A DNA stretch of 36,697 nt, taken from NCBI GenBank assembly GCA_021852265.1, contig JAJZNV010000017.1:1-36697 (forward strand), written 5' to 3'. Positions 1 through 36,697 of the stretch are shown here, piece after piece (within the stretch, counting starts at the first letter, position 1; every line of letters begins with the position of its first letter). This DNA is from Nanobdellota archaeon. GTDB taxonomy: Archaea; Nanobdellota; Nanobdellia; Parvarchaeales; Parvarchaeaceae. A program made the position numbers and the translations under genes. Under the pieces are notes generated by a model, which saw only the letters and a list, made by a program, of their open reading frames with translations, did no database searches and was not told the DNA's origin.

Positions 1-169
1 GTAAGACCTCATTCTAAGTCCCCATGAAGCACTTGAATCAGGAGATGATGTGCTGTAAATTTTAAAATTGGAGTACCCTCTACAAAAAAAATAAAAATGG
101 CAGGTATTCTTGATAGTGATGCTTATGTTTTAAGATTAAACTTAAATAAAGTAATGCCCTTTGTTTTTT
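1..169. other. Left-edge non-coding stretch
   Basis: I see no supportable gene here. All forward frames are interrupted by stops in the first 30 bases, and no open reverse frame of useful length enters from the left edge. The segment is A/T-rich from about 60 onward. It ends in a TATA-like box for the downstream surface protein. Confidence 0.6.
141..150 (+). promoter_or_regulatory. TATA-like box of the surface protein gene
   Basis: The stretch cttaaataaa is centred about 24 nt before the ATG at 170. That is the archaeal TATA-to-TSS distance, so transcription would begin at or next to this ATG. It supports ATG 170 over the TTG at 161. Confidence 0.5.
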
Positions 170-2182
170 ATGGGAAGGATAACTAGCATCTTATTACCCG
201 TAATGCTAATTATTGTGCTTATCGCGTTAGTATTTGTCTTTCTTTATACAGTTCAGTCCGAATCTCTTTTATCACCTGACGCAAATTTAGCAGGCATTAA
301 AAATATCAACTTTCTAGAAACGAATAATCCAAATTCGACAGCGTATTCAAGCAGTGGATCTGGCGCCTGTAGTCCTCCGATTATATCGCTCTCTGCTCCC
401 GTAATCAATGGATCTTCGGTCAGTGTTAATGGTGTTGTGACTCCAGGATCCGGATGTTCGATAGTGTCCATCACCTGGACTTGGGGCGACAACATTACAT
501 CTACCGGCTGGTTTCCGGCTTCACATGCGTATTTGAATAGCGGTACATATAACATAACTGCTACTGCACATCAATCAAATGGACAGACCTCATCAATATC
601 TACAACGGTAACAGTCACGGTTACAAACCATTCATACACTGCCTCAACCAGTGCGTCTTCATGCACGAGAACAAATAATGCAACTACCGGATATCCTGCC
701 TCACAGCACTACAATCCCTACACGCAGATTCCCGGCGGAATGTCAGAAGAATTTTCACAGAACATCTACGAAGGAGAGTCCGGTTTAAGTTTTGGTGTTT
801 ATAGTGGAACCGCATCAATTCTGGTCACTCAAGGAAATAATATACTCTATAACGGTTCCCTGACCGGTATGCCTTTTGATTATGTGATCGTCACTCCCGG
901 GCATAGTTTTGGCTGCATCAACTTTCTATCGAATGCGACGCCCATAGCCATAACCGTACATAATAAGGGAACAACACCTGTCTACTTTGCGTATAACCTC
1001 TATAACGCGTCAATTACTGCCAGCATCGCTTCTCTTATAATGTACCCTCCCCAATTTGCAGTAAATCTTGGACCACCCACAACGCCGAATAATACGGGAA
1101 TGTCATTCATCCTAAAGGCTCCAAATTACTCTGCTCCGACGCCATTGTCGATATGGATCGGAGAGGGATATTCTGGTTCTACTAAGTCCTGGTGGGCGCA
1201 GATTGGTTTTAACGACTGGAAAGGACACATGAACGTTTCTTATGCAGGCTGGGGCATCTTTTCTAATATCCAATCCGTAGGAAACCCGGGAGGAACGGAT
1301 TTAAATTACTCCCTTATCCCAGGAGATTATTACAATTTTACGATGGAGTTGATATCAAATACTACCTGGGCGTTTCTTGTGAATGGCGTCCCTATCCGAG
1401 AAGGGGCATTGAGTGGTTACTTCAATACTACTTCTGCGATAGCGAATTCGGGAGCTGACCTAGGTTTGGAAACTCTCACAGATTGGGGTGCGAGCGTAAA
1501 TATCACGAATCCAATAGATATACCCCTAGCTATGGAATTCAGAGTTAATGGACGGTGGATTCCGGCAAATACGCTTCAATTGAATGCCGTGGGTGAGAAT
1601 TGGTGGAATGGCAATGCGACTATCGCACGGGGAATAGATTTATGGGGTATCCAGGGGAACGTCCAAAATTCATCTATCAATAAGGGCAGGCTTTTATTTA
1701 GCGAATCGTCTCCACCGATAATCGATACTCCAATATGGCCGGAGACGCTGTACGGTTTCAATTCGTCGCTACAGCTTGGAACGCATGGTCCTGACATCTT
1801 GGAACCAAATATTACGACCAAAAAAGTAGTCTTATCCTCAACGAATGCGTCTGCTTATACATATGTAATCTTTCTGGGCAGTGATAAAAAAGTACTACAA
1901 ATGACGCCGGCTATAGTAAATGGAACTTATTCATTGAATGTCCCTGCTAATACGTCTGCAGTACAAGTATACGCCACGACAGGTTATAGCAAAAGCTATC
2001 AAGCTTTTTATCAAGCATTACAAAATAATATCACCTCTAATAAATCAGGTGTATCTGGCATCCCGGCCGGAACGGATCAAGTGGCTTATATTGAGTATGC
2101 ATTAATGGCAATAGTAGTTGTTATCGGAGGCATAATCGGTATATTCTTGGCTAAAAGATTTGGTATCTGGGCAGATAAATAA
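170..2182 (+). CDS. Membrane-anchored surface protein with PKD domain
   Basis: This 670-residue protein is predicted to be a cell-surface protein. A hydrophobic segment at about residues 5-28 acts as signal or anchor. A PKD-like beta-sandwich follows at about residues 65-150, with the ITWTWGDN and GTYNITATA strands. The middle is Ser/Thr/Asn-rich with many N-x-S/T sequons and jelly-roll-like, Trp-rich stretches. A second TM helix lies at about residues 643-664, followed by a short basic tail (AKRFGIWADK). Both termini therefore appear membrane-associated, with the bulk outside. A TTG at 161 would add three residues, but the TATA spacing favours ATG 170. PKD domains in archaeal envelopes usually mediate adhesion or S-layer packing. 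The exact role is not visible. Confidence 0.85.
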   Translation: MGRITSILLPVMLIIVLIALVFVFLYTVQSESLLSPDANLAGIKNINFLETNNPNSTAYSSSGSGACSPPIISLSAPVINGSSVSVNGVVTPGSGCSIVSITWTWGDNITSTGWFPASHAYLNSGTYNITATAHQSNGQTSSISTTVTVTVTNHSYTASTSASSCTRTNNATTGYPASQHYNPYTQIPGGMSEEFSQNIYEGESGLSFGVYSGTASILVTQGNNILYNGSLTGMPFDYVIVTPGHSFGCINFLSNATPIAITVHNKGTTPVYFAYNLYNASITASIASLIMYPPQFAVNLGPPTTPNNTGMSFILKAPNYSAPTPLSIWIGEGYSGSTKSWWAQIGFNDWKGHMNVSYAGWGIFSNIQSVGNPGGTDLNYSLIPGDYYNFTMELISNTTWAFLVNGVPIREGALSGYFNTTSAIANSGADLGLETLTDWGASVNITNPIDIPLAMEFRVNGRWIPANTLQLNAVGENWWNGNATIARGIDLWGIQGNVQNSSINKGRLLFSESSPPIIDTPIWPETLYGFNSSLQLGTHGPDILEPNITTKKVVLSSTNASAYTYVIFLGSDKKVLQMTPAIVNGTYSLNVPANTSAVQVYATTGYSKSYQAFYQALQNNITSNKSGVSGIPAGTDQVAYIEYALMAIVVVIGGIIGIFLAKRFGIWADK

Positions 2183-2323
2183 GCCGTAAGCTCAGATCCG
2201 GATGAAACTATAACTGCGGCATGCGTACATCGCTGCAATAGATTAAATATTCAATTAGCTGGTTCAGAGTGTTTATTATTAAGCACGGTGTTCAGTTTAA
2301 GTGGTGCTATTTTAGAGCGGTTT

Positions 2324-2959
2324 ATGTTCAAGAATAGGGAAGAAGCGGGTAAGATATTAGCTGAAAAACTTTCAATTTATAAAGATAAGGACAGCATAAT
2401 CATAGCAATACCGCGCGGAGGAGTAGTCATAGGGTACGAACTCGCTATGGCACTGAAAACGGGGCTGGACATAGTCATTGTGCGAAAACTTGGTTTTCCG
2501 TCGGATCCCGAGACTGCGATGGGCGCGATAGCGAGCGATGGCTCAGTAGTACTCGACACTGAAGGGATAACTTATCTGCAGGTATCCGAAAAGGAATTAA
2601 ACCGGGTGAAGTCCAGGGAGCTGAAAGAGGTAATAAGAAGAGAAAAGAAGTATCGTGGTAATAAAAGATTCCCTGACCTCAAAAAAAGAACTGTCATAAT
2701 GGCAGATGACGGAACGGCGACCGGACTTACAGCAATCGCCGCCATAAGGTTCATAAAGAAAAGACACCCGAAGAAGATTATATTCGCGGTGCCTACCGGA
2801 CCTTCCGAGGTGTTGGATAAAATTCGTCGCGAAGTGGATGAAGTAGTGGTCCTAGATACTCCTTATCCCTTTTTTGCAGTTGGTGCGGTATACGAAGATT
2901 TCCCACAGGTTTCTGATAGGGAAGTGATTTCACTTTTAAAGAAGGCTGGTAGAGAATAG
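2324..2959 (+). CDS. Phosphoribosyltransferase family protein
   Basis: This 211-residue protein resembles the stand-alone type I phosphoribosyltransferases. These start with a FxNREEAG-like segment and carry an IAIPRGGVVIGYELA strand-loop. The PRPP-binding loop is clear as RTVIMADDGTATGLTA at about residues 123-138, with paired acids before the small-residue loop. Substrate cannot be inferred; a purine/pyrimidine base or an unknown acceptor are possible. A GTG at 2288 would add 12 residues that do not match the family start, so ATG 2324 is preferred. The HIT-family gene follows after 3 nt, so the two are almost certainly cotranscribed. A nucleotide salvage or housecleaning role is an inference from this pairing. 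Confidence 0.85.
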   Translation: MFKNREEAGKILAEKLSIYKDKDSIIIAIPRGGVVIGYELAMALKTGLDIVIVRKLGFPSDPETAMGAIASDGSVVLDTEGITYLQVSEKELNRVKSRELKEVIRREKKYRGNKRFPDLKKRTVIMADDGTATGLTAIAAIRFIKKRHPKKIIFAVPTGPSEVLDKIRREVDEVVVLDTPYPFFAVGAVYEDFPQVSDREVISLLKKAGRE

Positions 2960-2962
2960 ACT

Positions 2963-3391
2963 ATGGATGAGGAATGTGCATTCTGTTCGATAGCAAATAA
3001 AACTGCGGGCTCAAAGATAGTCTTTCAAGACGAGGATTCGCTGGCATTTTTGGACAGCAGGCCGGTCTTTCACGGCCACTGCTTGTTGGTGCCGAAGCAG
3101 CACTTCAAAACGATAATGAGCGCACCGGATGAATTGGTTGAAAAGCTGTTTAAAAACGTGAAGTTACTTTCCAAGGCAGTTATGGACGCCATGCACTGTG
3201 ACGGCGTACTACTGATAATGAATAACGAGGTCAGCCAGAGTGTACCGCACCTTCACGTTCATGTTATCCCGAGAAAAAAGGGGGAAGTCCTCAAGGGATT
3301 TATGTGGCCGCGGCATCCGTATGAGAGTGCAGCCCAGATGGATACAACACAGCAAAGCATAGTAGAAGCCGTATCGCGGCTGATGCACTAA
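2963..3391 (+). CDS. HIT family nucleotide hydrolase/transferase
   Basis: This 142-residue histidine-triad protein has the catalytic H-x-H-x-H motif in VPHLHVHVIPR near residues 93-103. The N-terminal CAFC pair typically helps bind zinc in HIT proteins, and the GHCLLVPKQH strand is also characteristic. Family members hydrolyse dinucleoside polyphosphates or aminoacyl/phosphoramidate adenylates. The specific substrate here is unknown. It is the second gene of a two-gene unit with the phosphoribosyltransferase. It converges on a pilin-like gene, with an 87-nt intergenic region holding a likely terminator. Confidence 0.9.
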   Translation: MDEECAFCSIANKTAGSKIVFQDEDSLAFLDSRPVFHGHCLLVPKQHFKTIMSAPDELVEKLFKNVKLLSKAVMDAMHCDGVLLIMNNEVSQSVPHLHVHVIPRKKGEVLKGFMWPRHPYESAAQMDTTQQSIVEAVSRLMH

Positions 3392-3424
3392 AACCACTAG
3401 GATTATAAAAACCGATTCTAAATC

Positions 3425-3455
3425 AGACTAAAAAAGAAAGCGCCCTAAAATAGGG
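3425..3455 (-). terminator. Hairpin plus T-run terminator of pilin-like gene
   Basis: A 5-bp stem with a 3-nt loop (CCCTA-AAA-TAGGG, 3443-3455) lies just past the minus-strand pilin-like gene. On that strand it is followed by gcgctttcttttttag, a T-rich tract. The direction of the T-run favours termination of the minus-strand transcript. Confidence 0.45.
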
Positions 3456-3478
3456 ACAAAAATAAAAAGGTTTATTGC

Positions 3479-3991
3479 CTATGTACTAGACACCGTTCCT
3501 GAAACGGTTCCTGTAGCAACCTGTTTTACAGTACCTAAGCTGGACGAGGTAGAATATCCTATTTCCACCGTTGCACTATAGTGTCCACCGGTCGTTGGGC
3601 ACGTTTCTCCACCAAAACTAGTGGTGTTCACTATAAATGAATTTCCACTAGTAACGGCTCCCCCTCCTGAAAGATACCAAGTACTTCCTACCAATACTTT
3701 TGTACCATTGGCTGAAGCGGCTGAGAGCCCTGTCCCGGTCGTGACTGCAATCCAATTTATGGTCGCCGTAGAACCTGCGTCATTACCAAATTGTATTTGC
3801 AATCCCTTTGTAGGTCCACAAGTCTGTGCTATTGCATTAAATGGCGTAAAGCCAGTTACTGCAGGTCCAGTACTTGCCGTTGGGTTAAATATACCCAACG
3901 AATACAAAACAGCAGCTACTATCACAATGATTAATATGGCCCAGCCATATGTCATCATGTATTCTAATGCTGACTGTGCTTTTCTTTGCAT
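3479..3991 (-). CDS. Archaellin/pilin-like protein, class III signal peptide
   Basis: The protein has 170 residues. Its start MQRKAQSALEYMMTYGWAI is a textbook archaeal prepilin/archaellin signal: a short basic n-region, a likely cleavage KA|QSALEY with Glu at +5, then a hydrophobic helix to about residue 32. The mature part is Gly/Ser/Thr-rich beta-sheet material with two Cys. Such proteins are processed by a prepilin peptidase and polymerise through the N-terminal helix. No assembly ATPase or platform protein is encoded nearby. It could be a structural adhesive pilin or a minor subunit. Confidence 0.88.
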   Translation of the reverse strand: MQRKAQSALEYMMTYGWAILIIVIVAAVLYSLGIFNPTASTGPAVTGFTPFNAIAQTCGPTKGLQIQFGNDAGSTATINWIAVTTGTGLSAASANGTKVLVGSTWYLSGGGAVTSGNSFIVNTTSFGGETCPTTGGHYSATVEIGYSTSSSLGTVKQVATGTVSGTVSST

Positions 3992-4010
3992 AAAGTTTAG
4001 ATAAATTTCA

Positions 4011-4020
4011 AGTATTTAAG
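4011..4020 (-). promoter_or_regulatory. TATA-like box of pilin-like gene
   Basis: On the minus strand the sequence reads cttaaatact, centred about 24-25 nt before the ATG at 3991. This implies a leaderless transcript. Confidence 0.5.
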
Positions 4021-4048
4021 CATTTGTGAAAGAACTGAAAAAGCACAC

Positions 4049-4744
4049 CTAACTCTTCGCTAAGGGCAACTCAACGTACACAGATGGATTAGCCAGTTCC
4101 GTAAGATAAAACCCATAATCGCCGGCGGAAAGCCCTCCGATCAATAGCGTAGAATTATAGCTGAATGGAGAAGTGTAGTATTTTAAAATTCCGATAGTCC
4201 CATTCGGATAAAGGAGCGAAAGGCTGGTATTGCCAACAAATCCGCCTCCGTCAATGGTCACTGGATATGCCGTTGTTGTTTTTGTTGAGCCGGCTATAAG
4301 CGTATAATTGCCAGAAAGATATTCCAGGGTTATCGTGCTCTGGTTTTTAAATATCGCCAGATTTGATGATAAAAATGATTCGTTTGCAGTAGCGAGTGTA
4401 TCGGAACCGCAGGATACTATATTTGTGTTAGATATCAGGGCGGCTGGTTTTGAGCCTACACTTGTCAGGTAGACTATTATTATCCCCTTGGAGATACTGA
4501 CGTTGTAGGACTGCACACCTTGCAGGTTACTCATATTCAATAAATCAAGATCTGTCACCGTAGATAACCCTCCCGAATTTGAAACGGAGTTTATCCCCTG
4601 CGCTATCTGCGTGCAGATGGAATTCATAGAGACTGCAGCATAATTTATATTGGCTACATTCGCAAAGAAAACGGCTATAAACGCAACGATCCCTATCACG
4701 AAGCTTAAGTCTATAACAAACTCTACGGAGAACTGCCCCCTCAT
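4049..4744 (-). CDS. Pilin-like protein, class III signal peptide
   Basis: From ATG 4744 the protein has 231 residues and starts MRGQFSVEFVIDLSFVIG. This gives a predicted prepilin cleavage RG|QFSVEF with Glu at +5, followed by a long hydrophobic helix to about residue 30. The remainder is Ser/Asn-rich and extracellular in character, with several sequons. An in-frame ATG at 4789 would add 15 residues before the signal. The box atattaatac (4767-4776), about 27 nt before 4744, and the position of the cleavage motif support the inner start. It lies upstream of the 3479-3991 pilin-like gene in the same direction but probably has its own promoter. Confidence 0.82.
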   Translation of the reverse strand: MRGQFSVEFVIDLSFVIGIVAFIAVFFANVANINYAAVSMNSICTQIAQGINSVSNSGGLSTVTDLDLLNMSNLQGVQSYNVSISKGIIIVYLTSVGSKPAALISNTNIVSCGSDTLATANESFLSSNLAIFKNQSTITLEYLSGNYTLIAGSTKTTTAYPVTIDGGGFVGNTSLSLLYPNGTIGILKYYTSPFSYNSTLLIGGLSAGDYGFYLTELANPSVYVELPLAKS

Positions 4745-4805
4745 AGGATATCCTAAAAAATGCATAGTATTAATATGATACCCATTCATATACTAATTAA
4801 CACTT

Positions 4806-5615
4806 ATGGCACCGAACGCAGGAGATAAGAGCCTGGATACCATACTTGTTTCTGATTTAGTCGATAGAAGTTCTGCTATAGGATTAAAGCACGGTTTGGT
4901 ACAGTTATCGCTTTATAGGTACTTGGAGACAACGCGAAACGTTGGCTGGGTGGAAATGGAATACCCTTTAAAATATATTGAAACATTCAAAGCCAAAAAA
5001 TACCAAAAAGAGCGCCATAGACATAACAGGCATAACAGGCACATGCCGTCTGGCATCGAGTACAAAGACCATGCTTTCACCTGGGCGGTAGACTTGGCAC
5101 TCATTTACAAGGATGGCGATAAACGGGTGTGCGAGTTTATAGAAGTCGAAACTATAAACATATCAGAATATTGGGAGAGGTTCTCGAACATACGTTCAAA
5201 AATAAATAAGGTCGAGACTATCTGCAAAAACAAGCACATTAATCTGATACTTAATGATATTGATGAGGTCAGATTTTCATTGGCGCTGAATGCAGGGGGT
5301 TTAAGCGATGATGAGAGAGAAAGGCTTGTCTCTGAATTCACGGAGAGATTTGATGGCGTGGAATACAAGAATGGCGTTAAAGCGTTCAACCTTTATATAT
5401 TGAAGGGCGATGTTTATAAATTCTGCCCAAAGAATCTCAACGAAAAAATGCTAAAGGCTGTCGGTTATTTGCACCCACAGGGAGACGCGTGGAGAGAACC
5501 ATTCAAGGAAGTAATGACTGCTGCATACCGCGAAATAAAGAAACAGAGCAGTGATGAAATCAGCAGCCTTTACACCATAAAACCATTTAAAAGCACGAGT
5601 CAGTCCGCACATTAA
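4806..5615 (+). CDS. Unknown protein, possible PD-(D/E)XK-like core
   Basis: I do not recognise this 269-residue soluble protein. It has no signal or TM segment. The central part reads WAVDLALIYKDGDKRVCEFI then EVET. This is an Asp, a beta-hairpin and an acidic E-x-E strand, then a helix rich in charged residues. The spacing resembles a PD-(D/E)XK nuclease core, but the usual Lys is absent, so this is only suggestive. A His/Arg/Asn-rich segment, HRHNRHNRHM at about residues 72-82, arises from a 9-bp tandem repeat. It is divergent from the 4049-4744 pilin-like gene and followed by the secFD promoter. It could also be a non-catalytic nucleic-acid-binding relative. Confidence 0.75.
   Translation: MAPNAGDKSLDTILVSDLVDRSSAIGLKHGLVQLSLYRYLETTRNVGWVEMEYPLKYIETFKAKKYQKERHRHNRHNRHMPSGIEYKDHAFTWAVDLALIYKDGDKRVCEFIEVETINISEYWERFSNIRSKINKVETICKNKHINLILNDIDEVRFSLALNAGGLSDDERERLVSEFTERFDGVEYKNGVKAFNLYILKGDVYKFCPKNLNEKMLKAVGYLHPQGDAWREPFKEVMTAAYREIKKQSSDEISSLYTIKPFKSTSQSAH
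5022..5039 (+). repeat. Two tandem copies of a 9-bp unit inside a CDS
   Basis: The unit cataacagg occurs twice head to tail and encodes the repeated H-N-R part of a His/Arg/Asn-rich loop. It is in frame (9 bp), so slippage would change the loop length without breaking the reading frame. Confidence 0.7.
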
Positions 5616-5644
5616 CGGCACCCGGTTCTTAAAAAACTTTTTTA

Positions 5645-5655
5645 TAGTATAAATA
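5645..5655 (+). promoter_or_regulatory. TATA-like box of the secFD operon
   Basis: The stretch agtataaatac is centred about 26 nt before the secF ATG at 5676. This predicts a leaderless secFD transcript. A T-run just before it (ctttttta, about 5638-5645) may also terminate the preceding gene. Confidence 0.6.
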
Positions 5656-5675
5656 CATCGGATTTATAGACTTTT

Positions 5676-6617
5676 ATGAAGGGTATAAGGAAGACTCTAA
5701 ATGCTTCGATAGATAAAGTAGTTGGATATTACCTGAAGAACTATAAAAAGATGGCGTTCATACCACTGGCGTTTATTATATTCTTCGCCGGATCTATAGC
5801 ATACCACTATTTCACAAGCGGAGGCCAATTGGTCAATGAGGACATCTCCCTTGCGGGCGGGATATCACTATCAATAAACACGAACCAAAGCGTGTCGCCC
5901 TCATTTATAACCTCAAATCTATCCAGCGCCCTCGGGAGCCCGGTTTCTGTTGCAGTCCTGCACTCTCCGCTTTCAAATGCGATAACCGGTTATTCCATAA
6001 CCGCCGGCAAAAACATAAATGCAACGCAGTTAACCGATGCTGCAGAGACGCTATTCGGCATAAAACTGACATCCGCAAATTCTAACATCGATTTCGTAAG
6101 CGCAGAGATAGCACAGGGTGCGATATATGATTCCCTTATCTTACTTGGTATGGCATTTGTCCTAGTAGCTGCAGTTTCTCTGTTCTATTTCAGAAATTAT
6201 TCCCAGGCACTTTCGAATGTTATAAGTATTGTCAGCGATGTCATAAACGTTGTCGGGGTGCTTGACCTCCTCGGCATAAGCTTTTCCACCGCATCTATAG
6301 CCGGTATACTGATGATAATGGGTTACTCTGCAGATAGAAACATCATACTCGCCACGAATATCTTAAAGAGAGGAGAAGCTAGCATGAAATATCGTCTTAT
6401 ACATACCATAAAGACTTCGCTTACAATGGACGCCGCCGCGCTCATAACATTCATAGTGCTGTTCTTCGGCACCTCCAATGCAATAATACAGAATATTGCT
6501 GTAATTCTTATATTTGGAGTCCTGTTCGATGACTTCACCGTCTGGATATTGAATGGATCTATACAATTGGCAGGGATGAATTACAAGGAGACCGCTGGAG
6601 AAAGCAAGGCAGTATGA
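5676..6617 (+). CDS. secF: Protein-export membrane protein SecF
   Basis: This 313-residue protein is the SecF subunit of the SecDF complex, which assists Sec translocation from the outside of the membrane. TM1 is at about residues 27-47. An extracytoplasmic domain with a GGISLSIN strand follows. Five C-terminal TM helices include the family signature GYSADRNIILATNILKRGE at about residues 216-234. The order secF before secD with a 4-bp ATGA overlap is the usual archaeal arrangement. Archaeal SecDF lacks SecA as a partner and its energetics are not settled. The many exported pilin-like and surface proteins in this window would be clients of the Sec route. Confidence 0.95.
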   Translation: MKGIRKTLNASIDKVVGYYLKNYKKMAFIPLAFIIFFAGSIAYHYFTSGGQLVNEDISLAGGISLSINTNQSVSPSFITSNLSSALGSPVSVAVLHSPLSNAITGYSITAGKNINATQLTDAAETLFGIKLTSANSNIDFVSAEIAQGAIYDSLILLGMAFVLVAAVSLFYFRNYSQALSNVISIVSDVINVVGVLDLLGISFSTASIAGILMIMGYSADRNIILATNILKRGEASMKYRLIHTIKTSLTMDAAALITFIVLFFGTSNAIIQNIAVILIFGVLFDDFTVWILNGSIQLAGMNYKETAGESKAV

Positions 6618-8200
6618 CGGATTTTAAACAATTACTGAAAGACTGGAGGGTTATAGTCATGCTAGTGGCGATAGCAGTAGCGTTTCTCGCAATACAACCG
6701 AACATAACTGGGGTTAGCGGCGCACAGGTAATCTACTTATCCACAAACTCATTCCTCGGAAACCTAAGTGCACTTGGATCCACATCGCTTTCCACCGGCT
6801 CCATTATAACCTCGATAAACGGCATAAGCATCAGCAATGCACAACAATTTTATTCTCTTTTAAACAAAACCGCTCAGATAAATGCGACTCTCGTGCTTGG
6901 GTACAAAAATCAGGTATTCCCTTATGTTTACAATAGCGGAACCGTCAATATCTTCATCACAAAAGACACGATGCTTAATTCCACCTCTATCCAGGTACAG
7001 GATGTACAGTCAACCAATCTTAATTATGGACTTGATATAATCGGCGGAACACAAATAACTGTCGCCCCTAATTCTACAAAGACTACCAACAGTTCAGTGA
7101 TATCAGACCTGCAGAGTATACTTGAAACACGCCTGAATACCTTTGGTATAAGCGGGATAACCGTAAATGTCATACAGACCCTCTCGCAAGGTTCGTTCAT
7201 AATGGTCAGTATGCCAAATGTGGGAGAGAGTCAGGCACTATCACTGATCCAAAATCAGGGGATATTTTACGCTAAAATCAATAATCAGACTGTTTTCAAC
7301 AGTACAAATAAAAATGAGGGGATACTAAAGGTGTGTCTGACGTCGAGCTGTCCATACGGCGGCGAGCTTATGCCATCTCTGAACAATGGCGCTTACCAGT
7401 TTGACTTTGGCATAGAACTGAGCAGCCAGGCTGCCCAAAACTTCGCTTCGGCGACGAAAAACCTGTCTGTAAATGCAAATGGTTACCTGAGCGCACCTAT
7501 AGTGCTTTACCTTAATGGTAAACAAACATCTTCCCTGTTGATAGCCGCAAACTTAAAAGGACAGGCAGAACAAACGATACAGATAAGCGGATCCGCTCAA
7601 ACTTATCAGCAAGCTCTGGCCCAAATGAAAACCCTGCAATCCGTATTTGAAAGCGGGAGCCTTCCAACCCCTATAAAGGTAATTTCCATACAGTCCGTTT
7701 CGTCCAGTACTGGTTCACAGTTTATATCCGAGATTTACATTCTGCTTCTCGCGGCATTTGTTGCTATAAGTATAATTGTGTTCCTAAGATACATGGATTT
7801 CAGGGTCTCTTCACTGATACTCCTTACCAGTATCGCAGAGATCTTTATTGTTATAGGTGTAGCTGCACTTATCCACTGGACACTTGACATACCCAGCATA
7901 GCGGGTATAATCGCCAGTATAGGTATATCCGTCGACGATCAGATAATAATAACGGATGAAATAATAAGGGGTGCGGCACAGTCGGAATACACTTCCGTAA
8001 AGAAGAGAGTGAAGAGGGCGTTCTTCATAATATTCGTGTCGTTCTTCTCGTTCTCGGCCATAATGTTCCCTCTGCTTTTCTCGAGCGCAAGCCTGTTTAC
8101 CGGCTTCGCACTTACGACTATACTTGCTTCGCTCGTCGGGCTGCTTATAACTAGGCCTGCATATGCGCAGATTATCGGCAGGATAAAAGGGGTAGTTTGA
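6614..8200 (+). CDS. secD: Protein-export membrane protein SecD
   Basis: This 528-residue protein partners SecF. TM1 is at about residues 12-28. The P1-type periplasmic signature YGLDIIGGTQITV occurs near residue 138. SDLQSILETRLNTFGISG follows, matching the conserved RLNxxG region. The C-terminal five-TM bundle carries GISVDDQIIITDEI near residues 435-448. Between TM1 and the GLDIIGG motif lies an extra segment with GSIITSINGISISNAQQF (about residues 61-78), which looks PDZ-like. Start and stop are fixed by the ATGA overlap with secF and by the immediate GalT-like gene downstream (1-nt gap). Confidence 0.95.
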   Translation: MTDFKQLLKDWRVIVMLVAIAVAFLAIQPNITGVSGAQVIYLSTNSFLGNLSALGSTSLSTGSIITSINGISISNAQQFYSLLNKTAQINATLVLGYKNQVFPYVYNSGTVNIFITKDTMLNSTSIQVQDVQSTNLNYGLDIIGGTQITVAPNSTKTTNSSVISDLQSILETRLNTFGISGITVNVIQTLSQGSFIMVSMPNVGESQALSLIQNQGIFYAKINNQTVFNSTNKNEGILKVCLTSSCPYGGELMPSLNNGAYQFDFGIELSSQAAQNFASATKNLSVNANGYLSAPIVLYLNGKQTSSLLIAANLKGQAEQTIQISGSAQTYQQALAQMKTLQSVFESGSLPTPIKVISIQSVSSSTGSQFISEIYILLLAAFVAISIIVFLRYMDFRVSSLILLTSIAEIFIVIGVAALIHWTLDIPSIAGIIASIGISVDDQIIITDEIIRGAAQSEYTSVKKRVKRAFFIIFVSFFSFSAIMFPLLFSSASLFTGFALTTILASLVGLLITRPAYAQIIGRIKGVV

Positions 8201-8201
8201 T

Positions 8202-9017
8202 ATGAATGAGTTCAGGCTTGACCCGGAATCGCTTGTTTTTACGCTGATAACCAAAAAAACTGATGAGTGCAGGGCTTGTACTACTAAAGACAAAGCAATA
8301 AGTTCCGTGGAATTCCTGAAGGGTTTTGTAAGGATCTATGAGATAAAAGACGACGTTCAACCATCAAAATATGAATTAGTCGGGGACTTCTTCAAGTCGT
8401 CGAATGCAGACGGGTATGAAGAAATATTGGTTGATAGCGAGAAGCATGAGAACAACCTGATGGCATACGGTGTTGAGGAGATAGAGAAACTTCTGAATAT
8501 ACTTGTAAACCGCGTGAATGATCTGCAACCGGAGCGTGAAAACGAACTGGAACCCTATAAGCTCGGTGAGAATCTGGTTATATCCAGGAGCTCGGGGGGA
8601 CATGGTTACTTCGATCTGATCATTACGAAAATACCGAAAAAGGAGGGAAAACTATGTTTTGGATGCGAATCCATAAAGAACTCAGGCAACCGTGAGGTTT
8701 ATAAAACAGAAAATTTCGTCGTATACGTGCCTTTCGCCCCTAAATATGGATTCGAGCTGGTGATTGCTCCAAGGCAGCATCTTCAATTTAAACTCTGTGA
8801 CTCCTCCAGGCTTTTCGATCTGGCTGCGATAATTAAAAAGATATTTAACGCGTTTGGAAAGGAATTGAATATGGCAGTGTCCCAAAACGCACAAGGCCAT
8901 TTTAAGGTGACCATATCAAACGGAAAACTGGATTCTTATAGTATGCTCGGCATAAATCGCGTAGAGAACAGTCCAGATATTCTGGCGAAGGAGATACGGG
9001 ATTCTAAAAAACTATGA
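8202..9017 (+). CDS. GalT/HIT-superfamily protein, probably catalytically inactive
   Basis: This 271-residue protein resembles galactose-1-phosphate uridylyltransferase (GalT). It has SSGGHGYFDLIIT, which aligns in style with the GalT HEVIIE strand. It also has CFGC (a zinc-type pair) and VYVPFAPKYGFELVIAPRQH, close to the GalT PFAPRxPxEL strand. The nucleophilic H-P-H motif and the C-terminal H-x-H-x-E metal site are not present; the corresponding strand reads GHFKVTI. It also has an N-terminal CRAC pair. It is probably a derived, non-transferase member, perhaps a nucleotide- or zinc-binding protein. It is in the secFD operon and overlaps the next gene by 4 bp. Confidence 0.72.
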   Translation: MNEFRLDPESLVFTLITKKTDECRACTTKDKAISSVEFLKGFVRIYEIKDDVQPSKYELVGDFFKSSNADGYEEILVDSEKHENNLMAYGVEEIEKLLNILVNRVNDLQPERENELEPYKLGENLVISRSSGGHGYFDLIITKIPKKEGKLCFGCESIKNSGNREVYKTENFVVYVPFAPKYGFELVIAPRQHLQFKLCDSSRLFDLAAIIKKIFNAFGKELNMAVSQNAQGHFKVTISNGKLDSYSMLGINRVENSPDILAKEIRDSKKL

Positions 9018-9967
9018 ACAGAGATAGCAGGTTTACCATTATACTGGCAGTGATATTATTTTTATGTACCTTTTTTACAATACTTGTCTACTTTTATCCG
9101 CCGATAAACCTAAACCCCTTCTCAAATAACGGCAGTGGAGTGAATGGCACGGCTACGCACGTAAACAGCGCAAACAGCCTTGCAGAGGCGGCATTTCTGG
9201 GCAGATACGGTTTTAGCACAGGCACAAATCTAGCTGGTTTTTACAACTTAACTAATAACAACGAGATGATAATAAACTGCAAATACGGGATTGTCCCCCA
9301 ATTCTACACAATTCCCCCCTTGCTTGCAATGGAAAACGCCAGTATGTTTAGCTTGTATAACATGATAGTCTCTAATGTCGGAAAGTACACACTGTGCAGT
9401 CTGTATAATAACATTTCGGGATGCGTGGCAGTGAAAGACTCACTTTATACCTTGACGGACAAATACCTAAATTACAGCCTGGCGGCATCTGTTTTTAATC
9501 AGACAAAAACATACATAGATGGGTACTACGCCAGCCTTTTAAGCGAGATAAATCCCCCTTCTTCGGTTAATTCCTCCTCCATTTTCGCGCCGTTCATATA
9601 TGATGTCAATCTCCTCAATTCGACTAATAGCAGTGAGTCATCGATGATAAACGCATTAATAAATCTAAAACAGATGCCTTTGGAAGTATTAGAAACACTT
9701 AATGGCAGCGCTATAACATTTCCGTTCTCTCTAAGCGTTCCTTTCGAATTTCCCGTCTATTCTTACCCACTTGCGCCGGCTTGTAATTCGACTCTAAATA
9801 TATTTAATATGATTTCTAATATAAGCGATTTCAAGACACAGACCTATTCGGGGATATATAACAACATGGCTGCAAATGTGCAGAATATATGCGTGAACAA
9901 TAGCAATAACATGTGCACAATGGCAAATACAAACAATCTAAATGTTTCTTTTTATGTTCAAGGTTAA
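9014..9967 (+). CDS. Membrane-anchored exported protein, unknown function
   Basis: I do not recognise this 317-residue protein. It has a basic N-terminus and one hydrophobic helix at about residues 8-29. A predicted extracellular Asn/Ser-rich domain follows, with many N-x-S/T sequons and six Cys outside the TM segment. It overlaps the GalT-like gene by 4 bp (ATGA) and the thioredoxin-like gene by 14 bp, so it is in the secFD operon. The paired-number cysteines and the thioredoxin-like neighbour suggest a disulfide-bonded surface protein, which is inference. Confidence 0.8.
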   Translation: MNRDSRFTIILAVILFLCTFFTILVYFYPPINLNPFSNNGSGVNGTATHVNSANSLAEAAFLGRYGFSTGTNLAGFYNLTNNNEMIINCKYGIVPQFYTIPPLLAMENASMFSLYNMIVSNVGKYTLCSLYNNISGCVAVKDSLYTLTDKYLNYSLAASVFNQTKTYIDGYYASLLSEINPPSSVNSSSIFAPFIYDVNLLNSTNSSESSMINALINLKQMPLEVLETLNGSAITFPFSLSVPFEFPVYSYPLAPACNSTLNIFNMISNISDFKTQTYSGIYNNMAANVQNICVNNSNNMCTMANTNNLNVSFYVQG

Positions 9968-10493
9968 GCGGGGGAAAAGAATCATACTGATTTATTCAGC
10001 GATAATAATATTCTTTGGCATGCTGAGCGTCTTTCTTTTCTTGGATATAAATTCTCTAAACTCCACTTATGCATTCCAGACTGCGAACATAAATATCTCC
10101 GGAATGTGCACCCAAAACAAGTCCGTGATGGTGTTTTATTATGCAAACGATTGCAGCAGCTGCGCAACGGAATACCAGGCATTCCAAAATGTCACTTCGA
10201 GATTCGGCACGGGTTCGGTAGAGAATTATACGTTTCAAAGCCCATATTTTTGCGCGTGGGATCTGAATGTCAGCGCCTATAACGAGGGCCAGACGATAAA
10301 CGCTCCTGCGGCCGCTATGGAGGTATTCTCGACTTTTTCGCAGTCTAAAGTCCCATTCGTACTTTTTGGAGGGGTCGGAGTGCAGTATTATAAAATAGGT
10401 GGGTTTTCCACCGAATCAACCGCTGTGCAAGATCTACTGCATTATGTCTGCCTGGCGATAAATAATATTGCGCCGGCATGCACGTCCACTTAA
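9954..10493 (+). CDS. Membrane-anchored thioredoxin-like protein with CSSC motif
   Basis: The protein has 179 residues with a basic start and a TM helix at about residues 9-29. The following domain has the thioredoxin pattern: strand MVFYYANDC, active-site C-S-S-C, then a helix. Near the end KVPFVLFGG supplies the cis-Pro loop, and a predicted terminal helix follows. Topology puts the CxxC outside the membrane, suiting a role as extracytoplasmic thiol oxidoreductase. An ATG at 9942 would add four residues; 9954 is preferred because it gives a normal basic n-region. It sits downstream of secFD and a Cys-containing exported protein, which fits oxidative folding of secreted proteins. The direction of the redox reaction cannot be told. 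Confidence 0.82.
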   Translation: MFKVKRGKRIILIYSAIIIFFGMLSVFLFLDINSLNSTYAFQTANINISGMCTQNKSVMVFYYANDCSSCATEYQAFQNVTSRFGTGSVENYTFQSPYFCAWDLNVSAYNEGQTINAPAAAMEVFSTFSQSKVPFVLFGGVGVQYYKIGGFSTESTAVQDLLHYVCLAINNIAPACTST

Positions 10494-10495
10494 GT

Positions 10496-10741
10496 ATGGT
10501 GAAAAAAATAAATGAAGAATTGCTGTCAGATATAATAAACGAACTTTCTGGAAAGCGTTTGACAGGATACCAATTATTCAATACCCTTAAAGAGAAATAC
10601 CCTCTCCTTTCGAAGAGACTGGTCTACCATTACCTTTCAATAGCATTAAAGAGAGGTTATGTAACGGTTGAGAAAGTAAACGAATCCGGTAAATTTAGCT
10701 GGGGTATATTCACCGAAAAGAAGTATTATACACGGGCTTAG
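10496..10741 (+). CDS. Small winged-helix (PadR-like) DNA-binding protein
   Basis: This 81-residue protein has the layout of a PadR-type winged helix. The segment SGKRLTGYQLFNTLKEK gives helices 1-2. SKRLVYHYLSIALKRGYV gives the recognition helix, and a wing follows in TVEKVNESGKFSWGI. PadR proteins repress promoters, often as dimers through an extra C-terminal helix, which is missing here. The frame is open back to ATG 10478, but ATG 10496 follows the thioredoxin-like stop directly and gives a natural N-terminus. It is probably the last gene of the secFD operon. Its stop codon overlaps that of the convergent NcsA-like gene. Confidence 0.8.
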   Translation: MVKKINEELLSDIINELSGKRLTGYQLFNTLKEKYPLLSKRLVYHYLSIALKRGYVTVEKVNESGKFSWGIFTEKKYYTRA

Positions 10742-11262
10742 ATCACACCTATCTTCTCGCCCATCTTGACTGCAGAAAGCATTCCTCCCGGCCGACGCTT
10801 CTCCACGTCCTTCATGAAATCAAGGAGGTAGCCCTCACGCCCCCCATGTGTCCTTTTCTTGTATTTTATTCCTTTCATGTCCAGGAAGGCGTACAGTTCT
10901 TCCTCTGAAACCTGGTATAGAGGATTAAAGCGGGTCTTTAAGCCTATCTGATGGGCAGGCTTCTTTTTTGCGAGGAAATATTCAAGCACGGCAAGGGCAA
11001 AGTCCTCCAGAACCGAATTCTCCAACGTAACCGTACCGTTATCGTCTTTTTTAAAGACAAACTTTAGCATCCTATATGCTGCAGAGCCGTCATCGGTCAT
11101 TCTAAATGCCTTCTGTTTGTATCCCTTCGATATCAATGCACTGCGCACCCGCCTTATGAGCATTTTCTCAAAGTGCTTTTTGCATAGGTTCTGTTTCAGG
11201 TACGCTGAATAAAAATACGCTTCCCTGCCACAGGTAAAGCATTTTGAAGCGCTCTTTTCCAT
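10738..11262 (-). CDS. NcsA/TtuA-like protein lacking the PP-loop
   Basis: The 174 residues look like a compressed NcsA/TtuA/Ncs6 tRNA-thiolation protein. The N-terminus has the zinc-finger pattern C8-x2-C11-x15-C27-x2-H30 followed by the usual basic helix. The C-terminal half matches the family in style: FNPLYQVSEEELYAFLDMKG, like the PLRxxPEKEVxLYAxLKGI segment, then LLDFMKDVEKRRPGGM, like the LExxHPG segment. The ATP-pyrophosphatase SGGKDS loop and the catalytic CxxC are absent, and the protein is roughly half the usual length of about 300. It may be an inactive adaptor that binds tRNA or a thiolation partner. It is divergent from the MinD-like gene; a TATA-like ttaatatata lies about 25 nt upstream. 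Confidence 0.65.
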   Translation of the reverse strand: MEKSASKCFTCGREAYFYSAYLKQNLCKKHFEKMLIRRVRSALISKGYKQKAFRMTDDGSAAYRMLKFVFKKDDNGTVTLENSVLEDFALAVLEYFLAKKKPAHQIGLKTRFNPLYQVSEEELYAFLDMKGIKYKKRTHGGREGYLLDFMKDVEKRRPGGMLSAVKMGEKIGVI

Positions 11263-11326
11263 AGAGAACCTTGATGTCTAATATATATTAATGCATCGGG
11301 TATTATTTGTATATAAAATAGAACGT

Positions 11327-12049
11327 ATGCCCGCAAAAATAATAACAGTAATGAGCCCGAAGGGAGGAGTAGGCAAAACGACTGTGTCTGTTAATATTGC
11401 CGCGGCACTGTCTGTGCTTGGCAACAGAGTTTTAATCGTCGACGCCAACTTGGAGACACCGCACGTCGCGGTGTACTATGGTTTGGTCGGATACAAATAC
11501 TCACTCGAAGACGTTCTAAATGGAAAAATAGGCATTGTGAATGCGATATACAAGACTGATTTTCCGGGATTGAGTATATTGCCATCAAGGGTCTTCAAGG
11601 ATAAAGGGGATGGGAATGCAAAATATAAGCTGATAAATCTATTTTATCACCTTAATCGTATTTCGGAGGATTTCGACTTTATAATACTTGATTCAAAACC
11701 TTCATCATCCGTAGATTTTCTAAGGTTCGTAAAGAACGTGAATACCCTGCTTGTTTCAATGCCTGAGATAGCCTCTATTATAGAAGCGAAAAAACTAGAC
11801 TATGAAAGCCGTGCATCCGGTGTAAATGTGCTCGGACTAGTCCTAAACCGGGTTAATAAAAAGGTGAAAGGCGCAATGAGCGAAGATGAGATAAAAAAAG
11901 TCCTTGAGATAGAAAAAATATGGGAAGTACCTGATGATTTAAACGTTTTTGAGGCTCTAAAAGCCGGCACGCCGATTGTGTTCCAGAATAAAAGAAGTCC
12001 GGCTTCTAAGGGATTCAATGAGATAGCGAAAGATCTGCTGTCCATTTAA
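11327..12049 (+). CDS. MinD/ParA family P-loop ATPase
   Basis: This 240-residue protein has the deviant Walker A motif KGGVGKTT at residues 12-19. It also has the Walker A' strand RVLIVDANLETPH and Walker B FDFIILDSKP. The C-terminal FEALKAGTPIVFQ region is typical of archaeal MinD proteins. MinD-type ATPases dimerise with ATP and position division or surface structures. ATG 11327 is chosen over an in-frame ATG at 11291 because MPAKIITVMSPKGG is the standard family start. No MinC/MinE partner is visible. The zinc-ribbon miniprotein follows after 3 nt. Confidence 0.9.
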   Translation: MPAKIITVMSPKGGVGKTTVSVNIAAALSVLGNRVLIVDANLETPHVAVYYGLVGYKYSLEDVLNGKIGIVNAIYKTDFPGLSILPSRVFKDKGDGNAKYKLINLFYHLNRISEDFDFIILDSKPSSSVDFLRFVKNVNTLLVSMPEIASIIEAKKLDYESRASGVNVLGLVLNRVNKKVKGAMSEDEIKKVLEIEKIWEVPDDLNVFEALKAGTPIVFQNKRSPASKGFNEIAKDLLSI

Positions 12050-12052
12050 TAT

Positions 12053-12220
12053 ATGAGCGACCGTATAGTTCGCTGTCCAAAGTGCGGTAAATTCCGACAC
12101 ACCAACGCCTCCGGCTATGTAAAATGTTTCTTCTGTGGAAAGAGCTTCGGAGTAGATAAGCACGTTGTAAGCAGCAGCTCCTATGCAAAGAGCATAAGCA
12201 AAGAAGTGAAATTTGAGTAG
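12053..12220 (+). CDS. Zinc-ribbon miniprotein (55 aa)
   Basis: This short gene encodes MSDRIVRCPKCGKF and continues to a second C-F-F-C-G knuckle. The two CxxC pairs (residues 8/11 and 25/28) form a complete rubredoxin-type zinc ribbon. A Ser/Lys-rich 25-residue tail follows. It starts 3 nt after the MinD-like stop, so it is cotranscribed. Zinc-ribbon miniproteins of archaea often bind nucleic acid or act as subunits of larger complexes. The specific role is unknown. Confidence 0.75.
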   Translation: MSDRIVRCPKCGKFRHTNASGYVKCFFCGKSFGVDKHVVSSSSYAKSISKEVKFE

Positions 12221-12313
12221 ACTCTAGTTTCCAGGCATATGCCATGAAAGATTTAAATCTCAAGGAGATAAGGTATCCTATACGGATATTGCAGCACTCC
12301 TTGGTCAAAATAC

Positions 12314-12384
12314 GCCTCTATAGCTCAGCGGTAGAGCACCTGCTTCGTAAGCAGGTGACGGGGGCTCAACTCCCCCTAGAGGCT
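12314..12384 (+). tRNA. tRNA-Thr (anticodon CGT)
   Basis: It folds as a 71-nt cloverleaf. The acceptor stem is GCCTCTA/TAGAGGC. The D-arm is GCTC-AGCGGTA-GAGC. The anticodon arm is CCTGC-TTCGTAA-GCAGG, giving anticodon CGT. There is a 4-nt variable loop TGAC, and the T-arm is GGGGG-CTCAACT-CCCCC. The discriminator is T and CCA is not encoded. CGT reads ACG, so it is threonine. The T-loop starts with C instead of the near-universal T54. A TTTAAAT box about 55 nt upstream may be its promoter. Confidence 0.95.
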
Positions 12385-12395
12385 AATATAAATAG
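12384..12395 (+). promoter_or_regulatory. TATA-like box directly behind tRNA-Thr
   Basis: The stretch taatataaatag is centred about 25 nt before the pilin ATG at 12415. It begins at the last base of the tRNA, so the tRNA 3' end and the pilin promoter abut. It supports ATG 12415 rather than the long upstream open frame that runs through the tRNA. Confidence 0.6.
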
Positions 12396-12414
12396 GAAGG
12401 TCTTTAAGTTAGGT

Positions 12415-12852
12415 ATGAGACGCGGACAGGCGACGCTTGAGCTTATAATAGGCTACTCCATGGCGTTTATGGTTATTGCCATAGCACTGGCACTGCTGTT
12501 TCTCTTGTACCCACAAGTATTTTCTACGACGCCGTCATCAACGTATTCGGGGTTCCAAGGGCTTAAAATAGTCGGCCAGGGTTACCTGAAAAGCGCGGGC
12601 ATTTATTATCTGAGCTTCCAAAATCTTTTGAATGAGAACATAAATGTAACTAACATTTTCTTTTTAGAGGGTGCTATAAATCAGAGCGGATTTGTGTGCA
12701 CAACCGATTACCTTCCCAACCTTGGCAGTTCGGAGTGCAATCTGAGTATCTCATTAGTATCGCCGTTTTCTGCGACCGTGCAAATATATTATACGCCTTC
12801 GAACACTTCTATGCACCCCCATATACAGATAACCGGCACAGTTACCGGCTGA
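12415..12852 (+). CDS. Pilin-like protein, class III signal peptide
   Basis: This 145-residue protein starts MRRGQATLELIIGYSMAF. The predicted prepilin cleavage is RRG|QATLEL with Glu at +5, followed by a hydrophobic helix to about residue 30. The mature domain is small, beta-rich and has two Cys. The open frame extends upstream to 12244 but crosses tRNA-Thr. The TATA spacing and signal motif fix the start at 12415. It is one of five canonical prepilins in the window. Confidence 0.87.
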   Translation: MRRGQATLELIIGYSMAFMVIAIALALLFLLYPQVFSTTPSSTYSGFQGLKIVGQGYLKSAGIYYLSFQNLLNENINVTNIFFLEGAINQSGFVCTTDYLPNLGSSECNLSISLVSPFSATVQIYYTPSNTSMHPHIQITGTVTG

Positions 12853-12890
12853 TTTTGACGAGTTTTGCGGCAGGTGTTTTAAAATAATAA

Positions 12891-12902
12891 CATATTTATA
12901 CC
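12891..12902 (+). promoter_or_regulatory. TATA-like box of L15e gene
   Basis: The stretch catatttatacc is centred about 28 nt before ATG 12925, giving a leaderless or near-leaderless ribosomal protein transcript. Confidence 0.5.
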
Positions 12903-12924
12903 CTAAGATTGATATTTATCTTTT

Positions 12925-13335
12925 ATGGGATCATTTAAGTACATACAGGATAATGAAAGACAGCTTTTTAAGAACAAGGCCCTTAAAAGAGAACTTTTGT
13001 TGACAGTCGAGAAAGAGCCTCTCGTCATGAGAATTGAAAGACCGACACGCTTGACGAGAGCGAAGATGCTTGGGTACAAAGCTAAGCAGGGTTATATAGT
13101 CGTTAGGATGCGAGTCGCTAAAGGCAGCTTCAGAAGGCCGAGACCGATACACGCAAGAAAACCGAGCAAGACCGGTCTATACTTCAACCTGTCCATAAGC
13201 AAGAAAAAGATGGCAGAGATGCGTGCGAAAAAGGTGTTTAAGAATATGGATGTCTTGGGTTCATACTTCATCGTGGAGAACGGCCAGTACAAATGGTTTG
13301 AGGTCCTAATGAGGGCATCAAATCTTACAAACTAA
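12925..13335 (+). CDS. rpl15e: Ribosomal protein L15e, shortened at the C-terminus
   Basis: The 136 residues clearly belong to L15e. The signature block MRIERPTRLTRAKMLGYKAK and IVVRMRVAKGSFRRPRP, then RKPSKTG and GQYKWFEVLM, match the family. L15e binds 23S rRNA in the large subunit. Family members in other archaea and eukaryotes are about 190-205 residues. Here the protein stops just after the KWFEVLM strand, so the basic C-terminal extension of roughly 55-60 residues is missing. No continuation was found downstream in another frame. The truncation therefore appears genuine rather than a frameshift. It is a single-gene transcription unit followed by a T-rich tract. Confidence 0.92.
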   Translation: MGSFKYIQDNERQLFKNKALKRELLLTVEKEPLVMRIERPTRLTRAKMLGYKAKQGYIVVRMRVAKGSFRRPRPIHARKPSKTGLYFNLSISKKKMAEMRAKKVFKNMDVLGSYFIVENGQYKWFEVLMRASNLTN

Positions 13336-13363
13336 TTTTCTACTTGTTTTTGTGTTCTTTGCA
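13336..13363 (+). terminator. T-rich tract after L15e
   Basis: The bases directly after the L15e stop contain several short T-runs (tttt, ttttt, ttt) without a strong hairpin. Archaeal RNA polymerase terminates at such U-tracts, so this is a plausible terminator. Confidence 0.45.
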
Positions 13364-13375
13364 TTGCCTTTTAGA

Positions 13376-13383
13376 CTTAAATT
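13376..13383 (+). promoter_or_regulatory. TATA-like box of the Cys-rich surface cluster
   Basis: The stretch cttaaatt is centred about 25 nt before ATG 13405. It would drive the 13405-15018 genes. Confidence 0.4.
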
Positions 13384-13404
13384 GTTTCAAAAGTTAATTA
13401 TTAC

Positions 13405-13914
13405 ATGGCTACAAATACTGAGGAGTTCATATGGTATGAAGTCATTCTAGCCCTCGTGATCTCACTTATAATGTTCTTTATATTCTATCAGAATTTTTCA
13501 TCGGTATTCCCGATTGGCTGCAATAATAACAATATTCTCGAGAACCAGTTCACCCAGGCCCAATTTGGGTATCCTAACAGAATGGAAGGAACGCCACTAT
13601 TCAGGTGTTACCTGACTGACGCGTGTTACGCCCAGGCAACGGCGAATACTACATGTATAACTAACTGGTGTGCATATGATAACTGTGTGAACGGGCAATG
13701 CAATTCTAATTTCCAGTCGTGCATAAGTAATCCGCCGCAGAGTGTGCTGCAAAACTGTAAAAACTTATCACCAGCAAATACGGCAGCCCTCGAGAGCTGC
13801 GACCAGAGCACTATTGTCGCAAATAACGCCACAGACATACAGAACTGCGCAATAAATATACCGACGTGTATACCGGGCGACAGTAAGTTCTGCCCGCCGT
13901 GTATAGGACAGTAA
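13405..13914 (+). CDS. Cys-rich membrane-anchored extracellular protein
   Basis: I do not recognise this 169-residue protein. One TM helix spans about residues 12-30. The predicted extracellular part carries 14 Cys, several in close pairs (for example CAYDNCVNGQC), and has no metal-site spacing typical of zinc fingers. An even number of cysteines in an exported protein suggests disulfide bonding. It lacks the K-G prepilin signal of its neighbour at 13916, which begins 2 nt after its stop. It is the first gene of the 13405-17204 cluster. Confidence 0.8.
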   Translation: MATNTEEFIWYEVILALVISLIMFFIFYQNFSSVFPIGCNNNNILENQFTQAQFGYPNRMEGTPLFRCYLTDACYAQATANTTCITNWCAYDNCVNGQCNSNFQSCISNPPQSVLQNCKNLSPANTAALESCDQSTIVANNATDIQNCAINIPTCIPGDSKFCPPCIGQ

Positions 13915-13915
13915 T

Positions 13916-14074
13916 ATGAATAAAAAAGGTAGTGTAGAATGGAGAATGGTCTGGATGATTATTGTAATCGCGAGCGTTATAGTCGTGATAACGATAGTAC
14001 TTCTGCTGTACTATTCCATTTCGAATGGAACGTCCCCATTCCTATTCTTCTCTAATATGTTTGGTGGTAGATGA
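13916..14074 (+). CDS. Mini prepilin-like protein (52 aa)
   Basis: The protein starts MNKKGSVEWRMVWMIIVIAS. A basic K-K-G is followed by a short linker with Glu at +3 after the glycine, then a 20-residue hydrophobic helix and only about 18 further residues. It resembles a class III signal with almost no head domain. It begins 2 nt after the Cys-rich gene and its TGA overlaps the ATG of the 315-aa gene, so it is translationally coupled. Similar miniproteins occur in the minus-strand array at 19349-20023. Confidence 0.75.
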   Translation: MNKKGSVEWRMVWMIIVIASVIVVITIVLLLYYSISNGTSPFLFFSNMFGGR

Positions 14075-15018
14075 TGGAACAAGGAATACTTCTGGTTGTC
14101 GTCTCGCTCATCATAATTGTTATAGGAGGTGTCATACTGGTAATTTTCAGTCTATCGTTCTTGACCTCTGTGGGCGCCGCCCAGTTTGGAGGAAAATGCT
14201 ATTTCTCATTCGTGGAGTACAACGTGCTGAACAATTTTCTTTATCCTGCACAATATCTTGCGAATCTTTTCCTTATTGAGAACAATAATGCCTTCACAAC
14301 GTCACTCTCCTCTTCCGTTCAGGCTTCGTGCATACAGCAGTCGAATGTAAACGCACAGGACACCTCAACACTTGGGGAGCAGCTTTATTCAAAGGCAGCA
14401 TCATGCTTCAACCTTTTCCAGGGATCCAATGCAAACGTCGGGCAACAGATAATAACTTCTGGACTGAATAACCTGTTTGAATGCTACTCTGGCAAGATAT
14501 TGACTTCCGAGAGCCCAGGAACGCAGACGACATACTCCGAGCTCATCAATTATATAAACCAGAATTATCCGAATAATGGAAGTCCAATACAGATAGTTTT
14601 TCTAACGAACGGCTCCGGCAACGCTGCTACGTATCCCCTTCCTAACCAGAGGATATTCAATGGGACTAATTATATAATCTATTATTTTAACTACCCTTTC
14701 TCACAAACAAAACAGAGCTCTATGCCATCAAATTGCAGCATAAGTTTTGGGGGGCAATGTTCTTATACCTCTAGTTTTGACCAGCCAGTACTGTCCAATC
14801 CGGCGACACAGTGTTCATATGCCAATGATACGATTAACGAAGCAGTGGGCCCGGTAAGTTCACTCAGCAGCGGGAATCCATTCGGTTACAACTCAAATAA
14901 TAACAACAAATTCGGCGTTTGTGGTGATTTCCTTATTTCATTATGTGGAAAACTGATAAATGCAATGGTTGGCACTCAGGATAGAGCATTCGTATGCATA
15001 ACGAATAGCACCCAATAA
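14071..15018 (+). CDS. Membrane-anchored Cys-containing extracellular protein
   Basis: This unrecognised 315-residue protein has a very hydrophobic N-terminal helix at about residues 5-32, with no basic K-G motif. A Ser/Asn/Gln-rich extracellular domain with ten Cys follows. Its start is fixed by the 4-bp overlap with the mini prepilin gene. It shares the architecture of the 13405 and 15058 products (a TM anchor plus a Cys-rich exodomain), so the three may form one surface complex. This is inference; no domain is identified. Confidence 0.8.
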   Translation: MMEQGILLVVVSLIIIVIGGVILVIFSLSFLTSVGAAQFGGKCYFSFVEYNVLNNFLYPAQYLANLFLIENNNAFTTSLSSSVQASCIQQSNVNAQDTSTLGEQLYSKAASCFNLFQGSNANVGQQIITSGLNNLFECYSGKILTSESPGTQTTYSELINYINQNYPNNGSPIQIVFLTNGSGNAATYPLPNQRIFNGTNYIIYYFNYPFSQTKQSSMPSNCSISFGGQCSYTSSFDQPVLSNPATQCSYANDTINEAVGPVSSLSSGNPFGYNSNNNNKFGVCGDFLISLCGKLINAMVGTQDRAFVCITNSTQ

Positions 15019-15025
15019 ATGAGAA

Positions 15026-15036
15026 CTATATTTATA
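15026..15036 (+). promoter_or_regulatory. TATA-like box inside the Cys-rich cluster
   Basis: The stretch ctatatttata lies about 27 nt before ATG 15058. The last two genes of the cluster may therefore have their own leaderless transcript. Confidence 0.5.
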
Positions 15037-15057
15037 CTAAACTGCATTTAAAGTTAT

Positions 15058-16680
15058 ATGGCTGAGACAGCTGGCGAGAACATTGTATTCATAATCCTAT
15101 TCGTAATATTCATATTCATAATCGTGTTGGTGTTTGCATACTTCCTGCTGTTTGGTTTCGGGTTTTCTAACGCATCAAGCTGCTATGTAAGTTCGCAGAT
15201 ATCGAATTTCTTCTACAATGGTCTGTGTGCAACTCAATTTTTCTGTATTGCTTCCACATTGCAAAGCTTGGAAATAAGTCCGCCATTGCTTGGCTGTTCC
15301 CCGTCTACTCAGTCATATTCTTCTGGTTCTACCACTGGTCAGGCTTTCTCCGCAGTAACGCAGAGCCTAGCAACCTGCTGGTATCAGTATGGCGGCTCTG
15401 AGGGCTTGAGCGTGCTGCCGGGCGTACCGGTTACAGGAAATCCACAAACCTACGGTAATGGCTCCGGGCTTTGCAGCGTAATAAACCTGCACTTGGGGCA
15501 AAATGCCACGTTTTATAATCTTACTAGATATTTACAGTCTGCCACGCAGACAACGAAACTAAGTTGCTTAAACCATACTGCTGCGCAATCATGCGATAAC
15601 CCCCTAAGTGCTAGTAATCCATATGGATTTTACTGTGATAATAGCTACCCGACTGAATGCCAGGCAACCAGTTTCAATTATTTTAAATGCCTAAGCGCCC
15701 CTGGAGGGTATGTTGGAGGTAGCAATCTACAGAGCATATTCCTCAACAAGAACGGAGTTAATGCCAAGACGACTGCAGCGATAAATGCAACCGCGCAGCT
15801 TTGTGACGCATCGCAAGGTTGTTTCTTCAATGCTGCATTCTCAAATAGCACTTATCCCGATGGTGCCTGTTTTAACGGTACTGATCAGGCGGCTACGCCA
15901 TCCGCATGCACACAAGTCTATACAAACTTCTGCCAGAACATAAGTGTAAGTGGCGGCAAGTTCAAAACAAATTATAACTGTACAATGAACTATGATTCCT
16001 CATTTGGGGAATTATCTCCCCCGAGCAGCTGTACGCTTACTGAACCTGTAAAAAATACTTCTACGGTAAATGTTTCTTATTTTGATTATCTGAATCCTGG
16101 AGTGGACCTGCTTTACAGCTACAAAAACAGGAGCACTGGAAGTTCCAGCTTAGTAAGCATCTACTCTAATATAAGTATAAGCAATACGCAATTGTATTTG
16201 GTGTTCTTGAACAGCTTTGCTGGAACGTCTTATCCGCCTCAATTGGTTTCCACACCAAAAGAATGCTGGCCTGCAGTATTCCTTAATAATTACCCGAATA
16301 ACGGTATAGCGGATTCATGCACCCGGGCACTGTTGACATTCGGGGCTGCGGGAATCTCTACCGCAAGCGCAAAACCGGGTTTGGTAACTTACTCGGCCGC
16401 TGCCGGCGCTGGATTCCTGTATGGCAGGTGTATAGGCAACACTGTATGTGATAAATATATCGCAACTCCAGCAGTCAACGCTTTTTCTACACTGGTTTTC
16501 ACAACATCTGGAGTAAGCAGCTGCGCACAATCACTTTATGTTGGGCTGCAAGAAACGGGGAATAGTGTCAGCAACGACTGGAAATCATTTTGGGGTTGGT
16601 TAAGCGGAAGTACATATACTCCATCAAATCTTAACTTTTTAGGTAGGAATCAATTATATTTATGTGCAGTCTCATCTTAA
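15058..16680 (+). CDS. Large Cys-rich membrane-anchored extracellular protein
   Basis: This unrecognised 540-residue protein has a strongly hydrophobic N-terminal helix (about residues 9-35). A long extracellular domain with 24 Cys and many N-x-S/T sequons follows. No catalytic motif stands out. The 3' end overlaps the next gene by 19 bp. Size and composition suggest the main exposed component of the cluster, possibly an adhesin or a stalk-associated protein. The function is not established by sequence. Confidence 0.82.
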   Translation: MAETAGENIVFIILFVIFIFIIVLVFAYFLLFGFGFSNASSCYVSSQISNFFYNGLCATQFFCIASTLQSLEISPPLLGCSPSTQSYSSGSTTGQAFSAVTQSLATCWYQYGGSEGLSVLPGVPVTGNPQTYGNGSGLCSVINLHLGQNATFYNLTRYLQSATQTTKLSCLNHTAAQSCDNPLSASNPYGFYCDNSYPTECQATSFNYFKCLSAPGGYVGGSNLQSIFLNKNGVNAKTTAAINATAQLCDASQGCFFNAAFSNSTYPDGACFNGTDQAATPSACTQVYTNFCQNISVSGGKFKTNYNCTMNYDSSFGELSPPSSCTLTEPVKNTSTVNVSYFDYLNPGVDLLYSYKNRSTGSSSLVSIYSNISISNTQLYLVFLNSFAGTSYPPQLVSTPKECWPAVFLNNYPNNGIADSCTRALLTFGAAGISTASAKPGLVTYSAAAGAGFLYGRCIGNTVCDKYIATPAVNAFSTLVFTTSGVSSCAQSLYVGLQETGNSVSNDWKSFWGWLSGSTYTPSNLNFLGRNQLYLCAVSS

Positions 16681-17204
16681 ACGACAAGAAAGGTAGTACC
16701 TCCGTAGAGAAGGTCGCGGTGATAATGCTGCTGATAATATTCCTTATAGTAGCTATACTAATCCTTATCGGCGTATTCCATTTCTCTCTTTTCGGAGTGG
16801 GTCAGGTGGTGCCTAAGCTCACAACAGAGCCGGCGATATGCAGCATCTCATATGTTAATTTTACCCCTGCCGGTGGAAAAAATGCATGCTGTTTTCAGAT
16901 AACTGCATCTTCGGGAAGCCCGGGGATATTCTATGGTGTTTACAGCAATTCAAGTACAGTAGGAAAGCTTGGAACATATAAAGTAGGAATAAATTCCTTT
17001 TTAAGGAACATTAGCATAAACTCTGCGCAAGGTGCGGGTCTTCAGTACTTCGGATTCGTCTGCAATACAAGCGGATCGAATTCCTCTACGAACGGCTATT
17101 ATTATTCTGCAGGCGGTGCTGCGCAGATTCTTGTCGGCTGCGCTAATGGATTAAGTGGCGGGAGCAGCGCCACTATAGAGCCGCTCGCAGGCAACTGCCC
17201 ATAA
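16662..17204 (+). CDS. Pilin-like protein, class III-like signal
   Basis: This 180-residue protein begins MCSLILNDKKGSTSVEKVAV. The K-K-G|STSVE pattern puts Glu at +5, and a hydrophobic helix to about residue 45 follows. The exodomain has six Cys (one vicinal CC pair) and Gly/Ser-rich beta-like sequence. ATG 16662 overlaps the 540-aa gene by 19 bp, which implies coupled expression. It ends the cluster, 1 nt from the stop of the convergent helicase gene. It may be the pilin-type subunit around which the Cys-rich proteins assemble. Confidence 0.8.
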   Translation: MCSLILNDKKGSTSVEKVAVIMLLIIFLIVAILILIGVFHFSLFGVGQVVPKLTTEPAICSISYVNFTPAGGKNACCFQITASSGSPGIFYGVYSNSSTVGKLGTYKVGINSFLRNISINSAQGAGLQYFGFVCNTSGSNSSTNGYYYSAGGAAQILVGCANGLSGGSSATIEPLAGNCP

Positions 17205-17205
17205 A

Positions 17206-18735
17206 TCAGACGAAGGGGTTTAAAGTACCGTCATTTTTTAAGAGTTGTGGATTTTCTTTTATCTTTTTTATCAGCTTCTTCATCCTGCTTTCTTTCCGCT
17301 TTGATACCCAATAGTATCCTTCGTCGTTAGTCCCTTCCGTTATCAGAATAAATATCTTGCCGGCGTTAAACCTTCCGACTCTTCCTCTGCGCTGAATCGC
17401 CCTTATGCCGCTGGGGATAGTTTCATAGAATATTGCCAAATCTGCACCTTTTATTGATATACCTTCCTCACTGACGCTGGTAGATATCAGGACATTGTAG
17501 ACGCCAGATTCAAAGTCTTTTATTATCTCCACCTGCTTTTTCTGGGATAGTCCCCCCTTTCCCTGACCTATAAACCGTATCGGCCTTATTCCTGCGAGGT
17601 CTTTCAAATTCTTGAATATCGAGTCTACGGTGTCGCGATACTGTGTAAATATTATTGCCTTTTGCTCGGAATCAAATGACTCTATAAGTATCTTCTTGAT
17701 TTCCGGGATTTTTGGATGTTCTATTCCCTTCTCCAATAATTTGCCAGTCGTTTCATAAAACCAATTGAAGTCCTGTGAAGAAGAAAGCTCCTTGTCTGCT
17801 TTTGATTTCCCTTCTTTTATTATCTTTTCCAGAAAATTATAGAATGCTTCTACGCTCTGCGTTGAAATAAGATTAAGGGCATGATAAAGTTTAAGCAGTT
17901 TAGCGGTAATGATTATCCCTCTTATCGTGTAAAAATTACGCTGACCGGTAAACATTCTCTTCTGCAGGCTCTTCTGGAGCATGAGGATTGTTACCCTAGT
18001 TATTCTATTTATCGGAGTATTCTTTAATAGACCAACGTTTTGTAGCGCCGCAACCTGTTCCTGTATGAAAAATCGTAACTTATTGACTATTTCGGTTAGT
18101 TCCTCTGGCAGCTTCAGCCGTACCTCTTCTATCGTCTTGGCTTTCACATATGGAGCTACGTCTGGGTCATCTTCCCCCCTTATCTCTACGTTTGTTATGT
18201 TTAGATTCCTGCATATGAGATTTATCTTTTCCTGATCCGAAGCCGGGGAAGCGGTAAGACCGAGTATCAGAGGATACGCGGACCTAGCCATAAACTCATT
18301 TGCGATTGCAACATAAGCGTAATTCCCGACGGTATGGTGTGCTTCATCCACTATGAGAAGACTAAAATCGGAAAAATTTATCGTGCCGTCGGCTATATCG
18401 TTCTCTATAGTCTGAGGGGTGGCGAACACTAGCTGCGAAGTTTCATAAACGTTCTTCCTATCGTTTTTTGACACCTCTCCGCTGACGATGCCAAGATCCA
18501 GCGTCATCAGCCCCTGAAAAGTCTTGAAATGTTGGTTTACCAGTGGCTTAGTTGGAGCTAGAAAAAGTGCTTTTGAATCAGGATGCTTTCTAAGCCTATA
18601 ATCAACTAGCATTACGCTTATTATGGTTTTCCCAAGCCCCGTTGGGAGCACTACCAGTGTATTGGAATCCTTCGCACTGTTCACGATATTCTTTTGGTAC
18701 TCCCGCTCCTCAATTTTTTCTCCCTTAAGAAACAT
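17206..18735 (-). CDS. Hef-like superfamily 2 helicase without nuclease domain
   Basis: The 509 residues match the helicase part of the archaeal Hef/FANCM/Mph1 family. Walker A is PTGLGKT (31-37) and DEAH is at 130-133. TASP follows, with a helical insertion between the two RecA lobes typical of Hef. Motif VI is AIQRRGRVGR. Hef remodels stalled replication forks. Full Hef carries a C-terminal XPF-type nuclease plus HhH domain, and none is present: the protein ends soon after motif VI. Its ATG overlaps the GINS TGA by one base (TGATG), so both are made from one transcript. The stand-alone helicase may work with a separate XPF-like nuclease elsewhere. Confidence 0.9.
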   Translation of the reverse strand: MFLKGEKIEEREYQKNIVNSAKDSNTLVVLPTGLGKTIISVMLVDYRLRKHPDSKALFLAPTKPLVNQHFKTFQGLMTLDLGIVSGEVSKNDRKNVYETSQLVFATPQTIENDIADGTINFSDFSLLIVDEAHHTVGNYAYVAIANEFMARSAYPLILGLTASPASDQEKINLICRNLNITNVEIRGEDDPDVAPYVKAKTIEEVRLKLPEELTEIVNKLRFFIQEQVAALQNVGLLKNTPINRITRVTILMLQKSLQKRMFTGQRNFYTIRGIIITAKLLKLYHALNLISTQSVEAFYNFLEKIIKEGKSKADKELSSSQDFNWFYETTGKLLEKGIEHPKIPEIKKILIESFDSEQKAIIFTQYRDTVDSIFKNLKDLAGIRPIRFIGQGKGGLSQKKQVEIIKDFESGVYNVLISTSVSEEGISIKGADLAIFYETIPSGIRAIQRRGRVGRFNAGKIFILITEGTNDEGYYWVSKRKESRMKKLIKKIKENPQLLKNDGTLNPFV

Positions 18736-19304
18736 CAGACACCAACTGCTTTTCCGCTTTTTATGAGAATCTCTGCTACGTCCTTGTCTATCTCTATTAC
18801 ATTTGGAAATCCGAAAGGACCATAAGATTTATTATTTCTCCAGACGAACCGTGGAACATCTGCTATTATCTTTATTACTTTCTTGTCTGTTCCTTCGTCC
18901 GCTTCTATTTTCTGCAGCTCTTTCGGCGGCACATCCCTTATATCGCGTATTATACGTAATTTATTTTCATTGACTAGTTTTGATATATTATCGAACATGA
19001 CCATCTCTTCGGAGGTCATATTCACTTTTGCTTGTTCCGGACGAGTACCCTGTATCGCCATGTTGGCAATTTTATTCATTCGCATTGTCAGTATCTGATC
19101 TAGGGCGTTTAGCGCATTTTTAATCTGGAGTGCAATCTCTTCTGCTCTGCTGCCATCATCCATTTTCTTCGCTTCTTCAAGAGATTTCTTGTTTATTGCT
19201 ATGTAATCCTTCATCTCATCTAGATTTTCATTGGTAAGCTTAGAAAGAGTCCTTTCTTCTTCTTCCTGTCGTTTTATGCGTATGAACTCGCTGTATGTTA
19301 TCAT
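18735..19304 (-). CDS. gins51: Archaeal GINS subunit (Gins51/Gins15 type)
   Basis: This 189-residue protein has a helical N-terminal domain and a C-terminal small beta domain reading ADVPRFVWRNNKSYGPFG and ending AEILIKSGKAVGV. This A-then-B order is that of archaeal Gins51 (Gins15). GINS joins MCM and the GAN/RecJ-like protein in the replicative helicase complex. A box gacttatattc about 25 nt upstream suggests its own leaderless promoter, separate from the mini prepilin array just upstream. It is coupled to the Hef-like helicase downstream. Confidence 0.88.
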   Translation of the reverse strand: MITYSEFIRIKRQEEEERTLSKLTNENLDEMKDYIAINKKSLEEAKKMDDGSRAEEIALQIKNALNALDQILTMRMNKIANMAIQGTRPEQAKVNMTSEEMVMFDNISKLVNENKLRIIRDIRDVPPKELQKIEADEGTDKKVIKIIADVPRFVWRNNKSYGPFGFPNVIEIDKDVAEILIKSGKAVGV

Positions 19305-19348
19305 ATTTTATACTTAATCTGTACAGAATATAAGTCTGCTCTTTGACT

Positions 19349-19531
19349 TTATCCTCCAAATCCGTGCATTATCCCCGAAACGAATCCGCCGAAGAAATTG
19401 CTCAACCCATTTATTATAGTTCCCGGACCGATAAATAGAATATAGATCACTACCAGAATTATACCCAATACTGCCGCTATTATATAATAAAGCGTAGCTT
19501 CTGTTATCCCTTTCCTGTTTAATCTTAACAT
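19349..19531 (-). CDS. Mini prepilin-like protein (60 aa)
   Basis: The start MLRLNRKGITEATLYYIIAA carries R-K-G with Glu at +3, then a hydrophobic helix and a Gly/Phe-rich tail of about 25 residues (FFGGFVSGIMHGFGG). It is the last of four tandem miniproteins and starts 6 nt after the 49-aa gene ends. An alternative view is a small single-pass membrane subunit unrelated to pilins. The repeated K-G-x-x-(D/E) pattern in the neighbours favours the prepilin-like reading. Confidence 0.75.
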   Translation of the reverse strand: MLRLNRKGITEATLYYIIAAVLGIILVVIYILFIGPGTIINGLSNFFGGFVSGIMHGFGG

Positions 19532-19537
19532 CGAAAA

Positions 19538-19687
19538 TCACCCGAATGGACTTGGTATTACGGGCAGTAAATGCGACAATGATGACGGCGAGAAAAGTAT
19601 CAGGTAAAATATCACAATAACAACCCCTATTACCAATATTATTATAAGAAGCAAAATGTAATCTGTCACGCCCTTTCTGTTCATCAT
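19538..19687 (-). CDS. Mini prepilin-like protein (49 aa)
   Basis: The protein starts MMNRKGVTDYILLLIIILVI. R-K-G is followed by Asp at +3, one hydrophobic helix, and a short Ser/Pro-rich end. The first ATG overlaps the TGA of the preceding 57-aa gene (ATGATG), so the genes are translationally coupled; the second ATG at 19684 is a possible alternative start. It is too short for standard gene-length cut-offs and would be missed by many annotations. Confidence 0.72.
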   Translation of the reverse strand: MMNRKGVTDYILLLIIILVIGVVIVIFYLILFSPSSLSHLLPVIPSPFG

Positions 19688-19857
19688 TGTAGCTTACCTC
19701 CGTTTATTGAAGTCCCAGAACTAAAAAAGGCTTCTATAAAACTTGAGAATTTAAATGGAGTAAAAAACTGCAAAAAGATTATTATTATCACGATCACGAT
19801 AACCAGCAGAATTATGTACAGCAGGATACTGCCTTCTATTGAAGCACGTTTATCCAT
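19684..19857 (-). CDS. Mini prepilin-like protein (57 aa)
   Basis: The start MDKRASIEGSILLYIILLVI gives a basic K-R-A with Glu at +3, then a 20-residue hydrophobic helix. A 27-residue Phe/Ser-rich tail follows. It overlaps the upstream 57-aa gene by 8 bp and the downstream 49-aa gene by 4 bp. Here Ala replaces Gly at the predicted cleavage site, as tolerated in archaeal prepilins. Function is unknown. Confidence 0.72.
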   Translation of the reverse strand: MDKRASIEGSILLYIILLVIVIVIIIIFLQFFTPFKFSSFIEAFFSSGTSINGGKLQ

Positions 19858-20023
19858 TTCCGAACAACCAGCTGAATGAAATCGCCTTGAATATTGCGTT
19901 TCCTAGAGTGCTGCCTCCGCTCTGAAAGTAAAGTGCTATCACCACGCCTATCAATAAAACTATTATCGCTATCACTATCGCAATTATCTCAGTTATAGGC
20001 ATCTCACCTTTTTTGTTTACCAT
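19850..20023 (-). CDS. Mini prepilin-like protein (57 aa)
   Basis: The start MVNKKGEMPITEIIAIVIAI gives K-K-G, then acidic residues at +1 and +6, then a hydrophobic helix to about residue 32. A Gly/Ser-containing tail of about 25 residues ends FSWLFGNG. It begins 7 nt after the stop of the 581-residue gene and overlaps the next miniprotein gene by 8 bp. It is the first of the four-gene array. Confidence 0.72.
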   Translation of the reverse strand: MVNKKGEMPITEIIAIVIAIIVLLIGVVIALYFQSGGSTLGNAIFKAISFSWLFGNG

Positions 20024-20030
20024 TTTTCCA

Positions 20031-21776
20031 CTAAAATAACGGATTGTGCAGAGGGTCTACGCTATTCAAAAGGCCTTTCATTTTCTTGAATCCTTCATAC
20101 ACCGCAAGCGCATCATTTCCCCCGATTAAAAGGCCTACTGCAACCGCATCATTTAATCTGCTCTTCCCAAACAGTCGGTGGTTCAGTTCTATTTCGTAAT
20201 TCGTCGGATTGAATTCTGATTTTGATCCGGCACCAACAAATGACAGTGCCTTGTTTATCCCGAAAAGGTCATCCTTAAACGATTGATATATATCCATAAT
20301 CGCGTAGTTCGATTCGCTCTTCTTCTGCTCATGTTTATCTCTTTTTTCCGCCTCCTTTATGTATTTATCCAGATCGTTTTTTATCACTGTCAAAGACGAA
20401 ACCGAAACCTGATCGACGCCATCAAACACTGTCTTGTTTATGTAGGCCTCATTAGCTTTCTTGAACAGATACCATTCGTCTGGTGTAAAACAGTATGGGA
20501 CTATTTTTACACTGAGCGAGCCGGTATAGTTTGGTCTTGAGACATCTTGTGGCCTTTCTTGCGGTGTTTCTTTTGGAAAAAACTGTTTCTCAACGAAAGC
20601 GAACTTCGTTTCGATTGCGGTTACTACTTTAGGACCGAATCTTCTCATCTGTTTATTCATAAAGGACCTGCTCTCCTCTCTCGGCCCCTGTGTAATCATT
20701 GGTCCGGCGGGAGATTTAAGGGAAACTGATGCCGGCAGCGCGATGCCTCTCTTTCCGAACACCTTTTGATATTCCACTTCGTAATTCCCACGGAAAACGT
20801 TCTTTGCAGATATAGACTCCACGGCAAAACTGGCCATCTCGAAGATATCCGGTTTCCTTGCAGATTTTGTATAATCGGATGCATTTTTTATACCCTTCAT
20901 GTTTATCCTCTTTAGTATCATCAAAGATTCTGCTGCCCAGTCGGAATACATTTTATACGATGCAAACTGGCTCCTAAGATGTTGAAGAAGCATCTCCCGT
21001 CTATTTCGCAGATCGTCTTCACTAATTTTTTTCCACTGTTCATATTCTAGATATCTATTTTTTATTATCGACTTGTATTGCTCATTCCGTTGCAGAGCCT
21101 CGGCTTCCTTTAAGCTTTTTATCTGGTAGAATACTGATACAAGATCCACATAACCAGCACCGCCCTTTCCTTGCCCATAGCTTCCAGAAAGCGAAACCAT
21201 GCTTGCTGGGCCTTTCCTAGCGTCTACAGTATCTACAAATATTCGTTTTATCGCTTGTTCAGCCGCAGAGCTTTTTTCTGGTTCCTTTGATTTTACAAGG
21301 TCAAAAAAAGTCAAGTTCCTATCAAGTTCCTTTAACTCATGCGTAATTGTTATTACAGAACGCAGAACATTATTGACGCCGCCGAGCAGTTGCATTGTCC
21401 GATCCTCAAGTGACCTGCGTCTTTCGAATGCCATCGTCATCAATGTTGAAAGGGCAGAGGGGTCCACGGATTCCGCAGTTTTTAGTTTCTCAGAATAGCC
21501 TAAATTGGAAAGAAATACGTTCAGCGTCGCATACTCTTTTTGAAAAGAGTAGGCATTGTCTATATCTAGACTAATAGAATAGCCTTCACTGGTCCCGAGA
21601 AGACCTATCTCTGGAAACTCCTGTTCCGTGGCAAGCCTTAATTCTGATAGCTCTTTATAACTGCGAGTGTTTAGGCCTGAAGCCCTAAGCTTGAGTTCTT
21701 TTATCCAGTCGGCTAGTTTTCCAGCATTCAAGCCGGCTATTATTTTTTCGTATCTAGCCACGTCTTGTACGTTCAT
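20031..21776 (-). CDS. Unknown 581-aa soluble protein heading a mini prepilin operon
   Basis: I do not recognise this protein. It has no signal peptide or TM segment, is rich in charged residues and is predicted largely helical. A coiled-coil-like stretch covers about residues 220-280 (KSIIKNRYLEYEQWKKISED region). A Gly-rich patch SGSYGQGKGGAGY near 195-207 interrupts it. A short acidic/basic linker lies at about 490-510. There is no Walker A motif, so it is not an obvious assembly ATPase. It is the first gene of an operon with four tandem prepilin-like miniproteins, which suggests a cytoplasmic scaffold or motor-associated partner for them. That role is inferred from context only. Confidence 0.8.
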   Translation of the reverse strand: MNVQDVARYEKIIAGLNAGKLADWIKELKLRASGLNTRSYKELSELRLATEQEFPEIGLLGTSEGYSISLDIDNAYSFQKEYATLNVFLSNLGYSEKLKTAESVDPSALSTLMTMAFERRRSLEDRTMQLLGGVNNVLRSVITITHELKELDRNLTFFDLVKSKEPEKSSAAEQAIKRIFVDTVDARKGPASMVSLSGSYGQGKGGAGYVDLVSVFYQIKSLKEAEALQRNEQYKSIIKNRYLEYEQWKKISEDDLRNRREMLLQHLRSQFASYKMYSDWAAESLMILKRINMKGIKNASDYTKSARKPDIFEMASFAVESISAKNVFRGNYEVEYQKVFGKRGIALPASVSLKSPAGPMITQGPREESRSFMNKQMRRFGPKVVTAIETKFAFVEKQFFPKETPQERPQDVSRPNYTGSLSVKIVPYCFTPDEWYLFKKANEAYINKTVFDGVDQVSVSSLTVIKNDLDKYIKEAEKRDKHEQKKSESNYAIMDIYQSFKDDLFGINKALSFVGAGSKSEFNPTNYEIELNHRLFGKSRLNDAVAVGLLIGGNDALAVYEGFKKMKGLLNSVDPLHNPLF

Positions 21777-21940
21777 ATATCTAATTTGTCGGACAAGATA
21801 TATAAATTCGAGGATATTTACGTTGCCGTGGAACCGGCTGCGACGGACGGCTGAATTGGATCAATATCTTTTTATGTTATGCAAACGTTTATAAGTGGTG
21901 CAAATCTAACAGTACTATAAGTAAGTTTTGGAGGTAATCT
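21777..21940. promoter_or_regulatory. Divergent promoter region
   Basis: This 164-nt region separates the 581-aa gene (minus) from the nucleotidyltransferase gene (plus). The minus box, cgaatttatata on that strand (about 21799-21810), is about 27 nt before ATG 21776 and predicts a leaderless start. The plus box cgtttataagt (about 21884-21894) lies about 52 nt before ATG 21941, leaving a leader of about 25 nt that contains a Shine-Dalgarno. Confidence 0.5.
21930..21935 (+). promoter_or_regulatory. Strong Shine-Dalgarno GGAGGT
   Basis: ggaggt ends 5 nt before ATG 21941. Most first genes here look leaderless, so this perfect anti-16S match marks an unusual leadered transcript and fixes the start. 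Confidence 0.75.
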
Positions 21941-23026
21941 ATGCATCAAACTGAAAATGTGAATCCGGTAGAAGCTGCACTCAATAAGCTCTTCTCGACG
22001 ATAGACGCTTTATCAACGAAGATAGACGAATTAAATGAAAGAGTTGATTATATGGGCTCATTCGTCGGTCTTGAAATCGGGGAAGATGGAAAAACGGAGC
22101 ACGTTGAGCCTCCTGGACAGTTGGCAGGACTATCTTTTGATGTCTTAAATAAGCTTTTGCCAGCAAAGGATGCAAACAGCGTCAGATCTTATTTTCTCAG
22201 GGTATTAAGCCTCTTTAGAAAGTATATAAAATCGGTCGTAGTGTTCGGTAGTTCAAAGACAAAGACTGGCATCACCAGCACTTCTGATATAGATGTAGCA
22301 TTTATAGTGGATGACACAGATATACAAAAATTCACACTTGAACAGCTTAAGGAAAGACTTTTCAGCAAAATGGCAGAGATAGCCAGAGATTTCTCGGACA
22401 AAATACACGCACAGGCTTATCCATTGTCAGAATTTTGGGCGTCAATAATAAAGCCTAATCCGGTAATACTAACATTGCTTAGAGACGGTGTTGCAGTCTA
22501 TGACACGGGATACTTTGTTCCGATACAGATGCTTTATAAAACCGGTAACATAATCCCTACGAGGGAATCAATAGACAGCAACATAGAGAATGCAGAGGGG
22601 CTGCTTATGCTCGCGGAGAATGTTCTCTCAACGAAGTTGACGCTTGACTTATATAACTCAATAGTTGCAGCCGGACAGGCTCTTCTAATGGAGTATGGAT
22701 ACCTCCCACCTGTCCCTAAAGAAGTAGCGAAGGATCTTATGGCAGTAGCGGTTGAAAAGGAAAGAGTATTAACAAAAGAGGATGTAGAAAAAGTCGATGA
22801 AATCGTAAAATGGTTCAAGAAGATAGACCACGGTGAATTAAAAAGTGTTACCGGCGAGGAATACGCAAAGAAGCAGAAGATGACAAAGGAAGTGGTCGAC
22901 AAGATATTTGATATTTTGGAGAGATTACGTGAGAAGAAAGGGCTACCAAAGCCGGCAATAGATAAAGACTTGTTGAAATCGCCAGGTGGCAGTACTGACG
23001 ATAAATACATGAAACCTGCACAATAA
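21941..23026 (+). CDS. Nucleotidyltransferase with HEPN-like C-terminal helices
   Basis: This 361-residue protein opens with a coiled-coil (about residues 5-38). A Pol-beta-type nucleotidyltransferase domain follows at about 85-190, with the catalytic pattern VVFGSSKTKTGITSTSDIDV (GS...DxD). From about residue 200 an alpha-helical region (ENAEGLLMLAENVL, LYNSIVAAGQALLMEYGY) resembles a HEPN/substrate-binding bundle, though the RNase R-x4-6-H motif is not obvious. MNT-HEPN pairs often form toxin-antitoxin systems, but a long one-chain form next to a ribosomal gene fits a housekeeping role better. The L35Ae gene follows after 4 nt. Confidence 0.8.
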   Translation: MHQTENVNPVEAALNKLFSTIDALSTKIDELNERVDYMGSFVGLEIGEDGKTEHVEPPGQLAGLSFDVLNKLLPAKDANSVRSYFLRVLSLFRKYIKSVVVFGSSKTKTGITSTSDIDVAFIVDDTDIQKFTLEQLKERLFSKMAEIARDFSDKIHAQAYPLSEFWASIIKPNPVILTLLRDGVAVYDTGYFVPIQMLYKTGNIIPTRESIDSNIENAEGLLMLAENVLSTKLTLDLYNSIVAAGQALLMEYGYLPPVPKEVAKDLMAVAVEKERVLTKEDVEKVDEIVKWFKKIDHGELKSVTGEEYAKKQKMTKEVVDKIFDILERLREKKGLPKPAIDKDLLKSPGGSTDDKYMKPAQ

Positions 23027-23030
23027 AACT

Positions 23031-23285
23031 ATGGTAATCAAAATTGTTTCTTTTAAACGAGGAAGAAAGACTCAGAACCTTCGTCAAGCAGTTCTCAAGA
23101 TAGAGAAGGTTAGCACAAAGGAAGAAGCTAAAAAATACATCGGTAAGAAAGTAGAGGTATCCTTCTCTAAAAACTCCATAAGGGGTGTCGTTACCAAGAC
23201 GCATGGTGACAACGGACGTGTGGTTGTAAGATTCAGAAGAGGTTTACCAGGTCAGGCGCTAACTAAAGAAGTAAAGTCACTGTAA
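23031..23285 (+). CDS. rpl35ae: Ribosomal protein L35Ae
   Basis: This 84-residue protein has the L35Ae pattern: an opening SFKRGRKTQNLRQAVLKIE strand pair, then YIGKKVEVSF, and the diagnostic end HGDNGRVVVRFRRGLPGQAL. It is a large-subunit protein of archaea and eukaryotes. It is cotranscribed with the nucleotidyltransferase. Its last 9 bp overlap the 3' end of the convergent trm1 gene. Confidence 0.93.
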   Translation: MVIKIVSFKRGRKTQNLRQAVLKIEKVSTKEEAKKYIGKKVEVSFSKNSIRGVVTKTHGDNGRVVVRFRRGLPGQALTKEVKSL

Positions 23286-24317
23286 ATTTTTATATTCTTT
23301 CAGAAGATCTTTAAGAGGCATATCTGTTCGAAAGCCTTTGTCATCAAGTACTGTTCTGCAGCCTATCAGTCCACATTTTTTTTCCTTTTCCTTTAGGAAG
23401 GAGGCCATCTGATCCGTAGTGTAGTATCCTACCGAATCGGTTTCGTCTTTCATTACTTCAAGATATTCTTTTAACTGTCCATCGGAGATATCATACATTC
23501 TTTTAACCAGATTCCTGTCGAAAAGCTTTCCTAGCCACATAGGACCCACCTGTTTCATTGTCGCACCGCACACATCACATTTTACTGGGCACTCCGTTCC
23601 CCGGTTCATGCATTTAGTACACTGGTATATGGGACCTATTCTCCTGCTTATATCAGCAGCTGTTACTCTAAGATACACTCTTAGATAATGTTTTCGTACA
23701 TCAAAAAGCAACGGCTCTATGGATCTATCACTTAGATTAGCAATCTCTTCTGTACGTTTTATCAGAATACGAAGACCGATTTCATTGAAATACCTTGTCT
23801 TTAAAGAAACTGCACCGTACTTTAGCATACACGCTTTTTTGGCTTTCCCGTAAAGAGCGGCGCTGTCGGTTGCGGTTATCGCCAGTAAACCTCCGAACCT
23901 TACTTTTTGCAGCGCCTGAACCATATATTTCACTGGGGAACCAAAAGGATCAATGTCAACATAGTCATAGCCGTTTTGTAAATTATAGATATCCTGGGCA
24001 TTCATCGATAGAACGTCTATCCTGGCCTTAAGTTTCTTCTTATTAAGTGCTATGTTCTTGCGTATAATCGCTGAAGTCTTTATATCATTTACCGTGATTG
24101 AACTGAAATAATCTGTTTCTGCCGCAAGCCTCAAACTCCTTACCCCGCTGCCACCGAAAAGGTCTATCCCCTCCATCTTACGCTTCCCAATGACGTTTAT
24201 AAAAAGGATGTTAAGGTCTCTGTCAAATTTTCTGGATGGATTAAAGAATACCTTTGCGTCCCTCGTCTGTTTATTTTCTGCAAAGAAAGTTATGGCTCCC
24301 TCAGTAAACTTCTCCAT
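23277..24317 (-). CDS. trm1: tRNA (guanine26-N2)-dimethyltransferase Trm1
   Basis: This 346-residue protein makes m2,2-G26 in tRNA. The N-terminal EGAITFFAENKQTRDAKVFF block is typical, as are the SAM-binding GIDLFGGSGVRSLR (residues 50-63) and the catalytic YVDIDPFGSP. A C-terminal zinc-type CTKCMNRGTECPVKCDVCG follows. TFB is 10 nt upstream, so the two are likely cotranscribed. It is slightly shorter than common archaeal Trm1 proteins, but all core motifs are present. Confidence 0.95.
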   Translation of the reverse strand: MEKFTEGAITFFAENKQTRDAKVFFNPSRKFDRDLNILFINVIGKRKMEGIDLFGGSGVRSLRLAAETDYFSSITVNDIKTSAIIRKNIALNKKKLKARIDVLSMNAQDIYNLQNGYDYVDIDPFGSPVKYMVQALQKVRFGGLLAITATDSAALYGKAKKACMLKYGAVSLKTRYFNEIGLRILIKRTEEIANLSDRSIEPLLFDVRKHYLRVYLRVTAADISRRIGPIYQCTKCMNRGTECPVKCDVCGATMKQVGPMWLGKLFDRNLVKRMYDISDGQLKEYLEVMKDETDSVGYYTTDQMASFLKEKEKKCGLIGCRTVLDDKGFRTDMPLKDLLKEYKNLQ

Positions 24318-24327
24318 AAAGGAGCGT

Positions 24328-25251
24328 TTATTCTTCTATCTTGAACCGCTCTCTCAGATTCAAAGCGTGATACAATTCCTTGTATCTATTTCTTATTGTA
24401 ACTTCTGTTATGCCGGCTGCTTTGGCAGCATCACGCTGCGTCTTTTTCTCTTTGTTTATCAATGTCGCAACATAAAGCACGGCCGCAGCTATACCCATAG
24501 GACCCTTGCCGCTTGTCAGACCTTTCTCTTCCGCCTCTTTCAGTAATTTAACTGAATCTGCTACGGTCTTGTTAGACACTTTCAGCTCTGCTGCAAACTT
24601 GTATATATAGTCGTTAGGCGATGTTGGCAATATCTTGATACCTAGCTCTCTACAGAGCAAACGGTAGGCTTTTCCTACTTCTTTTCTTTCAACATTAAAT
24701 GTTTCTGATATTTCATCTAGAGTTATCGGTCTTTGATATTTTCTGGCGGCGGCGTACAGTGCACCGGCGATAACGCTCTCCATCGACCTTCCGCGGACCA
24801 AGCGCCTGCTTATGGCTTCCCTGTACATTTTTGCTGCTTCTTCTTGTATAACATTAGAAACGTGCAGTCTATTGCTTGCATGTCTAAGTTCCGTGAGTGC
24901 AAATTTTAGATTTCTTTCGAATGCAGTTGATATTCTAGGCTGCCACTTTCTCAATTTATAGAAGGTACGTCTATTCGAGTTCGACAATTTTATTGATTCG
25001 CTAGCTTTACCTATGACAGTGCTTGTGCCCTTATCATACTTTGCATAACTCAATGGAGAACCCATCCTCCCTTTCCCCTCGTCTCTTTCATCCTCAAATG
25101 AACGCCATTCCCTGCCATAGTCTATCATGTCACTTTCAAGAACGTAACCACATTTCTGGCATATTGATTCGCCACTTGCCTTATCGTAGACTACAGAATT
25201 GTTGCCACAGTTAGGGCATTTCGGGGTTGACTTGTTAGTTATTACCTTCAT
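24328..25251 (-). CDS. tfb: Transcription initiation factor B (TFB)
   Basis: This 307-residue general transcription factor binds TBP-TATA and recruits RNA polymerase. The zinc ribbon uses C12, C15, C31 and C34. A B-reader/linker with GREWRSFEDERDEGKGRMG follows. Two cyclin repeats run from about residue 110 to 300, including the helix-turn-helix near GITEVTIRNRYKEL that contacts the BRE. It is the first gene of a tfb-trm1 unit. The promoter is A/T-rich with several TATA candidates, so I do not assign one. Confidence 0.96.
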   Translation of the reverse strand: MKVITNKSTPKCPNCGNNSVVYDKASGESICQKCGYVLESDMIDYGREWRSFEDERDEGKGRMGSPLSYAKYDKGTSTVIGKASESIKLSNSNRRTFYKLRKWQPRISTAFERNLKFALTELRHASNRLHVSNVIQEEAAKMYREAISRRLVRGRSMESVIAGALYAAARKYQRPITLDEISETFNVERKEVGKAYRLLCRELGIKILPTSPNDYIYKFAAELKVSNKTVADSVKLLKEAEEKGLTSGKGPMGIAAAVLYVATLINKEKKTQRDAAKAAGITEVTIRNRYKELYHALNLRERFKIEE

Positions 25252-25339
25252 AGTAACATTTATATAGGGTATATGAATTGATTGAGTATTTAAAGCTTTC
25301 TATATTGGATATTTTACAATATTACTGTGCATGCTGACA

Positions 25340-25879
25340 CTAATACTTTAGTTCCGCCAATGCCTTCCACCAGCTCACTTTTTTCTCTATCCTTGCATCC
25401 AGAGTGTACGGATCTGTGCCATGGCTCGCGTTTAGCATCAGCAGGAACAGAAATGTCATTGCATACACTATTCCAGTACCTATATCGGTTGCGCCTGGTC
25501 CATAAGCGCCTCCGAAACCTTCTGGCACCGCCCAGATAAAAAGACTGAGTATGAAGCCCCCACTGTACGCTGTTTTCCTAAGGAAACCGGCAATAAGTGC
25601 GAATGCCAACGAGAGCTCTAGTGCGCCAACCAGATACGTCCAAAACACTGGGTTAGAGGCAGCCTGTGTGGTCCAGAATGAAAACCATGGCTGAAGCCAT
25701 GACGGCTGGCCTTGTGCAGCACCCGATATCATATCTGATAAAGAACCTGCGAGGTTATTCTGGAATTTTAGATATCCGTCGATTCCCCAGATTATCCCGA
25801 AGATTATCGCAAATACTCTGCTAAGCTTATAGCCGCTACGCACGAACCAATTGTCTATTTTTGAATGTAGTGACTTCAT
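25340..25879 (-). CDS. DoxX/DoxD-family membrane protein
   Basis: This 179-residue protein has four predicted TM helices. The first is RVFAIIFGIIWGIDGYLKF. The family-like loop GAYGPGATDIGTGIVYAMTF lies before the last. DoxX-type proteins include the small subunit of thiosulfate:quinone oxidoreductase and several redox-stress membrane proteins. No large-subunit partner is visible here. A single-gene unit in a membrane redox role is the most that can be said. Confidence 0.85.
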   Translation of the reverse strand: MKSLHSKIDNWFVRSGYKLSRVFAIIFGIIWGIDGYLKFQNNLAGSLSDMISGAAQGQPSWLQPWFSFWTTQAASNPVFWTYLVGALELSLAFALIAGFLRKTAYSGGFILSLFIWAVPEGFGGAYGPGATDIGTGIVYAMTFLFLLMLNASHGTDPYTLDARIEKKVSWWKALAELKY

Positions 25880-25951
25880 GTGTATCTATATTATTATTTA
25901 TTTTTATAGATAAAAATGTATACAATCACTTATCTCACCATTAAGAATGGC

Positions 25952-26677
25952 TCAAAATTCCGCTAAGGTATCTAAAACTGCTACTGCTACCTCATTCGCC
26001 AGTTTGTGCATCTCTTTTATAGAGAGAAAGGGGAGTTTTTCTATGCTATTATCGACTACCATTAATGCAGCGGCTGTCTTGAAATCCCTGACACTACCCA
26101 GCATAAAGAGTGTCGCACACTCCATCTCTACGCCCACGATTTTATCTTTTCTTTTGTTGACCTCTTCATTTTCTTTATAAAATGCGTCACTTGAGAAAAC
26201 CTGCCCAAAGAAATAGCGTTTTCCCTGTTTTTTCACAGTTTCTATAAGCTTTGATGTCAGCCCGACGTCCGGTTTGAATGGTTGGGTAGAATCGTTAACA
26301 TACGCGCCAATCGTTCCACCGGGACCAGAAATGGCAGACTCAGGTATTATTACGTCGCCATACACCTGACCAGGCATTGTGCCCCCGCATGTGCCAAGTC
26401 TTATAAAAACTTCTCCGCCCAATGCATGCAATTCCTCAACTGCTATAGCGATAGATGGACCTCCTATCCCATGTGAAGCCAGAGTAATCTTTTTTCCTTT
26501 ATACTCGCCGGAGTACACGAGGTACCTGTATTCATTAATTATTTTTGGATTCTTAAGGAGTTTCGATAGTTCTGCTATTCTACTCGGGTCTCCTGCGATG
26601 AGAACCCTTCCGTCAATATCGCCTTTTTTCAGCTGTATATGAATTGGAGTTATGTCTGACTGCATTAGATTATCCAT
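25952..26677 (-). CDS. Nucleoside phosphorylase (uridine/purine type)
   Basis: This 241-residue protein is a PNP/UDP-family hexameric nucleoside phosphorylase. It carries GRVLIAGDPSRIAELS (phosphate loop), HGIGGPSIAIAVEEL, RLGTCGGTMPG and the VGVEMECATLF segment, whose Glu-Met-Glu binds ribose. It cleaves nucleosides with phosphate in salvage. Uridine versus purine preference cannot be fixed from motifs alone. A TATA-like aattaatttatt (on the minus strand, about 26692-26703) precedes the ATG at typical spacing. Confidence 0.93.
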   Translation of the reverse strand: MDNLMQSDITPIHIQLKKGDIDGRVLIAGDPSRIAELSKLLKNPKIINEYRYLVYSGEYKGKKITLASHGIGGPSIAIAVEELHALGGEVFIRLGTCGGTMPGQVYGDVIIPESAISGPGGTIGAYVNDSTQPFKPDVGLTSKLIETVKKQGKRYFFGQVFSSDAFYKENEEVNKRKDKIVGVEMECATLFMLGSVRDFKTAAALMVVDNSIEKLPFLSIKEMHKLANEVAVAVLDTLAEF

Positions 26678-26718
26678 CCTGCCAAAGTATTAATAAATTA
26701 ATTGTGCGCACGGGAAGA

Positions 26719-26728
26719 GTTAAATCTG
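26719..26728 (+). promoter_or_regulatory. TATA-like box of pilin-like gene
   Basis: gttaaatctg is centred about 25 nt before ATG 26748. It supports this start over the in-frame ATG at 26730, which would add six residues before the basic signal region. Confidence 0.4.
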
Positions 26729-26747
26729 AATGCATAATAGTGATACT

Positions 26748-27434
26748 ATGGTGCTTTACAGAAAAGGACAATTTACGACGGAATATTTAATCGTAATCGG
26801 TATAGCGTTATCTGTCATAAGCATATTTATGATTTATGTTTTCTTCTATTATGCAGGATATTCTAGCACTGTAAATTCAAATCTTGCGGCTTCTGCAGCC
26901 GCATCACTGGTTGAGAATGCAAATTATGTTGCTTCAATAGGTTTAGGTTCTAAAATAACATTCCCTGTCAATTTTCCAAGTGTATCATTCCCAGAGTCTT
27001 ATTTCTGCGGCAATTATATTAAACTAGTCTCTGGTCAGTACAGCTCTATCCAGAAGTCAAGACTTAATCTGCAGGGCGTGTTGCCTATAACTCCCGGTGT
27101 TTATATGGTTTATGTGCGTTACAACAGCAGCGGTACAGTACAGATGGGTCTGGAGGGAGTAGTTTCTTATATAAATGCCTCTTATTCCCTGAACGTGAAT
27201 ACTCTATCTTACTCTTTGCGGTTTTATAATTCATCTTATAAATTAGATGGGGCAACCCCGTTTAACATCAGTGTATTTTCATCTTCTGGCAACATAATAA
27301 ATAGCACATCCGGAACTACGAGTGCGGGCAGTGTTTCTGGATCATTACTTTTAAATGGCATTTACTCCTCGCTTATAATAGATGTCCTCGCAAAAACTGG
27401 CAACGTTATTGCAGCATCCTGCCTGATTAGCTAA
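26748..27434 (+). CDS. Pilin-like protein, class III signal peptide
   Basis: The 228-residue protein starts MVLYRKGQFTTEYLIVIGIA. This gives R-K-G|QFTTEYL with Glu at +5, then a hydrophobic helix to about residue 35. The exodomain is Ser/Tyr-rich with sequons and two or so Cys. The glycosyltransferase and sugar nucleotidyltransferase genes follow in the same direction, so this pilin might be a substrate of that glycosylation module. Confidence 0.86.
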   Translation: MVLYRKGQFTTEYLIVIGIALSVISIFMIYVFFYYAGYSSTVNSNLAASAAASLVENANYVASIGLGSKITFPVNFPSVSFPESYFCGNYIKLVSGQYSSIQKSRLNLQGVLPITPGVYMVYVRYNSSGTVQMGLEGVVSYINASYSLNVNTLSYSLRFYNSSYKLDGATPFNISVFSSSGNIINSTSGTTSAGSVSGSLLLNGIYSSLIIDVLAKTGNVIAASCLIS

Positions 27435-27493
27435 TTATAAATATTGCTGACGAGAGAAGTAACTATACGGCAAAAAATATAAAAATAGCTCTG

Positions 27494-28624
27494 TTGGTTC
27501 CCTGGATTAAAAGCAAAGGGGGCGTTGAACGAGCAATTCTAAGATTATTAAATGACGATAAATGCTCAGTAGACGTCTATACTTTTGATTATGAAAAAGA
27601 TAAAACATTTGAGGAGTTCAAAAATTATAAGATACATCAAATCGGTTGGTTCAAAAATGGTACTTTCCTTACCAAAGGCTTAAAACTTTTCTTAAATACA
27701 ATTTTCTACAGAATCAAAGGCTTGTACAGATATGATATCTTCATGATATCAACTGCAGGAATAGCCGAATTTGCTGTGTTTAGGAACCCGCATAGGAACA
27801 CCGTTGCACTCACACACACTCCTCTTAGAGTGGCCCATAACATGTATGAGTACTACAAGAACCGATCCTTAAAGTATAGAGTCATATTGCCGCCTGCGGT
27901 TATGATCTACAGAGTTCTAGAGAAGCTGGCATGGAAGCATATAGATTACGCGATAGTTTTTAGCGAGGAGGTAAAAAACCGCCTAACGAAGTATGGAATA
28001 ATAGATTCCAGCAGAATCTTTAAAATCGGACCGCACGTCGATTATTCAAACATAAAGAGAAGCGGCCGAAGCGAAAAAATAATCTTCTATAGCGGACGAT
28101 TCATCTCATATAAAAGACAAGATTTGGCTGTTAGGGCATTTAAGCGTTCATCCCTTAAAAATAAAGGTTTCAAGTTGGTAATAGGGGGCTTTGTAGAAGA
28201 TCGTGAGTATTTTGACAAAGTAAAAAGACTGGCAGAGGGAGATGACAGTATCATCATCAAACAAAATCTATCTGAATCTGAATTAAAGGGACTTTATTCA
28301 AAGTGTTATGCTACTCTCTTCCTCGCAATAAATGAAGATACGGGATTGGTTCCATTGGAGTCCTTGGCGTATGGAAAACCCGTAATATCTGTGAATGAGG
28401 GCGGTCCAAAAGAATTTATAAAAAACGGTGTGAATGGACTTCTTGTTGCTGCAACCGAAACCGGTGTCACTAATGCGCTTGATAAAATCGCTAAAGAAAG
28501 TTTATATGCTAGGTTAAGAAAGGGGGCTATAATGTCTCCACAATACAATGAGGAAACGATGTTATCCAAGTTCAATGCCGCCGTAAAAAGCATATTGTCC
28601 TGGGAAAATCGAAAACTTAAATAA
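27494..28624 (+). CDS. GT4-like glycosyltransferase, start uncertain
   Basis: About 376 residues belong to the GT-B glycosyltransferase family. An N-terminal WIKSKGGVERA loop binds the donor side. The C-terminal lobe has FYSGRFISYKRQDLAVRAF and the E-x7-E-type INEDTGLVPLESLAYGKPVI, then GGPKEFI. These use activated nucleotide- or lipid-linked sugars, usually for surface glycans or N-glycan assembly. The only canonical in-frame start is TTG 27494. The first beta-strand (KIALLV) begins upstream, where an ATA at 27479 gives M-K-I-A-L-L-V, the usual family start. The true start may be non-canonical, or there is a sequence error. Confidence 0.88.
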   Translation: MVPWIKSKGGVERAILRLLNDDKCSVDVYTFDYEKDKTFEEFKNYKIHQIGWFKNGTFLTKGLKLFLNTIFYRIKGLYRYDIFMISTAGIAEFAVFRNPHRNTVALTHTPLRVAHNMYEYYKNRSLKYRVILPPAVMIYRVLEKLAWKHIDYAIVFSEEVKNRLTKYGIIDSSRIFKIGPHVDYSNIKRSGRSEKIIFYSGRFISYKRQDLAVRAFKRSSLKNKGFKLVIGGFVEDREYFDKVKRLAEGDDSIIIKQNLSESELKGLYSKCYATLFLAINEDTGLVPLESLAYGKPVISVNEGGPKEFIKNGVNGLLVAATETGVTNALDKIAKESLYARLRKGAIMSPQYNEETMLSKFNAAVKSILSWENRKLK

Positions 28625-28625
28625 T
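28616..28625 (+). promoter_or_regulatory. TATA-like box of RHH-nucleotidyltransferase gene
   Basis: cttaaataat is centred about 26 nt before ATG 28646 and overlaps the stop codon of the glycosyltransferase gene. It suggests an independent leaderless transcript starting inside the palindrome. Confidence 0.5.
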
Positions 28626-28634
28626 AACGCATAA

Positions 28635-28649
28635 TCATACTTAGTATGA
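28635..28649. promoter_or_regulatory. 15-bp palindrome over start codon, putative RHH operator
   Basis: TCATACT-T-AGTATGA is a perfect inverted repeat with 7-bp arms and a 1-nt centre. It contains the ATG at 28646 and covers the expected start of transcription. The gene it overlaps encodes an N-terminal ribbon-helix-helix domain, so negative autoregulation is the natural hypothesis. Confidence 0.55.
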
Positions 28650-29470
28650 AGTCCAGAGTCACCATAACTCTTGCGCCAAAACTGCTCGGTGAAGTGGACA
28701 AGTTGATAGACGGGGAAGAGATAACCAATCGTTCAAATGCAATCGAGAAGATACTAAAAGAATATTTCAGACCGTCCGCAGCGAAAATGGCTTTCATCCT
28801 CGCAGGGGGAAAGGGTGTAAGACTGAGACCTTTAACGTATGAACTTCCAAAACCGATGGTGACTATAAAAGGCAAACCCATACTAGGATACATAATAGAC
28901 CGGTTAAAGGAGTCCGAAATAACCGATATAATAATCTCGATAGGCTATCTCGGAAACAGAGTTAAGGAATACTTTGGAGATGGCTCTAAATTTGGAGTCA
29001 ACATAACATATTTAGAAGAGAAGACCGCTCTCGGAACGAGCGGTGCGCTCAAACAGGCACAGCACCTCATTAGGGATGATATAGTGGTTATAAACGGGGA
29101 TCAGTTATTTGATTTTGATATATCCAAGATATATAACTTTCATAAGAGACAGAAAGCGCTTGCGACAATGGCAGTAACCGCCTGGGAGGATGTTTCACAA
29201 TTTGGTGCAGTTGAGATGGATGGAAATGAGATAGTAAATTTCATTGAAAAACCAAAGACCGATCAAAAAACCCATCTAATAAATGCAGGGATATACGTTT
29301 TTAATCCGCTTGTCCTATCCTTGTTACCAAACGGACCATCCGCCCTTCCAGACTTTCTCGCAAAGCTGACTCAGCGAAGAAAACTAAACGGCTTTATATA
29401 CTCAGGAAAGTGGCTGCCCTGTGACAATTTGCAGTTATATGAAAGGGCCCTAAAAGAATGGAACCAATGA
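28646..29470 (+). CDS. Ribbon-helix-helix / sugar nucleotidyltransferase fusion
   Basis: This 274-residue protein has two parts. Residues 1-44 (MKSRVTITLAPKLLGEVDKL to KILKEYF) form an RHH DNA-binding domain of the CopG/NikR-like type, with alternating residues in RVTITL as the DNA-binding strand. Residues 47-274 form a nucleotidyltransferase. It has the LAGGKGVRLRPLT signature (52-64), the KP pair in ELPKPM, VVINGDQLFDFD for metal, and the FIEKPK motif. The enzyme class makes NDP-sugars such as GDP-mannose or dTDP-/UDP-glucose. A metabolic enzyme fused to a DNA-binding domain suggests a gene-regulating biosynthetic enzyme. It follows the glycosyltransferase by 21 nt. Confidence 0.88.
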   Translation: MKSRVTITLAPKLLGEVDKLIDGEEITNRSNAIEKILKEYFRPSAAKMAFILAGGKGVRLRPLTYELPKPMVTIKGKPILGYIIDRLKESEITDIIISIGYLGNRVKEYFGDGSKFGVNITYLEEKTALGTSGALKQAQHLIRDDIVVINGDQLFDFDISKIYNFHKRQKALATMAVTAWEDVSQFGAVEMDGNEIVNFIEKPKTDQKTHLINAGIYVFNPLVLSLLPNGPSALPDFLAKLTQRRKLNGFIYSGKWLPCDNLQLYERALKEWNQ

Positions 29471-29477
29471 AGAAAGT

Positions 29478-31193
29478 TTAAAGTTTCTTTATCTTTTGTA
29501 TTTCATTGAACACTTCTGTATAGTCAGAAGATAACATTCCTGATATGTCAGTAAACTTTATGACATCCTGTATCTCCATATCAGTATAAAACACATCTTT
29601 GTCCTTCACGTTCCTGCCGTACACGGCATTGTCAATACTGATTGCTACCTTCGTGCCCTTTGTCGCACGTTCTAGTTTATTTTTTTCATCTTGTATTTCC
29701 AATATGCGACCGATACTCTCTCCTTTTTTATTGATTACGGGATAATTTGGTCGTATCTCGCCTCCCAATACCTCAACTCCGAATACGCACGGTCCAGAGC
29801 GTCGGAATATTCTCCCTTCTAGAAACTCGATTTTTCCCGGGAGTCTCACTCCTGCGGTTTTTACTTCCAAACGCTGTTTGTTAAGGTCCCTTATAAATTC
29901 CGCGTATCTTTCGAAAAGCTCGTATATCGACTTGGTGTTTATTATAGTTACGCCCTCAGACCGTGACAGAACCTCCGTCTGTTTTTGCAGATTGACATTA
30001 AAGCACAGGATTATCCCATTATTGAGCTTGGCTGTCATTATATCACCCTTAGTAGGTTCACCAAGTTTTGTTTTTCCGATCTCTACCCCATTCGACAGGC
30101 CTATTTTTTTAATTGCATCTATGCTGCCTAGAGAATCTGCGCATACAACTATTCCCTTTGCGAAGTCGTCATTATATCCTGTATTTGATTTATTTATTTC
30201 GGAGATTATTCCCTGCTTTTCCTCACTGGACTTAAACACTGCTATAGATGTCCCTATCAGCGCCTCGGAATCCTGCAGCACGATCCTTATCGGCGCCGCT
30301 GCTTTAACCTCCTTTACGCTCTCATACTTCCCAAAGTTCTCACGGCTTTCCTCAAGGGGAATCAGTTTCATTATTGCCTTTATTTTGCTCTCTTTTGCGC
30401 CGTCTTTAGTCTGCATTAGGATTCTGTCTCCGACTTTTATTTCACCAGAATAAACTATAGCATCGTAAACTTTGCCCATCCCTTTTAGAGATTTTTCTTC
30501 GATTATCGCCGCCTGATTTCCAGTTTCTTTTTCTAAAGAGATGTACCGTTGACTTAATCCTATTATCATAACTATGAGATCCTTGACCCCTACATTGTTC
30601 ACCGCCGAAAGCGGGACTATTGAAACTTCTTTTGTGAAGTCTTTCACTCTATCATACCTCTCCGCCTGAAATCCGTAATTCGAAAGCTCTGAAACTAGAC
30701 CATAAACCTTCTGGTCCAGATTCTCCTGATAGATCTTGCCTTCCTGCCCGACAAAATCAAGAAAAGAAAGATTTTTGAGTTCTCTGCAACCCTGAACCCT
30801 ATCTATTTTTGTAAAGGCGATTATGAAAGGAGTCTTGTATGATTTAAGGATCTCTATAGATTCTATAGTTTGTTTCTGTATCCCCTCTGTTACATCGACT
30901 GTAAGTATCGCCAGGTCTGCGATGGAGGCGCCTCTCTCTCTGAGGGTCACGAAAGCTTCATGACCTGGTGAATCTATGAATATTATACTTGGCGTCTTTA
31001 TTTCTACCCTGAATTTCTCCAGAAGATCAGAAGCTATCTCATTTATTCGTTCCGTCGGTACTTCTGTAGAGCCTATATTCTGTGTTAGCCCCCCCGTTTC
31101 GCGGTACGCAAAAAATGTGTCTCTTATCGCATCCATTATGCTAGTTTTTCCGGCGTCCACATGCCCTAAAAAAGCGCAGATTGGGGATCTCAT
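29478..31193 (-). CDS. infB: Translation initiation factor aIF5B
   Basis: This 571-residue GTPase promotes subunit joining and initiator tRNA placement. G1 is GHVDAGKTS (10-18), G3 is DSPGHEAF, and G4 is TKID. The domain II segment EEKSLKGMGKVYDAIVYSG and the later IFRRSGPCVFGVEVLGG block match aIF5B/IF2. An in-frame start at 31328 would add 45 residues unlike the family and would run over the promoter and start of the divergent peroxiredoxin gene. MRSPICAFLGHVDAGKT at 31193 is the standard archaeal start. No intein is present. Confidence 0.95.
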   Translation of the reverse strand: MRSPICAFLGHVDAGKTSIMDAIRDTFFAYRETGGLTQNIGSTEVPTERINEIASDLLEKFRVEIKTPSIIFIDSPGHEAFVTLRERGASIADLAILTVDVTEGIQKQTIESIEILKSYKTPFIIAFTKIDRVQGCRELKNLSFLDFVGQEGKIYQENLDQKVYGLVSELSNYGFQAERYDRVKDFTKEVSIVPLSAVNNVGVKDLIVMIIGLSQRYISLEKETGNQAAIIEEKSLKGMGKVYDAIVYSGEIKVGDRILMQTKDGAKESKIKAIMKLIPLEESRENFGKYESVKEVKAAAPIRIVLQDSEALIGTSIAVFKSSEEKQGIISEINKSNTGYNDDFAKGIVVCADSLGSIDAIKKIGLSNGVEIGKTKLGEPTKGDIMTAKLNNGIILCFNVNLQKQTEVLSRSEGVTIINTKSIYELFERYAEFIRDLNKQRLEVKTAGVRLPGKIEFLEGRIFRRSGPCVFGVEVLGGEIRPNYPVINKKGESIGRILEIQDEKNKLERATKGTKVAISIDNAVYGRNVKDKDVFYTDMEIQDVIKFTDISGMLSSDYTEVFNEIQKIKKL

Positions 31194-31267
31194 ACAATTT
31201 AAAACCTCTCGGATATACCTAGATATGACGAGCCCTGTGCTATTATAAGTTTTTATTTTATGGGAGC

Positions 31268-31274
31268 TAAGGAG
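31268..31274 (+). promoter_or_regulatory. Shine-Dalgarno of peroxiredoxin gene
   Basis: taaggag lies 4 nt before ATG 31279, in a short G-rich run (gggagctaaggag). It indicates a leadered mRNA. Confidence 0.5.
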
Positions 31275-31278
31275 CAAT

Positions 31279-31785
31279 ATGGTCAGCATAGGTGATAGAG
31301 CCCCAGAATTCTCCGGCAGCGCAGTCACCCATAATGGCGTAAAAGACCTTAAGCTAGCAGACTTCTCCGGGAAATGGAAGATCCTACTCTTCTACGTTGC
31401 GGATTTCTCACCAGTATGTCCAACGGAAGTAGCTGCACTGAATAAGGAGCATGAAAAATTCTCTTTAAATGGAATAGAACTTATCGGAATAAGCACCGAT
31501 TCTTTAGACCGCCATAAGAGATTGATAAAGGAAACTCTGGGAGGAATGCTTCAATTTCCTCTTTTTGCAGATACGGATGGCATTATAGGGAGGAGTTATG
31601 GTGTATTTAATCTAAATAATAGATTAGAACGACGTGCAACTATAATCCTAACGCCTAGTGACGAAATAAGTTATTTTTGTGTTTCCGATAATAAAATTGG
31701 AAGGAGCACAAAAGAGTTATTCAGAGTTTCTATGGCCCTTAAAAGTGGAGACGCATGCGCGGTGAATTGGGAACCAAAAACTTAG
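31279..31785 (+). CDS. Peroxiredoxin (AhpC/TSA, 2-Cys type)
   Basis: This 168-residue protein reduces peroxides by a cysteine thiol. The active-site loop ADFSPVCPTE places the peroxidatic Cys at residue 47, with Pro and Thr in the conserved PxxxT/SxxC-like context. A C-terminal Cys160 in GDACAVNWEP corresponds to the resolving Cys of the VCPANW motif; the Pro after it is replaced by Val. An extra Cys at about residue 134 (SYFCVSD) is unusual. It ends one base before the stop of the convergent ndk gene. Confidence 0.93.
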   Translation: MVSIGDRAPEFSGSAVTHNGVKDLKLADFSGKWKILLFYVADFSPVCPTEVAALNKEHEKFSLNGIELIGISTDSLDRHKRLIKETLGGMLQFPLFADTDGIIGRSYGVFNLNNRLERRATIILTPSDEISYFCVSDNKIGRSTKELFRVSMALKSGDACAVNWEPKT

Positions 31786-32331
31786 TCAAAAAAATTCGTT
31801 TTCAAACAATTTTACTTCGATGACCGCGCCTTCTTCATCTGAAGCGTGTACAAGATTTCTAGTTGCGCGGCGCTCTAGATTTGCGTTTAGAATCGAATCG
31901 TCGCCGAAATCACCGCGTATGGTACCTTTCACGGCCATAGACGGGTCCGTCTTCCCTATTAGCTCACGTCCCCTTAAAACTGCGTTGTCTCTCTCAAGTA
32001 TCATCGCAATTATATCATTAGATGTCATAAAAGACCTGTTCCAGGTTATAAGCTGTTCTCCAATCTTATAAGGATCGGTGGTGCCGAACAGCTTTTGCAC
32101 CTCGCTGCCATGTCCATTAACTGTCATAGACTCCAAAGTCTTTTTCCCCATCCCGGTCAACTGTGTTTCTGTGCTCCTGTATTGCCTGAGGGCCAACTCC
32201 TGAGACATTCTGCCCTTCCGCATTTTTATTACAGAGAAGCCATCTTCTTCAAATCTACTCAATATTTTGCCGGCTAAGCGCCTTTGTATCGCATCTGGTT
32301 TTATGAGAATCAAAGTTCTTTGCAATGCCAT
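31786..32331 (-). CDS. ndk: Nucleoside diphosphate kinase
   Basis: The 181-residue enzyme transfers the gamma-phosphate among NTPs and dNTPs. The start RTLILIKPDA and the catalytic NLVHASDEE (phospho-His at about residue 162) are diagnostic. Compared with the common length of about 140-150 it has an extra segment around residues 65-100 (NGHGSEVQKLFGTTDPYKIG), which looks like the longer archaeal NDK form. Its ATG follows the stop of the upstream GTPase gene directly, so both are translated from one message. Confidence 0.94.
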   Translation of the reverse strand: MALQRTLILIKPDAIQRRLAGKILSRFEEDGFSVIKMRKGRMSQELALRQYRSTETQLTGMGKKTLESMTVNGHGSEVQKLFGTTDPYKIGEQLITWNRSFMTSNDIIAMILERDNAVLRGRELIGKTDPSMAVKGTIRGDFGDDSILNANLERRATRNLVHASDEEGAVIEVKLFENEFF

Positions 32332-33360
32332 TCAGAGTATCTCCGCCTTTCCAACTACTCTTAAAACTCTTATCGGTAGATCCTTATTTATCAGGGTTAT
32401 CTTGTCTTCCTTATCAAAACAAAAGTTCTTATCCGCTTCAAAGGAAGCAGTAACAGTGTCTCCCTCTGTTGATATATCTGAGATCGTTATCGTTGGGTTT
32501 TGCCAGTTGCATATCAAACTGAGCTTCATGCCATCTCTTACTCCCTGCTTGTAAAGCTTGTTAACAACTACTTTTAACTTACCGGATTTCATATCAACAA
32601 AGCTTTTTGGCTTTCTTACCTCAACACCTCGCGGCAAGTCCCATGGCCATACTCCCTTTATAGCAACACCTACTCTATCACCCGCTTCTGCGCTGCTTAC
32701 TTCCTCCTGATTTATCTGTAATGAATTTATTGAAATGTCTTTTGTGAAGGGCGCCGGGGCGAGAACCGCATCAGTGTGTATTCCTACTTTCCCATTGGCT
32801 AGTGTACCGACTGCTATCGACATTCCTTTTGATTCAAATGCGTGGTCTACTAAGAGCTTGAATGGCTTGTCTATTCTGCTAGAGTTGTAATTAAGCATTG
32901 AAAGTTTGGCTCTTATATCGGCAATTATCTGATCATTATTTATATCAACCGGCATTACCTCAAAATTTTCCAATGAAGTCCCTTTTAAGAGCGATGACAA
33001 ATTTTTTGTCAGTTTTTCAACGTCCGCACTAGTAGAAATGTCTGTTTTTGTTAAACATATCAATCCCTGTTTTATTCCAACTGTATCGGCGAGTATTACG
33101 AGTTCGCCGACCTGGAAGTTTATCCCAACATCTGGGGAGATGCAAAAAACTATAGCATCGGATATGCTTAGAACCGAAGCTATAAGTATCGGTGCGTCCA
33201 TATCACCGGGCGTATCTATAAGAGTTATGTTTTTACCGCCATATTTGAATGAGAAGAATGAAACGTCCTCTTCTGCACCTTTCCTTTGCTGGAGTTTATT
33301 CACCAGAGTAGTCTTACCAGACTTATATGGGCCTATAATGCTAACTGAAAGCGAATTCAT
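32332..33360 (-). CDS. EF-Tu/SelB-superfamily translation-factor-like GTPase
   Basis: This 342-residue protein has G1 GPYKSGKTT (10-18), G3 DTPGD and G4 TKTD, followed by beta-barrel domains (GTLANGKVGIHTDAVLAP; SSAEAGDRVGVAIKG) of the EF-Tu type. The G1-G3 distance is short, about 30 residues, so switch I is reduced and the usual Thr of G2 is not evident. It is too short to be EF1A and no selenocysteine genes are visible. It may be an archaeal EF-Tu paralog of unassigned role. A box gtatttatatc about 25 nt upstream predicts a leaderless gtpase-ndk unit. Confidence 0.85.
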   Translation of the reverse strand: MNSLSVSIIGPYKSGKTTLVNKLQQRKGAEEDVSFFSFKYGGKNITLIDTPGDMDAPILIASVLSISDAIVFCISPDVGINFQVGELVILADTVGIKQGLICLTKTDISTSADVEKLTKNLSSLLKGTSLENFEVMPVDINNDQIIADIRAKLSMLNYNSSRIDKPFKLLVDHAFESKGMSIAVGTLANGKVGIHTDAVLAPAPFTKDISINSLQINQEEVSSAEAGDRVGVAIKGVWPWDLPRGVEVRKPKSFVDMKSGKLKVVVNKLYKQGVRDGMKLSLICNWQNPTITISDISTEGDTVTASFEADKNFCFDKEDKITLINKDLPIRVLRVVGKAEIL

Positions 33361-33379
33361 ATTGCATTTTCAAGATTAA

Positions 33380-33390
33380 GATATAAATAC
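33380..33390 (-). promoter_or_regulatory. TATA-like box of the GTPase-ndk unit
   Basis: On the minus strand gtatttatatc is centred about 25 nt before ATG 33360, consistent with leaderless transcription. Confidence 0.55.
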
Positions 33391-33430
33391 CTTTTGGCTC
33401 GAAGGCGTACTTGAAATTTTTCATTTTACT

Positions 33431-33856
33431 TTACTTATACTGCCATCCAACGGGTCTTTGACCAAGTTTTATTCCTGGCGTCGTATGTATGCACCAAAGA
33501 CCAGTGAGCGGGTCCCTTCGGAAAAATGAGGAGGTTATTGTGATTTCTGTCGAAAGTGTCTCTTGTAGAGTATACAGGTAACCCTTTACTTTTGTAACGT
33601 AATCTGAGAGACTCCAAAATGAATGGACTATAAGGGTGTTGACGTTTCTTACGCTTCCATTTGAGTTATATGCTGCAATAAAAATAAATTGGCTGCGCTT
33701 ATTTGGCTCATATATTAGTACGCTTGCATCCTGGCCGGCGATTTTGGTTTTCTCCTTAGATAACAAAACCCAGCTATCAAGGCGGCCTAACGCATTCTCT
33801 AGCTCGCTTGCTGATACTTCTCTGTCAAATACAAATGACCCAATACTTCTTTGCAT
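33431..33856 (-). CDS. Unknown 141-aa protein
   Basis: I do not recognise this protein. It has no signal or TM helix. Alternating hydrophobic stretches (FIFIAAYNSNG, NTLIVHSF) suggest a mixed alpha/beta soluble fold. It ends with a basic Trp-containing tail (LGQRPVGWQYK). A TATA-like box (tatattatttaa, about 33870-33881 on the minus strand) lies at leaderless spacing. It sits alone between the GTPase-ndk unit and the RNase Z gene, with the same direction. Confidence 0.7.
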   Translation of the reverse strand: MQRSIGSFVFDREVSASELENALGRLDSWVLLSKEKTKIAGQDASVLIYEPNKRSQFIFIAAYNSNGSVRNVNTLIVHSFWSLSDYVTKVKGYLYTLQETLSTEITITSSFFRRDPLTGLWCIHTTPGIKLGQRPVGWQYK

Positions 33857-33939
33857 TTGAATTTGTCATGTTTAAATAATATAAAGCTTGTTTAAAGTAT
33901 TGGTTTATGTAAGTTATAGCTTCGAGCCACAAAGTTTTC

Positions 33940-34863
33940 TCAGCAGAATTCTATCTTTGATAAATCATCAGGCAGGAATACTTCTGCCTTGAGCCTTAAT
34001 TTATCTTTTAATCCAGCTATCTCATTCTTCAGTGATACGCTGCTGGATTCATACCTCTGGCTTGTGTGTACTAGGTATACTGCTTTTACGCTTGCCTCTT
34101 TTGCTAGCGTAAGAGCGTCGGCAATAGTCAGGTGGAAGGCCTCTTTCGCCTTTTCTTGGAGCGCTGATGAGAAAGTGGCTTCGATTATAAGCACATCGGC
34201 ATCCTTTGCGAACTTCACCAGTTTTTTCTCATAGACTAAATCAGTTAAATAAACGAGAGACTTACCCCTTTTAAGGTATGTGAAGTCTTTAGCTTTTAGT
34301 ACTTTTCCCTTATACTTAACATTTTTCCCTGACTTTAGCGCCTTCAGGAAAGGCCCGGGTGTTACTCCATATTTTTTCAGCATTTCCTGACGGATATTTA
34401 TCGAGTCGTCTTCCTTAATCTTATAGCCTAAGCATTTTACAGAATGTTTTACGTTTAATCCATATACAGTATATCTTCCTATCTTAACTATTGATTTTTC
34501 TCTTTTCAGATCCAAAGCCGTTGATTTTATTGGGAGAGAAGCATAGAATTTATAGGTCTTGAGAATATTCGATATGCTGGAATTCGTACCTTGTGGTCCG
34601 AATATAAAAACTGGCTCCTCACGGCGTATCATGTTCATGCTTTGCAAAATCCCAGCGACGCCAAGTGAATGATCTCCATGCCAGTGGGTTAAAAAAATAT
34701 AATCTACTGATGGACTTAACTCAGCAACTCGTATCTGACGCTGAGTGCCCTCCCCGCAGTCTAGAAGGACGGTATTTCCTTCAAGATTCAGATACACTGC
34801 AGGATGATTCCTTAACTTTGTAGGAAAAGCGGAAGATGTGCCGAGTATTGTTGCTTTATCCAT
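33940..34863 (-). CDS. rnz: Ribonuclease Z (tRNA 3' endonuclease)
   Basis: This 307-residue metallo-beta-lactamase-fold enzyme trims tRNA 3' trailers. The start ILGTSSAFPTKLRNHPA is the RNase Z signature. The metal motif HWHGDH (60-65) follows LLDCGEGTQRQ. HSVKCLGYKI and a later HTSQR histidine motif are also present. Both tRNAs in the window lack an encoded CCA, so this enzyme plus CCA addition is needed. It overlaps the tatD-like gene by 8 bp, so they form one unit. Confidence 0.95.
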   Translation of the reverse strand: MDKATILGTSSAFPTKLRNHPAVYLNLEGNTVLLDCGEGTQRQIRVAELSPSVDYIFLTHWHGDHSLGVAGILQSMNMIRREEPVFIFGPQGTNSSISNILKTYKFYASLPIKSTALDLKREKSIVKIGRYTVYGLNVKHSVKCLGYKIKEDDSINIRQEMLKKYGVTPGPFLKALKSGKNVKYKGKVLKAKDFTYLKRGKSLVYLTDLVYEKKLVKFAKDADVLIIEATFSSALQEKAKEAFHLTIADALTLAKEASVKAVYLVHTSQRYESSSVSLKNEIAGLKDKLRLKAEVFLPDDLSKIEFC

Positions 34864-35602
34864 AAAATAATTTTTGAAAGTTCAACAAAATCCGTTCCCT
34901 TAAGTCTTCTTCACCCATACCACGTAAATCCGCTATGTATTTTAATATCTTGGGTATATTTAACGGAGTGTTTATATTATCATCTGGACTTAAGACTGGT
35001 GAATCTGTTTCTACAAATAACCTATCCAAATTCAGTTTCTTTAGCAGACTATCGCGCTTGAATTTAATAAATCCCGTGGAAATACTGATATAGGCGTTTA
35101 CAGCGATTGCTTTTTGGTAATGTGCCTGGTTTCCTTCGAAATTGTGTATAATTACCTTGGTTTCGAATGAAGGCAAAATCTCTAACAACTCATTCATCGC
35201 CTTTCTGCTATGGATTATACATACCTTATTTTTAAGTTCGGCAAGTTCTAATAATTCCGAAAATTTTACCATCTGTAATCTTTTTTGCTCTTCGTCTTTC
35301 CCTCTATAATCTAATCCTATCTCTGAAACTGCAAACGACGCTGCTATATTATTTGCGATAAAATCCATTCCTTCGTTTACTTCTTGCCTGCTGGCCGAGG
35401 AAATAAAATTTGGGTGCAATCCTATGCATGGCAACAAATTCGTGTAGTGACCATACTGAGAGAGTATTTTCGCGTTTTCCTCCGGATTTTCACCAGAGTT
35501 AAGTATTGCATAATCTGACAGTTTAGGGGCCAGTGCAGCAATTTCTTTATCAAAAACTTTATCTGCCAGATGAGCATGTATATCCACATATTTAGTTTCC
35601 AT
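34856..35602 (-). CDS. tatD: TatD-family metal-dependent hydrolase
   Basis: This 248-residue TIM-barrel protein has the TatD set: VDIHAHL at the start, SEIGLDY, IIHSR, and the closing VETDSPVL. TatD enzymes are 3'-5' exonucleases or related DNases. It is the first gene of a tatD-rnz unit with an 8-bp overlap. The upstream region 35603-35683 is very A/T-rich and also holds the promoter of tRNA-Thr(TGT) on the other strand. Confidence 0.92.
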   Translation of the reverse strand: METKYVDIHAHLADKVFDKEIAALAPKLSDYAILNSGENPEENAKILSQYGHYTNLLPCIGLHPNFISSASRQEVNEGMDFIANNIAASFAVSEIGLDYRGKDEEQKRLQMVKFSELLELAELKNKVCIIHSRKAMNELLEILPSFETKVIIHNFEGNQAHYQKAIAVNAYISISTGFIKFKRDSLLKKLNLDRLFVETDSPVLSPDDNINTPLNIPKILKYIADLRGMGEEDLRERILLNFQKLFYG

Positions 35603-35641
35603 GTCCGGTTCTATAACTAATAGAGTTATTATAGATATATC

Positions 35642-35660
35642 TCTATAAAATTATTTAATG
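35642..35660 (+). promoter_or_regulatory. TATA-like region of tRNA-Thr(TGT)
   Basis: tctataaaattatttaatg ends 23 nt before the tRNA 5' end. It is the expected position for an archaeal tRNA promoter. The same stretch may serve the divergent tatD-like gene. Confidence 0.45.
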
Positions 35661-35683
35661 TCTGGACGGATATAATGAGATAC

Positions 35684-35754
35684 GCCTCCATAGCTCAGCG
35701 GTAGAGCACCTGACTTGTAATCAGGAGATGTGGGTTCAACTCCCGCTGGAGGCT
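35684..35754 (+). tRNA. tRNA-Thr (anticodon TGT)
   Basis: It is a 71-nt cloverleaf. The acceptor stem is GCCTCCA/TGGAGGC and the D-arm is identical to that of the CGT isoacceptor. The anticodon arm is CCTGA-CTTGTAA-TCAGG, giving anticodon TGT. The variable loop is AGAT and the T-arm is GTGGG-TTCAACT-CCCGC. The discriminator is T and CCA is not encoded. TGT reads ACA. Here the T-loop has the normal T54. Confidence 0.95.
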
Positions 35755-35782
35755 AAGTTAAGAAGAAATTGGATATTATTGG

Positions 35783-36697
35783 TCAGCCGCCTATTTGAGC
35801 AACTGGAAAATCACTTGTTATTGTTGCATTTGACAGTGTACCATTAAAACCGTTTCCACTATAATCTTTAACCCATCTGCCAATCGTTCCGTTCAATGGC
35901 CACCATGAAACAAGACCGCTGCTAGTGAGGGGCGACCCTAATATACCCTCGCGATATATTTGATACACCTGTGCAGCACTTAACGTCTGGCCGTACAGTT
36001 GCACATTCGATATATACCCCTTAAAGAAACCAGTATCACACTGGTTTGTTGAGGTACCTATACGAATCGGCGATGTTGCTGACCAAGAATTACTATTATT
36101 TGCAATGGCGTATCCATTATCTAGTTGAGCGTAATAATTCGAATCAAATATGCCACTAGATGTCGTAGGGGCGTGGACAGCTACAGCTATAAAATGCCAA
36201 CGATTATCTAACAGATTCTGTACTGTTACATTCTTGTTGCCTAAGTATGTATCTGCTGCGTTGCAGCGGTGCAAGAACATACTTGAGACGTAGGGAGAGA
36301 CTGTATCCTGGCTAGAAAAACCAAAAATTCCGAAAGATGAATCCACACTGAGTGTACTTGAGTTCGGAGGTAAAGCTCCGAGTACAGACCCCGCTGTGAA
36401 ATTAGCAAGTATCCACATGGTTAATGTGTAATTCACGTCTACTCCATCTAAACTCGTTTGTGCACCCATATATGATAAGCCCCCCGCAGCATACCAGTAA
36501 TGACCAGAACCCTGCCATCCCCACATCGGATGTGTAAATTCATTAACTGATAATGCGAAACCGGGGTTAATTGTTGAAGAAACCGTGCCGGCGGCTGTAC
36601 CTGTGGAAGAATAAGGCCCTTGAAAGGTGGTGCCTGGTTCAGTGTAGGTTATAGCGGATGTGAATGAATACCTTGATCCTGAAGACGTTCCACAGAC
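35783..36697 (-). CDS. LamG-domain surface protein, partial (runs off the right edge)
   Basis: The reading frame is open to the right edge without a start, so only the C-terminal 304 residues are seen. They form a LamG/concanavalin-like jelly roll. LTMWILANF, RWHFIAVAVHAP, YAQLDNGYAIA, GYISNVQLYGQTLSAAQVYQIYREG and WWPLNGTIGRWVKDYSGNG are typical of LamG repeats. The part seen ends without a TM helix. The composition (Ser/Thr/Asn, sequons, a few Cys) is that of an exported protein. A shorter reading from ATG 36526 exists, but the beta-sandwich continues upstream. It is probably a carbohydrate- or cell-binding surface protein. Confidence 0.85.
   Translation of the reverse strand, partial: VCGTSSGSRYSFTSAITYTEPGTTFQGPYSSTGTAAGTVSSTINPGFALSVNEFTHPMWGWQGSGHYWYAAGGLSYMGAQTSLDGVDVNYTLTMWILANFTAGSVLGALPPNSSTLSVDSSFGIFGFSSQDTVSPYVSSMFLHRCNAADTYLGNKNVTVQNLLDNRWHFIAVAVHAPTTSSGIFDSNYYAQLDNGYAIANNSNSWSATSPIRIGTSTNQCDTGFFKGYISNVQLYGQTLSAAQVYQIYREGILGSPLTSSGLVSWWPLNGTIGRWVKDYSGNGFNGTLSNATITSDFPVAQIGG

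Follow-up and report, generated by a model that had tools for sequence, protein, structure and literature searches.

Four miniprotein genes (mini1 to mini4) and the nearby genes m169, m52, m315, m540, and m180 probably encode inner-membrane pilin-like subunits of a type-4-filament-family (T4F) machine of the Nanoarchaeia. The ATPase (747 aa) and platform protein (705 aa) of this machine would be those encoded on another contig of the same genome (G000:C12), and the position of the miniprotein genes beside the gene for a 581-aa protein (p581) would reflect a later rearrangement. The window, the whole 36,697-nucleotide stretch of DNA analysed here, is contig C26 of a 0.78-Mb genome. Public relatives with the same locus are Ca. 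Parvarchaeota / Nanoarchaeota MAGs (Parvarchaeales, class Nanoarchaeia), and the archaeon bearing the four miniprotein genes is a very small one of a parasitic type. The features discussed below are as follows.

20031-21776, minus strand: p581, a 581-aa soluble protein, conserved class-wide; outside the ancestral miniprotein operon and probably its neighbour by inversion
19850-20023, minus strand: mini1, 57 aa; NKKG leader, one TM helix, invariant tail SFxWL.G
19684-19857, minus strand: mini2, 57 aa; KRA leader, one TM helix, conserved tail FTP(Y/F)K
19538-19687, minus strand: mini3, 49 aa; NRKG leader, one TM helix, conserved tail ending LLPxxPxP
19349-19531, minus strand: mini4, 60 aa; NRKG leader in the window, leaderless (Met-Glu) in about half of relatives
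17206-19304, minus strand: helicase and GINS51-like genes, which travel with mini1-4 as an inverted block
16662-17204, plus strand: m180; canonical pilin-like start (KKG, SxxVE); precedes mini1 in the alternative arrangement
15058-16680, plus strand: m540; leaderless N-terminal TM, Cys-rich ectodomain
14071-15018, plus strand: m315; leaderless N-terminal TM, Cys-rich ectodomain
13916-14074, plus strand: m52, a fifth miniprotein; KKGSVEW leader/TM
13405-13914, plus strand: m169; leaderless N-terminal TM and Cys-rich ectodomain; the most conserved member
12244-12852, plus strand: class III pilin-like gene (RRG followed by QATLE); synteny conserved, two genes upstream of m169
G000:C12 9747-14086 (L149), in the window's genome: 747-aa T2SSE ATPase and 705-aa T2SSF-like platform, overlapping genes

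The initial annotation had proposed five open reading frames, p581 and the four miniproteins, and all five were confirmed on the minus strand. They are closely packed: 7 nt separate p581 from mini1, mini1 and mini2 overlap by 8 nt, mini2 and mini3 overlap by 4 nt, and 6 nt lie between mini3 and mini4. The four miniprotein genes are real. All four were found 3' of a p581 homologue in 26 of 30 homologous loci, in a fixed order, with similar sizes and family-specific tails. The expectation that such genes would usually be missed was borne out, and the four had been overlooked. The 26 orthologues recovered of each, in one order, go far beyond what chance would give. Each is under strong purifying selection (dN/dS 0.04-0.11), with median values among close pairs of 0.042 for mini1, 0.112 for mini2, 0.093 for mini3, and 0.059 for mini4. 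The mini1 profile gave a single strong hit per genome in all family genomes (32/32). In the alignment, the invariant residues of the mini1 tail sit C-terminal to the TM helix, indicating that hydrophobicity is not the sole target of selection. The mini4 profile also weakly matches mini2 and mini3, and these cross-matches are consistent with tandem duplication. A Pfam search with p581 and the four miniproteins returned no family above the cut-off.

The array is larger than first described. The four miniproteins stand as its members, and the fifth miniprotein, m52, and four N-terminal-TM proteins (m169, m315, m540, and m180) belong with them. In six family genomes (G023 and G027-G031), mini1-4 end the membrane-protein operon m169-m52-m315-m540-m180, the window copy of which spans 13405-17204 on the plus strand. 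The entire series from m169 to mini4 is contiguous in G023 and G027. In these two genomes and in G029, m540, m180, mini1, mini2, mini3, and mini4 are followed by GINS and helicase genes, all on one strand, and in G028, G030, and G031 an unbroken m540/m180/mini1-4 series is found on other contigs, apart from p581. In the window, the block of mini1-4, GINS51, and helicase is inverted between m169-m180 and p581. Given this inversion, the adjacency of the miniproteins to p581 is probably derived, the outcome of a later rearrangement. A single inversion event is not proven: in the p581 tree, G022 (inverted) falls outside g3 (not inverted), with support of only 87/88 and 81/72. In G014 and G021, the miniprotein genes adjoin p581 while the m-cluster lies on another contig, so the pairing is stable where present. 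With a gap of 7 nt, p581 and mini1-4 probably share a transcript today in the lineage of the window. Further class III pilin-like genes near the locus, none with a Pfam match, were observed at 3479-3991 and 4049-4789 on the minus strand and at 12244-12852 and 26730-27434 on the plus strand.

The distribution of p581 bears on the proposal, made in the initial annotation, that the miniproteins form a complex with p581 as a platform, pore, or filament. Homologues of p581 are present in 54/55 relatives, the rest of the class included, yet no miniproteins were found beside p581 in any of the other class families examined outside Parvarchaeaceae. There, the genes that typically follow p581 encode a helical protein of ~190 aa, a TIM-barrel protein (AP_endonuc_2), and a minimal nucleotidyltransferase. 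Within the family, no miniproteins lie beside p581 in G023, G027, or G029-G031, nor on the G028 contig, and in these six genomes they are found elsewhere, with m180. The initial annotation had named p581 homologues without miniproteins nearby as the finding that would count against its operon model, and on that check the model fails. The tight spacing (7 nt in the window, and comparably close in 26 loci) and the persistence of the pairing in G014 and G021, despite the placement of the m-cluster on another contig, favor a complex. Nevertheless, p581 lacks a TM and a fold like any in the PDB, and a T2SSE ATPase and a T2SSF-like platform are encoded separately from it. We therefore do not regard p581 as the partner or platform of the miniproteins, and a p581 complex seems improbable.

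What had been said of p581 itself, that it belongs to no known family and lacks an ATP-binding motif, agrees with our searches: neither Pfam nor NCBIfam gave a match, and no Walker A motif is present. The AF2 model of p581 is confident (pLDDT 82) and elongated, with helices of 51 and 60 residues. Comparison with the PDB gave no sequence match and no confident Foldseek hit. Identification of p581 as an ATPase, a pilus platform, or a known fold was rejected on these Pfam, NCBIfam, PDB sequence, and Foldseek searches. The cluster of p581, ~190-aa helical protein, AP_endonuc_2 TIM-barrel, and MNT nucleotidyltransferase was observed across most of the class (window 20031-23026; L043-L065). In the window, a nucleotidyltransferase gene (21941-23026) is a divergent neighbour of p581, and the TIM-barrel gene is on contig C13. 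A passage of Makarova et al. (2019, PMC6393860) lists an MNT-HEPN gene of DPANN archaea in a house-keeping context.

The N-termini of the subunits support the description of the miniproteins as prepilin-like, with K/R-(G/A) leaders preceding the helix. Such a start is present in all four window miniproteins. The acidic residue proposed at +3 is found in three of them and is missing from mini1, which has Glu at +1 and +6. A class III leader (K/R-G/A) before the helix was counted in 31/31 mini1, 26/31 mini2, 30/31 mini3, and 23/28 m180 sequences, and in 31/31 m52 sequences, a row set that includes a few paralogous miniproteins. The leader is absent from m169 (0/24 with leader), from nearly all m315 and m540, and from 18/31 mini4 sequences; in one clade of the alignment, mini4 starts with Met-Glu directly at the helix. 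Subunits with and without a leader are thus encoded together in one operon. Glu at +5 of the mature pilin is found in m180 (KKG-STSVE), and the miniproteins are acidic at +2, +3, or +6, or at none of these positions. Such variation is also seen in known minor pilins. The most pilin-like member of the cluster is m180, whose AF2 model has a long helix and a seven-stranded beta head (beta-sandwich). As a proven pilin, m180 was rejected: Foldseek returned no pilin, and the PDB matches were generic Ig folds at E>0.008.

A prepilin peptidase (A24, PF01478) was detected in 52/55 relatives, and the window's genome has its own copy on contig G000:C7. The G030 enzyme carries the D...GGGD motif, and in G030 and G031 the peptidase gene lies within a few kb of the miniprotein array. 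Two N-terminal-TM proteins of ~300-317 aa are encoded between the peptidase and the array in these two genomes (L145 3418-5306, L146 4471-6381) and are possibly further subunits.

Remote homologues connect the array to a motor. Profiles of m169 and m540 match adjacent genes in other families, most clearly in G056 and G053. In both genomes, genes for three ~170-190-aa membrane proteins and two coiled-coil genes are followed by an ATPase of ~750 aa and a platform of ~690 aa. Then, 3' of the platform, come an m169-like gene, a 44-aa miniprotein, m315-like and m540-like genes, a 51-aa mini1-like protein ending in FSWLF, a 61-aa mini4-like protein, and further pilin-like genes. The two coiled-coil genes and three small polytopic membrane proteins, seen beside the ATPase in distant relatives (L135, L136, L138, and L140), look like conserved accessory parts. 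Searches with hmmsearch --max gave many compositional hits for one-helix proteins, and they were repeated without --max and with 2816 control ORFs. The mini1 and mini4 profiles match the G056/G053 genes at E 1e-6 to 1e-9, and neither profile matched any of the 2816 control ORFs at E<=10. Genome-wide, the mini4 profile again matches G043, G053, and G056. The presence of remote miniprotein homologues in one operon with a T2SSE ATPase and a T2SSF-like platform supports the original suggestion that the miniproteins are subunits of a filament or membrane assembly.

The 747-aa ATPase of the window's genome matches PF00437 (E 5e-21) and contains Walker A GTRGAGKT, GEVRSTE, and TIHGE. The C12 pair shares 51-53% (ATPase) and 34-38% (platform) identity with the remote copies. 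The platform aligns with T2SSF at an hhalign probability of 93.5%; its G053 orthologue matches PF00482 at E 6e-4, below the cut-off, and the window genome's own 705-aa platform gave no PF00482 match. Nine TM segments are predicted in the ~690-aa platform protein. In G004, the platform gene looks split into frames of 278 and 420 aa (L151 10361-12483), possibly by a frameshift or an assembly error. Orthologues of the ATPase are present in 186/194 phylum genomes at E<=1e-60 (96% of those sampled). Among 20 randomly taken class genomes, the platform gene follows the ATPase gene in 18, at a distance of up to 350 nt in 15, and in three, from three further families, the pair is followed by a run of TM genes that includes miniproteins of 41-66 aa. 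Most of the 20 have no miniproteins directly after the pair, so that their pilin-like genes must lie elsewhere or have diverged too far.

A second type-4-filament set, a 506-aa T2SSE ATPase with two T2SSF proteins, lies at G000:C9 754-4210 (L106). This set is the main alternative motor for the subunits of the array and m-cluster. The miniproteins could be major pilins of a very thin Flp/Tad-like filament built by this TadA/TadB/TadC-like machine, which is complete in its ATPase and two T2SSF proteins. Bacterial Flp pilins resemble the miniproteins in size and one-helix form. However, each miniprotein forms a separate ortholog set in a fixed order, with one strong copy of mini1 per genome, the C-terminal tails are conserved, and mini4 is often leaderless. 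The remote homologues, moreover, adjoin the 750/690 pair and not a C9-type set. We thus consider a Flp/Tad-like filament unlikely. Still less probable is that the miniproteins serve some unrelated membrane complex, an enzyme or a transporter, as small accessory subunits with a single TM. Respiratory complexes commonly contain tiny subunits of this one-TM kind, and Pfam assigns the miniproteins to no family; however, the conserved cluster holds no enzyme or transporter genes, KKG-type leaders occur on m52, mini1-3, and most m180, and synteny with T2SSE/T2SSF genes recurs in several families.

We therefore favor the reading of the nine proteins as pilin-like subunits of the T4F machine with the C12 ATPase and platform. 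The genes form single ortholog sets, and in distant relatives their homologues share an operon with the ATPase and platform. The subunits would sit in the membrane with their N-termini inside, and the ATPase-driven platform would lift them and bundle their helices laterally into a hetero-oligomer, either a short shaft or an initiation complex. The core or base of this structure could consist of the five near-headless miniprotein helices, with the m180 beta head and the Cys-rich ectodomains of m169, m315, and m540 at the outer tip. The A24 prepilin peptidase would cleave the subunits that have a leader, and those without one may enter uncut. Because each miniprotein has one fixed ortholog, a defined hetero-oligomer, whether initiation complex, tip, or short shaft, is more likely than a bulk filament. 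Several observations run counter to this T4F reading. The array and the ATPase/platform pair are on different contigs here, their link being synteny in other families, and these subunits could instead belong to the C9 machine. In G014 and G021, the miniprotein genes remain beside p581, with the m-cluster on another contig. In addition, m169, m315, m540, and many mini4 proteins are leaderless, Foldseek found no pilin for m180, and the platform falls below the Pfam cut-off.

Related systems have been described. Makarova et al. (2019, PMC6393860, Fig. 2A; 2016, PMC4858521) describe DPANN type IV pili islands with "dark matter" pilins, in which, as here, an ATPase and a TadC/FlaJ-like platform lie beside many unannotated N-terminal-TM proteins read as diverse pilins. 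The text passages compared, to which Fig. 2A does not belong, give no account of an ordered miniprotein array, leaderless subunits, the Parvarchaeales operon split, or a near-universal 750-aa ATPase. Jarett et al. (2018, PMC6142677) report an excess of non-synonymous SNPs in a Nanoarchaeota T4P FlaJ/TadC homologue, a platform protein thought to act in host contact, to which we liken the 705-aa platform by description; the passages concerned do not report miniprotein subunits. Pilin and pilus genes are mentioned in general terms in a passage on Parvarchaeales (PMC10134863). The portions of the DPANN and Parvarchaeales pilus literature consulted do not describe the ordered miniprotein array, its leaderless members, or the operon split. 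The Tad/Flp pilus (bacterial and archaeal Tad-like) likewise combines very short pilins, a T2SSE ATPase, a T2SSF platform, and larger accessory pilin-like proteins. The present system differs in that its conserved miniproteins are of five kinds, its platform is one fused protein of ~700 aa, and several of its subunits lack a prepilin leader.

Nanoarchaeia depend on other archaea. Pilus-like contacts have been seen between ARMAN cells and Thermoplasmatales, according to passages in two reports (PMC5864196, PMC5498576), and the machine proposed here may likewise act in host contact. More tentatively, and with some doubt, we raise the possibility that the Nanoarchaeia possess a distinct, near-universal T4F-family machine (~750-aa ATPase, ~700-aa platform). 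In several families, its core would be made up of different near-headless one-helix subunits, all of them obligate and some never processed by prepilin peptidase. That machine would then stand apart from ordinary pili as its own class of membrane-spanning device for host contact or secretion. A motor found in 96% of the sampled phylum genomes, together with unannotated subunits of 40-60 residues, provides a concrete gene list for proteomes and structures, and the leaderless pilin-like subunits would test the need for leader cleavage on entry to a type-4 filament.
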